Positions 1-64,000 of a stretch of DNA of 64,000 bases are shown here, one piece after another. The stretch is from Planctomycetota bacterium (lineage in GTDB: Bacteria; Planctomycetota; Phycisphaerae; Phycisphaerales; SM1A02). The stretch covers positions 1 through 64,000 of the forward strand of contig JADFIR010000002.1 of the NCBI GenBank assembly GCA_022566535.1. The letters run 5' to 3'. The notes under the pieces were generated by a model. It was not told the origin of the DNA. It made no database searches and was given only the letters and a program-made list of their open reading frames with translations. Positions within the stretch are counted from its first letter, which is position 1; each line of letters starts with the position of its first letter. The position numbers were made by a program, and so were the translations under genes.

Positions 1-113
1 TGCTCGCGGCCTGGGGCAGCAACCCCGGCGGACCGCCTGACTTCGACGCCGATGGCACCGTCGGCATCCTCGACCTGCTCACACTCCTCGCCAACTGGGG
101 CCCGTGTCCGTGA
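1..113 (+). CDS. C-terminal end of a secreted protein with dockerin-like tail (5' truncated by window)
   Basis: Frame from nt 3: LAAWGSNPGGPPDFDADGTVGILDLLTLLANWGPCP*, nearly identical to the C-terminus of the 59857-61404 gene. Confidence 0.75.
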   Translation, partial: LAAWGSNPGGPPDFDADGTVGILDLLTLLANWGPCP

Positions 114-173
114 CGTTGCTCAGCCGGCGCGACACGAGGCAGGCGCCACGGATCGCCGGGCCTATCCTGTTGG

Positions 174-1961
174 GTGCTGAGTCGATCCGTCCTGGCAGCA
201 GTTGGGGCAGTGGCGGCGGCGATCGCCAGCTGTGGACCCGTCGATGATGAGCAATCCGCTGCCGCCGGTGATGAAGCAGGCGCGGTCGCGCTGCCCGCTG
301 CGCAAGAGCCGGACGATGTCGATCCATGGTTCGTGGATATCGCCGAGGCTTCGGGTTTGGATTTCATTCACACCACCGGCGCTGCGGGCGACTACTACTT
401 CCCGGAGATCGCCGGGTCCGGCTGCGGGCTGTTGGACTACGACAACGATGGCGATCTCGATGTGTACGTGGTTCAGAGCTACCCGCTCGACGGTTCGGCC
501 GCGGGTGACCCGCACGCGGGCGCCAACCGCCTGTATCGCAATGATCTGACCGTCAACCCCGACGGCTCACGGCGGCTGCGTTTCGTTGATGTGACCGATC
601 GGGCCGGCGTGGGCGATCGCGGGTACGGAATGGGTGTCGCCATCGCGGACTTCGACAACGACGGCGATACCGATCTGTACGTCACCAACTTCGGGCCGAA
701 CACGTTGTATCACAACAATGGCGACGGAACGTTCACGGACATTTCCGACGGCGCGATCCCGCCGGAGGATCGCTGGAGCACCAGCGCCGCCTTCGTGGAT
801 TACGATCGGGACGGCTTCGTCGATCTGTTCGTCGCCAACTATGTGAATTTCACCGTGCGGGAGAACAAGGTCTGCCACAGCCCCTCCGGCCGGCGGGACT
901 ACTGCGGTCCGCAATCGTTTGATCCGGTCCCGGACCGGTTGTTCCGCAATACCGGCGATCCCGGCGCGCCGAGATTCATCGACGTGACCATCGCTGCAGG
1001 CATCGACACCGCCTATGGCAGCGGTCTGGGCGTCGTCTGCGCCGACTTCAACGGCGATTCCCGGCCGGATATCTATGTCGCCAACGACGGTAACGCGAAC
1101 CAACTGTGGATCAACCTCGGCGGCGAGAGATTCGAGAACACCGCTCTGCTCGGGGGCGCCGCGTACAACGCCGCCGGGCTCGCCGAGGCCGGCATGGGCG
1201 TGAGCGCTGCTGATTTCGACCTCGACGGCGACCTGGACATCTTTCTTTCTCATCTGTACGCCGAACACAACACCCTGCTGGTCAACGACGGCAACGGATA
1301 TTTCGACGATCGCACCGAGGATTTCGCGCTGGCCGCAATGAGCTGGCCGTATACCGGCTTCGGCACCCAATGGGCCGACCTGGACGGTGACGGCTACCTG
1401 GATCTGTTTGTCGCTAACGGCGGTGTGAAGATCGTCGAGGAGGTCGCAGATGATCCGTACCCCTACGGCAATCCGAACCAGCTGATTCTCAACCTCGGCC
1501 CGCCGAGCTTCGCCTTCACCGAGATCTCCCCCCAAGGCGGGACGGTGGTGCAACTGCGCGAAACCTCCAGGGGCGCAGCGTTCGGCGATATCGATAACGA
1601 CGGTGACATCGACATTCTCATTTCCAACAGCAACGGTCCGCTTCGGTTGCTACGAAACGAAGTGGGGCATCGCCGATCCTGGCTGGCCCTGCGGCTGGTC
1701 GGCGCCGCGAGCAACCGCAGCGCGATCGGCGCGGAAGTTCGGCTCATTCGCACGGGAAGGCCGGCGTTGGTTCGCCGCGTCCATAGTGACGGCAGCTATT
1801 GCAGTGCAAACGATCTGAGGGTGTACTTCGGCCTTGGTGACGACATCAACTCGCAGACCGTGGCCATTACCTGGCCGGGCGGACTCGAGGAGACCTTCTC
1901 CGGTCTCACGATCAGGCAACACCACCAACTGCATGAAGGGTCGGGGGAGGCGTCGCCGTGA
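174..1961 (+). CDS. CRTAC1-like FG-GAP/VCBS repeat protein with C-terminal ASPIC/UnbV domain, probable lipoprotein
   Basis: Repeated DxDxDGDxDL motifs; C-terminal SWLALRLVG..SNRSAIGAEVRL...GSYCSANDLRVYFGLG ASPIC/UnbV pattern; N-terminal AIASCG lipobox-like. Confidence 0.9.
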   Translation: MLSRSVLAAVGAVAAAIASCGPVDDEQSAAAGDEAGAVALPAAQEPDDVDPWFVDIAEASGLDFIHTTGAAGDYYFPEIAGSGCGLLDYDNDGDLDVYVVQSYPLDGSAAGDPHAGANRLYRNDLTVNPDGSRRLRFVDVTDRAGVGDRGYGMGVAIADFDNDGDTDLYVTNFGPNTLYHNNGDGTFTDISDGAIPPEDRWSTSAAFVDYDRDGFVDLFVANYVNFTVRENKVCHSPSGRRDYCGPQSFDPVPDRLFRNTGDPGAPRFIDVTIAAGIDTAYGSGLGVVCADFNGDSRPDIYVANDGNANQLWINLGGERFENTALLGGAAYNAAGLAEAGMGVSAADFDLDGDLDIFLSHLYAEHNTLLVNDGNGYFDDRTEDFALAAMSWPYTGFGTQWADLDGDGYLDLFVANGGVKIVEEVADDPYPYGNPNQLILNLGPPSFAFTEISPQGGTVVQLRETSRGAAFGDIDNDGDIDILISNSNGPLRLLRNEVGHRRSWLALRLVGAASNRSAIGAEVRLIRTGRPALVRRVHSDGSYCSANDLRVYFGLGDDINSQTVAITWPGGLEETFSGLTIRQHHQLHEGSGEASP

Positions 1962-3598
1962 CGAGCGCCGGCCAAGCGTGGGCACTTGCATTCGTGGTGA
2001 TGAGCGCCCTCGTGACGAGTACGGCGGTTGCCGCGATCACCGCGCCCGGCGCGACACTGAAAGGGGCAGCGCTACCGACACCGCCGAGCGCCGAAACATC
2101 ACCGTCTCAGACGGCGGTCAATCTCCCACCGATCCCCGATTTTCCGTTCGAATCGATGGAGCCGGCCGTGCGCAGGCAGTTCGTCGAAGCCGCCCGTCGC
2201 GTCGCCGCATCGCCAGGTGACGCGGAGGCGAACGGAAGACTCGGCATGCTCTACCATGCCTACGAGTTTCACGTCCTTGCCGAGCCGTGCTATCTCCGGG
2301 CGGTCGTCTTGGCTCCTGATGATCTGCGTTGGCGCGCCTATCTGGCCAGGGTGCTGCTGGAGCGCGGCGAATGGGAGCGTTGTGCCGGCGAGCTCGATCT
2401 GGTCCTCGCCCAGCGCCCCAATGATGTTGCTTCGCTGCTCTATCGCGCCGATGCAGACCGCATGCGAAATCGCTTGAATGAAGCGCTGGCCGGATACCGG
2501 CGAGTCATTGAGATCTCACCGAAGACCGCACGAGCATATTGCGGAGCCGGCCAAGTCTTGCTTCGACGCGGAGAACTCACGATCGCGGTGGGATACTTGG
2601 AGGAGGCAATCCGTCTCACTGCGGAGTATGGCACGGCACGGTATGTGCTGGGCCAGGCCCTGCGCAAGCTCGGACGCACCGAGGCGGCAATGCAACAGCT
2701 CGAACTGGCCGAGCACCAACGCAACGAAGAGCCACGAGTCCCTGATCCGCTGAGGCAACGCCTTGATGCACTGCGAACGGGCGCGATTGACGCCTTACAT
2801 CGCGGCATTGACCTGCTTCAACAAGGGCAAGTAGAGCCTGCGATCGCCTTGCTCGAAGAAGCGGTGCGGATCAATCCCGACCTGCCGGAAGCCCACGGCC
2901 AGCTTGGCACTGCGCTGCTGAAACGGGGCCAGTTGGAACACGCCGAGGAAAGCCTGCGGCGCGCGTTGAACCTCGACCCGAACTTCGTCGATGCGCTCTA
3001 CAACCTTGGCTTGATTGCCCATCGGCGAAACGACTACTCAGAAGCGGCGAGGCGCTTTGCACTGGTGGTTTCCATTCGCCCGCAACACTTTGATGCGCAT
3101 CTCGGGCTCGGCGCAGACTTGTCGCGCCTCGGTCGGGCGGATGAGGCGATCGAGCATCTCCGCGCCGCCGCAAGGCTTCGACCGAATGATCCGCGTCCCT
3201 ACAAACGGCTCGGTAGCGCACTTGCGGCACTGGGGCGCTACGAGGAGGCCATCAGCCGTCTACGTGACGGCGTGCAGCGCCTGCCCAATGACGCGTCGAT
3301 CGCTGACCGGCTGGCCTGGATGCTGGCGACATGCCCGCAAGAGCAATGGCGAGATGCAAACGAGGCACTTCGCGTTGCCGAGGCGGTATGCCGCAGAACC
3401 AACAATGCGGTGCCGCAGGCCTTGGACACCCTCGCCGCTGCCCTGGCCAATCTTGGCCGTTTTGAAGAGGCGATCGCCGCCGCCGAGCAAGCGCTTCAAA
3501 TGGCAAGAGCGAACGACAACCGCGACCTCGTAAGTGAGATCGAGGCTCGTCTGGACCACTACCGCGCCGGCCGGCCCTACCGCCAGCCATCGCCATAG
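1958..3598 (+). CDS. TPR repeat protein, translationally coupled to the upstream ASPIC/UnbV protein
   Basis: Multiple TPR motifs (AIALLEEAVRINPDLPEAHGQLGTALLKRGQLEHAEESLRRALNLDPN); GTGA 4-bp overlap. Confidence 0.88.
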   Translation: MTSAGQAWALAFVVMSALVTSTAVAAITAPGATLKGAALPTPPSAETSPSQTAVNLPPIPDFPFESMEPAVRRQFVEAARRVAASPGDAEANGRLGMLYHAYEFHVLAEPCYLRAVVLAPDDLRWRAYLARVLLERGEWERCAGELDLVLAQRPNDVASLLYRADADRMRNRLNEALAGYRRVIEISPKTARAYCGAGQVLLRRGELTIAVGYLEEAIRLTAEYGTARYVLGQALRKLGRTEAAMQQLELAEHQRNEEPRVPDPLRQRLDALRTGAIDALHRGIDLLQQGQVEPAIALLEEAVRINPDLPEAHGQLGTALLKRGQLEHAEESLRRALNLDPNFVDALYNLGLIAHRRNDYSEAARRFALVVSIRPQHFDAHLGLGADLSRLGRADEAIEHLRAAARLRPNDPRPYKRLGSALAALGRYEEAISRLRDGVQRLPNDASIADRLAWMLATCPQEQWRDANEALRVAEAVCRRTNNAVPQALDTLAAALANLGRFEEAIAAAEQALQMARANDNRDLVSEIEARLDHYRAGRPYRQPSP

Positions 3599-3942
3599 CA
3601 GCCCGTGGCAGACGTCATTTTGGGTAGGTTTCAGGGCCCCTGATGGGGTCAAAACGCGGTATGTACGAGTTCGAAACCGCCATCACCACGGGCTGTTAGG
3701 GGTCCGGGCGGCGGCCTGTGTCCGACACATAAAAGTTGCCGGATCTGCTGGCACCTACCGCAGTTCTGCGGTACATTACTGATAAGATGGGCTTGGCTGC
3801 AGGCTGGGCCTGTCGGTTTGTCACCTGGGTGGGGCCTGAACGCCCTTGCCCGTCGCGCGGTGTCCGTGGTTGCGTGACCGGGTCCCTGGCAGTCAGGCCA
3901 TCATTTCTGATCAAGAGCCGTATCTTGGGCATGGAGGTTGAA

Positions 3943-5751
3943 ATGAACCGAGCAAGTTTGATCATGGCGGTCGTGTTCTCCACAGGCGGTGCGGCGGCCT
4001 TGGCCGGCCAGTTGCCGGGCACCTTGAACTACCAGAACGTAACCGGCGCCCGCATCAACCAGACGGTGCCGGAAGCCGGGACCAACGAGAAGGAGGTCGA
4101 GTTCGGCGATTTCGACAACGACGGCGACCTTGACGTGGTTATCGCCGTGGCCCACGCCGACTTCGGCCAGCGTAAGAACAAGATGTACCGCAACGATGAC
4201 GGCGTGTTCACCGAGATCAGCGCCACCGTGCCGTTGTTCACCACCGGCATGGGTGACGTCGCCCGAAACGCGTTCTTGCGCGACTACGACCTCGACGGTT
4301 GGCTGGACCTCATCATCGTCTGCGACAACAACACCGGCGGCGATCCCGGCCGGACGAAATATTGGCGCAACGTTCATGCCGGCGGGGTCCACACCGGCTG
4401 GGTGGAAGAAGGCAATGCCCGCCTCGGCCCCAGCACCGGCGGCGCGGCCTGTGGCGCGGTGTCAATCAACCCGGATATGGATGGCGACTTCGACCTCTAT
4501 GTCGGCAACTATCCCGGCCCGTCACAGGACACGATGTATTTCAACCGAAACGACCTCCCCGGCTACTTTACGGACATGACGGGCGGCATGGTGCCATTCG
4601 ACGTCCATTACACCGTTGACGTGTCGTCCGCGGACCTCAACGGCGATGGGAAGCTCGATCTGCTCATCAGCAACGGGCTTGACCCCAGCTTCATCTACTA
4701 CAACAACAACCAAAACGGTGGCACCAGTGATGGCGACTACAACTACCCCAACAGTGTTCAGCTCCTTGCTTATGCGTCGTTCGAGAACGCGATGGAGGCC
4801 GGCGACTTTGACGGTGACGGCGACCAGGACATCTATTGGACCAACTTGGTCGGAGGTGCCGACCGCATTCTCCGTAACAACGGCAACGATGGCGCCAACA
4901 AGGCCACCTTTACGGACCTCAATATTCTGCCGCCGTCAACGGTCAGCGTCGTTTCGCGCAAGGCCACCGTGGCCGACCTGAACAATGATGGGCGCGTTGA
5001 CGTCTTTGTGATGAAGGAGCAAGGCGGGAGCAGTCGGCCGACCATCCTTCGCAATACGTCCGTCAACAACATCATCTCCTTCGTCGATTGGACACCCGCG
5101 CCCGCTTTCCCCAGCGGCTCCGGTCATAAGGGTTGGCACGCTGCGGCCTTCGACACCAACGGCGACGGCGATCTGGACATCTTCCTAGGCGGCTGGACCA
5201 ACGATCACTTGTTTGAGAACGTCCCCGCCAACGAAGTTGATGAGGATGACCTGGCCGGGGGAGCCCTGCCCGGGGTGTACAACAGTGATCCGGTCGCAGT
5301 GCTCGGACATGCCTCGGAGGCGGACGTCGATCTCTACACCGCCAGCGGCATTGGGTCCAACGCGCTGATCTCCCTGGTGCTCAACGGGCCGGATGACTAC
5401 CTGCTGGGGCTGCTCAACAGCGACGGAAAAGTACTGGCAAGCTCCAATCGGGGTGGGTTGGGCATTGAGGAGGCGCTTCAACAGAGCGTCACCGCCGGCC
5501 TCTACAGGGTCCAAGTCACCGTGATCCAAGGCGGTTCTTCGATCTACGACCTTAACAACGATGGAACGGTCGGCATCCTCGACCTGCTTGCATTGCTTGC
5601 CGCCTGGGGCCCCGTCCCGACACCCGACCCGCCCGATTTCGACGGCGACGGCATTGTCGGGATCTTGGATCTGCTCCTGTTGCTTGCCCATTGGGGTGAC
5701 GCCGGCGACCCCAACGATTACATCCTCGAAGTCCTCTCACGCAGCGGTTGA
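3943..5751 (+). CDS. FG-GAP/VCBS repeat protein with dockerin-like C-terminal tail
   Basis: FGDFDNDGDLDVV..., C-terminal YDLNNDGTVGILDLLALLAAWG...DFDGDGIVGILDLLLLLAHWG; signal peptide MNRASLIMAVVFSTGGAAALAGQ; start 3943 preferred over 3736. Confidence 0.85.
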   Translation: MNRASLIMAVVFSTGGAAALAGQLPGTLNYQNVTGARINQTVPEAGTNEKEVEFGDFDNDGDLDVVIAVAHADFGQRKNKMYRNDDGVFTEISATVPLFTTGMGDVARNAFLRDYDLDGWLDLIIVCDNNTGGDPGRTKYWRNVHAGGVHTGWVEEGNARLGPSTGGAACGAVSINPDMDGDFDLYVGNYPGPSQDTMYFNRNDLPGYFTDMTGGMVPFDVHYTVDVSSADLNGDGKLDLLISNGLDPSFIYYNNNQNGGTSDGDYNYPNSVQLLAYASFENAMEAGDFDGDGDQDIYWTNLVGGADRILRNNGNDGANKATFTDLNILPPSTVSVVSRKATVADLNNDGRVDVFVMKEQGGSSRPTILRNTSVNNIISFVDWTPAPAFPSGSGHKGWHAAAFDTNGDGDLDIFLGGWTNDHLFENVPANEVDEDDLAGGALPGVYNSDPVAVLGHASEADVDLYTASGIGSNALISLVLNGPDDYLLGLLNSDGKVLASSNRGGLGIEEALQQSVTAGLYRVQVTVIQGGSSIYDLNNDGTVGILDLLALLAAWGPVPTPDPPDFDGDGIVGILDLLLLLAHWGDAGDPNDYILEVLSRSG

Positions 5752-5830
5752 ACCACCTCTGAGACGATTCGAGCGCAGGCCTCATGATCCCGCGGCGCAC
5801 TCCCCCCGGCCGTGCGGCCACCGGAACGCG

Positions 5831-5920
5831 ATGGGTGGCTGTGGCTAAGTCTTCGATGCCACAGCGTCAAAGGACTGGGGCACGCTTCGCTTAGCCCCAG
5901 CCACCAGCCACCAGCCACCC
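5831..5920. repeat. Intergenic inverted repeat with (CCAGCCA)n tandem tract
   Basis: gggtggctgtggctaag ... cttagccccagccaccagccaccagccaccc. Confidence 0.6.
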
Positions 5921-5993
5921 GCCGCTTGCTTTTGACCGGAATCGACGGTGACAGGCCGGCCCCGAAAAAGACTCCCGTCCCCTTTTCTTGCCT

Positions 5994-7091
5994 TCAGGTG
6001 GGGGTGATCTTCACCAGCCCGAAACCGACCAACTCCTTGAGTAGGTCCATCGATCTCGCCTCCAGGTTCTCGGCTTCAAATTCGATGTAGCCGATGCTCT
6101 GGAAGTTCGTGGGGAAGTGGATGCCCTTCTCCTTGAATATGACTATTCGGTCGCCATAGGCAAAGGACGATGCCCCAAGTTCATGGACTACGTTCTCACT
6201 TGCTCGCCATATTTCGCTGCCGTCCGCATCAAAGAACTGTTCGTCCTTCGTGAAGATCAGTATCGCGGAGCCGCAAGCCTCCATCGTTTCCTTGACCTTC
6301 TGTGGGATTGGCCGACCGAGGTTCGCCTCTTGAGTGGTCACCTTATGGGGAATCTGAAACGAGGTGAGAATGGCCTGTAGCTTCTCCAGCGGGACGCGGT
6401 TCTTTCCGTGACCGATGAAGATCGGCTTAGTAGTTGGAGTTCGCTGATCGTCAGAGCTAAGAGGTGTCGTAGTCCCTTCTTCTTCCACTTGTGCCTCGGT
6501 CTCCACATCAACAACGGCCTCTTCTTCAACAGCACTCTCGTCGGTTTCATCAATGGGCGGGGCATCCACGAGCACATGTGCCGAGCCTCCGATATCACGA
6601 ATAATCCTGACAAAGCGGCCGTTGGCTACAAGAAGCTGACTTGCCTCGGAGGCGTACTCATCCGGAACCTTGTAGCTCGACGTGAGTATCTTGTCGATCA
6701 TCTCCGGCGAAGGAACCTTCTTGTTCGCATAGTCCTCGTAGAACTGCCTGAAGAAAGATGGCGTCCTAGCGGCCTTGACTAAAGCATCTAGACGCTTCTG
6801 TGCAGCCACGGTTTGTGTAGCGTCCTTACCGAGGTTGGTCAACGATATTTCCGAGGCCTTCTCGGTACCTTCAGTGAAGCCGTATCTGTACGAAGAGCTC
6901 AAGAGATCCCGGTAGTTGCTGCTCATTGGCGTGATCCCAATCGCATCGGCTAGGAGCAGTCGATTGAACGGATTGCCTCCCATCTCGTCGGCGATCTTCT
7001 GAGGCAGGACGAGTGTGTCCTCAATGCTGTGCAACGGGAAGTTCCGCCTCTTGGATCGTTTGTTCGGAGCTTTCTTCGCCATTGGAAACAC
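5994..7091 (-). CDS. Nucleotide-binding TIR-like (CAP12/Pycsar effector-type) protein with N-terminal winged-helix-like region
   Basis: C-terminal KPIFIGHGKNRVPLEKLQAIL...SAILIFTKDEQF...ENVVHELGASSFAYGDRIVIFKEKGI, TIR_like (PF10137-type) pattern. Confidence 0.85.
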   Translation of the reverse strand: MFPMAKKAPNKRSKRRNFPLHSIEDTLVLPQKIADEMGGNPFNRLLLADAIGITPMSSNYRDLLSSSYRYGFTEGTEKASEISLTNLGKDATQTVAAQKRLDALVKAARTPSFFRQFYEDYANKKVPSPEMIDKILTSSYKVPDEYASEASQLLVANGRFVRIIRDIGGSAHVLVDAPPIDETDESAVEEEAVVDVETEAQVEEEGTTTPLSSDDQRTPTTKPIFIGHGKNRVPLEKLQAILTSFQIPHKVTTQEANLGRPIPQKVKETMEACGSAILIFTKDEQFFDADGSEIWRASENVVHELGASSFAYGDRIVIFKEKGIHFPTNFQSIGYIEFEAENLEARSMDLLKELVGFGLVKITPT

Positions 7092-7309
7092 CCCCGCTAA
7101 GGGCAGTTGAGTTTACCAGCTTGTGTCTAAGCGACGATGTACCAGTGCTCCTCGAGAAGCTGCCAGTCGTCCGCACACGCCGGCCGGGATAAGGTTCTCA
7201 ACAGAGCATACCTGTCCCGTTTTCTTCCCCAAACCAACGACCATGGCGGTGGCGCTGTTCGGGTACAGCCGGGTTTGCCATGGCCCTGCGGCCTCACGGT
7301 GAGCGGATA

Positions 7310-7813
7310 CTAAGGTCCGCCAGAACCGCCCTCGCCATTCTGCCGAGGGCGCATAACCGTACGAGCGAGATCATGGAGGACGTATCCAGCTATTGCCCCG
7401 AGCAATGGCCCTGATGTTGTCGCCTCTATCTTATCGTCAACTGCGAGGATGATGACGGCCCCAATAAGGAGTGCAACCGTAAGGAGCTGAAGGAGATTAC
7501 GGAACAAGTGGGTAAACTCGCCCGCCTTTGCTGGGCTGGGATCATCGTACGCTTTTCGACCGAGTAGGACGTAGGACGCGATTCCAGCCACAACGCCAAA
7601 CAGAAGTAGAATGCTAATGTAAATGCCCGGAGTCAACGGCGCCATCCGACTCTGCCCTTCAGCCATAGTCGGCAGCGGTAGCTCCCCGGCCATCTGAGCT
7701 CCCGCCGACGGTGATCCTTGGAAGAAGTTCAACACCAGCAACACGGCGATGAGGGCGAGCAGGCTGGTGCTGAGGCCAAGCAGGCTGGCGATGATCCATT
7801 GTTCCCTGGTCAT
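7310..7813 (-). CDS. Small multi-pass membrane protein of unknown function
   Basis: Three hydrophobic segments (WIIASLLGLSTSLLALIAVLLVL; IYISILLLFGVVAGIASYVLL; LLTVALLIGAVIILAV); start MTREQ at 7813 preferred. Confidence 0.6.
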   Translation of the reverse strand: MTREQWIIASLLGLSTSLLALIAVLLVLNFFQGSPSAGAQMAGELPLPTMAEGQSRMAPLTPGIYISILLLFGVVAGIASYVLLGRKAYDDPSPAKAGEFTHLFRNLLQLLTVALLIGAVIILAVDDKIEATTSGPLLGAIAGYVLHDLARTVMRPRQNGEGGSGGP

Positions 7814-8021
7814 GCTGTAACCTCCCGTTTCCGAAAACACGGTCGAGCAGAGTTTCGGCAGCTAGTTGCAGCTTGCATTCACACAGTTTGGGCATCATAT
7901 CCGCTTCACCCAGCGGGTTCCTCGCTTATTCGGTGCTTCGAGGTGCAGACTCGCCGTAATCTACTCAGGTGAACACTATGTCGGTAGTTCAAGAATGCCG
8001 AGGTCACCTGGGAAATCGGCG

Positions 8022-8822
8022 CTAGGGGGAGGCGAGCCATCGGCCGTGACGAAAGTAGGGTTTCGAGGCGTCCACGCCAAGCATGTCCGCGAGACGATCC
8101 GGGTCAGCCTCGATGAGCGGTTGTCCGTTGGTAAGCAGCAGATCGCTCGACCACGAGCGGTGAGGCCCGGCGAGCAGCGCCGCTTCGAACCGAAGCATGG
8201 TCATCAGATCATTGGGCGACAGCGTGGGCTTGCGCGGGGGGCGATACAACCGGCAGTCTTCAAGGAAACCCCTGACACCGCCTCGCAGCACGTGCCCGTG
8301 CGCTTCGAGCAGTTCCATGGCGCCTGGCCTTGCGAGCGCGGCAAGGGCGCGTGCACCCTGTCCCTTTCGATAGTGGCTTAGCGCTTCGGCGACGGCCAAG
8401 ACGGCGACAGGGTCAAGATCGCCGGCGGGGTTGGTTTGATGGGCACTGCCCACCCCGCCGCGCTGGTCAAGCAAACCGGCCAAAGCCAGCAATCGGCGCT
8501 TGGCCTGGCGGTGGTCCTCAAGGTCGGCAAGAGCCAGGCAGGCGCTGCGACCGAGCCGCGGCTGATCGAGCACCCCGGCGAGAGCGTACAGGCGCTTGGC
8601 CAGATCATGGGGCGGCTGATCGCCAGCGGCGTCGGCGACCTCCTCAGCCAGCTCGAAATACGCCAGTGCATCGGCCGGGTTCAGTGCTTCAAGCCGATCG
8701 AGCCACTCGCCGGAGCCGGCTGAATCATCTGTGGAATCTCGGCTGCCCAAGGTTGTGGACCACGCGATTACACTCAGGGCGGTGACCAACACGATGAGCA
8801 TTGCGGGGCGGGATGGGCTCAT
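8022..8822 (-). CDS. Hypothetical secreted/anchored helical-repeat protein, last gene of the TolQ/ExbD/VWA operon
   Basis: N-terminal hydrophobic segment; start overlaps the stop of the upstream gene by 4 nt. Confidence 0.65.
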   Translation of the reverse strand: MSPSRPAMLIVLVTALSVIAWSTTLGSRDSTDDSAGSGEWLDRLEALNPADALAYFELAEEVADAAGDQPPHDLAKRLYALAGVLDQPRLGRSACLALADLEDHRQAKRRLLALAGLLDQRGGVGSAHQTNPAGDLDPVAVLAVAEALSHYRKGQGARALAALARPGAMELLEAHGHVLRGGVRGFLEDCRLYRPPRKPTLSPNDLMTMLRFEAALLAGPHRSWSSDLLLTNGQPLIEADPDRLADMLGVDASKPYFRHGRWLASP

Positions 8823-11761
8823 TGGTTCGCCTCTGAGGGGTCATTCACGGCCAGTTGCGCCTGCCAGAGCCGGGCGATGGCTCGCTCCACGTCAACTGCC
8901 TGCTCGAGCACATGGGTCATGCCTGCGCGGCGGCGGGCAGACTCGGCCAGGAGGTCCGCCAGCGGTTCACGGAGCTCGGGCTGCTCGGCCACGGCGAGAT
9001 ACGTCATCAGTTCGAGCAGGCCGACTTGCGTCGCCACGAATCGTTGCAACGATCCCTGGGTGAGTCGGAGGCGTACGGCGTGGCGGCGCTGAAGTTCGTT
9101 CAGATCACCCGGCACGGGATCGGCGACGCGCGCCAACGCAGCGCGGTCTCGCCACGCCTTCAATAACCCTTGCGCCACTCCGTGCACAGTCCCGGCGGTA
9201 TCCGAGGCGGACCCGCGCGGCCGCATTGCAGCCTGCCGGTTCAGATAGGATTCGATCACAGCCGCCGTCTGCTGGTCGATCCGGCCAGGGCCCAAGCGCT
9301 GCAAGCTCAGGGCGTGCTCGACCAGACCCAGCCGGGCATCGATCGCCCACGATTCTGAGCGACCCCTTGGCAACAGCCGGCCGGTAAACCGGCCAATAGT
9401 CTCGGCGGTGCGCTGGGAGGCCGATACACCGGGAAACTGATCGAGCATCTGCAGGGCGACATTCGCCCCGGCAGTAAACCGATCGACGACCACTGACTGG
9501 GCCAGTTTCCGCACGTCCTCCCAAGAGCTGTGATAGACCGCGCGAACGAGTGCCTCGGCATCGTTGGGCCCGAGATCGACGTTTGCGGCATTGCGCAGAA
9601 CGCGAAGGTGCTGCAATCTTTCCTCCGTATTGCGTCCACCCTGCTCGAAGGCCACGGCCCATTCGCCATCACGGCCGATCGGCCCACCAGGACGGGTCGG
9701 GTTGACAGACGAGGCGCCGGAGCCCGCAGACGATGCACCATCCGGGCTCGCCACCTCGATCGATTCGAGCCGGTCCAGGAGTTGACGGGCCGACGCCTCC
9801 TCACGGGCAACCATCCATGACGCGGCCTCGTTGAGCCGGCAGGCGATGACCAGTTGATCCATCAACCGGTCAGGATCGCCGGCGAGCGGGCGGTGCAGCT
9901 GCGATTGAGACAACGTCAACCACCGTGCCGCCAGAACGGGATCGACAGGGAGCCCAGGCGCTTCGGCATTTGGCTCGGCCACCGCCCAAGCGGCGTGAGG
10001 CCACCGCTGACTGATGCGATCGGCGATGCGCCGGCGAAACATCCAGTCGCCGTCGCTGGGAAGCACCAGATCGTCGCTGAACCACGAAGCCGCGCCTGAT
10101 TGGGCGAGCAGACTGGTCAACACCCACAGGTCCTGAGTGCTGATGCGCTGGTCGTCTTCAAAGAATTCGCGCAGGCGGTCCTTGACGATACTGCTGGAAT
10201 CAAAGTCCGACATCGATAGCAGACGGCCGAGAACGTTTACCCCGGGACCCGGCCGGGACAGGTCGGTGGAGCTGCGAAGGACAGCCTCTATTCCGAGCAT
10301 CACCGCGGTGCTCAGGCGATCGCCACTGCCCAGCCGGGCCTGGACTGCAATCCAACATTCCCAGAAGTCGTAGATCCGCTCGTCAGACTCCATTATGTCA
10401 ATGAGCGAAGCCACCGTTCCGTCCAGCCATGCTCCGGCCGCAGAGTTGAAGTCGGCGGCTGCTTGCAGCGCGGAACGGTTCAGGGCAATGTCCAGATGCG
10501 TGCGAGCCCGGTCGATTACAGCCGGTGAGAGATTTGCGGTGGAAGTGATCTTGGCCAGAGTCCCGGCCATCCATGCGCCTCGCCAGAGGTCCATCGGGTC
10601 GGCGAGTCGCCCCGATGGAGGCATCAGTGCCATGAGCAATCGATCGGCAACGCTCGGTGAATCGGACGCTTCGTAGAGTGCTTCCAAGATCGCCCGATCG
10701 ATCGCCGCGCGCGTGTCGTCGTCGATCATCGCCCAGCCGGCTCCGACCGTCCGCATGAAATCATCCCAGGCGCGATAGACCGCCTCGGACGGGTCATCGG
10801 AGATCGCGATGCGCCGCGCAACCGTTTCGATCTCTTGGGGCAACTGCGGACATTCGTCGGCAGCACGAGCGGTTTCCGGCGACAGCGCGCGGCCGAGGAA
10901 CGTCGGCGGCTGGGGGAACCTCGCCTGTCGATGCGTCGGTAGCGCGACCGGGCGAGCATCAGCCGCCTTGGTGGGCTCAGCCGGGGTACTGATCCAGGGC
11001 GACTTCAACGGGGGCAACACTGTGGTCTCATCGGCAGGAGTGAAACGGTGCGACTGTCCCGGGAACAATAAGAATCGTCCGGCGACCATAGCCACAAGCA
11101 AGGTGAGTAACCCAAACAACAACGAGAGCTTGATCGTCGTCGAGGCGGTGTCTTGGCGTAATTGCCGCGTGAGCCCGGTGAGCCGTAGCGACTCGGCCTC
11201 CCCCAGCCGCGGGGCGACCGTAGGTAAGGCGGCAACTCGAGCGGCGCCGGAGGTGATCTCGGCTGTCCCCAGGCGCGGTCCACCAGACTTGGCGTACTCA
11301 CTCAAGCCGGCGACGACTCGCATCAAGCCCTGTACGCTCACACCGTAGGCCCCCGCCAGGGCAACCAGCTTGGACCGTGTGTTCGCGTTCCATCCTCCGC
11401 AACCCACCAGCACCGCCAAGACATGGCGGTCAAAATCGGTGAGCGTTTCGGCGGCGATCGAATGGATCACGGCGGGTGCCGGGGCAGGCGGGCTGGATCG
11501 GCTGGTTGGGCTTACTGCGGCAAGTCTCCCCGCGCGCTCGATTGACGCCCCAAGCGTGCCTGCGGCTTGGCGCAGGCGCCGGCGAACCTGCTGGGCCTCT
11601 CGGCTTCGACCGCCGGGATGATGATCGACTTGACGCAGGCGTACTTCAAGGGCGGCGGACACCGAAGACGCGTCACACCTCTGCGACCGCAGACCCAACA
11701 GCCTCAGTGGGTCCGACGAGCTTTCAACCCCGAGGAAGCGCTGGAACGGATCGACCCTCAC
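8819..11761 (-). CDS. Large single-TM hypothetical protein of the TolQ/ExbD/VWA operon
   Basis: 980-aa ORF; N-terminal 'DPFQRFLGVESSSDPLRLLGL' region, one TM (LSLLFGLLTLLVAMVAGRFLLF), long C-terminal domain; 4-nt overlaps at both ends. Confidence 0.75.
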   Translation of the reverse strand: MRVDPFQRFLGVESSSDPLRLLGLRSQRCDASSVSAALEVRLRQVDHHPGGRSREAQQVRRRLRQAAGTLGASIERAGRLAAVSPTSRSSPPAPAPAVIHSIAAETLTDFDRHVLAVLVGCGGWNANTRSKLVALAGAYGVSVQGLMRVVAGLSEYAKSGGPRLGTAEITSGAARVAALPTVAPRLGEAESLRLTGLTRQLRQDTASTTIKLSLLFGLLTLLVAMVAGRFLLFPGQSHRFTPADETTVLPPLKSPWISTPAEPTKAADARPVALPTHRQARFPQPPTFLGRALSPETARAADECPQLPQEIETVARRIAISDDPSEAVYRAWDDFMRTVGAGWAMIDDDTRAAIDRAILEALYEASDSPSVADRLLMALMPPSGRLADPMDLWRGAWMAGTLAKITSTANLSPAVIDRARTHLDIALNRSALQAAADFNSAAGAWLDGTVASLIDIMESDERIYDFWECWIAVQARLGSGDRLSTAVMLGIEAVLRSSTDLSRPGPGVNVLGRLLSMSDFDSSSIVKDRLREFFEDDQRISTQDLWVLTSLLAQSGAASWFSDDLVLPSDGDWMFRRRIADRISQRWPHAAWAVAEPNAEAPGLPVDPVLAARWLTLSQSQLHRPLAGDPDRLMDQLVIACRLNEAASWMVAREEASARQLLDRLESIEVASPDGASSAGSGASSVNPTRPGGPIGRDGEWAVAFEQGGRNTEERLQHLRVLRNAANVDLGPNDAEALVRAVYHSSWEDVRKLAQSVVVDRFTAGANVALQMLDQFPGVSASQRTAETIGRFTGRLLPRGRSESWAIDARLGLVEHALSLQRLGPGRIDQQTAAVIESYLNRQAAMRPRGSASDTAGTVHGVAQGLLKAWRDRAALARVADPVPGDLNELQRRHAVRLRLTQGSLQRFVATQVGLLELMTYLAVAEQPELREPLADLLAESARRRAGMTHVLEQAVDVERAIARLWQAQLAVNDPSEANQ

Positions 11762-14427
11762 GACGGTCGCTCCACAGCCGCTTGATCGGACCGCCGCGAT
11801 CCGGCCGCATCATCGGGTCGATCCTCGCCGGTGCCCGCAGGCCCGATGCGCAGGTCCAGTGCCCGGAGCCGTGACCCCCACGGCTCTGGGCCGTACGTCG
11901 GCGTGAGCTGCTTGTGTTGATCCATCACCGCGCGGGCTCGAGCAGGATCTCTATCCGCAAGCAGGGAAATCAGATGAAACTTCGCTTCGAACCATCGCTG
12001 CGTTCCCACCGCGCTACCCGCCACAAGCGTACGCCAGCATTCCAGCGCGCGATCCACTTTGCCCAGCTTCGCTGAAAGCAGCGCGGCAGCTCGCAGGAAT
12101 CCGGCTTCGGTCGGCCGGGCATTGAGCAAGGTTTCATAAAGCTCAAGCGCAGCCTGGGCGTCATCCAGATCACCGCTGCGCTGCCAGATAAGCATCAACG
12201 CATCGGCGACAGCAGCGTGGTAGGCAACCACATCCCGTCGTTGCAGCGCCTCGGACTTGTCGGCGAATTCGCCAAGGATTCGCATCCCGTGTCGGACCAC
12301 AAGATCCAGATCGGCGCGATCGACATACAGATCCCGCTGCCGCGCTCTGAACCGCAGCAACCCGTAGCGAAACAGACTTCGCTCGGCGAGGCGCGACCAC
12401 ACGGAAGCCTGGTCACGGGCCCAGAGCTCTTGCGCGATCGTATCCGCTGACGCAGAGTCTTCCCCAAGCAGGCGCTCCTGCACCCGGCGATAGTCCAGCT
12501 CATCGTCATACGTTGACAGATCGAACCCTCGCTTGCTTCGCAGCTCGTCGAGCGCGGCGAGGACGATTCCAGCATCGACCCGACGTTCGATGCCATCAGT
12601 CAGCGCAATCTCCAACACACGGCGACACCGCGCAACGTACTGCCCGACGGTCGGGTCGTCGATGGGATCCAGGCGTTGCGCGGCTGATCCAACGAGTGGC
12701 ACGGCGACAGCCAGGTATTCCTTGCCGTACGCCAGGCGCTGCTCGCCCGACGCCGTGCGGAAGAGTTGATAGAGGACCTGGGCGGCCCGCCGCTGGGCTA
12801 TGTCGTAGACCTCGCTGTGGGGAGGGATCGTCAACAAATCCTCGACCACTGTATGTGTTGGCTCCCTGGCCAAGCCGGCGCGCTTGAGGATGAGCTTCGG
12901 GGCATGCCGGCCGGAGGGATAGAGCGCCAGGACGCGATCGATCAGGTCCGACAGCTCCCGACTCAGCGTTTCGTTCCCGTCGGCCTGCACAACCTTGTCC
13001 AACGAAACGACGGCCATCCACAAGGCTTCGGGGGCATCATCGGGCCCAAGCCGCACCGCGGCCAACTGGAACGAATCACGGGCGGCGAGAAAGTGACTCT
13101 GAAAGTAGTGACACCACCCGATCAACCATCGACAGCTCGCGGCCGCCTCCGGGTAGCGATCAGCATCCGCCTCGGCCAGCGCCGCCTCGAACTCGTGGAT
13201 TGCCTGCTGGTAGAGGCGGACAAGTTGCTCGTCGGCTGGCGCCGGGCGGTCGTGCCCGTGAGCCATCCGGACATGGTCGTAGTGTTGGACGCCTTTGACG
13301 TACCGGATCGCGAATCCGGAATCTCCCATGGCGCCGACGCCGTAGCGCTCGGCGAGGTCCAGTACCTGTTGCAGCTCACCTCGTGCGGCGAGGGCAGTGA
13401 CGGCGAAGCGGGCAAGCTCGGCCGCCGGCCGGCTTTCGGGCTTAGCTTCCAGCGCGTGCACCGCCGCCAACCGAAGCCACGCCAGCGGCGGCGGCCTTGC
13501 AGCATTCGACTCGTCGGCGAGGATTGCCCTGGCCGAGCGATACTCGCCGTGCTCTAGATAGACAGCGATCTTCCATACGCCAACGCGCTCGCGCAGCGGA
13601 GCGTACGCTCGGTCATGCTCCAAAAGCTCGATCCATTTGATTGCGGTGGCCGATGATGAGGTAAGGGATTTGCACAAGGCCATGCCCAGAATCGAGCGCG
13701 CCACCGCTTCGGAGGAGCGGAGATCCACCGAGATCTCCTGCGGTTGCGGGCGGGAAGACTCCGCCTCCACCAACTGTGCGAACAGTTCCTCGGCCACCTT
13801 GGCATTGTCCGGCCGATGGTGTAGCCAGGACTTGTAGTACAGGGCCCAGGCGTTGAGGAAGGTGCATTGAGCGAGAAGTCGCTGCAAGCGCTGGGCTTGG
13901 TCAGCGAGCATGTCGGCGGCGCTTCCGCTGGCTCGCGCCAGTCGGCGGTCGGCCAGCTGCACTCGCTCCTCTATTTGCCCGCGCAACTGATACAACTGCG
14001 GAATGATCTCCGAAAGCGTTTCCTTGGCCTGGGCGATCTCCTCGTCACTGCTCTGGCGCAATCGATGGTCTTCTGCGATCTGCTCCGCCGCGCGATAAGC
14101 CCCTCGCAGCAGGGCGAGACGAAGCTCTTGGCCGGTGTTCGGGGCAACGGAGGAAAGCAGCCGCCGGCTACGCTGTTCCAGGTGCACACGAGCAGCGGGA
14201 TCATCGGTCGATTCCAGGAGCTGGGCGTAGATACCGACCAGCCGAAGGATCAACTCCTGCCGCTCAGGGCCCGCGAGATCATCCAACTGCTGCTCGAGAT
14301 GGACGGCCAGCAATTGCCGCAGCCCATGGCGCTGCAGGTAGGCTGCCACCTCGTCGGCACGCGCGTTACCAGACAGCAACAGTGCGGCGGACGCGATCAG
14401 CAGCAGCACCCTACTCGTCGGGGACAT
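11758..14427 (-). CDS. TPR-like helical repeat secreted protein
   Basis: Signal peptide VLLLIASAALLLSGNARADE; TPR-like periodicity (AQAALELYETLLNARPTEAGFLRAAALLSAKLGKVDRALECWRTL). Confidence 0.75.
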   Translation of the reverse strand: MSPTSRVLLLIASAALLLSGNARADEVAAYLQRHGLRQLLAVHLEQQLDDLAGPERQELILRLVGIYAQLLESTDDPAARVHLEQRSRRLLSSVAPNTGQELRLALLRGAYRAAEQIAEDHRLRQSSDEEIAQAKETLSEIIPQLYQLRGQIEERVQLADRRLARASGSAADMLADQAQRLQRLLAQCTFLNAWALYYKSWLHHRPDNAKVAEELFAQLVEAESSRPQPQEISVDLRSSEAVARSILGMALCKSLTSSSATAIKWIELLEHDRAYAPLRERVGVWKIAVYLEHGEYRSARAILADESNAARPPPLAWLRLAAVHALEAKPESRPAAELARFAVTALAARGELQQVLDLAERYGVGAMGDSGFAIRYVKGVQHYDHVRMAHGHDRPAPADEQLVRLYQQAIHEFEAALAEADADRYPEAAASCRWLIGWCHYFQSHFLAARDSFQLAAVRLGPDDAPEALWMAVVSLDKVVQADGNETLSRELSDLIDRVLALYPSGRHAPKLILKRAGLAREPTHTVVEDLLTIPPHSEVYDIAQRRAAQVLYQLFRTASGEQRLAYGKEYLAVAVPLVGSAAQRLDPIDDPTVGQYVARCRRVLEIALTDGIERRVDAGIVLAALDELRSKRGFDLSTYDDELDYRRVQERLLGEDSASADTIAQELWARDQASVWSRLAERSLFRYGLLRFRARQRDLYVDRADLDLVVRHGMRILGEFADKSEALQRRDVVAYHAAVADALMLIWQRSGDLDDAQAALELYETLLNARPTEAGFLRAAALLSAKLGKVDRALECWRTLVAGSAVGTQRWFEAKFHLISLLADRDPARARAVMDQHKQLTPTYGPEPWGSRLRALDLRIGPAGTGEDRPDDAAGSRRSDQAAVERPS

Positions 14428-14833
14428 ACGTCACCTGCTCAAATCCCGCATCCCGCGCCGCCTGAATCGCAGCGGCTGCGAAGCCGACCGGCACACCGTC
14501 GGATACCTTGACGAACAGACCGGCCGGCATATACAAGTGGTGAAGCGCGGCCAGCAGCTCACGCTTGCTCCTGAAGATCTCAGTTCCCAGGCGGTAGGCG
14601 GGAGTTCCGTCCACTAAGAGCACCTCAACGATCTGTGGCTGAAAGTCGGCGGCAGGTCCCGCGGCGCTGTCCGCACGGGTCTGAAGCGATGGGCTCAGTC
14701 GATCCTCAGGCTGGGCCAGCACCATCGTCACCATGAAATACATCAGCAGCAGAAACGTCACATCGATCATGCTGGCGAGATTCAGGGTGATGCTCCGAGG
14801 ACGGCGTCGAGATGGCTTGCGCTGGATTCTCAT
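14411..14833 (-). CDS. ExbD/TolR biopolymer transport protein
   Basis: LNLASMIDVTFLLLMYFMVTMVL ExbD/TolR TM signature. Confidence 0.85.
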   Translation of the reverse strand: MRIQRKPSRRRPRSITLNLASMIDVTFLLLMYFMVTMVLAQPEDRLSPSLQTRADSAAGPAADFQPQIVEVLLVDGTPAYRLGTEIFRSKRELLAALHHLYMPAGLFVKVSDGVPVGFAAAAIQAARDAGFEQVTYVPDE

Positions 14834-14847
14834 CGCGGCGGCGCCTA

Positions 14848-15273
14848 TCAGGGGACTTGCGTGGCCAACCTGGCCGAGCCGACGCCCAACGATCTGAGCA
14901 TGGTCACGACCTGGTTCAATCGGGCGGAGTCGGCGTCGCGATCTGCGCGAATCAGCATCTTGAGTTGCCGCGGCGGGCGATCCGGTGAGCGCCGGATCTC
15001 CTGGTGAACAATCTCCTCCAGCCTGCGCAGATCAACGGTTCGATCGGAGACAATGATCGCACCCTCGCGGGTGATGTTGATGATGAGACCGGCTTCATCC
15101 GGAGCTTCGTACTGCTCACCTTTCTCGATAGGAAGATCAATCTCCGCGCGGGTCAGCCGAGCGAACCGCGCGGTCGTCATAAAGAAGATGATCAGCAGGA
15201 ACACCACGTCGATCATCGGCGTGATCTCCACGGAAACGCTGCGACTGCGATACTTCGGTGAGCTGAACTTCAC
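14848..15273 (-). CDS. ExbD/TolR biopolymer transport protein
   Basis: VEITPMIDVVFLLIIFFMTTARF ExbD/TolR signature; 4-nt overlap with TolQ gene. Confidence 0.9.
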   Translation of the reverse strand: MKFSSPKYRSRSVSVEITPMIDVVFLLIIFFMTTARFARLTRAEIDLPIEKGEQYEAPDEAGLIINITREGAIIVSDRTVDLRRLEEIVHQEIRRSPDRPPRQLKMLIRADRDADSARLNQVVTMLRSLGVGSARLATQVP

Positions 15274-16073
15274 GATGACACTCCACCGCCGGCGCCCGCC
15301 GCAGCACCTCGACTCGAAGTCGGCGACGCCGGCTGCGCAGCCGAGGCAACAGGTTTCGGCCGCGCCGCGGGACCTGCCGGCCGGGATACACCCGTTGATT
15401 CCAGGTGAAGGACCAGTCGCTCAATCTCCAGCGCTGCTTCGGAGGCAAATGCGTCGATGCGGTTACCGAAATACCGGTACAGCGCGATGCAGGGAATGGC
15501 CAGGATCAACCCCATCAGCGTCGTTACCAGGGCCAGACTGATGTTGCTGGCAAGCTGTTCATGGTTCGGCGTGGCGGTTCGGGACAGCGTCTCGAAAGCG
15601 CCCACCATGCCCAGCACGGTCCCCAACAGGCCCAGCAGCGGCGCGATCGAACCAATCACACCCAGGGCGTCCGTCGAGCGGTAGAGTCTTGCGGTCTGGT
15701 CCTCCCCGGCCTCTTCGATGGCGTTCTTGATCTCGAAAGCCCCGAACGCGGACTTTTGATATCGCGTGATCCCGGCTGCCAAGATGCGGGTGAGATACGA
15801 GTCATTGTCCGGATTTAAGCAGTACTCCAAAGCCGCGTTCACCCGGCCCTGCGCGAGCACCTCGTCGAGATGCTCCAGTTGCGCTGCCGGGATCAGCGCG
15901 CCTCGCCTGATCTGCACCAGGTGCATGATGATGAGCGCCAACGCCAACACACTCAACCCAAGGATGACATATCCCACCGCCCCCCCGCTTTGAATGGTGT
16001 CCCACCAGGTGGCGCCGGGCCCATCGGCGTCCGCCTGGGCCAAGACGATGGTGATCGCGCGCGTAGCAGTCAT
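15270..16073 (-). CDS. MotA/TolQ/ExbB proton channel family protein
   Basis: GVIGSIAPLLGLLGTVLGMVGAFETLS...LASNISLALVTTLMGLILAIPCIALYRYF. Confidence 0.92.
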   Translation of the reverse strand: MTATRAITIVLAQADADGPGATWWDTIQSGGAVGYVILGLSVLALALIIMHLVQIRRGALIPAAQLEHLDEVLAQGRVNAALEYCLNPDNDSYLTRILAAGITRYQKSAFGAFEIKNAIEEAGEDQTARLYRSTDALGVIGSIAPLLGLLGTVLGMVGAFETLSRTATPNHEQLASNISLALVTTLMGLILAIPCIALYRYFGNRIDAFASEAALEIERLVLHLESTGVSRPAGPAARPKPVASAAQPASPTSSRGAAAGAGGGVSS

Positions 16074-17218
16074 TCGGATTCCTCACGTTGCCCCAAGCCG
16101 GCTTCGGGTTGCAGCGAATTGATTCGCAGTTCCCCGACCGCGTGCACCGGATGATTGGGAAAGCTTCGTTGAAGTTCCACAGCGAGACCGGCCGCAGCGT
16201 CGGCGTCACCGGACTGCCGCAGGGCGTCCGTCACATAGGCGAGCGCAAGTCCCGCAAGATAGGGCTGGCTACGGCCGAAGCGCGCGGGCAGGTGGATCAG
16301 GCTCACCATGCCTTGTTGGCGCCGCCCGATGCCGCTGTCGCGAAGCAGCGACAGGCCGATGTGAAACCGGCCCCAGGCTTCGGCCCACGCCGGCAGCGTT
16401 GGGATCGCACGCAACAGACGTTGCCGGGCGGTCTGGCGGTTGCCTGGGGCGACGGCACCGCATTCAACCAGCAATTGGAGCAATTCGACGCCCTGATGGT
16501 CCGGCAGGTCAAGCTGCCCCGTCCTGGGGGACGCTCGACCAAGCGCCTGCATTACGGTCAGGCGATACAGCCCGGCAAGTGCTGCGACCACCTCATCGCC
16601 CCGGGCGTCGTATCCGGCCAGCCCATTCTCCAGCGACTCCAGCAGCGGCATCGGCAGCCACGCGGGGGCCAGCTGGGGGCACAACGACGTCGGCACATCG
16701 ATCACTACCGGCAGCACCGCATAGCTGACCGTGGTTACCTTCGCCCGCCGAAGCCGACCGACCTCCAAGGCGGGGATGACCGCCCGGGCATGGTCGGCAC
16801 GGGCTAATCGGCATCGCAGCAGACCCTCGGCCACGACGAGGGCTGTCTCATGCGTGTGCCCCCGGTACCGCTCAAACAGCCGCTCGAGCAGCGGCTCCGC
16901 GAGGGCCGTGTCGTTGCGCTCAACACGGCTGCGGGCACGCCACAGATCAACCGCCACCACCATCCGTGATTCAAGCGTCGGCTCGTGGATCTCACTGACA
17001 ACTCGGCGAACCCGGTCCCAGGGAATGACGCGCACATCGCCGAGCCCGCTACGGATGGTGACGCCCGCATCATCGATGATCGTGATGTTCCCCTCCAGCG
17101 CCGGCTCGGTCCCCCGCCGCTCGACCACGTCGCCCAGCGCTGCCTGGGCCATGAGCCCGACGAAACAAACTAGAGCTCGAACAAGAGACGTCATCGCATT
17201 ACCACTGCTCGGATTCAA
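16070..17218 (-). CDS. Hypothetical secreted protein of the TolQ/ExbD/VWA operon
   Basis: Signal peptide MTSLVRALVCFVGLMAQAALGD; overlaps both neighbours (start possibly 17194). Confidence 0.7.
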   Translation of the reverse strand: MNPSSGNAMTSLVRALVCFVGLMAQAALGDVVERRGTEPALEGNITIIDDAGVTIRSGLGDVRVIPWDRVRRVVSEIHEPTLESRMVVAVDLWRARSRVERNDTALAEPLLERLFERYRGHTHETALVVAEGLLRCRLARADHARAVIPALEVGRLRRAKVTTVSYAVLPVVIDVPTSLCPQLAPAWLPMPLLESLENGLAGYDARGDEVVAALAGLYRLTVMQALGRASPRTGQLDLPDHQGVELLQLLVECGAVAPGNRQTARQRLLRAIPTLPAWAEAWGRFHIGLSLLRDSGIGRRQQGMVSLIHLPARFGRSQPYLAGLALAYVTDALRQSGDADAAAGLAVELQRSFPNHPVHAVGELRINSLQPEAGLGQREESE

Positions 17219-18251
17219 CGAACCGATAGACGCCGCCGGACCGTCTGGCGATGTCCTTGAGCTGGTCCTGGCTGGCCGGGTCGCCGAAGGCGATGGTGTT
17301 TATCGCGACGCGCTTGCCACGGCTGTTGAGTGCCGAAACCATTCCAGCCGTGCCTTGGGGAATCTCGCCGTCGGTCAGAAAGAAGATGACGTCCGGGCGA
17401 TGTGCCAGCGAGAAGACCTGGAGGAAAGCCGGCTCGGGTCTCGTCCCCCCACCTGGATCAACGCGGTTGAGCCAGCGTATGAGGCTGCTGATCGTGGTCA
17501 CGCGGGCGCGGGTCCAATCGCGCTGGATCGGCGGGGCGGCGATGTTCGACGAGAACAGCACGATATAAAAGGATGCATAGTCGGGAAGGGTTTCGATCGA
17601 CCGAGCAAGCTCGCGCATGGCGATGTCGATCTTGCGGTCATGGCCCATTGACCCGGAGACATCCACGATGTAGGCAAAGCGCGTCCCCCGCGAGCTGACG
17701 CCGAAGAACGTGGTTCCCGCTGCGCCGCCTCCTAACGCCTCCACGCCCCCCTCCCCGGCGCCCGACCCGCCAAGCGTTGGGATGGACCCGGCGGCTGAGA
17801 TCTCCAGGCTGGCCATGGGGGCGTCGATATCCAGCTCGCTTATGGGGTTGTCATCCGGCAGGTCGTCGAACGATGAAATGATCTGCGGCGTCAAATCCTC
17901 GAACGCGAAGTCCGCAAGCTGCGTCAACTCCTGCTCGGTAAGAACGGCAAACTCAATACTGACCGGCTGCACACCCGGCCCCGGGGGCACCGCACGACGA
18001 ATGAAGTTCAGATACAGCATCAGCCCAAGATGGACCAGTATTGAGACCGAGACACCCATGATCAACAGATGGCGCCGGCGACGCCGCCCCAGCAGCTCAC
18101 GCTGCTCCTCCAGCCGTCGAACGCTCTGCTGCAACTCGGCGATGGTGGCGCGAAGGTGGCCAGGCTGCTGCGATTCGTGACGTGGCTCGTTCACCGATTC
18201 TCCATACGAAGGAAGGTTCGGCCGGTTTCGTCCGGCACCGGTCACGCACAT
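17199..18251 (-). CDS. Membrane-anchored von Willebrand factor A domain protein with TonB-like N-terminus
   Basis: TM LLIMGVSVSILVHLGLMLYLNFI; MIDAS FAYIVDVSGSMGHDRKID; VIFFLTDGEIPQ. ORF extends to 18545 but overlaps pyrH; start at 18251 (ATG) or 18194 (GTG) likely. Confidence 0.85.
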   Translation of the reverse strand: MCVTGAGRNRPNLPSYGESVNEPRHESQQPGHLRATIAELQQSVRRLEEQRELLGRRRRRHLLIMGVSVSILVHLGLMLYLNFIRRAVPPGPGVQPVSIEFAVLTEQELTQLADFAFEDLTPQIISSFDDLPDDNPISELDIDAPMASLEISAAGSIPTLGGSGAGEGGVEALGGGAAGTTFFGVSSRGTRFAYIVDVSGSMGHDRKIDIAMRELARSIETLPDYASFYIVLFSSNIAAPPIQRDWTRARVTTISSLIRWLNRVDPGGGTRPEPAFLQVFSLAHRPDVIFFLTDGEIPQGTAGMVSALNSRGKRVAINTIAFGDPASQDQLKDIARRSGGVYRFVESEQW

Positions 18252-18351
18252 AATAGGAGGGTTGAAATGATCGTCGGCGAGACGGCCCAGCTTGACCCGG
18301 CTGGTGATAGCCTGTCCAATTCGGCGGATATGCTTACGCGGGATCATGATC

Positions 18352-19110
18352 ATGCCTGATGAGGCCACGCCCCGATACCGGCGTGTTATTCTGAAAATCA
18401 GCGGTGAGAGCTTCGCCAAGCCGGGCGACTTCGGGATCGACCCCGAGGAGCTGAGCCTGATGGCCCAGGAGATCGCCGACGCGGCGAAGCTCGGCACCCA
18501 GATCGCCGTGGTGGTCGGAGGAGGCAATATGATCCGCGGATCCATGCTGACTGAGCACGGTCAGATCGACCAGTCCACCGCCGATTACATGGGCATGCTG
18601 GCCACGGTCATCAACAGTGTGGCGCTGCGAGAGGCCTTGACCGGCGCGGGTCAGAGTTGCCGGTTGATGTCGGCGATCGACATTCCAGCCGTCGGCGAGA
18701 CGTTCATTCGGGCTCGGGCTCTGCGCCATTTCGAGAAGGGTCGAACGCTCATCCTGGCGGCGGGAACGGGAAATCCTTTCTTCACGACCGACACCTGCGC
18801 CGCCCTGCGCGGAGCTGAGCTGAACGCCGACGTCCTGCTCAAGGCGACCAAGGTTGATGGTGTGTATACGTCTGATCCGAAGAAGGACCCCCACGCGACG
18901 CGCTATGCGAAGCTGAGCTTCACAGAGGCGATCGAGAAGCAGCTGGGGGTGATGGATCTCACCGCCCTGACGATGTGTATGGAGCACAACTTGCCGGTGA
19001 TCGTGTTCGACTTCAAGACTGCCGGGAACGTCCGCCGGGCCATGGCCGGCGAGCACATCGGTACGCTCATTGCCGGTAAGCGGGACCTCGGTGTTGCGTC
19101 GCAAGGCTGA
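18352..19110 (+). CDS. pyrH: UMP kinase
   Basis: RRVILKISGESFAKPGDFGID...VVVGGGNMIRG...ATKVDGVYTSDPKKDPHATRY; adjacent to frr. Confidence 0.95.
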   Translation: MPDEATPRYRRVILKISGESFAKPGDFGIDPEELSLMAQEIADAAKLGTQIAVVVGGGNMIRGSMLTEHGQIDQSTADYMGMLATVINSVALREALTGAGQSCRLMSAIDIPAVGETFIRARALRHFEKGRTLILAAGTGNPFFTTDTCAALRGAELNADVLLKATKVDGVYTSDPKKDPHATRYAKLSFTEAIEKQLGVMDLTALTMCMEHNLPVIVFDFKTAGNVRRAMAGEHIGTLIAGKRDLGVASQG

Positions 19111-19166
19111 TCCGCGAGTATCATGCCCACCAATGCCCCCGACAGGCCCCAGGAACGAGGCACGCG

Positions 19167-29048: not shown

Positions 29049-29510
29049 ATGAGCGATGAGCTTACCCATCTGGATGAGCAGGGCCGAGTTCGGATGGTGG
29101 ATGTCGGGGCCAAGGAGGCGGTCCGACGGACCGCGGTGGCCGAGGGGTTCCTCTGGGCATCGGCGAACACGCTCGACCTGCTCGAGGCCGGGGAGCTTCC
29201 CAAGGGCGAAGCGCTTGCGACCGCGCGAATCGCCGGCATCCAGGCGGCGAAGCGCTGTTGGGAGCTCATCCCGCTGTGTCATACACTTCTGCTTGATGTC
29301 GCCAGCATGGACTTTCAACGCGTTGATCCGGAGCGCTTGCGCATCGAAGCGACCGTCTCCACGACCGCCAAGACTGGCGTGGAGATGGAAGCGCTGGTTG
29401 GGGTTGCCGTCGCGGCGTTGACGCTCTACGACATGACCAAGGCCGTGGACAAGGCGCTGCGCATCGAGGGTATTCGGCTGGTGAGTAAGACGAAGCAAGC
29501 GGTCAGCTGA
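29049..29510 (+). CDS. moaC: Cyclic pyranopterin monophosphate synthase
   Basis: MVDVGAKEAVRRTAVAEG...GIQAAKRCWELIPLCHTLLLD...KTGVEMEALVGVAVAALTLYDMTKAVDK. Confidence 0.95.
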   Translation: MSDELTHLDEQGRVRMVDVGAKEAVRRTAVAEGFLWASANTLDLLEAGELPKGEALATARIAGIQAAKRCWELIPLCHTLLLDVASMDFQRVDPERLRIEATVSTTAKTGVEMEALVGVAVAALTLYDMTKAVDKALRIEGIRLVSKTKQAVS

Positions 29511-29519
29511 CCCAGTTTG

Positions 29520-30164
29520 CTACGAGCCGTCGCTTCCGTCGGCGTCGCGTACAGCTTGACAGAATCGACGAATCAGGCCCGCGTCCTTCACACCGGGCGA
29601 CGATTCCACGCCGCTACTGACATCAACGGCGAATGGGCGGACGGTCCGGATCGCCTGGGCAACATTGTCAGCGGTCAGACCCCCGGCCAGTATCACGGGC
29701 TTTTCAATCTGCGGCATCATTTGGGCAAGGGCCTGGTGATCCAGCAGATCGCCTTGTCCCCCCGTTGAGCCGTCAATCAACAACACCTCCACGCCCTGGC
29801 AGGCGTTCCAGCGAAGCACCTGTTCGGGATCGAATCGAAACCCTCTGATGATGTGCTTGGTCCGGGCGAATCGGCAGGTGAATGCCTCGTCTTCGGAGCC
29901 GTGCAATTGAACCCATGACCCAGTCCATTGTTCGGTCAGCGCGACGGGGGGGTCCTGCATGACGGCGATCGACATGACCGCCGGGGGGAGAGTATGTGCG
30001 ATTTCCTGAGCCTGGCCGATGGTCAGGCATCGCGGCGAATCCGGCACGTCGATGACCAGGCCGATCGACTCGGCCCCGCCATCGACCGCGACGGCTGCCA
30101 TCTCGATAGATGTGATGCCGCAAATCTTGATGCGGGTCGTTCCAAAGGCAGGTGACTTGTTCAC
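29520..30164 (-). CDS. trpF: Phosphoribosylanthranilate isomerase
   Basis: IKICGITSIEMA...WVQLHG...ILAGGLTADNV...VDVSSGVESSPGVKD. Confidence 0.92.
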   Translation of the reverse strand: MNKSPAFGTTRIKICGITSIEMAAVAVDGGAESIGLVIDVPDSPRCLTIGQAQEIAHTLPPAVMSIAVMQDPPVALTEQWTGSWVQLHGSEDEAFTCRFARTKHIIRGFRFDPEQVLRWNACQGVEVLLIDGSTGGQGDLLDHQALAQMMPQIEKPVILAGGLTADNVAQAIRTVRPFAVDVSSGVESSPGVKDAGLIRRFCQAVRDADGSDGS

Positions 30165-31354
30165 GGGCCGAGTTCCGCGAGGAGTTGATCGGCCAGGGCG
30201 GACTGCGTGCGATCGCGCAACTTGGGCTTGGTTTTCTCGATCAGCTCGCGGGCCCGCTGCGGCTGGTTGAGCCGACGGACGTAGATCAAGGCGAGGATCA
30301 GCCGCACTTCATTTGCCTTGGCCGAAGTTGGGTAACTGCCCAGGAGCAGTTCATAGGCGCTCGCAGCGTCGGCGTGGACTCCGTTGGCGTAAAGCTGGTT
30401 GGCGATGTCGAGCTGATGTTGTTCGGCGAGCACAGCACGAGGCGCCTCGGCGAGCAACTGCTGGTACTTCTTTGCCGCCGCGGGCAGATCACCAGACGAA
30501 ATCAGGCCGTTGATCTCGGTTCGCAGTTGGGTGTGATTGGCCTCGGTCTCGCCAGGCGGATCGGCGCGGGCGGCCAGTTTGGCCAAGCGCTTTTCGGTAT
30601 CGGACTGGGCGGAGTCCCACATTCCGGCCGGGCCGTGCCGGCTTGCGGTTCGAAACGCCGCCCTTCGTCGGGCCTGGGTAAACAGGAAAAACACATCGAA
30701 CTCTTCACGCTTGAGGAATTTCCCCCCCAGCAGCGCGAACGCGACGCCGAATCCATAGAGGTACCCGGCGATGTGAGCCATGTAAGCCACGTTGCTCCCG
30801 CCTCGGCCGAGCAGATCACCCAACTGCCGCAGTATGTCAATGGCAATGTAGAACCCGATGAACCAGAGGCTCGGAATGGAATAGGTGCCGATGATGAAGA
30901 AGAACACCAGAATCTGAATCCGGCTCCGGGGAAACAGCGCCAGGAACGCGCCGGTCACGCCTGCAATCGATCCGCTTGCCCCGATCACCGGCGCTTTGGT
31001 GATCGCCATGTGCGCCAGCGCGGCCACCGCACCGCCGATCAGGTAGAACCCGAGGAACCCGACCCGCCCGAGGCGGTCTTCCACCGCAGCGCCAAACACC
31101 CATAGAAAGAGCATGTTGAACGCGATGTGCCAGATCCCGTGCGGATCGTGAAGAAACTGATAGGTGAGCAGTTGCCAGACCTTGAAGTCCCGTGGGTCGA
31201 AGTGGCCAAAGTTGGCCAGCGCTTCGGGATCGAAGCGGTCGAAGAACGACCCGGAGGCGCCGACAAGATACACCACCAGATTCGCCACGATCAGCGCCTG
31301 TGTAACCACGGGCGTGCGCTTCGGAGGTCGATCTGTACGCAGGGGAATGATCAT
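30161..31354 (-). CDS. Rhomboid family intramembrane serine protease with C-terminal TPR-like region
   Basis: GASGSIAGVTGAFLALFPRSRIQ (catalytic GxSG) and SNVAYMAHIAGYLYGFGVAF (His helix). Confidence 0.92.
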   Translation of the reverse strand: MIIPLRTDRPPKRTPVVTQALIVANLVVYLVGASGSFFDRFDPEALANFGHFDPRDFKVWQLLTYQFLHDPHGIWHIAFNMLFLWVFGAAVEDRLGRVGFLGFYLIGGAVAALAHMAITKAPVIGASGSIAGVTGAFLALFPRSRIQILVFFFIIGTYSIPSLWFIGFYIAIDILRQLGDLLGRGGSNVAYMAHIAGYLYGFGVAFALLGGKFLKREEFDVFFLFTQARRRAAFRTASRHGPAGMWDSAQSDTEKRLAKLAARADPPGETEANHTQLRTEINGLISSGDLPAAAKKYQQLLAEAPRAVLAEQHQLDIANQLYANGVHADAASAYELLLGSYPTSAKANEVRLILALIYVRRLNQPQRARELIEKTKPKLRDRTQSALADQLLAELGP

Positions 31355-31381
31355 GCGAGCGACAGTGTAGTCCCGACATCG

Positions 31382-32656
31382 CTAAGCGACAGAGTCGGGC
31401 TGTCCTGGGCCCGGCCAGGCTCGGGGACGAGCCGGCTCTGACGCGGATGTGTCAAAATCGACCAACCGGCCGTCAACAACACACTGCGTGATGTACTCGT
31501 CACGCCAGGTGTAGATCAGCCGGCCCATGAGATAGTCGTCAAGATCGAACCCGACCCTGAGCACCAACAGGTCGGCGGCCGCGCCGACTTCCAGCCGGCC
31601 GGAGTCTGGCCAGCTCAGTGCATCGGCATTCCCGCGGGTGATGAGATCCCAGGCCTCGGCTGGGTTCGGTACATACGGCTTCACCCCGGCCTGTCGGGTC
31701 ATCGCCTGCGTCTTGGCGACCTCGATCATAGCCCGAGCAACCCGCGGCATGGCCAGGTCAGGACCCGCCGCGACATCCGAGCCCAGAGCCAGTCGAACGC
31801 CGTGCTTGCGTGCCACATCAAGATTGAAGAGCCCCGATTGGAGGAACGTGTTGGCAGTGGGGCAATGGACGACCACCGATCGGCGCTCGGCGATCAGACG
31901 CCACTCGTCATCGGCCAGATGAACACAATGTGCCAGCAAGGTCCGATCGGTCAGCAATCCGTGGCGATCGTACACGGCCGTGTAATGCGGATCGTTGGGA
32001 AACAGCTCCGCGACCAGTTCACATTCATGCCGCGACTCAGCGAGATGTGTTTGAACGAACGCCCCATCCGATGCCCTGACTTTGGCGACGCTGAGCAACT
32101 CATCTGAGCAGCCGACCGCAAAGCGGGGATTGACGCTCATCGCGATTCGCCCGCGCTTGGAGTTGGCGAGTCGAGCCAGGCGGTGGTGGAGCAGCGGCTC
32201 CGGAGCACCGCGGTCCATGAGCACCTGGCCTGCGATCGCCCGCAGCGGGAGCCGGTGGCCGGCTCTGATCACGCTGGTGACACTGTGAAAGTGGCTGGTC
32301 AGAAAGCCCGCGTAGCCGAGAGTTCCCGCCCGCAGCATGCGCCTATAGGCAATGCCGGCCTGTTCCTGGGCCACGCCGGCGTCCTGCCAGCGCATCTCTG
32401 CTGGGAAGACTATTCTGTGCAACCACTCCAGAAGACCATCACCGCGAGGCGGATCACAGCCGACTGCGTCGATCTGCGGTAGATGGATGTGAGCGTCGAT
32501 GAAGCCGGGGCAGATGAGTGACTCGGCGTCTCCGGCCACGGGGGTCTCGGGAGGATTGCCGCGGCCTAGCTCAGCGATCTGCCCATCCTCGATGCGAACC
32601 CATCCCAGTTGGGGGGTCTGATGCGGATTGATCAGAAGTCTGCCTTGGAGAATCAT
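31382..32656 (-). CDS. Amidohydrolase (guanine/chlorohydrolase deaminase-like)
   Basis: LICPGFIDAHIHLPQIDAVG...VQTHLAESRHECELV...LLAHCVHLADDEW...LALGSDVAAGPDLAM. Confidence 0.88.
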   Translation of the reverse strand: MILQGRLLINPHQTPQLGWVRIEDGQIAELGRGNPPETPVAGDAESLICPGFIDAHIHLPQIDAVGCDPPRGDGLLEWLHRIVFPAEMRWQDAGVAQEQAGIAYRRMLRAGTLGYAGFLTSHFHSVTSVIRAGHRLPLRAIAGQVLMDRGAPEPLLHHRLARLANSKRGRIAMSVNPRFAVGCSDELLSVAKVRASDGAFVQTHLAESRHECELVAELFPNDPHYTAVYDRHGLLTDRTLLAHCVHLADDEWRLIAERRSVVVHCPTANTFLQSGLFNLDVARKHGVRLALGSDVAAGPDLAMPRVARAMIEVAKTQAMTRQAGVKPYVPNPAEAWDLITRGNADALSWPDSGRLEVGAAADLLVLRVGFDLDDYLMGRLIYTWRDEYITQCVVDGRLVDFDTSASEPARPRAWPGPGQPDSVA

Positions 32657-32859
32657 CGAAAACCGCCGGAGGGTGTAATAAATCCCTCGGGGCCGGCCCC
32701 GAATTGCCGTACGGGCCGATTCCACGTAGTATCAGTTGCGGTCAGAGCCCTGCGATCGGCGCCTGCGGGCTGGCAGTTCGTCGTTCGGGGCGGGGTTCGG
32801 CAAGATACCGGGGCCGGACTCATCGAAATCTACTCCTGTGACGCGATGGAGGATCAGCC

Positions 32860-34008
32860 ATGACCATTGCTGGTTCCATGCCCATGCTCGACAAAGGTCT
32901 TGCCAACACGATTGCAGCTGAATCAGCGATGTCGTTCATCGACGGCCAGAACGGGATTCTGGAATATGTCGGTATAGACATCGACGCACTGGCTCGCAAC
33001 TCGACATTTGAGGAAGTCGTTTATCTGCTGTGGCATCGCAAGCTGCCGACGAGAGGCGAGCTGGATGCGTTCGCTTCCGGCATCCGTGCAGAATACGACC
33101 TGCCCGAGGTGATGTGGGACGTCATCAAGACTATTCCCACATCAGCGGCGCCGATGCACGCCTTGCGCACGCTGGTCTCGGCGCTGGCCCTGTCCGATCC
33201 GGAGGCGGACGATCCATCGCCTGCGGCCAATGAGCGCAAGGGTGTTCGTCTCCTGGCCAAGGCGCCGGCCCTCATCGCCAACTTCGATCGGCATCGCAAG
33301 GGCAGAGACTTCATCAAGCCCGATTCGTCGCTGAGCATCGCCAGCGCGTTTCTCACGATGCTCAACGGGCAAGAGCCGACGGAGACGATGGCCAAGGCGC
33401 TTGACGTGTGCCTGATCCTGCACGCGGACCATGGGTTCAACGCCTCAACGTTCGCAGCGCTGGTGACGATTTCCACGCTCAGCGACATGTACTCGGCCGT
33501 CACCACTGCCATCGGCACGCTGAAAGGGCCGCTGCACGGCGGAGCCAACGAAGCCGTTCTGCACATGCTCACCGAGATCGGCCAAATGGATCGCGTCGAG
33601 CCGTATATCCGCGAAAAGCTCGACCGCAAGGAACGGGTGATGGGTTTCGGGCACCGGGTCTATAAGGCATACGACCCCCGGGCCAGCTATCTCAAGACGT
33701 TTGCTGAGCGGCTTGCGGAAGATACGGGCAATCGAGAGCTGTATGAGATGAGCCGCCGCATCGACCAGATCATGCACGAAGCAGTGGCGGCCAAGGGCAT
33801 ACACCCCAACGTCGATTTCTACTCAGCGACGACCTACTACTCGATCGGCCTGGACATCGACCTCTTTACGCCGATGTTCGTCATGAGCCGCATCGGGGGC
33901 TGGGTCGGCCACTGTATCGAGCAGCTGGCGGACAATAAGCTCATCCGGCCGCGCTGCGAATACATCGGCCCGCACGAGGCGGCCTACGTGCCCATCGAGG
34001 AGCGTTGA
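32860..34008 (+). CDS. gltA: Citrate synthase
   Basis: IDGQNGILEYVGIDIDALA...LHADHGFNASTF...GTLKGPLHGGANEAV...VMGFGHRVYKAYDPRA...NVDFYSATTYYSIGLDIDLFTPMF. Confidence 0.95.
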   Translation: MTIAGSMPMLDKGLANTIAAESAMSFIDGQNGILEYVGIDIDALARNSTFEEVVYLLWHRKLPTRGELDAFASGIRAEYDLPEVMWDVIKTIPTSAAPMHALRTLVSALALSDPEADDPSPAANERKGVRLLAKAPALIANFDRHRKGRDFIKPDSSLSIASAFLTMLNGQEPTETMAKALDVCLILHADHGFNASTFAALVTISTLSDMYSAVTTAIGTLKGPLHGGANEAVLHMLTEIGQMDRVEPYIREKLDRKERVMGFGHRVYKAYDPRASYLKTFAERLAEDTGNRELYEMSRRIDQIMHEAVAAKGIHPNVDFYSATTYYSIGLDIDLFTPMFVMSRIGGWVGHCIEQLADNKLIRPRCEYIGPHEAAYVPIEER

Positions 34009-34322
34009 AACGGGACGACCCCCGCAGGTGACGCCGGCCCACCTGTTGCCCATCGGGGGATCACCATGCCGACCCGCTGGAGACGCACCCCAGCGGCGGG
34101 CCCGGCCCCGGCGGGCCATGGCAGGTCATCCCCCGCGGTATGGATGGCCACCGGCAAGAAAGTTATCCACATCCGCCCGGGAGGCACGGGGATCAGGCCA
34201 GCCTGGTGATACCATGGCCGGCTGCGGCACGCTGAAGGAGCGGTGGCGCAATCGTAAACCAGGAGACCAGGGAGAAGGACGTCGTGTGATATGTCCAAAC
34301 TCACTTGAAAGGAGGCTGAGCC

Positions 34323-35531
34323 ATGAACACGTCGCTGAGAATCCTGGGGCTTGGCCTCGGGGCGGTCCTGTTTGGGGTCGCTTCGGGGATTACCCAGCAG
34401 GAATCGTTTACCGCGAACCCGGACACCGCCGGGGTCGCGGACACTCTGGTCAACAAGTCCGCAAACATTCGCTATGGAGAGTTGGTGTTGATCAGCGGTG
34501 GCGCCCGAGACCAGCAGTTGCTGGAAGACATTGCGGTAGAGGTCCGCAAGCTGGGCGCCCACCCCGTGATCACGATTGGCAGTGACCGTCTTACCCGCAA
34601 CATATTCACGGAAGTGCCGGCCCGTTTCGACAACCAAGAGCCAACGTTCGCTTTGCGAATGGCCGAGACCATCGACGCGATGATCAGTGTCGATTACCGG
34701 GATAGCTTCGGTATCCTCGCCGATGTCCCGGCCGAGCGCCGGGCCGCCCACGCCAAGGCGTTCGAGCCGGTTCACAAGAAGATGCTCGAGCGTGGCGTGA
34801 TTCGCACGCATCTGGGCAACGGCTTGTATCCGACCAAGGCCTTGGCCGAGCAATTTGGGATCACCCGTAACGAGCTGTCGAGGATCTTCTGGCGCGGCGT
34901 GAATGTTGATTACGATCAGCTCCAGGCTACGGGCGAGCGGGTCAAGAACATTCTGGCTGCGGGGCGGGAGGTGCGCATCACTGCGCCCAACGGCACTGAT
35001 CTGACGGTCGAGATCACCCGCCGTCCGATCTTCGTGAGCGATGGAGTGATTTCGATCGATGATCGATACGCAGGCGGCCCGGCGTGCCAGGTCTGGCTCC
35101 CGGCAGGGGAGGTCTACCTGACCCCCGTGACCGGTACAGCCGAGGGCACCTTTATCGCCGATACGTTCTTCTTCCAGGGCAAGCGGATCCAGGGCCTGAC
35201 GCTGAACTTCACCAAGGGCAAGATGACGTCGATGACCGCGAAGAAGGGCGACATCACCGCGTTGATGCAGCTGTACGACGCCGCCCCCGCCGAGGGGCGC
35301 GACCACTTCGCGGCTATTGACATCGGCATCAACCCCAGCGTGCAGGTTCCCGCAGGCAGCCACATGGTCACCTGGATGGGCGCCGGCACAATCAGCATCG
35401 GCATCGGCGGCAACACCTGGGCCGGCGGCGACAACGATGTCCCCTTTGACCTGTTTGCCCACCAGACCAACGCAACGATGACGGTGGACGGCCGGAAGCT
35501 CGTCGATCAGGGCACACTGATTCAACGGTAG
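34323..35531 (+). CDS. Secreted M29 aminopeptidase-like protein
   Basis: Signal peptide; TLVNKSANIRYGELVLISGG...WLPAGEVYLTPVTGTAEGTFIAD; AAAGGAGG-type RBS (gaaaggagg) upstream. Confidence 0.72.
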   Translation: MNTSLRILGLGLGAVLFGVASGITQQESFTANPDTAGVADTLVNKSANIRYGELVLISGGARDQQLLEDIAVEVRKLGAHPVITIGSDRLTRNIFTEVPARFDNQEPTFALRMAETIDAMISVDYRDSFGILADVPAERRAAHAKAFEPVHKKMLERGVIRTHLGNGLYPTKALAEQFGITRNELSRIFWRGVNVDYDQLQATGERVKNILAAGREVRITAPNGTDLTVEITRRPIFVSDGVISIDDRYAGGPACQVWLPAGEVYLTPVTGTAEGTFIADTFFFQGKRIQGLTLNFTKGKMTSMTAKKGDITALMQLYDAAPAEGRDHFAAIDIGINPSVQVPAGSHMVTWMGAGTISIGIGGNTWAGGDNDVPFDLFAHQTNATMTVDGRKLVDQGTLIQR

Positions 35532-35583
35532 TTGTGCCCGCGCCGCCGCTCCTTCACGGGCTCCTGTGCCACGACAACCTCCA

Positions 35584-35622
35584 AGAAAGAAGCCCACGGA
35601 TCCCAATCCGTGGGTTTCTTCG
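35584..35622. terminator. Bidirectional rho-independent terminator between convergent genes
   Basis: aagaaagaagcccacggatcccaatccgtgggtttcttcgtt. Confidence 0.8.
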
Positions 35623-35660
35623 TTCATGCAGGGCGTTGCGCGGCCAAACGGTCCACTTGC

Positions 35661-37205
35661 TCACCACGTGTATTTCACCGTGTAGGTCACCGTCTTTTCG
35701 CCGTCAGGCGGAATGTTTACTTCGAAGTGGATCGTCCGGCCGTCGATCTTTTCATGCTCGTCGCTGGCCTGGGCGATCTGCCAGTTGACCCACCGGTAGA
35801 GGTTCTCCTTAATGATGACCTTGATCTGCTGCTCTTTGTGGTTGCGGACTTGGATTTTGAAGCTCTCGGTGATGAGGTCGGCCCGGGTGTCGATAGTAAA
35901 GTTCGTTTGGGTGCGCTCGCCGACGATATCAAAGGCTTGACCAACCCTGATCAGGACCGTCTCATTATTCGGCGTGTGGTCGATGAGGTCTTCGCCGACA
36001 AACTCAAGCGTTTCGTCCGCCTCGTCCTGTTTGTACACGCGTACCTTGCCCCGCGGCAGCGGCATGCCGAGGTTGTTGTCATCTTCATTCTTGAAGCGCA
36101 CGTAGACGTCGACCTTCGGGTTCGACAGCGTGCCCAGGTTGCGGTCGGTTCGCGGGCTGGAGGAAGACCCCCACCCAGCACCGGCTGACAGGCCGTAGTA
36201 CACCAACACTTTCTCGACGCTCACGTCGCGGGCGGTCGGAAACAGCGTGATCTGCTGGGTGGTGTTAGACAGGATGTCGGTGCGGCGCGGCAGCGTGTAC
36301 AGGTGGTACTCGAAAAACGACCTTTCTTCGAAGCCCGGCGGCAGGCCGGCCCTCTTCCCTGGACCCGGGCTGGAACCCCGGTAGCCATATTCTGGCTGAA
36401 CCCGCTGCACGTCGCCGGCGATGAGCTTGAGCCGGGCGTTTTGGTATGCCCTCCCGGAGACGTTCATCACAGTCACCCACGCGCCGAGGTCGGCCTGGCT
36501 GTCATCGGCGTTCAGCATCAGGTTGTAGTCGGCGCGCCAAGTGATGCCGTTGGTCTGATAGGTGGTGCGGATCTCGCGCTCACCGGCTTGCTCGGCATCT
36601 ATCTTCCACACCAGCGTGGGCTTGGTCACCAGCCCCTCCAGCGGCAGCGGGGGTAATTTGATTCGACCGCTTCCCTGCGGGACGAACTCCAGTCCCTGCG
36701 GCGTCTGGAGGATGAACATCCCGCCGCTGACGGCGAGTACCTTGCCCGTTACGACTGTGGTCTCGCCGTCCTGCGTCACTTCCAGGCCGACCTCCCCGTC
36801 GATGTACTTTTCGTAGAGCTTCTGCGTATTGATCAGGTCGAACTCGAAGTTCTGTTCGAGCACCTGCGTACCCTGGGGGTCAGTGAGATCCACAAAGCTC
36901 ACCGTGGTGGGATCGATGAATTGGGCCACGTCGGTGAATCGCAGTTCGTTGAGGCCGGCTTTGAGATTGACTGTGCGAACCTCCTTGACCACGCCGAATC
37001 CGGGCACCTGCCTGGCGTAGTACATGTTGTAGCCCTGTCGCTGCTGGGAGATGTACTGTTGGGGATCGAAGCTCGCCGGGTCGGCGGTGGAGTAGACGGT
37101 CACCGCCAGGCCTTCGCCCGCGGCGGCTGCCCCGACTGTGCAGGGCGAGAAGAGAAGAATCACGGCGGCAATGACGTTTGGTGCCCAACGGTGTTTGCGG
37201 ACCAT
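35661..37205 (-). CDS. DUF4139-like secreted protein
   Basis: TYQTNGITWRADYNLML...DAWVTVMNVSGRAYQNARLKLIAGDV...YEVHN-type NHKEQQIKVIIKENLYRWVNWQI. Confidence 0.82.
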   Translation of the reverse strand: MVRKHRWAPNVIAAVILLFSPCTVGAAAAGEGLAVTVYSTADPASFDPQQYISQQRQGYNMYYARQVPGFGVVKEVRTVNLKAGLNELRFTDVAQFIDPTTVSFVDLTDPQGTQVLEQNFEFDLINTQKLYEKYIDGEVGLEVTQDGETTVVTGKVLAVSGGMFILQTPQGLEFVPQGSGRIKLPPLPLEGLVTKPTLVWKIDAEQAGEREIRTTYQTNGITWRADYNLMLNADDSQADLGAWVTVMNVSGRAYQNARLKLIAGDVQRVQPEYGYRGSSPGPGKRAGLPPGFEERSFFEYHLYTLPRRTDILSNTTQQITLFPTARDVSVEKVLVYYGLSAGAGWGSSSSPRTDRNLGTLSNPKVDVYVRFKNEDDNNLGMPLPRGKVRVYKQDEADETLEFVGEDLIDHTPNNETVLIRVGQAFDIVGERTQTNFTIDTRADLITESFKIQVRNHKEQQIKVIIKENLYRWVNWQIAQASDEHEKIDGRTIHFEVNIPPDGEKTVTYTVKYTW

Positions 37206-37320
37206 CGGCGTGCTCCTTGACCCAGGGCCGCCTCAACGCGGCCGGTGTGTGATGTCAACCAATAATGGCCGATCCTGACCGGCTGTCTCCAGTGAGCAGT
37301 CGGTTCTTGGCGGCAATGTG

Positions 37321-39654
37321 CTATTGGCCGCTCGGAGAGGCCTCTTGCGTCATCTGCGGATAGATCAGCACCCGATCGTGGGCCAGCAGCAGCAGATCAT
37401 CCGCTCCGTCGCCCGTGACGTCGGCAACGAGGGCTTCGCTCGGTTCGTACTCGCGCGGCTCGCCGCCGGAAAAAATCTTGGATTCAAAGACCTGGAAGCC
37501 CACCGCGTACAGCATCTGTCGCGACTCGCTAAACGTAAAGATCTCGCACATCTGTTCGCCGGCATCGAGTGAGATGAGATCGCGAAACCCGTCGCCGTTG
37601 ATGTCGCCGGTCGCCAGCTCATGTTGGCGGCGATGCTCCTGGTCGGTCCGCCAGGACGCAAACTCTCGCAGCACCGTGCGGTCGCCCAGAAACCGAATCA
37701 CCGCGAACCCGTCGTTGCCGATCGCCAGGAGGTTGTCCTCACCATCGCCCGAGAATGAGCCGGCATGAATGGAATGAAACGAGAAACCCTTGACCGTGAC
37801 CGACTCGGTTTCGCCCCATGTTCTGCTCGAGCCGGATCGCTGGTCTTGCAAGCGGGCCATGACGACCAGCCGATCATTCTTCTGGTCGGCAGCGACAATT
37901 CGATCGCCCAACACGGCCAGCGACACTAGCTTGGAAGAGCTGTCGTCGGCGTTGATCTGTTGCACCACCTGCCAACCCGGACTGATGCCCGCTGGTGGGT
38001 CCGGATCGTAACGCACCGCCCGCACATAGTTGCGATCGGCAATGAGCAGCTCCGCATGGCCGTCTGCGTCAATGTCAAACACCGCGGTGTTGTCCGCCTT
38101 GGCGGCCTTCACCAAGCCGAACTGGCCCATATCTTTGGACTCGGTGAGTTGGAAGCCGTCGGCCTCGGCGTGGAGCATCATCATCGGTTTATCACGCGTG
38201 AACAGCAGCAGGTCGGTCCGCTGATCTTGATCGGCGTCCAGGGCCAGAATGGTCTGGGGCGATCGGCTCAGCGACCCCAGTTGGATCGTTTCGCTGTCCC
38301 CGGCCAGGTCGATGAGCGTAATCGCATAGTTGCGACTGTCCTTGGCGATGATGGCGACGTGCGGCCCATCCTCCAACTCGACCAGATTGAGCGCGACCGG
38401 TGTATGGCCGCCGGGTACGGTCAGCGGGACAGGATATGGCACGCCGGTTGACTCGACCTCGCATCGGCCGACGACACCCTCCTTCTCCGAGAGCACGAAC
38501 AGCTCGGCGAAAGGGTCATCGTCCACGTTGCCCGCAACGAGATACTCAAGCTCTGCGTAGCACGGATATGACTCGCCCGGCTGCAAGCCCTTGCCCGGGG
38601 CCTGGCGATACACGACCAGCGTGTTGGCTTGAGTGTCCGTGGCCACGAGGTCCAAGAGCCCGTCGCCATCGACATCGGCCACAGCCGTGGACCGCTTGCG
38701 ATTGCCCGCGTCGGAGAAGCTGTACACGAGCATCGCCGCGTCGCGGTCACCGGTCTGCTCGATCTGCTCGATCGCGAGCTCGTACAGAACGATGCGCTTG
38801 GACGCTCGTTCGATGACGACGATGGTGGCCGCATCATCCCCGGTAAGGCGCAGCGCCTCCGCCTCGAGCAGCGCGGGCATCTCGAATCGAAGCTCGGCTC
38901 CCAGCACGCCGCGCCCGGAATCTTCTCCGCCGAGCCACAGCCGGATCGGAGCCGGGTCGTCGGGAAGGACGCCGGCGATATCCAACCGTCCGTCACCGTT
39001 GTAGTCCTCGAGCAGGAAGGCGATGATCTTGCCGCCCGTTGCGAGCTTCAGCGGCCGGCCCAGGCTATCGCCATCGATCGTCCAAACGTGGATCTCGCCA
39101 TCAACCAGACAAAGAAGCTCCGGTCGATCGTCGCCGATGACGTCGGCCACCGCCAGCCCGTTTCGATTGGACGCCAGGTCCTTGACATGATGCTTGCGGG
39201 CGATGGCGAACTTGCCAGCCGGTGTCTGACGCATGAACACCAGCTCGGGGGGTGATCCGGCGTAGATGAGATCCATCAACCCATCGCCGTCGAAATCGTG
39301 TGGGACCACGGCCGAAACGCGATGGCTCACGGAGATGAGCTGGCGCCTGAACCGCCAATGCTCGGGTAGTTCATTGGCCCGGCTGACAGTGACGAAAGCG
39401 TCATCCGGGGTGGCCCCCGGCTTCTGAAAATGCACCTCGATTCGGCTGGAGTGGTTGTTGACCACGATCAAGTCGAGGAAGCCATCGCCGTCCAGATCGG
39501 CCACGGCCATCGGGCCTGCGCTGCGGTCGATCTTGACGATCTCCAGTCCCGCGAAGCCGAAGTAGTCGGCCAGCGAAGTGTCGTCACTCTGTGTCGGCCC
39601 CAAGGAAGCCAGCAGCAGGCCGACGCCGGCGCAAAGGGTCACAGCGATGGGCAT
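37321..39654 (-). CDS. FG-GAP/VCBS repeat protein
   Basis: Repeated VADLDGDGFLDLIVVN, DFDGDGLMDLIYAG, DYNGDGRLDIAG, DVDGDGLLDLVA motifs. Confidence 0.88.
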   Translation of the reverse strand: MPIAVTLCAGVGLLLASLGPTQSDDTSLADYFGFAGLEIVKIDRSAGPMAVADLDGDGFLDLIVVNNHSSRIEVHFQKPGATPDDAFVTVSRANELPEHWRFRRQLISVSHRVSAVVPHDFDGDGLMDLIYAGSPPELVFMRQTPAGKFAIARKHHVKDLASNRNGLAVADVIGDDRPELLCLVDGEIHVWTIDGDSLGRPLKLATGGKIIAFLLEDYNGDGRLDIAGVLPDDPAPIRLWLGGEDSGRGVLGAELRFEMPALLEAEALRLTGDDAATIVVIERASKRIVLYELAIEQIEQTGDRDAAMLVYSFSDAGNRKRSTAVADVDGDGLLDLVATDTQANTLVVYRQAPGKGLQPGESYPCYAELEYLVAGNVDDDPFAELFVLSEKEGVVGRCEVESTGVPYPVPLTVPGGHTPVALNLVELEDGPHVAIIAKDSRNYAITLIDLAGDSETIQLGSLSRSPQTILALDADQDQRTDLLLFTRDKPMMMLHAEADGFQLTESKDMGQFGLVKAAKADNTAVFDIDADGHAELLIADRNYVRAVRYDPDPPAGISPGWQVVQQINADDSSSKLVSLAVLGDRIVAADQKNDRLVVMARLQDQRSGSSRTWGETESVTVKGFSFHSIHAGSFSGDGEDNLLAIGNDGFAVIRFLGDRTVLREFASWRTDQEHRRQHELATGDINGDGFRDLISLDAGEQMCEIFTFSESRQMLYAVGFQVFESKIFSGGEPREYEPSEALVADVTGDGADDLLLLAHDRVLIYPQMTQEASPSGQ

Positions 39655-39791
39655 GAGGTTGCTCCTGGGTGCCCCGGGGACGCAAGCGTGAGGCCGATCA
39701 GGCCGATACCTCCCTGGATGTTGCTGAGTTCATCGTCACCATCGTATACTGGCTCCATGCGGCAGTGGCCTTCTTTTGAGCTTCGACGAAG

Positions 39792-40769
39792 ATGACTCGG
39801 TTTCTCGACGGCAGAAGCATTGTTGCTGCGGTTCTGGTCGCGGCCCTGCTCGGGACCGCCAGCGCTGCCGATGTAATCAAGCTCACCAGCGGCGCGGTGC
39901 TCCAAGGGACGATCCTGAAGCGAAATGACCGGACGTTGTGGCTGGACCTCGGTTCCGACGTGCTGGCGATAAGGCTCCAGGACATCGATGAGATCGAGCT
40001 GGCTGAGGCGGACGCGCCGGTGCAGACCGAAGCACACTGGCTGTTCCACACGGCCCGCGAGCTGACTGAGCTAAGCCCCAAGGAGCAGGCCAAGCGGGTG
40101 GGACCCACGGTCATCAAGGTCGCCACCCCCCGTGGTCTGGGCTCCGGCGTGATCATCAGCACCGACGGACACGCCATCACCAACGCTCACGTCATCCAGG
40201 GCGAGACGAACCTGCGAGTGACGGTGTGGCTTCCCCAGGCCGACACCACCCTTCGGCGCATGGTCGTCCAAGACATCGAGATCGTCGCCGTCAACAACCA
40301 CATCGACCTGGCTTTGATCAAGATTACGCACCCCCAACAGGGGAAGTTTGTCTTTGCTCTTCTTGAAGCCCAGGAGAGCATCGAGGTCGGCCAGATCGTG
40401 TTCGCGATCGGCAACCCCATGGGATTGGAGCGCACGCTCAGCCAGGGTGTGATCTCCACGACCCAGCGGAGCTTCGACGGGCTCACGTATATCCAGACCG
40501 ATGCGGCGGTCAATCCCGGCAACTCGGGCGGCCCGCTGTTCAATACCCGCGGCGAGGTTGTGGGCATCATCAACATGGGCGCAATGTTCTTCGAGGGCCT
40601 AAACTTCGCCGTCCCCGCCCGATACGTGAAGGACTTTCTTCGCAACCGTGAAGCCTTCGCCTACGACAAGGAGAACCCCAACTCCGGGCACCATTATCAC
40701 GAGCCCCCTGGGCGCAAGAACTTCAGCGTTGCACCGGCGCTGAAAGATCGTTCGAACCGTTCGGAATGA
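39792..40769 (+). CDS. S1C (DegP/HtrA-like) trypsin-like serine protease without an obvious PDZ
   Basis: GSGVIISTDGHAITNAHVI...NNHIDLALIKI...GNPMGLERTLSQGVISTTQR...QTDAAVNPGNSGGPLFNTRGEVVGI. Confidence 0.92.
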   Translation: MTRFLDGRSIVAAVLVAALLGTASAADVIKLTSGAVLQGTILKRNDRTLWLDLGSDVLAIRLQDIDEIELAEADAPVQTEAHWLFHTARELTELSPKEQAKRVGPTVIKVATPRGLGSGVIISTDGHAITNAHVIQGETNLRVTVWLPQADTTLRRMVVQDIEIVAVNNHIDLALIKITHPQQGKFVFALLEAQESIEVGQIVFAIGNPMGLERTLSQGVISTTQRSFDGLTYIQTDAAVNPGNSGGPLFNTRGEVVGIINMGAMFFEGLNFAVPARYVKDFLRNREAFAYDKENPNSGHHYHEPPGRKNFSVAPALKDRSNRSE

Positions 40770-40856
40770 TCCCATGATCCGCTGCCTTGGCCGCGGGTGT
40801 GTGTGCCGCCGGCGTCAAACTGGTTTAGGAACCGCTGATTGAAAGAGGATACTGCC

Positions 40857-42695
40857 ATGTTTAGGAAGGTGATCATCTGCCTGCTGTCGATCGTTCTCGG
40901 CCCGGTTGTCATATTTGCAGGGCCCACGATTGACGATCTGGCTCCCAACGACAGCGTCTTTGTAGCCAGTGTGAAGAATGTCCAGGATTCCCTGGAACGG
41001 CTCAAGCGCACGCAGCTGTGGGCGCTGTGGGAGTCTGATCAGGTCAAGGCGCTTCGTGCCGAAGCGGTCGAAAAGTGCACCCAGAAGCTCGGCGAACTGT
41101 TGGAGGAGCTGGGAGTCGAGGAAGGTTCACTGGTTCCGCCGCAGGGCACGGTCGGCATAGCCGTCTTCCCGGTGATGCAGGAGGACCTTGATGCGACAGT
41201 GCCGGGGTTTCTGTTCCTCGCTGATTTCGGCGCCGACGCTGACAAGACCGGCAAGCTCATCGACGCTGTGATCGCGAAGGCTGAAGAGGAAATGGATCTG
41301 GAGTACGAGGAGAAGGAGATTCTCGGCAGGACTGTCTATTCGTTCGACCTTTCCGACATGGACGTCGAGAGCATCTTCGAGGCCGAGGAAACCGAGATGG
41401 ACCAACCGGGCCCGATGATGTCCGCACCCGATCCGACGGACGTGTTCGAGATGGTCTCGGCTCTGCATTATGTGCGCGATGGCACCCGATTCATCGTGTG
41501 CACCGATCTCGATACGCTCAGTGACGCCCTTGAAGCCATTGATGGTGATGATCGGGCTGGACTTGAGAAGCACGAGGACTATCAGGCGGTGGTGGATCGA
41601 CTGGGCGAGGTCGATGCCTATGCGGTGCTGCTGACACGGGACATCGCCCGGGTGGTGGGCGGTGCCGAGCCGATGATGGCCCAGATGTTCCAAAGCATGA
41701 TTCAGGTGATCATCGGTGACATCAGAGCTCTGGGGTGCGGCGTTCGCCTTGATAGCCCAGCGGCGATGTTCGAGGAGACGTTTGCAGTATACATGCCCAA
41801 CGGCAAGGCCGGCCTGACGGCGCTGATGGACACGGAGGCGCCCCGGCGCGACTTGCCGCCATTTGTCGGACCCGAGGCCCTCGGCTACACCAGCACGAAT
41901 TTCGAGTTCGACGGGGTGATGGAGTTCGTCCGTAGTATCGGCCGGATGAATCCGATGCTGCAGGCAACGATTGATCAGGTGCTGGTTGAGTATGGCACGA
42001 CCATCGAGAATGTGTTGGCCGCGCTGGGGCCGCAGATTCATAGCACTGTAACGCTCTCTCGGCCGATTGATCTGTCGAGCATGAAATCGCTCTACGCGAT
42101 CGAGTGCACCAAGCCCGACCTGATCGAGCAAGTGCTCGCCGAACATGCTGGGCAGTTGGGTTTGGAGCCGCGAGACTTCCTTGGCCGGCGGATATATTCC
42201 ATGGCTGCGAACCCGATGATGATGATGGGGGGGCCAATGATGGGCGGCGCCGGGGGTGATGGGTTCTCGATCGGATTCGGCGGTGGCTACCTCATGATCG
42301 GAACCACAAGCCTCGTGGAGGACGCGCTGCGCGCCACCGGGCAGGCCGGCATGCCCAGCCTTGGTGACGATCCAGCCTTTCAGCAGGCCGTCCGTGCCCT
42401 GCCCGCGGAAGGGGTCGTCTCATGGGGGCTTGCCAATACTGTGGACTACATCGAGTTCCTCAAAGACCTCGACTTGATGGTCCAACGCCAAATGATTGAG
42501 CAGATGAAGCTCTGGAGCCCGGAGTATGCCAAGGAGATGGAAGATGAACTCGCAGCCAAGCCGCCCCCGCCGTGGCGCCATTTCGATACTGAGATTCTGA
42601 AGCGGTATCTCGGGCCGATGGCCTGGCAGGTGCAATCCGACCCGGACGGATTTGTAGGGACGTACTATCTGTTCCAGGCGCCTGGGACCCAGTAA
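40857..42695 (+). CDS. Hypothetical secreted protein (DUF3352-like)
   Basis: Signal peptide MFRKVIICLLSIVLGPVVIFAGP; 'LAPNDSVFVASVKNVQDSLERLKRTQLWALW' start typical of this family. Confidence 0.65.
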   Translation: MFRKVIICLLSIVLGPVVIFAGPTIDDLAPNDSVFVASVKNVQDSLERLKRTQLWALWESDQVKALRAEAVEKCTQKLGELLEELGVEEGSLVPPQGTVGIAVFPVMQEDLDATVPGFLFLADFGADADKTGKLIDAVIAKAEEEMDLEYEEKEILGRTVYSFDLSDMDVESIFEAEETEMDQPGPMMSAPDPTDVFEMVSALHYVRDGTRFIVCTDLDTLSDALEAIDGDDRAGLEKHEDYQAVVDRLGEVDAYAVLLTRDIARVVGGAEPMMAQMFQSMIQVIIGDIRALGCGVRLDSPAAMFEETFAVYMPNGKAGLTALMDTEAPRRDLPPFVGPEALGYTSTNFEFDGVMEFVRSIGRMNPMLQATIDQVLVEYGTTIENVLAALGPQIHSTVTLSRPIDLSSMKSLYAIECTKPDLIEQVLAEHAGQLGLEPRDFLGRRIYSMAANPMMMMGGPMMGGAGGDGFSIGFGGGYLMIGTTSLVEDALRATGQAGMPSLGDDPAFQQAVRALPAEGVVSWGLANTVDYIEFLKDLDLMVQRQMIEQMKLWSPEYAKEMEDELAAKPPPPWRHFDTEILKRYLGPMAWQVQSDPDGFVGTYYLFQAPGTQ

Positions 42696-42768
42696 GGATC
42701 CGATCCGCGCCGCGTGGCCGCGGCGGCTTCACGTTTAGCCTCGGTGCCCACCCCGGGGGCTCTGCCGT

Positions 42769-43608
42769 TCAGTTCCATCCGATCTTGAAGAAGATCGTGG
42801 TGAACATGAGATCGGCGATGATGATCGCCACCACTGACTGCACCACGGTGCTGGTCGTTGCCCGCCCGACTCCCGCGGCCCCCCCCGTGACGCTCAGGCC
42901 GTGGTAGCACGCAAATGAACTGAGGATCAGCCCGAACACGCCAGCCTTGATCAATCCGGTCAGGAAGTCGCCCACAATAAGTTGGTTCAACGTGTTCGTC
43001 TTGTACAGCTCGTACGGCACGTCGAGGAACAGCACGCTCATGAGTCCCCCGGAGAAGACCGCGGCCAGATCACCGATGACCGTCAGCCCGACCAGCGCGA
43101 TCGTCGTCGCCAGCACCCGCGGGACCACCAGGAAGCGGATGGGGTTCAGCGCGTGGGCTTCGAGGGCTTCGATTTCCTCACCGACAACCATCGTTCCGAG
43201 CTCGGCGGCGATCGACGCCCCGGCAAATCCGGTGAGGACGATGGCTGCGATCAGCGGACCGAGCTCCCGAAGGATGGCCACGCCGATGATGTTGGCGACC
43301 TTGTCCGTCTGGCCAAAGTCCGCCAGGGCCGGCTCCATTTGCAGGGCAAGGATGAACCCGACGCAGCCGCAGACGAGCGTCACAATCCCCGTCGCCCGCA
43401 CGCCGACGCGGACCAACTGAGTCACCATGGCGGCTCGGCCGAAACGGACGCCCCGCCGCAGCAAGGCGCGCATGACCCACACGCCCACGTCGTGGATGAG
43501 GTACCACACGCCGCCAAGCAGCTCAAACGTGCCGATCCACAGTCCGCCCCAACGGTCCATGCTGCGGATCAAGACTGAGCGTTTGGATGGTTCAGCCGCT
43601 GGAGGCAC
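42769..43608 (-). CDS. MlaE/PermE-family ABC transporter permease
   Basis: LRELGPLIAAIVLTGFAGASIAAELGTMVVGEEIEALEAHALNPIRFLVVPRVLATTIALVGLT. Confidence 0.92.
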   Translation of the reverse strand: MPPAAEPSKRSVLIRSMDRWGGLWIGTFELLGGVWYLIHDVGVWVMRALLRRGVRFGRAAMVTQLVRVGVRATGIVTLVCGCVGFILALQMEPALADFGQTDKVANIIGVAILRELGPLIAAIVLTGFAGASIAAELGTMVVGEEIEALEAHALNPIRFLVVPRVLATTIALVGLTVIGDLAAVFSGGLMSVLFLDVPYELYKTNTLNQLIVGDFLTGLIKAGVFGLILSSFACYHGLSVTGGAAGVGRATTSTVVQSVVAIIIADLMFTTIFFKIGWN

Positions 43609-43658
43609 GGTCTACATATCCTCGTCGCTAGCCGAGGTGAAACAGATGCCTGACCTCG

Positions 43659-44006
43659 CTACTGCGAGACGGCTTCCTCAGCAGTCTCGACGATGCTGAA
43701 AACGATATCCAGTCGAGCGATCTCGAAAATCGAGCGAACCTTGTCTTGCATTGCGCAGAGAATGAGCTTGGTACTGGTGCGGCGAGCGACCTGCATCGCC
43801 TCCACCAGCGTGGCGACGCCCGAGCTGTCCATATAGGGAACGCCCCCGAGATCGACCACCACTCGGCCCGGCTGGCCATCCTGGGCCTGGCGGAGCCCTT
43901 CCCGAAGCACAGCGGCGCAGTTCAGGTCGATCTCGCCGAGAGGGCGCAGAATCACCCCATCATCGATCGACTCGGTCTGGATCTCGAGTTCTTGGGCGTC
44001 ACTCAT
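43659..44006 (-). CDS. STAS-domain anti-sigma factor antagonist
   Basis: GRVVVDLGGVPYMDSSGVATLVEAMQVARR. Confidence 0.9.
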   Translation of the reverse strand: MSDAQELEIQTESIDDGVILRPLGEIDLNCAAVLREGLRQAQDGQPGRVVVDLGGVPYMDSSGVATLVEAMQVARRTSTKLILCAMQDKVRSIFEIARLDIVFSIVETAEEAVSQ

Positions 44007-44493
44007 GGTTCAACTCGCTTTGACCTGATGTTGGGGGAGCAGGACTCTTAGCGGTCTGGACAGGACGGAGGCGCTTGATCATCGTGAGTCGCATCCCCCC
44101 GCCGCTGCGCCGCTCGTAGGTGACCTCGTCCATGATCTCGCGCATGATGTGCACGCCGAGACCGCCGGGGCGAACCTCGTTGAGGTCGCGTGGCCGAATC
44201 GTGGCCGGATCAACCTGCTGGGCGAGGTCCTCAATGACAATCTTGAGCCCCGGCATGTCGGCGACGAGTGGCCAGAGCTTGATCCAGATCCGTCCGTCGC
44301 AGCGGCGATCATATCCGTGGGTGATCACGTTGCACAGCGCCTCGTCAACGGCGAGGCTGATCTGTCCGCACTGTATCTCATTGAACCCCAGGCGCTGAGC
44401 CACGCTTCCAACCAGCGCGCGGGCCGCGGCTAGAAACTTCGGCTGGCTGAACATTTCCAGCCGAACCTCGGGTTCAGTGGATGGGTCACCCAT
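43999..44493 (-). CDS. RsbW-like serine kinase / anti-sigma factor (GHKL ATPase)
   Basis: GQISLAVDEALCNVITHGYDRRCDGRI...DLNEVRPGGLGVHIMREIMDEV; start at 44493, ORF extension to 44838 overlaps the next gene. Confidence 0.85.
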   Translation of the reverse strand: MGDPSTEPEVRLEMFSQPKFLAAARALVGSVAQRLGFNEIQCGQISLAVDEALCNVITHGYDRRCDGRIWIKLWPLVADMPGLKIVIEDLAQQVDPATIRPRDLNEVRPGGLGVHIMREIMDEVTYERRSGGGMRLTMIKRLRPVQTAKSPAPPTSGQSELNHE

Positions 44494-44857
44494 CGTTTCC
44501 CACTGCTTTGGTGGTCGTGGGGGTCGTCTGTGGCAGCGTACCCGACTGCACCGCCTCGACCCAACGCCGAATCGCTGGGCGGCGCATGTGGGGCGGATCG
44601 TAATGGAGATAGCCGTAGGTCTCGCCCGTGAGCCGCTCCAGCGCCGCGATCGCCAGGAGCCGCACCGCCGGGTCGTCGGAGTCCAGTTGCTCCACGATAT
44701 TCGCTGTGGCCGTGATGTCACCAGTCCGGGCCGCCCTCTCGATGGCGTACAGCCTCGCCGCAGGGTTTGCAGAATCGAAACGTGCCTCCGTCGCCGACGG
44801 GCCGCACGAGCCCCCAAGAAGGGCGGCACCGCAGACAATCGCTCGTCTGGTCAACAT
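44486..44857 (-). CDS. Small HEAT-repeat-like lipoprotein
   Basis: Lipobox LLGGSCG; QLDSDDPAVRLLAIAALERLTG; overlaps the RsbW-like start. Confidence 0.65.
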   Translation of the reverse strand: MLTRRAIVCGAALLGGSCGPSATEARFDSANPAARLYAIERAARTGDITATANIVEQLDSDDPAVRLLAIAALERLTGETYGYLHYDPPHMRRPAIRRWVEAVQSGTLPQTTPTTTKAVGNDG

Positions 44858-44980
44858 CGGTCAAAGCATACGATGGCATCCGCTTGCGGGCAAAGCATCG
44901 ACCCCTGCTGAACCAATGCCCCCTAGACTCACTCCTTAGGCGGAGCTAGACTGCCCGCTTCTGCCTCTGGACCGTTTTTC

Positions 44981-46561
44981 ATGGCTCGATCTACACTGGC
45001 CGCTGTGGAGCCTCCTCCGCACGTTGATGTCATTGGCATTCTCGATTTTGGCAGCCAGTATGCCCAGCTCATCGCCCGACGCGTTCGGGAAGCTGGGGCG
45101 TTCAGCCTCCTGCTCGCCCCGCAGACGCCGATCGAACAGATTCGCCGGCTCAAGCCCAAGGGCCTCATCTTTTCCGGCGGGCCGGCCAGCGTAACCCAGC
45201 CCGGCGCGGCCCGGTGCGACGAGCGCCTCTTCGACCTGGGGGTCCCGATTCTTGGGATCTGTTACGGGATGCAGCTTGGATGTCAGATTCTCGGCTGCGA
45301 TGTGGGCCCGACCGCCGCACGCGAGTTCGGCCGGGCCCGGCTCACCATTCACGATCGCAGTGACCTCCTCGCCGACATCCCTTCCAACACAACCGTCTGG
45401 ATGAGTCACGGCGATCAGGTGACCGATCTGGCGGACCGATTCGACAGCTTGGCCAGCACATCCACCTGTCCCTACGCCGCCGCTCGCCACAAGACCAGCC
45501 CGTTCTACGGCGTGCAGTTCCATCCCGAGGTCACCCATACACCGCACGGCGTCGAGCTCTTGCGAAACTTCCTCTACAAGATCTGCAAGTGCTGCGGCAC
45601 CTGGCGGATGGCTGACTTCATGGCAACCGAATGCCAACGCATTCGCGAGCGTGTCGGAGAGGCCCAGGTGATCTGCGGGCTCAGCGGTGGGGTCGATTCA
45701 TCGGTTGTGGCAGCGCTGCTGGACCGGGCGATCGGTCCTCGGCTCAGCTGCATCTTTGTAGACACCGGCCTCCTGCGCAAGAGCGAGCGGCAGCTCGTTG
45801 AGGCCGCGTTCCGCGACCACTTCCAGACCGAACTGCGTGTCGTGGACGCCTCGGCTGAATTTCTTGCCGATCTGCGGGGCGTGACCGATCCGCAGGAGAA
45901 ACGCACAAAGATCGGCCACCGCTTCATCGAGGTCTTCGAACGCGCTGCGACCGAGATCCAAGGCGATGTGATCTTCCTCGCTCAGGGGACCCTCTATCCG
46001 GATGTCATTGAGTCTGGGCACGGCTTGGCAGGAGCGTCCGCCAATATCAAGGTGCACCACAACGTCGGCGGGCTGCCGGACGACCTGAGCTTCGAGCTCA
46101 TTGAGCCACTGCGAAACCTGTTCAAGGATGAAGTGCGGCAGCTCGGCGAAGTGCTTGGTTTGCCCGCTCACATCGTCTGGCGTCACCCCTTTCCAGGCCC
46201 CGGCCTCGCGGTGCGGATCCTTGGCGAAGTGACGCCCCAACGTCTCGATCTGCTGCGGGAGTGCGATGAGATTCTCCTGGAAGAAATCATCGCCAACAAT
46301 CTGTACCGCAGTATCGATCAGGTTTTCGCGGTGCTCCTGCCAATTCAATCGGTCGGGGTGATGGGTGATGAGCGGTCGTATGAATCGGTAGTGGCGATCC
46401 GTGCCGTGGATACGCAGGACTTTATGACCGCGGACTGGGCCCGGATTCCTTACGACGTTCTGGCCGGCATCAGCAATCGGTTAATCAACGAAGTGCCCGG
46501 CGTCAATCGCGTGGTGTACGACATCTCCTCCAAGCCGCCCGCCACGATCGAATGGGAGTAA
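44981..46561 (+). CDS. guaA: GMP synthase (glutamine-hydrolysing)
   Basis: [19 protein letters not shown]...[14 protein letters not shown]...[15 protein letters not shown]...[16 protein letters not shown]. Confidence 0.97.
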
Positions 46562-46572
46562 CGCCCGTGTTG

Positions 46573-46662
46573 ATGCCGGGCGGCGACGAGGCTGTTGTGA
46601 GCGTATGGATCGTACCGATCAAGTCCGACACTCCTTATCTGGTCACTGCATACATCGAGTGA
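46573..46662 (+). pseudogene. C-terminal remnant resembling DUF6883-type partner of DUF4926
   Basis: MPGGDEAVVSVWIVPIKSDTPYLVTAYIE* matches the typical C-terminal strand pattern; no upstream N-terminus before the guaA stop. Confidence 0.5.
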
Positions 46663-46665
46663 GTC

Positions 46666-46896
46666 ATGGCGAATGAGTTGTTGAATGAGATGGATGTGGT
46701 CGCGCTTCTCTCAGACCTGCCTCAGGAGAACCTTATCGCGGGTCAGACGGGTGCAGTGGTTTATGTCCACAGTGGGGCTGAGGCTTACGAAGTAGAGTTT
46801 TTCAGCAGTCCTCGCCGCAGCACGGTCGTGACTGTTGGCCGCAACCAGTTGCTCAAGCTCAAAGGCTTACCTGATGTGCGAATCGGCGCGGTGTGA
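46666..46896 (+). CDS. DUF4926-like small protein
   Basis: LNEMDVVALLSDLPQENLIAGQTGAVVYVHSGAEAYEVEFFSSPRRSTVVTVGRNQLLKL. Confidence 0.85.
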   Translation: MANELLNEMDVVALLSDLPQENLIAGQTGAVVYVHSGAEAYEVEFFSSPRRSTVVTVGRNQLLKLKGLPDVRIGAV

Positions 46897-46910
46897 ACGA
46901 CCCAACCTTA

Positions 46911-46943
46911 CCCAAGCCGCCCGGTACGGTCGAATGGGAGTGA
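46911..46943 (+). repeat. Second copy of the guaA 3' end
   Basis: cccaagccgcccggtacggtcgaatgggagtga (KPPGTVEWE*) vs 46529-46561 tccaagccgcccgccacgatcgaatgggagtaa (KPPATIEWE*), 28/33 nt. Confidence 0.85.
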
Positions 46944-47074
46944 GGGGAAGGCTTGAGGCTTGAGGCTTGGGGTGTGAGGGTTGCGGTGCGGCGCCGTGTG
47001 CGTTGATTGGGGTGTGTCCGGTTCAGCGAGCCGTCCGCCGACGCGGATCCCCGTCCGCGGCGCATCAACCCGCG

Positions 47075-48328
47075 TCAACAGTCCTGGGTCGGTCTGGTGG
47101 CGGTGTGCGGTTGGTCGGTGGCGGCGCCGGCCGTCCGGTGCGTGAAGCTCGCGCGTTGGTGATCGGCACCTTCAGCAAGACGACCGAAGATCATCCGCCC
47201 GGCACTGGTCTGCAACGAGTTCGTCACGATGAGCGAGACCTCGGCGCCGATGCGGTTGGCCGCGTCTTCCACGACGACCATTGTTCCATCAGCCAGGTAT
47301 CCAACCCCCTGCTGAGCCGATTCTCCACGTTTGACGATCTCGACCGTCAGCGGCTCGCCCGGGATCACCTGCGGTTTGATTGCGTTCGCCAGCTCGTTGA
47401 GATTCAAGACCCCCACGCCCTTGATCTGCGCCACTTTGTTCAGGTTGTAGTCGGTCGTCAGGACCCGCATCTTTTGATCGCCCGCCATCTGAAGCAGCAT
47501 GTGATCGACTGATCGACCCTCCACCTCGGTGGTGTCGATGGAGAGATCAATAGCGGGGATCTCCTGGAGATTGCTGACGATGGTGAGCCCGCGCCGACCA
47601 CGGCCCCGCTTGAGCTTGTCAGAAGAATCGGCAAGCATCTGAAGCTCATCCACGACAAACTGCGGTACGACCAGCGGCGCCACGAGAAACCCGGTCCGAG
47701 CCAGCGCCTCGATCCGTCCGTCGATCAGAACAGAGCTGTCGACGAGCAGCGGTCGCACTCCACGAACCTGCTTGGCGAACTCGACATAGGGGATGACCAG
47801 GCGAAAATCATCCTTGGTGGTCAACACGACCGACACCGCCAGATAGCACAGCACGATGGCGATGATGACCTTGCCCAGGCCGAGATAGATCTCCATTCTT
47901 GTTGGCGGCTGCCCCGGCTGCTTGATGTCCCACGCCTCAGCGACGACATCGATCAATGCCCCAATGGCCAGCGCCCCGATCAGCCCCACGCATATGCCGA
48001 GGTACACGCCGACCACCGAAGTGAGTCGCTTGTTGGGCGTCATCGCGTCAACCACCAACACGATCACGCCCACAGCCATCGACGCCAGGAACAGCCCGGC
48101 GACGGTGGTGAGATCGAACTCTTCCGGAAGCTCCCCCTTGGCGCTTGCGATCGTAAGAACAGTCACTGTCACCAGCAAGACCAGGAACAGCAGGCGAGCC
48201 ACCAACAGCAGCAGTTTCTCGGATCGAAGTTGCTTCTTGGCGAAGATCGCCGGCGGCTCGTAACTTTGATGTTCCCCGCGAGTTACCGCCGCGGCATCGG
48301 CACCGGATGGAGAAGGCTGCTGGGGCAT
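47075..48328 (-). CDS. PIN/TRAM domain membrane protein (YacL-like)
   Basis: N-terminal TM helices, GVRPLLVDSSVLIDGRIEALARTGFLVAPLVVPQFVVDELQMLADSSD...KVAQIKGVGVLNLNELANAIKP; start 48328. Confidence 0.9.
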   Translation of the reverse strand: MPQQPSPSGADAAAVTRGEHQSYEPPAIFAKKQLRSEKLLLLVARLLFLVLLVTVTVLTIASAKGELPEEFDLTTVAGLFLASMAVGVIVLVVDAMTPNKRLTSVVGVYLGICVGLIGALAIGALIDVVAEAWDIKQPGQPPTRMEIYLGLGKVIIAIVLCYLAVSVVLTTKDDFRLVIPYVEFAKQVRGVRPLLVDSSVLIDGRIEALARTGFLVAPLVVPQFVVDELQMLADSSDKLKRGRGRRGLTIVSNLQEIPAIDLSIDTTEVEGRSVDHMLLQMAGDQKMRVLTTDYNLNKVAQIKGVGVLNLNELANAIKPQVIPGEPLTVEIVKRGESAQQGVGYLADGTMVVVEDAANRIGAEVSLIVTNSLQTSAGRMIFGRLAEGADHQRASFTHRTAGAATDQPHTATRPTQDC

Positions 48329-48377
48329 CAGCAGAAGTGTACCATAGCCGCCACAGCCGCTACGATGCCTCTGTGTG

Positions 48378-48503
48378 CGGTGGCGAAGGAGACGGCCGGG
48401 CCCGTGAGACGGGTGGCCTGTGAACCTGGTCAGGGCTTGATCGCAGCAGCCATAAGCGGTGTCGTCCGAGCCTGCGGTGTCCTGGCCGTCCTCTCCGCCA
48501 CCG
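48378..48503 (+). ncRNA. ffs: Signal recognition particle RNA (small bacterial type)
   Basis: Conserved core GTGAACCTGGTCAGGgcttgatcGCAGCAGCCATAAGCGG; ends pair (cggtggcg...gacggcc / ggccgtc...cgccaccg); immediately upstream of dnaX. Confidence 0.85.
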
Positions 48504-48562
48504 GCGAAGAATGCTTGAGGCAGGGGTGCCGCGCTTGAGCTTCCGGCCCAAAGGGATGTGCG

Positions 48563-50317
48563 ATGAGTCGGGATCAATCAACCAAGACCGAAACGAGCAG
48601 CAAGTCTACCGCTCACCCCAAGCCTCAAGCCTCAAATCTCAAATCTTCGGCCGGCTACACGGTCCTGGCCCGGCGATATCGTTCGAGAGACTTTGACGAG
48701 CTCATCGGGCAAGATCCGATCGCGCAGACCCTTCGCAACGCCGTCGAGTCCGGGCGCTGCGCCCATGCCTACTTGTTCTGCGGGACACGCGGGGTCGGCA
48801 AGACCTCCATGGCCCGCATACTGGCCAAAGCACTCAATGTCACGGATGACCTGCAACAGGCCGACGAGATCGCCGAGGCGATCCTCCGTGGCGACGATCT
48901 GGATGTGATCGAGATCGACGGCGCCTCCAATCGCGGCATCAACGAGGCCAAGGACCTCATTGCCGCCGCCGGCCTGTCCCCAGCCCGGTGCCGCTACAAG
49001 ATCTATATCATCGATGAAGTCCACATGCTGACGACTCCGGCGTTCAATGTGCTGCTCAAGACCATGGAGGAGCCGCCATCGCATGTGAAGTTCATCCTCT
49101 GCACCACGGAACCACACAAGATCCCCGCGACCATCCAAAGCCGATGCCAACGGTTCGACTTCCGCTTGATTTCAACCGCCCAGATCAGCGGCCAACTTCG
49201 CAGGATTCTCAACGAGGAGAAGGTTGAGGCCCAGGAGGAGGTTGTCGCTCAGATCGCGCGTTTGGGGCGGGGGTCGATGCGCGATGCCCTGAGCCTGCTC
49301 GATCGGCTTCTGGCCGCTGGCGAGAAGACGCTCACCGCCGATCTGCTTGAGCAGATGCTGGGGCTGCCTGACCATGCGCAGCTTGCGACCTTGGTTGACG
49401 CGGTGGCCCAGAGCGATCCGAACGCCGCACTGCACGCCGGCGCCGCGCTATTGGCCCGCGGCGCCACGGTTGATCAAGCTCTGGAGATGTTGATTGAGTA
49501 TCTTCGAAATCTGATGATTATCTTGGCCTGCGGCGCGGATAGTGAGTTGGTTGAGCTCTCCGCGGAAGGGCGGCAGGTGGCCGCTGGGCAGGCTCGAAAG
49601 TTTGATCCGGCCGGTCTGGTTCACATGATCGCCCTGTGCGATTCGGTCGCTCGCCATACTCGGGGATCCGCCGCTGCCGCTGCGCTGTTTGATGCCGCCA
49701 TTGTTCGCCTGTGTATGAGCGAGCATCTGGCTGACATTGCCGCTCTGCTCGAAAGAGGTCCGGGCGGTCCACCGGCTGCCGTGGGCGAGGGGCGAAAAAA
49801 AAAAGAGCCGGTGATCACCGCGCCCCCATCTTCGCCGAAGCAGGCGCCTCACGGTGACGCAACGGCTGTCATCGAGACCAAGCCGGTCGCCGGCGGCGAC
49901 GCCACACTCGATGGGCGACGGATCTGGGCGAAGGTGCAGGCCGGCGTCTCCGATTCGCCCGGCGAAAGCGCCAAGATCGAGCGACTGGCCTACCAATCAT
50001 TTGACGGTCGGACATTGCGATTGGCGGTCGATACCGATGATGCAGGGCTCGCTCGCTGGCTGGTGACTCAGACCGATGCCCTGGCAAACCTGGTTCGGCA
50101 GGCCACGGGTCGGAGCGTTCAGATCGAGCTCGATACGACAAGGGCCCAGGCGGCGGAAACACCGAGGACCAAGGCTGCAAGAATCGACCAGGCCCGGCAA
50201 TTGCCGATGGTCAGAACGGCTATGGAGATCTTCGACGCAACGATCGTCGATGTTCAAGATTCCTCGGAGCCCACGGCCCGCCAAGACAACGCAGCGGAGA
50301 GTGCGCCTGATGTTTGA
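48563..50317 (+). CDS. dnaX: DNA polymerase III subunit gamma/tau
   Basis: VLARRYRSRDFDELIGQDPIAQTLRNAVESGRCAHAYLFCGTRGVGKTSMARILAKALN...IDGASNRGINEAKDL...IYIIDEVHMLTTPAFNVLLKTMEEPP. Confidence 0.96.
   Translation: MSRDQSTKTETSSKSTAHPKPQASNLKSSAGYTVLARRYRSRDFDELIGQDPIAQTLRNAVESGRCAHAYLFCGTRGVGKTSMARILAKALNVTDDLQQADEIAEAILRGDDLDVIEIDGASNRGINEAKDLIAAAGLSPARCRYKIYIIDEVHMLTTPAFNVLLKTMEEPPSHVKFILCTTEPHKIPATIQSRCQRFDFRLISTAQISGQLRRILNEEKVEAQEEVVAQIARLGRGSMRDALSLLDRLLAAGEKTLTADLLEQMLGLPDHAQLATLVDAVAQSDPNAALHAGAALLARGATVDQALEMLIEYLRNLMIILACGADSELVELSAEGRQVAAGQARKFDPAGLVHMIALCDSVARHTRGSAAAAALFDAAIVRLCMSEHLADIAALLERGPGGPPAAVGEGRKKKEPVITAPPSSPKQAPHGDATAVIETKPVAGGDATLDGRRIWAKVQAGVSDSPGESAKIERLAYQSFDGRTLRLAVDTDDAGLARWLVTQTDALANLVRQATGRSVQIELDTTRAQAAETPRTKAARIDQARQLPMVRTAMEIFDATIVDVQDSSEPTARQDNAAESAPDV
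49795..49804 (+). promoter_or_regulatory. A10 slippery run within dnaX (candidate slippage/frameshift site)
   Basis: GGGCGAGGGGCGAAAAAAAAAAGAGCCGG; codons CGA AAA AAA AAA GAG. Confidence 0.65.
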
Positions 50318-50687
50318 AAATCTCAAAGGCATGGCCGGTCTGGCGGGACTGATGAAAGACCTGCCCAAGCTCAAGGCCAAGATGGACGAGATCAAGATGC
50401 GGCTCGGCGAGATGACGGTGAGTGCCGAGACCGGCGGCGGGGCGGTGCAGGTGACCGCTAACGGCTTGCTTCGTGTGGTCTCGATCAACGTCGATCAATC
50501 GCTCATCATCGGCCTGGTCGATCCACGCAATCCCGACGATCGGGTCGTCGCCGAGGACTTGATCGTGGGCGCGATCAACGCCGCCCTGGGAAAAGCTCGT
50601 GAACTGGCCGAGCGGGAGATGGCCGCGGCCGCGGGCGAGATGGGGCTGCCGCTACCACCCGGCGGCCTCAGCGGGCTGATCTCATAA
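50310..50687 (+). CDS. YbaB/EbfC family nucleoid-associated protein
   Basis: MFENLKGMAGLAGLMKDLPKLKAKMDEIKMRLGEMTVSAETGGGAVQVTANGLLRVVSI; between dnaX and recR. Confidence 0.92.
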   Translation: MFENLKGMAGLAGLMKDLPKLKAKMDEIKMRLGEMTVSAETGGGAVQVTANGLLRVVSINVDQSLIIGLVDPRNPDDRVVAEDLIVGAINAALGKARELAEREMAAAAGEMGLPLPPGGLSGLIS

Positions 50688-50707
50688 GCCCTGTTCAGCG
50701 ATCACAG

Positions 50708-51385
50708 ATGAGCGACCCCAAGCCTGAAGCATCAACCCACAAGCCTTCTCCCGGCATCGCCCATCCCGAGCCGGTTGAGCGATTGATCCAGGAGTTCGCA
50801 AAGCTGCCCGGAATCGGGCGGCGCACCGCCGAGCGCATGGCCTTTCACCTCCTCAAGGCGAAGTCCAACGACGCGCTGCTGCTGAGCGAGGCGATCGCGG
50901 ACGTCAAACAAAACGTCCGGCACTGCTCAATCTGCAATAACCTCACGGATCGGGAGACGTGTCGAATCTGCTCCGATGCGAGTCGCGACGCCTCGAAGGT
51001 GCTGGTGGTTGAACAGCCTCAGGACGTCATCGGCCTTGAGCAGGCGGGGACGTACCGTGGGGTCTATCATGTATTGATGGGACGGCTCGACCCGCTGGGC
51101 GGCGTGGAGCCGCAGCATTTGGCCGTGCAGCTGTTGCTGGACCGCGTTGATCGCCCCCAGCGAAACAGCCAAGCAGCACCCATCCATGAGATTATCCTGG
51201 GGCTGAATCCCAACCTTGAGGGCGACACTACGGCCTTGTATCTGGCCGATCAACTGGCCGACCGCGGCGTCAAAGTGACTCGATTGGCCCGTGGTCTGCC
51301 TGCAGGCTCCCAGCTTGAATATGCAAGCAAGGCGGTGCTTGCCGATGCAATTCAGGGACGCCAGGAGATGGTCCGGGACAGCTGA
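50708..51385 (+). CDS. recR: Recombination mediator RecR
   Basis: LIQEFAKLPGIGRRTAERMAFHLL; Cys4 CSICNNLTDRETCRIC; Toprim VLVVEQPQDVIGLEQAGTYRGVYHVLMGRLDPLGGV. Confidence 0.95.
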   Translation: MSDPKPEASTHKPSPGIAHPEPVERLIQEFAKLPGIGRRTAERMAFHLLKAKSNDALLLSEAIADVKQNVRHCSICNNLTDRETCRICSDASRDASKVLVVEQPQDVIGLEQAGTYRGVYHVLMGRLDPLGGVEPQHLAVQLLLDRVDRPQRNSQAAPIHEIILGLNPNLEGDTTALYLADQLADRGVKVTRLARGLPAGSQLEYASKAVLADAIQGRQEMVRDS

Positions 51386-51554
51386 TGTCGCCCCGCTTGC
51401 CTTGGCGGCCCAGCCGGATGCAGTTGAACTCGTAGCGGCGCCGCTTATCGCAGAACTCGATGAATTGCATTGAGTCGTGGATGTGTTCGCATCCGATACC
51501 ATATGGAGGAAGGTGGCACATGACAGGAACCCACGCCGCAACTTGAGCCTCCAT

Positions 51555-51602
51555 TCCCTAACCCCTAATCCCTGACTCCTAATCCCTGACCCCTAACCCC
51601 TT
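51555..51602. repeat. CCCTAACCCCTAATCCCTGACTCC degenerate minisatellite abutting the rpoN start
   Basis: tccctaacccctaatccctgactcctaatccctgacccctaacccctt, ends about 9 nt before the rpoN ATG. Confidence 0.75.
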
Positions 51603-51610
51603 CTCCACCC

Positions 51611-53119
51611 ATGCGTTTCGAACTCGGCCAACACATGCGGATGAGCCAGCAGATGAAGCTGGCGCCGAGAATGATCCAGTCGATGGAGGTGCTGCAGATG
51701 CCGATGTTGGCTCTGCAGGAGCGCGTGGACCAGGAGCTGGAGTCCAACATTGCCCTTGAGATTGTCGAGCCGAATGAAGAGTCCGATGAGCAGGACGATC
51801 TTCAGGACAAGCCGCTGGAGGAAAAAGAGCTGGACGTGGGCGACAGCACACCGGATGCGTCGGACGACTGGCAACGGCTCAGCGAGCACGAAGCCGCGAA
51901 TCCGGAAGTATTTGCCGGGCAGGAGTCAACACAAAGCTATTCGCGCTACCGAATGGCGGGAGAGCGCGATCGGAAGATGGACGCCCTGGCCAACATCGCC
52001 GCGCGCGGCCAGAGCCTCAATGAGCAGCTTCTTCAGCAGTGGTCGTTCGCCGAGATCGATCCCGCCACCATCAATGCCGGCAAACTGCTGATCTCCTACA
52101 TCGACGACGACGGCCTGCTCGGGGCGGACCTCGAGACGATCCTCGAGCAGAATCGAAACGTTCCCGGCCTGGATCTGTCAATCGACCGGCTTGAGCAGGC
52201 GTTGCAAGAGATCCAGCAGCGCTTGGATCCCGCCGGGGTCGGCGCCCGTAGCCGTCGCGAGTGCATCCTTCTTCAGATCGATCGATTCCAGAGCGAGCCC
52301 GACCATGACCCGCGCTGGTCCGACGTGCGGCGGCTCATCGAGCAGAGCTACGACGACCTCCTGCAAAATCGACTGCCGAAGATCGCCCAGGAGACCGGCC
52401 TGTCGCTTCAGCAGATTCACGATGCGATGGGGCTGATGCGAAAGCTGAGCATCAGCCCCGGCCGCGATCTGGTTGACGTAGAGGTTCCACCGATCATCCC
52501 GGATGTGATCGTCGAATACGACGAGGAGGCCGACGTGTACGTCGCGTCGCTGCGCGACGGAGTGCTACCGACCCTGGGCATCTCAAAGGAATACGAGAAG
52601 ATGGCCAAGGACCGCTCGCTCGACAAGGCCACGCGGGAGTTCATCGGCAACAACGTGCGCAATGCCCGCTGGCTGATCGACTCCATCGGGCAGCGCAAGA
52701 ACACCATGCTGCGGGTGGTCAATGTCGTGTTGGCGAGCCAGCGCGAGTATTTCGACGACGGCCCACAGTCCCTCAAGCCCCTGCCCATGATCAAGGTCGC
52801 CGATCAGCTAGGCATCCACGTGGGGACGGTCAGTCGCGCCGTGGCCGACAAGTGGCTACAAACGCCGCGAGGTCTTGTCACCCTGCGTCGATTTTTCTCC
52901 GGCGGCACCGAGACTGATTCCGGACAGAACATCAGTTGGGAAGCGATCAAGGCCAAGCTCAAAGAGATCGTCGACGCTGAGGACAAATCCAATCCGCTTT
53001 CGGACGCGGCTCTGGCGAAATCGCTGAAGGAGCAAGGCATCGACATCGCCCGCCGAACCATCGTCAAATACCGCCAGCAGCTCGACATCCCGCCCGCCCG
53101 TCGCCGAAAGGTGTATTGA
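51611..53119 (+). CDS. rpoN: RNA polymerase sigma-54 factor
   Basis: N-terminal Q-rich LGQHMRMSQQMKLAPRMIQSMEVLQMPMLALQERVDQELESN; ARRTIVKYRQQLDIP RpoN box. Confidence 0.96.
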   Translation: MRFELGQHMRMSQQMKLAPRMIQSMEVLQMPMLALQERVDQELESNIALEIVEPNEESDEQDDLQDKPLEEKELDVGDSTPDASDDWQRLSEHEAANPEVFAGQESTQSYSRYRMAGERDRKMDALANIAARGQSLNEQLLQQWSFAEIDPATINAGKLLISYIDDDGLLGADLETILEQNRNVPGLDLSIDRLEQALQEIQQRLDPAGVGARSRRECILLQIDRFQSEPDHDPRWSDVRRLIEQSYDDLLQNRLPKIAQETGLSLQQIHDAMGLMRKLSISPGRDLVDVEVPPIIPDVIVEYDEEADVYVASLRDGVLPTLGISKEYEKMAKDRSLDKATREFIGNNVRNARWLIDSIGQRKNTMLRVVNVVLASQREYFDDGPQSLKPLPMIKVADQLGIHVGTVSRAVADKWLQTPRGLVTLRRFFSGGTETDSGQNISWEAIKAKLKEIVDAEDKSNPLSDAALAKSLKEQGIDIARRTIVKYRQQLDIPPARRRKVY

Positions 53120-53323
53120 CGAGCTGTTAGCTTTCAGCGATCAGCCTCCTGCCGATAGCCCCGGACTTAGCCCGCGGGGGTTGTGGCGGCTGGCGCGCTG
53201 CTCATCAAACGAGCCCCCGGCCGGAGGCCGGGGCTAAAGGCGGGCCGGTGCGCTCAACCAACTCCCATAGCCCCGGACTTCGCCCGGGGATTCTTCTAAC
53301 ACAAGGGCCATGGAGCCGGCCGG
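53077..53323 (+). repeat. Dispersed repeat copy C: rpoN 3' end plus hairpin repeat, with about 100-bp insertion
   Basis: gacgagctgttagctttcagcgatcagcctcctgccgatagccccggactt... and second atagccccggacttcgcccggggattcttctaacacaagggccatggagcc. Confidence 0.8.
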
Positions 53324-53342
53324 CCCCCTTCAACGGGCGGCA

Positions 53343-53407
53343 CATAAGTTACTCTTTCCGTTCAGCATTGCATTGGCCCCACTAGACTGAACTGTTCAAT
53401 CAACTGT
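53343..53407 (+). promoter_or_regulatory. 65-bp conserved block upstream of the GIY-YIG gene, shared with 23530-23594
   Basis: cataagttactctttccgttcagcattgcattggccccactagactgaactgttcaatcaactgt. Confidence 0.6.
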
Positions 53408-53436
53408 TTGGCCGACACCAGACGCATCGGATTCTG

Positions 53437-54192
53437 ATGAAGCAAGCACAGAGTGACTCCTTTCCGGCAGGCGTGGCCAGCGAGCTCAAGACTTACGTCT
53501 ACAGGCTCATCGACCCGCGAAATGGTGAGACCTTCTATGTTGGGAAGGGTAAGGGCAATCGCGTATTTTCTCACATCCGCGCTGAGCAGCACTTGGAGGA
53601 AGGCGATGATCTGGACAACAAGATCAAGCGGATCCACGAGATCCGCGTTGCGGGATTCGAGGTCGCGCATGTCATTCACCGCCACGGGATGGACAAGACG
53701 ACTGCCTTAGAGGTGGAGGCCGCACTTATTGATGCGTATCCCGGGCTCGCCAACCTCGCTGACGGAACGGGCGGCAGCGACTACGGGGTCATGCACGCCG
53801 AGGAGATCATTCGGCGCTACTCTGCCGAGCCAGCAGTGTTCCGACACAAGGCCTTGCTGATCAGCGTCAACAGAAGCGCAACCGAGCGATCCTTATACGA
53901 TGCAACTCGTTACGCGTGGAAGATCAGCAAGTCGCGGGCGAAGGAAGCTGAGGTCATCCTCGCCACCATGCAGGGCCTGATCGTTGGTGCCTTTGTCGCA
54001 GACGATTGGCTGGAGGCGACGGCGGCAAACTTCCCAGGTCGCGCGGAGGGGGACGGCGTGCCCGGCCGTCTTGGTTTCGTTGGGAAGGAGGCACCCGACG
54101 ACATCAAGAGCCTCTATGTTGGGAAGCGTGTGCCGGACGAATACCGGAAACCTGGCGCTGCGAATCCGATCAAGTACACCTGGGGCAAGTAG
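53437..54192 (+). CDS. GIY-YIG nuclease domain protein (LEM-3-like)
   Basis: KTYVYRLIDPRNGETFYVGKGKGNRVFSHIRAE...TTALEVEAALIDAYPGLANLADGTGGSDYG. Confidence 0.88.
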   Translation: MKQAQSDSFPAGVASELKTYVYRLIDPRNGETFYVGKGKGNRVFSHIRAEQHLEEGDDLDNKIKRIHEIRVAGFEVAHVIHRHGMDKTTALEVEAALIDAYPGLANLADGTGGSDYGVMHAEEIIRRYSAEPAVFRHKALLISVNRSATERSLYDATRYAWKISKSRAKEAEVILATMQGLIVGAFVADDWLEATAANFPGRAEGDGVPGRLGFVGKEAPDDIKSLYVGKRVPDEYRKPGAANPIKYTWGK

Positions 54193-54340
54193 CATCGATC
54201 TCCAGCGAAAGGATCGCAGGGGAAAGATTCGGCGAATGGGTCGATTGTGCCGCCCGGGCGGGGTGGAGCCCGCGCCGGGCTTGGATCGGACCCGGGTCTT
54301 CCTCGTCCGCCGCGGCGGACTCGTCAGACCCGGCTTCCCG

Positions 54341-54374
54341 GAAGGAAGCTGAAGGCTGATCGCTGACAGCCGGC
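54341..54374 (-). repeat. Dispersed repeat copy D (short)
   Basis: gaaggaagctgaaggctgatcgctgacagccggc, shares the ctgaaggctgatcgctgacagc core. Confidence 0.6.
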
Positions 54375-54381
54375 AACGCCC

Positions 54382-55026
54382 CTACCAGCCGAAGCGCTCT
54401 TCCGCCCACGGGTCGCCGTGCATGTGGTAGCCGTTTTGCTCCCAGAATCCGGGGGCGTCGGTGTCGCGAAGCTCAATACCGGTGATCCACTTCGCGCCTT
54501 TCCAGAAGTAGAGCCGAGGCACGATTCCCCGCACGGGGTAGCCGTGGTCAGCCGCAAGCTCGTTGCCATCGTGCAGGTAAGCCAGGATGCAATCGTCCTG
54601 CGTGAATTCTTCGAGCGGCACGTTGACGGTAAAGTCCTCGCCCGGCTCGGATGCGGCGTGCTGCAAGACGAAACTCGCTTCGGGTTTGGGTTTGGCCAGG
54701 GCAATGAGCGTCTTGGTCTGCACGCCGGTGAAGATGTTGTCGAGCCGCGACCAATGGGTGACACAATGAATATCGCACTTCACATCGACTTGAGGAAGCT
54801 GCATGAACTCGTCGAAGCTGAGTGTATAGGGGTTCTCACATAGGCCCCACACGCGCAGCTCCCAGGCATCACGATCAATATGCGGCGCCGAACCGAAGTG
54901 CAACACCGGCCACTTGCGGGTGATCGTCTGTCCCGGCGGCGTGCGGGCAGCCCGATCACCGCCGCATCGCTGCGTGTCGCGGCTGATGATCAGGGGGCGT
55001 TGGTATTGCGCTGTTACTTTGGTCAC
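54382..55026 (-). CDS. Sulfite oxidase-like molybdopterin oxidoreductase
   Basis: WELRVWGLCENPYTLSFDEFMQLPQVDVKCDIHCVTHWSRLDNIFTGV...ADHGYPVRGIVPRLYFWKGAKWITGIEL. Confidence 0.92.
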   Translation of the reverse strand: MTKVTAQYQRPLIISRDTQRCGGDRAARTPPGQTITRKWPVLHFGSAPHIDRDAWELRVWGLCENPYTLSFDEFMQLPQVDVKCDIHCVTHWSRLDNIFTGVQTKTLIALAKPKPEASFVLQHAASEPGEDFTVNVPLEEFTQDDCILAYLHDGNELAADHGYPVRGIVPRLYFWKGAKWITGIELRDTDAPGFWEQNGYHMHGDPWAEERFGW

Positions 55027-55043
55027 AAGTCGCGCTCCATCAG

Positions 55044-55071
55044 AGGCCTACGGACTCGAGTCCGTGGGCCT
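55044..55071 (-). terminator. Terminator-like hairpin downstream of the 55081-55503 gene
   Basis: aggcctacggact-cg-agtccgtgggcct (12/13 paired). Confidence 0.6.
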
Positions 55072-55080
55072 CATCGGTCG

Positions 55081-55499
55081 TTATTTCTCAATCGGCGTGA
55101 AGGTCGCACCGCTTTGGACGTAGCAATTCACCATCTGGCCTGCCTGGAAGTCCGAAGCGCTCTGTCGGTCATCAACGGTCACCCACATGGGGACCGACAC
55201 GTCAAGGAGCACACGGGGGGCCTGCTCATCAACGGCCAGGACCGTGCCCTGGACGATGCGCGGCGCGCCCCACATCGGCTCGACGAACCGCCCGCCTGCC
55301 TGGGCGGTGTGTATGCGAAGGGCTTCGGCCTCAATGATGCCCTTGATCCGCTTGCCGACGGGCGTGAGAACCCCATCCGCAGGAGTCCTCGCAACCAGAT
55401 GCATTCTGTATTCGGTGCCCGCGACCGCCAGCACTAGCAGTCCATCGCCACGCTCGAGTACGACGCCACGAGCAATTGCATCGGTTTGGACATTTGTCG

Positions 55500-55503
<4 letters not shown>
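55081..55503 (-). CDS. Hypothetical protein
   Basis: 140-aa ORF overlapping the trpG-like stop by 4 nt in the same operon orientation. Confidence 0.6.
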
Positions 55504-56123
<620 letters not shown>

Positions 56124-56213
56124 GACGTCATCGTAGCCGCAAGCACCGTCTTTCGGCCGGCCGAGCCTACCCGTGGAACCGTCCCACGAAGCCCAAGCCT
56201 CAACCCTTTCTTC

Positions 56214-57005
56214 TTACGCCGCCTTGGTGCCGGCGACGCCGTCGCGGGTGACGACGAATAGCTCATCGGTGATGGGATAGGGCAGGCGCTTGAATTCATG
56301 CTCCACGCGATGGCGCAGGCGCTCGACGAACTCGTCGGGATCGCAGGTCATGGCGAGGAACATATCGCGTGCCGGGGCCGCCGCGTAGAAATCGCCGTGC
56401 AGTTGCGGCGCCAGCCGGTCGTGCAGTGAAGCCAGCAGCAGGCGAGCCGCGTCATAGCCATCCTGCTGCGAGACGATCGCGGCCCGACCGCCTTCCGAAG
56501 AATCCACCAACTGGATCTGCAAGTCAGGCGCATAGCTGTCGAGGTTCTCCCGAGAAATCGTATCCAGATCATCGACCTGCAAACCCCATCGCAGCATCTG
56601 CTCCACCGTGATGCTCACGGTCATCTGCGGCATGTCGAGCACGAAGACGACCACCGTGTCGTTGACGAACGGCACATGGGCAACCTGCTCCTGGTCTAGG
56701 TGCTCGAAGATCGTCAACGGCTGGATGCGGGGCATAATCCTGGGCTTGGCCACCGACAACGGCAGAGGCATAGAGCTGAGCGAATCACCCTCGATGAGCC
56801 GTTGGAGATAGTTCTCCACCATCTCCACGCCACGATCCGGCTCGTGGAGAACCATTCGGTAGAGATTCTCCAGCCCAAGATGCTTGCCGCTGAGGATCAA
56901 ATCCAGCGGGCCGACCAGCTCGATGGTCCGATCGGGGTAGTGGCGTTTGAGAATCCTGGCCACGTGCTCGCCAAATGCTTCGGGCTCTCGTGGCATGTGG
57001 GCCAT
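56214..57005 (-). CDS. DUF1444 (YtpQ-like) protein
   Basis: QDGYDAARLLLASLHDRLAPQLHGDFYAAAPARDMFLAM; start MAHMPREP at 57005. Confidence 0.75.
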   Translation of the reverse strand: MAHMPREPEAFGEHVARILKRHYPDRTIELVGPLDLILSGKHLGLENLYRMVLHEPDRGVEMVENYLQRLIEGDSLSSMPLPLSVAKPRIMPRIQPLTIFEHLDQEQVAHVPFVNDTVVVFVLDMPQMTVSITVEQMLRWGLQVDDLDTISRENLDSYAPDLQIQLVDSSEGGRAAIVSQQDGYDAARLLLASLHDRLAPQLHGDFYAAAPARDMFLAMTCDPDEFVERLRHRVEHEFKRLPYPITDELFVVTRDGVAGTKAA

Positions 57006-57194
57006 GAGGATCTCCGGCGGGTGTGTCGATTTAAGTGCAATACCGACACACACTTACACTTTCGGCATTCCCGCGTGGCGGTTTCACCGAAAACCACTGC
57101 TGAGCCTCTATCGGTCAGTCGTTGGCGGTCCATGCGCTTTTGGGGTGAGCCGGCGCAGCCGCCGCGTTGGTCAACCGCAGCGTAGGCTGTATGC

Positions 57195-64000: not shown

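Follow-up and report, generated by a model that had tools for sequence, protein, structure and literature searches.

A conserved eight-gene TolQ/ExbD operon of Planctomycetota with a VWA protein as predicted force transducer

A tightly packed operon in a planctomycetotal genome joins a TolQ/ExbD-type motor to a membrane-anchored VWA protein and to four further proteins, here called B, F, G and H. Its sequence suggests a trans-envelope machine of the TonB/TolA kind, tipped by a VWA domain, which probably serves energised, Tol-like maintenance or constriction of the envelope. By the features tested, the predicted proteins make the locus a member, in extended form, of the vWA force transducers proposed by Williams-Jones et al. 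(MBE 2025; PMC12204202). New here are the set of eight genes, which includes G, H and B, the synteny with pyrH, the existence of two paralogous systems and the independence from Ton and TolB.

Results

Layout of the operon

The window, that is, the whole 64,000-nucleotide stretch analysed, comprises positions 1-64000 of contig C24 of a draft genome (G000; 3.36 Mb, 86 contigs). Its ORF listing contains eight minus-strand frames running from 18194 to 8022 in the order VWA-TM, B, TolQ/ExbB, ExbD, ExbD, F, G and H (Table 1). Six of the seven junctions overlap (8819/8822, 11758/11761, 14411/14427, 15270/15273, 16070/16073 and 17199/17218), and the remaining one, between the two ExbD genes, is a gap of 14 nt. 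The first-pass annotation had placed all eight genes and their overlaps as we find them; only its start for the VWA gene, 18251, is revised, as a GTG at 18194 is likelier, with GGAG just upstream and the N-termini of relatives beginning at about that point. Pfam assigns VWA_3 (1.4e-11), MotA_ExbB (9.4e-30) and ExbD twice (2.6e-10 and 3.1e-24), and gives no family above the cut-off for B, F, G or H. A sigma-70 promoter scan revealed no promoter.

Table 1. Features of the eight-gene operon and its divergent neighbour in the window
Feature	Positions	Strand	Basis
VWA force transducer (predicted)	17199..18194; longer frame to 18251	-	Pfam VWA_3, TM and MIDAS motifs
B	16070..17218	-	signal peptide, short beta region, then helical (weak TPR), periplasmic; no known family
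TolQ/ExbB-like proton-channel subunit	15270..16073	-	Pfam MotA_ExbB, channel Thr
ExbD/TolR-like subunit 1	14848..15273	-	Pfam ExbD; TM aspartate in MIDVV
ExbD/TolR-like subunit 2, divergent	14411..14833	-	Pfam ExbD; TM aspartate in MIDVT
F	11758..14427	-	signal peptide and ~860-residue TPR-type helical repeat, periplasmic
G	8819..11761	-	cytosolic N-domain, one TM at ~residue 210-235, large periplasmic C-domain; no known family
H	8022..8822	-	N-terminal signal/anchor helix and helical domain
pyrH	18346..19110	+	conserved divergent neighbour, locus marker

The divergent pyrH gene marks the locus but probably does not belong to the machine. Between it and the operon, a 30-codon sORF (18267-18359, plus strand) has a strong AGGAGG and a stop codon that overlaps the pyrH start; it is mostly identical in two aligned records of the same genus, and none was seen in the other genera checked. 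On the other side, the operon adjoins a gene for a TIR-domain protein of the CAP12/Pycsar-effector type (5994-7034, minus strand; PF10137, 2e-14; PADLOC PDC-S35, 7e-16), possibly a defence gene. For the eight operon proteins themselves, the PADLOC models gave no relevant match, and a defence system (Zorya) was set aside on this ground.

Conservation of the locus

A contig search with one sequence returned four near-identical loci. Across the order, the VWA protein is present in 57 of 61 genomes, some of these matches belonging to a second, paralogous system. All eight genes occur in a single order and on a single strand at 31 of 42 homologous loci, most of the incomplete ones being cut by a contig edge or having a diverged G or H; neighbourhood conservation across Planctomycetota was a check that the first-pass annotation had proposed. 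At the 38 loci where the stretch is long enough to include pyrH, this gene is divergent without exception. The conserved gene order beside it spans the organism's own family and three more families of the order. Conservation on this scale shows that the operon is not a chance arrangement. In one genome (G035) the system is present and an assembly gap (N) covers the VWA gene and part of B. In families f5 and f6 the second system alone was seen.

A complete eight-gene copy (L099) occurs outside the class, in genome G178, where pyrH does not adjoin it and the G protein is of weak similarity (35 bits). Apart from this copy, the phylum sample (n=151) showed G in no order but the organism's own.

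The VWA protein

The VWA protein consists of a short cytosolic N-terminus, one TM segment with an S-x3-H motif (SILVH in the window), a variable, Gly-rich linker of ~100 residues and a C-terminal VWA domain, which is also supported by PDB profile matches. As the first-pass annotation had proposed, TM segment and MIDAS go together: the MIDAS is complete in the window (DVSGS...T...D), and D/S/S/T/D is found in 32/32 rows of this system.

Of the 62 VWAs near a TolQ, 58 carry S-x3-H; of the 15 that have no TolQ nearby, 8 do (Fisher p 6e-4), and these eight include one contig-edge case and the two motor-less loci. Two of the four exceptions carry A-x3-H (L089), and in the other two (L094 and L097) the script probably picked the wrong TM segment. 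The motif His is conserved in 43 of 44 aligned rows; the VWA of L061, on a contig that ends before TolQ, has N in its place. Separately, family f32 has four VWA-TM proteins with no TolQ match in the fetched stretch, three with S-x3-H (L105, L109 and L111) and one with T-x3-H (L107), which raises the question of whether they are orphan transducers.

The motor and loci without it

The channel Thr residues of TolQ are invariant in 46/46 aligned rows, and the TM aspartates of both ExbDs (MIDVV and MIDVT) are invariant too. Both ExbDs match ExbD alone in Pfam and lack the OmpA peptidoglycan-binding domain expected on the B subunit of a MotAB stator; the flagellar MotA/MotB pair of the genome lies on contig C4. 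Elsewhere in the same genome, an orphan ExbB-like gene (L081:8429-9169) lies near a prepilin-like gene and outside both VWA systems.

At two loci, L068 and L077, TolQ and ExbD are missing and the other genes, VWA, F, G and H among them, are kept; in the former, B and F are fused in one ORF (L068:6768-10286), the TolQ/ExbD genes once between them being gone. Both genomes carry TolQ-ExbD-ExbD trios elsewhere, and the motor may act in trans for these loci. The VWA protein and TolQ/ExbD are conserved together, and a dissociation of the two, which the first-pass annotation had named as fatal to its reading, is not what we find. In G028, one of the two motor-less genomes, a trio stands by itself, and the tree places its TolQ among those of this system, though on a long branch.

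Such motor-less loci, together with the abundance of VWA-domain proteins in planctomycetes, would fit a VWA protein that does not transduce force and instead serves, expressed along with the motor, as a regulator or chaperone-like scaffold akin to Bat/aerotolerance proteins. We regard this as improbable, as VWAs associated with a motor retain S-x3-H, which is missing from TM-VWAs in other contexts (L083, L090 and L098).

The accessory proteins

The profile of F matches designed TPRs (9.4e-13), and B shows a weak TPR in profile search. Pfam searches with every family member gave nothing convincing for B, G or H, nor did PDB profile searches for B and G. The N-terminal cytosolic domain of G looks J-like by eye, for which Pfam gives no confirmation. 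AlphaFold2 models of B and H, built from four near-identical sequences, are mostly helices with a pLDDT of ~41 and carry no weight. Four relatives of H (L057, L060, L064 and L065) have an inserted run of several CxxC pairs, zinc-ribbon-like, that is missing from the H protein of the window.

A second, paralogous system

Contig C1 of the same genome carries a paralogous operon for VWA, TolQ, ExbD, ExbD and an 861-aa TPR protein. Relatives have this operon too, in some cases with a gene for a B-like protein lying between those for VWA and TolQ. F is homologous to the 861-aa protein (99.2%, E 9e-20), and homology between B and the B-like protein is weak. A tree, whose rooting is uncertain, sets the TolQs of one system apart from those of the other, and G178 has one of each; the two paralogous systems are old. 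At two loci (L091 and L093) the second-system cluster has two tandem VWA transducers and lies downstream of an ABC-transporter gene set that is GldG-like by eye.

Relation to known systems

Ton (ExbBD-TonB) has in common with the operon the motor and the S-x3-H TM segment, and differs in that the present genome has no match to TonB_C or to the TBDT plug (0 each, from Pfam models on a draft assembly). The Ton-like TM motif and motor would suit an energised uptake system in which the VWA protein, like TonB, opens transporters of the outer membrane. This we consider very unlikely: the genome itself lacks both domains, family f2 genomes without TBDT (98-100% complete) keep the operon, and TonB_C, where present, lies at other loci. 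A Ton reading was rejected because TonB_C and the plug are missing from this genome and from near-complete f2 genomes.

Canonical Tol-Pal was likewise rejected, since TolB_N is found in none of the 61 genomes of the order, as judged by Pfam on draft genomes, with E. coli, Caulobacter and Bacteroides matching as controls. The operon resembles Tol-Pal (TolQRA-TolB-Pal, CpoB) in its TolQ/TolR-like motor, its TM-anchored transducer and its TPR protein (as CpoB), and differs in the missing TolB, the VWA domain in place of the TolA C-domain and the two ExbDs. OmpA-domain proteins occur in all genomes, but Pfam finds none inside the operon; the OmpA-type protein of the present genome, with a lipobox-like N-terminus, is encoded on contig C57, unlinked to the operon. 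The first-pass annotation's observation that the operon has no TonB, TolB or Pal agrees with these searches.

The AglRQS-Glt gliding machine of Myxococcus combines one TolQ with two TolR homologues and TPR proteins, the same arrangement as here, except that in the operon the VWA protein is the TM-anchored part. VWA domains, moreover, frequently bind ligands or surfaces. The operon could accordingly be a gliding or surface-adhesion motor that moves a VWA-linked adhesion complex, and gliding is brought up as a possible function of vWA transducers in PMC12204202. We nevertheless think it unlikely, as the genome has flagellar genes and an operon that is near-universal in its order and vertically kept beside pyrH would be unusual for a motility add-on.

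Discussion

The mechanism that we infer, from motor activity and VWA docking to the partner's identity and the envelope role, would run as follows. TolQ and the two ExbDs would make up an inner-membrane rotary motor powered by the pmf, and the S-x3-H face of the single VWA TM segment would dock on the side of this motor. The Gly-rich linker would carry force across the periplasm, and the metal-binding MIDAS of the VWA tip would grip a partner in the periplasm or the outer membrane; the simplest candidates are the TPR protein F and B, or else a ligand that they present. G, anchored in the inner membrane with a large periplasmic part, and H may be dedicated accessory parts. The job would be energised maintenance or constriction of the envelope in organisms where no TolB is found and TonB/TBDT are often missing.

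This Tol-like role is a first guess, favoured because TolB, TonB and TBDT are undetected in the genome and the operon is kept vertically. It is an argument from absence, and the occurrence of the second system alone in f5 and f6 weighs against it. Against a transducer machine as such stand the loss of TolQ/ExbD at L068 and L077 and the S-x3-H VWAs of f32 with no TolQ within reach. A wider reading is possible but doubtful: a distinct Planctomycetota machine, predating the separation of the classes, would take over the tasks of Tol-Pal with neither TolA nor TolB and with no Pal encoded in the operon, by means of the VWA metal grip and a dedicated set of large periplasmic proteins, B, F, G and H.

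Williams-Jones et al. (PMC12204202) described SHLS-bearing vWA transducers in the PVC group, including Planctomycetes, whose genes adjoin a TPR gene, a tolQ-like gene and two unlike tolR-like genes. In the sections of that paper considered here, the transducer has a TMH with a conserved S/H, a disordered domain II of ~100 residues with a motor box, and a C-terminal vWA; S-x3-H is the core of the SHLS motif, through which TonB and TolA bind their motors, and coupling to the motor was modelled with AF3 for the protein class. The present locus shares the S/H TM motif, the vWA fold and the synteny of tolQ-like, two tolR-like and TPR genes, whereas the same sections make no mention of B, G, H, the eight-gene order, the pyrH synteny or paralogous systems. 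The first-pass idea that a VWA domain replaces TonB as force transducer is therefore not undescribed, but it is well supported, because S-x3-H, MIDAS, channel residues, synteny, the second operon and the lack of TonB_C, plug and TolB_N all point to it. As the published proposal, in those sections, is computational, leaves function unassigned and reports no phenotype, the cluster has not already been characterised, and the eight-gene form with its large envelope proteins, like its job, seems undescribed.

Where the 2025 proposal concerned a small cluster of motor and TPR genes, the present analysis extends it to a machine of eight genes in fixed order, with its parts named, whose function is therefore testable by deletion. 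Planctomycetes have an unusual envelope and unusual division, and for them a VWA-tipped, near-universal and vertically kept motor operon offers a specific candidate route by which force may reach the outer membrane.

Follow-up and report, generated by a model that had tools for sequence, protein, structure and literature searches.

Inversions with duplicated ends and dispersed hairpin repeats

Duplication associated with inversion (DDAI) is known from Helicobacter (Furuta et al., 2011, as cited in PMC8963470) and was also reported in Thermus (PMC8963470). Dispersed hairpins of the REP/REPIN type are linked to RAYT genes (PMC3733652, PMC3116915) and have a tag, GTAG or CGTC, at the base of the stem (PMC3733652). 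The window analysed here, i.e., the whole stretch of 64,000 nucleotides from a planctomycete contig, shows features of both. As in DDAI, a block is inverted, the sequence of one breakpoint is found inverted at the other and the neighbouring genes are swapped. In contrast to the described DDAI cases, each breakpoint is an intergenic region between convergent genes that is made up of small repeats; overlaid on the pattern are a third copy and a 2.6 kb indel, and the event dates back far enough for several species to have it in common. The repeat copies A/B and C are most probably the inverted duplicated ends of an inversion of about 26-29 kb that was fixed in the genus, and they probably stem from the rpoN 3' flank.

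Anatomy of the repeat copies

The copies and the genes that define their surroundings are the following:

19167-19733: frr (TIGR00496)
19697-21931, plus strand: parallel beta-helix gene, adjoining frr; ancestral convergent neighbour of rpoN
23768-23911, minus strand: copy A, with rpoN tail (about 45 nt coding), heptamers, hairpin and terminal box
23912-26528, minus strand: 2.6 kb segment with propeller/dockerin-type genes (23915-24934, 25126-26307), flanked by the direct repeats B and A
26529-26646, minus strand: copy B, with short rpoN tail, heptamers, hairpin and terminal box, 3' of gene B
26690-27334, minus strand: gene B, without family match; ancestral partner of 54382-55026 / 55081-55503
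26690-53119: block that includes gene B and rpoN at its ends, in the opposite orientation to that in the outgroup genome G010
51611-53119, plus strand: rpoN (sigma-54; Pfam Sigma54_DBD/CBD/AID), its final approximately 16 codons being the source of the rpoN tail
53071-53323, plus strand: copy C, with rpoN 3' end, heptamers, three GC hairpins and the TTCTTCTAACACAAGGGCCATGGAGCCGG box
54341-54374, minus strand: D, a TCAGCNN heptamer tract only, without rpoN tail
54382-55026, minus strand: molybdopterin oxidoreductase gene

In A, B and C the elements follow one order, i.e., rpoN tail, stop codon, TCAGCNN heptamers, at least one AGCCCCGGGCTCYGCCCGGGG hairpin and TTCTTCTAACACAANGGCCATGGAGCCGG. That these are true repeats, as stated in the initial annotation, was borne out: all three share TGACGAGCTGTYAGCTNTCAGCGATCAGCCT with 0-1 mismatches (23835-23865, minus; 26596-26626, minus; 53117-53147, plus), a match for which 0 are expected in shuffles, and A and C match in inverted orientation over 77 nt, ungapped and with 92% identity (23835-23911 vs 53071-53147). 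As this match reaches back into rpoN, the rpoN coding part of A amounts to about 45 nt; all three copies do begin with an rpoN tail, and that of A is longer than had been noticed. B begins at 'CGGCGAAAGGTGT' with a tail shorter than that of A, and C overlaps the 3' end of rpoN itself. C additionally contains a further hairpin and a 112-nt inner part, which is also present in the left copy of the congener G001 and is missing from A, B and the left copy of the congener G003. The ends of A, B and C differ on the 5' as well as on the 3' side. D, which had been listed as a short copy, shares the heptamer tract and lacks the rpoN tail.

Each copy was said to lie 3' of a coding sequence in the same orientation, and this holds: A lies 4 nt downstream of the stop codon of 23915-24934 (minus), B lies 44 nt downstream of 26690-27334 (minus) and D lies directly 3' of 54382-55026 (minus). 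The arrangement follows from the position of both breakpoints between convergent genes. The predicted folds of the copies are stable. A search of the window against Rfam gave no family at the copies, the sole match being the small bacterial SRP RNA (RF00169) at 48393-48491 (plus), just upstream of dnaX. Elsewhere in the window, the open reading frame 59857-61503 (minus) contains six tandem units of about 210 nt at 60050-61390, which are 72-85% alike.

Gene order in relatives and the inverted block

The block of 26-29 kb is inverted in this planctomycete genus compared to the outgroups, all compared genomes being draft assemblies. The outgroup G010 (contig C67) holds both ancestral junctions on a single stretch of 40 kb, in the order [8022...frr]-rpoN(-)-recR-dnaX-...-27325-gene B-[55081, 55500, 56214], with the window block inverted. 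A convergent frr or beta-helix gene follows rpoN in G006, G007, G010 and G011, a comparison in which the query '18903_19760_-' is the antisense reading of frr, and likewise in G042, G043, G049, G050, G053, G054, G055 and G059. An independent search found the same facing arrangement in 16 named Phycisphaerales/Planctomycetota records (L259-L323), some of which may duplicate the genomes just listed. At the other end, gene B is convergent with homologues of the oxidoreductase gene 54382-55026 in G015, G056 and G054, and with homologues of 55081 in G007, G010, G022, G053, G055 and G059. These gene orders, with G010 holding both ancestral junctions, show that the order in the window is derived. The breakpoints fall within 21932-26689 and 53120-54381, the same places as the copies, with A/B at the left breakpoint and C at the right one. 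Relative to the ancestral order the rpoN tail with its flank is present as an inverted duplicate, in A/B on the minus and in C on the plus strand.

No copies were found in the outgroups at either site, apart from one match in G056, and no rpoN tail was found there beside gene B. In G056, 85 nt located about 330 nt behind rpoN match the distal module with 79% identity; the other outgroup rpoN 3' flanks are too diverged for comparison. As the distal module has only two good copies in G056, a match behind rpoN is unlikely to be due to chance, and it suggests that the rpoN 3' flank was the source of the duplicated segment.

Copies in congeners and the 2.6 kb segment

The core of the element is kept in three congeners. 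G001 is collinear with the window to the left and right of each site; it has C at rpoN, and behind gene B there is one element only. In G003 both new junctions are present, on two contigs, and in G002 the contig carrying rpoN ends within the element. The homologous segment of G003 is longer (about 560 bp) and reaches the promoter of the next gene, and behind gene B the junction of copy B is conserved there. Inner parts, namely the 112-nt module, heptamers and about 170 nt in C, were gained or lost among the congeners. The 2.6 kb segment between B and A is whole only in this genome and is missing from G001 and G003. A is a mosaic, its 5' half resembling C (with the long rpoN tail) and its 3' half the left copy, and the left copy of G003 is B-like in its 5' and A-like in its 3' part; both would be the outcome expected if the direct repeats B and A had recombined.

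Genome-wide distribution of the repeat parts

The initial annotation regarded the rpoN-tailed family as dispersed. A search of the 3.36 Mb assembly, with C or the consensus as query, gave A, B and C only, all on one contig, and the remaining matches are the GC hairpin alone or the heptamer tract alone. The GC hairpin occurs at 48 sites, 25 and 23 by strand, and the reversed control pattern at 0. Placement relative to open reading frames from a simple codon-usage gene caller was scored for 43 of the 48 sites, leaving out overlapping reverse-strand matches of the same palindrome and counting each of two double sites once. Four of these 43 lie inside called open reading frames. Convergent gaps hold nine hairpins and divergent gaps three; from the gap lengths, a convergent share of 34% would be expected (P = 0.004). 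The positional part of the suspected bias was thereby supported, while the orientation part was not significant (15 hairpins in the same vs 7 in the opposite orientation in tandem gaps, p = 0.13). This distribution fits a terminator-like or REP-like dispersed hairpin. As in REP/REPIN systems it is a short, GC-rich, intergenic palindrome that is dispersed and biased to convergent gene ends. Unlike these, with its approximately 48 sites it has no GTAG/CGTC tag, and no RAYT linkage was seen at the four of eight Y1_Tnp loci checked; moreover, the rpoN tail stands outside the dispersed unit, and the whole unit comprises just A, B and C.

Origin of the copies

Before the inversion, rpoN would have faced the beta-helix gene and frr, and gene B the oxidoreductase gene, as two convergent pairs. 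One break would have fallen inside the rpoN 3' flank, so that this flank, together with a few final codons of rpoN, came to lie at both new junctions, whole rpoN with its flank at the C junction and a tail fragment with the flank at the gene B junction. We infer that the two breakpoints gained their copies together with the inversion, out of the rpoN flank, probably by a DDAI-like breakpoint duplication through a staggered break with fill-in or an equivalent route. The hairpins would be ordinary dispersed terminator- or REP-like repeats that probably end transcription there. Recombination between repeats may have altered the copies afterwards, with loss of the 112-nt inner module and presence or absence of the 2.6 kb segment between B and A. 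A single simple staggered break cannot give all three copies, since B is a third copy with a shorter rpoN tail than A; B, the least well explained part, must either have been duplicated later or be older. Part of the likeness between A and C could also stem from independent insertion, as the distal modules are themselves dispersed.

The reverse order of events, in which part of the rpoN 3' end was first duplicated to a site behind gene B and the resulting pair of inverted repeats then recombined homologously and turned the block around, is rather unlikely. It accounts for the 5' edge of B differing from that of A, and B, with its junction conserved in G003, lies behind gene B and would be inverted relative to the own flank of rpoN in the ancestral order. 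However, the outgroups lack an rpoN tail next to gene B, the segment between A and B stands on the wrong side if it is ancestral, and an extra copying step without explanation is needed. The mechanism offered in the initial annotation, a REP-like or 3'-UTR element spread together with the rpoN tail by a RAYT/IS200-type transposase, is highly improbable. Its REP-like part stands insofar as hairpins are present throughout the genome, preferentially at 3' ends (9 vs 3), and eight Y1_Tnp (RAYT-like) loci are encoded in the genome, yet no hairpin was found near the four of these whose flanks were checked. The sequence ATAGCCCCGG occurs at A, B and C, with ATAG in the hairpin in place of the GTAG/CGTC of known REPs (PMC3733652), and the copies share no fixed end. 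Above all, the rpoN-tailed form is confined to the two junctions of an inversion that is seen against many outgroup genomes, which contradicts a spread with the rpoN tail. The reading as a conserved regulatory RNA of the 3'-UTR that was deliberately copied to the ends of several genes is likewise very unlikely: the stable predicted folds and the core kept in three congeners speak for it, whereas the element has no Rfam family, is missing outside the genus and has inner parts that were freely gained and lost between congeners. A plasmid or phage origin was also considered for the segment, and no match was found. The breakpoint duplication described above remains the preferred reading; what the initial annotation had observed was sound and the mechanism it proposed was wrong, the event being of a known kind.

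The distal promoter and attI-like module

An integron combines an attI site with a Pc promoter and gene cassettes with attC sites, the core being GTTRRRY. The distal parts of A and C and the genes that follow them are as follows:

22033-23490, minus strand: 485-aa gene without known family, directly after the A module
23530-23767, minus strand: distal part of A, the same as the rpoN 3' flank of G003, with the same promoter module at its end
53324-53420, plus strand: distal part of C, promoter and attI-like module, ending at ACTGTT|TGGC
53437-54192, plus strand: LEM-3-like GIY-YIG gene of the PD-T4-3 anti-phage defence family (Pfam; PADLOC PDLC04031, 378 bits)

The segment closes with a promoter-like tract of approximately 75 nt, whose conserved end is CTATACTGAACTGTTCAATCAACTGTT. 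In the window this tract lies at 53345-53412 (plus) and 23620-23535 (minus) with ACTGTTAGGC-like ends, and further loci are L344-L354, L097 and L096. The module was aligned at 16 loci in G000, G001, G003, G015, G056 and G075, and in these the similarity breaks off at or just after GTT, the next gene being different nearly every time. At C the gene that follows is the PD-T4-3 gene, a full-length member located directly beyond the new 3' flank of rpoN, and at A it is the gene of the 485-aa protein. The latter product has a PD-(D/E)XK-like 'DGIV...EVK' stretch, and the 3' end of its gene reads through half an attC-like sequence. In G003 the module is followed by an acetyltransferase gene and then by a well-folded attC-like site; this site at the A/B locus comprises 62 nt (L097:620-681) with a strong fold and is followed by a Crp-like gene at the contig end.

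Like attI with Pc, the module has a conserved promoter tract that ends at GTTAGGC-like sites, with unrelated single genes next to it, and like integron cassettes some of these genes have an attC or half-attC. The attC 5' core RCCTAAC lies no more than 60 nt from the stop codon in 4 of 15 post-module genes, vs 0 of 49 and 2 of 447 controls. In contrast to an integron, there are several dispersed module sites per genome, most post-module genes lack an attC, the module core is often GTTNGGC rather than GTTRRRY, and no integrase scores above the model cut-off in G000-G003. A strict screen for attC found none, and a relaxed one gave six candidates, one of them clear, compared to three in shuffled controls. 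For the integron integrase, no match to TIGR02249 above the cut-off was obtained in the draft genomes G000-G003, where only Xer-like matches below it occur. A tyrosine recombinase (C29) near one module was read merely as a phage- or Xer-like open reading frame. It is tentatively proposed that the distal end 'TTCCGTTCAGCATGGCATTGGCCCCGCTATACTGAACTGTTCAATCAACTGTTAGGC' belongs to a set of dispersed, attI-like landing sites that bring their own promoter, each capturing and expressing one foreign gene. Possible captured genes would be the PD-T4-3 defence gene, the acetyltransferase gene and genes for VOC and DUF393-like proteins.

Implications

A convincing mobile repeat that seems to carry the tail of a gene can be the scar of a rearrangement, and it is the gene order of outgroups that reveals this. 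When an inversion has its ends in two convergent gene pairs, no gene is disrupted, and inverted repeats are added, which later recombine. If the attI-like reading is true, the inversion merely doubled one attI-like site, and several genera of this planctomycete family would use the integron principle at scattered chromosomal positions, with no integrase nearby. The promoter with its integron-like junction at several loci would matter more if these were proven to be working dispersed capture sites.

Follow-up and report, generated by a model that had tools for sequence, protein, structure and literature searches.

Dispersed attI-like sites, probably integron platforms lacking an integrase, precede accessory genes in a planctomycete genome

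In class 1 integrons the attI site is 65 bp long. Outside class 1, attI sites are poorly described; IntegronFinder expects one attI near the integrase, and CALIN are defined by attC (PMC9024848). Because one attI per integron is assumed and the site is so poorly described, surveys based on attC are blind to a layout in which attI itself is repeated across a chromosome. Off-target insertion, loss of intI and rearrangement have been discussed as routes to CALIN (PMC8618304). Looking through open-access literature for multiple, second, duplicated or dispersed attI sites brought up no paper whose title and abstract describe such a layout, which is no proof that none exists.

Here we examined a window of 64,000 nt from contig C24 of a planctomycete assembly (G000; 3.36 Mb in 86 contigs), in which two accessory genes are preceded by similar DNA. 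The two stretches, 53343-53407 on the + strand and 23594-23530 on the − strand, align without gaps and are identical at 51 of 65 positions, as the first-pass annotation had reported; the best 65-mer among 20 shuffles of one upstream region reached 34 matches (mean 29.9). Similarity extends further 5', with 53316-53407 matching 23621-23530 over 92 nt at 77%. The spacings given in that annotation are also correct, with 29 nt between the block end and the ATG of a GIY-YIG gene (53437) and 39 nt before the ATG of a PD-(D/E)XK-like gene (23490). The core had been taken for an imperfect dyad, but a direct repeat, AACTGTT-caatc-AACTGTT, describes it better. The sequence CTGAACTGTTnnnTCAACTGT has two matches in the window at up to three mismatches, where none is expected by chance.

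Searching the assembly at the DNA level recovered further copies on C17 (91%), C29, C36 and, in part, C1. Scanning the genome and its relatives with a block profile had been proposed in the first-pass annotation, and a profile made from 22 copies gives at least seven sites in the genome itself (seven at E<=0.01, C10 included), with further copies in relatives and different genes downstream. An eighth site, on C83, was spotted upstream of an attC after the profile listing. Each copy in this genome heads a different accessory gene; those behind the other copies encode a zinc-ribbon membrane protein, a DCC1-like oxidoreductase, and a glyoxalase-like together with an AHSA1-like protein. The earlier proposal of a shared 5' element before unrelated accessory genes thus holds beyond the window, the copies preceding a different gene each time, and neither a housekeeping gene nor a known IS was seen at the copies examined. 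Block loci also include defence-like genes, namely a TIR + Mrr nuclease (L051, 2135-3070, −), an AAA/OLD-like ATPase (L058, 2706-4325, +) and an orphan Dam methyltransferase (L072, 56-679, −). Within the order the distribution is patchy across four families, with matches at E<=0.01, weak ones included, in 22 of 400 genomes. The strongest come from the same genus, from several genera of the same family and, at 92%, from G092 in another family; the named records carrying the block include Planctomycetota MAGs such as B28T1B8 and B39T1B5.

With 27 copies aligned by the final GTT of their core, conservation shows a sharp edge. The 45 nt left of the GTT carry on average 0.89 bits of information per site, the GTT itself 1.46, the next four (RRRY) positions 0.58 and the 33 after those 0.06, and this edge coincides with the integron crossover G/TTRRRY. 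Extended to include this R-box, the first attI-like block spans 53343-53412 (+; profile match 53349-53412, E 1e-18), with R-box GTTTGGC at 53406-53412 and a predicted crossover between 53406 and 53407. The second spans 23525-23594 (−; profile E 2.6e-16), with R-box GTCAGCT at 23531-23525 and a predicted crossover between 23531 and 23530. Both R-boxes deviate from GTTRRRY by one or two bases.

In related genomes, the 3' end of the block, AATCAACTGTTAGGC, turns up again at the position of attI, upstream of an intact integron integrase gene. Read away from the gene, these ends are CCCAATCAACTGTTAGACC (G111), AGAATCAACTGTTCGTC (G062) and AGATTCAACTGTTAGGC (G042), with further examples in G079 (AGATTCACCTGTTAGGC) and G194 (ATAATCAACTGTTATGT) and shorter relatives such as TATAATCACTGTTAGGC in G118 and G099. 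A matrix built from blocks only picks out five attI ends of intact intI genes, 227-290 nt upstream, each scoring above all 200 shuffles of its stretch. This likeness is limited to the 3' 15-20 nt, and sequence farther upstream differs between lineages. The recurrence of the 3' end at intact integrons therefore identifies the last 15-20 nt of the block as the attI of the order; from the alignments, the upstream part is lineage-specific. A clear match occurs at only some intact intI genes, the rest having a different attI or none detectable. On another contig, G111 carries a second copy of its intI-adjacent attI, 90% identical over 149 bp and heading an attC array; tblastn detected no IntI similarity in the surrounding 7 kb. 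No other site shows an attI on its own as clearly as this second copy.

Taken together, we read the block as an integron attI-type site without an integrase, present as at least seven dispersed platforms that each carry one or two cassettes, and give this reading a probability of roughly 0.87. The cassette-like system suggested in the first-pass annotation is supported. As its main explanation, that annotation had preferred a shared operator/promoter, and several features of the block do resemble one. Most copies have a -10-like box, TATACT, shortly before the crossover; in the window it reads TAGACT at 53383-53388 (+; from the sequence and the alignment) and TATACT at 23549-23554 (−; from the sequence). 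This box and the AACTGTT direct repeat are conserved, a start codon is close by and several downstream genes are defence-like, as would be expected if a transcription factor on the CTGAACTGTT repeat co-regulated unrelated defence genes with no recombination. We consider such a regulon highly improbable, because a regulatory site does not stop at GTTRRRY with conservation dropping to zero past it, the same 3' end recurs at the attI of intact integrons, and attC follow some of the genes. In addition, a consensus scan for a full sigma-70 promoter (-35 and -10 at 16-18 nt spacing) passes no site at either window block, and the copies in G138 keep the core with no -10-like box. A promoter function of the block is possible on the basis of the hexamer.

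The same edge bears on whether the block is an IS or MITE remnant or a REP-like repeat that happened to insert in front of genes. Its multiple copies, the REP-like repeats nearby and the hairpin-containing variants on C1, C10 and C83 would fit such an origin. We nevertheless regard it as extremely unlikely, since the block always points toward an ORF start and lies close to it, has a sharp edge at GTTRRRY on one side and, in relatives, is found at the attI next to intI; no terminal inverted repeats were noticed. The hairpin-containing variant has an extra inverted repeat of ~40 nt (CGGAATTC...GCTCAACGGAATTC) between the position of the -10-like box and the CAATCAACTGTT core, and TATACT is absent from it. 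Besides the three G000 contigs, it was found at C48 (first copy) and C2 of G001, C120 of G068 and C211 of G089. Rfam gave no match at the block in any block-bearing locus scanned.

Integron integrases were searched for with TIGR02249 at its curated cut-off in 301 genomes of the order. An intact intI was detected in 20 of them, and in no genome with strong block copies. G000 has no intI above the cut-off, only generic XerC/D-like recombinases, and incompleteness of the MAG could hide one. By tblastn, no remnant of intI lies beside the blocks, the one hit being a generic tyrosine recombinase near the C29 copy (L068, ~3363-3788; 439 aa, 1.5 kb upstream of the block). This recombinase is probably unlinked to the block, since G001 and G003 have matches on different contigs that may represent relatives. 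With no intI adjacent or in the genome, the sites are labelled attI-like, or orphan, rather than as a complete integron. Two integrase remnants were encountered in relatives. One, a fragment with a stop codon (L097, 491-934, contig C215 of G059; 225 bits), is near a canonical short attC and an attI-like end, CATAATCATTGTTAGGC, on the 3' side of the gene. The second (L098, ~4573-4758, contig C60 of the block-bearing genome G092) shares 68% identity with the IntI of G194 across 62 residues, and the matching part contains a TGA.

Two sites, mnmG/tRNA and asnS, are common to related genomes, and at both the left flank and the block are kept while the gene after G/TT differs. At mnmG/tRNA, G001 and G000 are identical at 42 of 50 positions left of the crossover and at 16 of 50 right of the R-box. 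BLAST alignments of orthologous sites break off at the crossover or a few bases away and restart in the right flank, so that the same slot holds different genes in related species. For a candidate empty site in G002, the contig begins only just beyond the slot. The conserved stretch 5' of some copies reaches 150-190 bp, which exceeds the 65 bp of class 1 attI and counts against the attI reading. These sites are relevant to the main open rival, in which the block travels inside mobile cassettes, either delta-attI-type or ORF-less promoter cassettes, rather than marking a fixed chromosomal platform. Cassettes of the delta-attI type have been described in class 1/2 integrons, where they are mobile (PMC12901181), and their like would explain the tandem same-strand arrays of several genomes, in which successive blocks have one gene between them (G001 C48; G059 C197, C112 and C128; G089 C192). 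Some tandem genes are indeed parted by the block itself and not by an attC (G001 C48, G059, G089). Against this, the block and its upstream flank stay put at mnmG/tRNA and asnS while the genes change, known delta-attI replaces attC downstream of a gene, and many blocks head single genes beside conserved chromosomal genes. We therefore think it unlikely, though less so than the other alternatives, that the block is itself cassette-borne.

If the block is a chromosomal attI-type platform, the genes behind it would be expected to carry attC. Intact arrays of the order have canonical attC of ~105-126 bp, for which our scanner finds no match in reversed sequence. This simple strict-pairing scanner is too strict for the degenerate sites of the genus, and a motif test and a covariance model were therefore used. 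The left attC box GCCTAAC lies 3' of stop codons at block loci of several genomes, for instance immediately after the stop at G001 C23 and G059 C112. RYCTAAC occurs within 60 nt of the stop in 6 of 31 block genes and in 0 of 68 long control ORFs (Fisher p=7e-4). A covariance model built from intact integrons detects four attC in G000, including one after the first gene behind the C36 block and within 1 kb of it, where a second GCCTAAC half-site is also present, and one at C83 behind the attI-like variant. It also places an attC within 1 kb behind the block on C23 of G001, and within 1 kb downstream on four of the six block contigs of G138 (0.013 expected). We had considered the G138 core as an unrelated hairpin element, which the attC one gene downstream speaks against. 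The block as the attC of a preceding cassette was likewise rejected; most copies have no R'' (RYYYAAC) partner on the left, and they do not resemble the canonical attC of the order. A point against the attI reading is that no attC can be recognised behind many of the downstream genes, so some cassettes must be decayed or have lost it.

One of the attC detected by the model follows the gene for a 401-aa protein on C49 of G000 (L202, 1519-2721, −), with no attI-like block in the surrounding sequence; this gene is possibly an off-target (attG) cassette. Such insertion is documented (Loot et al. 2024, as cited in PMC12444791), and the block loci too could be imagined as cassettes that landed at generic GTT/GWT genomic sites, their likeness to one another incidental. 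There is very little to recommend this for the blocks, since attG sites have a minimal consensus only, while the block is conserved over 60-150 bp across several genera and families.

In the window, the GIY-YIG gene (53437-54192, +), a putative cassette gene, encodes a protein with a full-length match to PD-T4-3 (PADLOC, E 4e-114) and with similarity to solved structures of the family (PDB 9U75, E 5e-88). By these matches, it belongs to the PD-T4-3/CMoRE phage-defence family, single proteins that cut 5hmC-modified DNA (PMC12923530), in a type of 5hmC-dependent type IV restriction. Many phyla have relatives of it, most of them 53-82% identical, and in Thiocapsa imhoffii DSM 21303 and a Nitrospira MAG an attC-like hairpin was seen by eye directly 3' of the relative. 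Homology between G000 and G015 spans 53431-54192 alone, that is, the gene without its flanks. No attC was found after the window GIY-YIG gene. For the PD-(D/E)XK-like protein (485 aa; 22033-23490, −), the product of a second putative cassette gene, Pfam, NCBIfam, PADLOC and PDB gave no relative. An attC-like left half, AGCTAACAACCAGATGCAGACGGACCGGCCTTCGGCCGTCC, was read by eye where its gene ends, at 22053-22093 (−). The right half of this putative attC is degenerate, and the site lies below the attC scan threshold and has no match to the attC model. Neither scan nor covariance model finds a clear attC at the window loci, and neither locus has the cluster of at least two attC without intI by which CALIN are recognised. 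Elsewhere in the window, several large genes have in common dockerin-like ends, DxDGxVxIxDLLxLLxxWG (1-111, 5548-5699, 59859-59994).

Both window blocks follow a repeat of the rpoN 3' end and its intergenic DNA, and the first-pass annotation had proposed a common layout of rpoN tail, hairpin repeat, block and gene. The repeat is real and present at both window copies, but the layout is not general. The 77-bp repeat at 53071-53147 (+), the apparent source of duplication at 23835-23906 (−) and 26596-26646 (−), has three copies in the genome, all on C24 within 30 kb, of which the one at 26596-26646 has no block; none was seen at block copies on other contigs. The spacer downstream of rpoN in G003 resembles the spacer upstream of the 23.5-kb block. 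A candidate rpoN paralogue at 26.7-27.3 kb proved not homologous to rpoN. From these repeats, the second window block is apparently a local duplication of the rpoN-downstream segment.

These observations suggest how the platforms might work. The block would be an attI-type recombination site whose neighbouring integrase was lost or never present. An integron integrase would cut G/TTRRRY at the block's 3' end and insert circular gene cassettes, so a captured cassette would land 20-60 nt downstream, where it could be read from the TATACT box if the block drives transcription, as it may. An integrase that has since disappeared, or one provided in trans, may have filled the sites. New copies may come from segmental duplication; for the 23.5-kb copy, the rpoN-tail repeat common to source and copy supports this. 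A bolder version, which we put forward tentatively and as less probable than the attI-type reading itself, is a distributed integron, with many attI platforms on one chromosome that stay fixed for longer than genera last. Its platforms would be refilled with different cassettes, phage-defence genes included, by an integrase acting in trans from, for example, a plasmid, a phage or a donor strain. Each cassette would then have its own first position and promoter, with no queue in one array.

If attI sites can be scattered and free of an integrase, one bacterium could have several cassettes in first position simultaneously, and the preceding sequence could reveal a single chromosomal gene to be an integron cassette. 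The analysis also yields a planctomycete attI consensus and connects integron cassettes with CMoRE, a phage-defence nuclease that has been characterised. Compared with the attI of class 1 (attI1) and chromosomal integrons, the block shares the crossover G/TTRRRY, adjacent direct repeats, an internal -10-like box and putative cassette genes directly downstream; it differs in its at least seven copies per genome, each with one or two cassettes, and in having no adjacent or genomic intI. Like CALIN (IntegronFinder 2.0, PMC9024848), the loci contain putative cassettes with no neighbouring integrase and with degraded attC. However, CALIN are defined by attC, at least two by default, whereas here a conserved attI-like head often precedes one gene, so attC-based tools would miss most of these loci. 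Delta-attI cassettes likewise carry attI sequence away from intI within arrays and are functional in assays, but are mostly 14-18-nt fragments downstream of an ORF in mobile integrons (PMC12901181), in contrast to the 60-150 bp upstream of genes at fixed sites here; the tandem block-gene arrays of G001 C48 and G059 fit that description and the single-gene sites do not. Dispersal of cassettes over the chromosome is shared with attG, which, as Loot et al. 2024 is cited in PMC12444791, has no extended conserved sequence. Finally, the window GIY-YIG protein matches the PD-T4-3/CMoRE nuclease (PMC12923530; PDB 9U75) over its full length and differs in being a planctomycete protein of putative activity whose gene lies directly behind an attI-like block.
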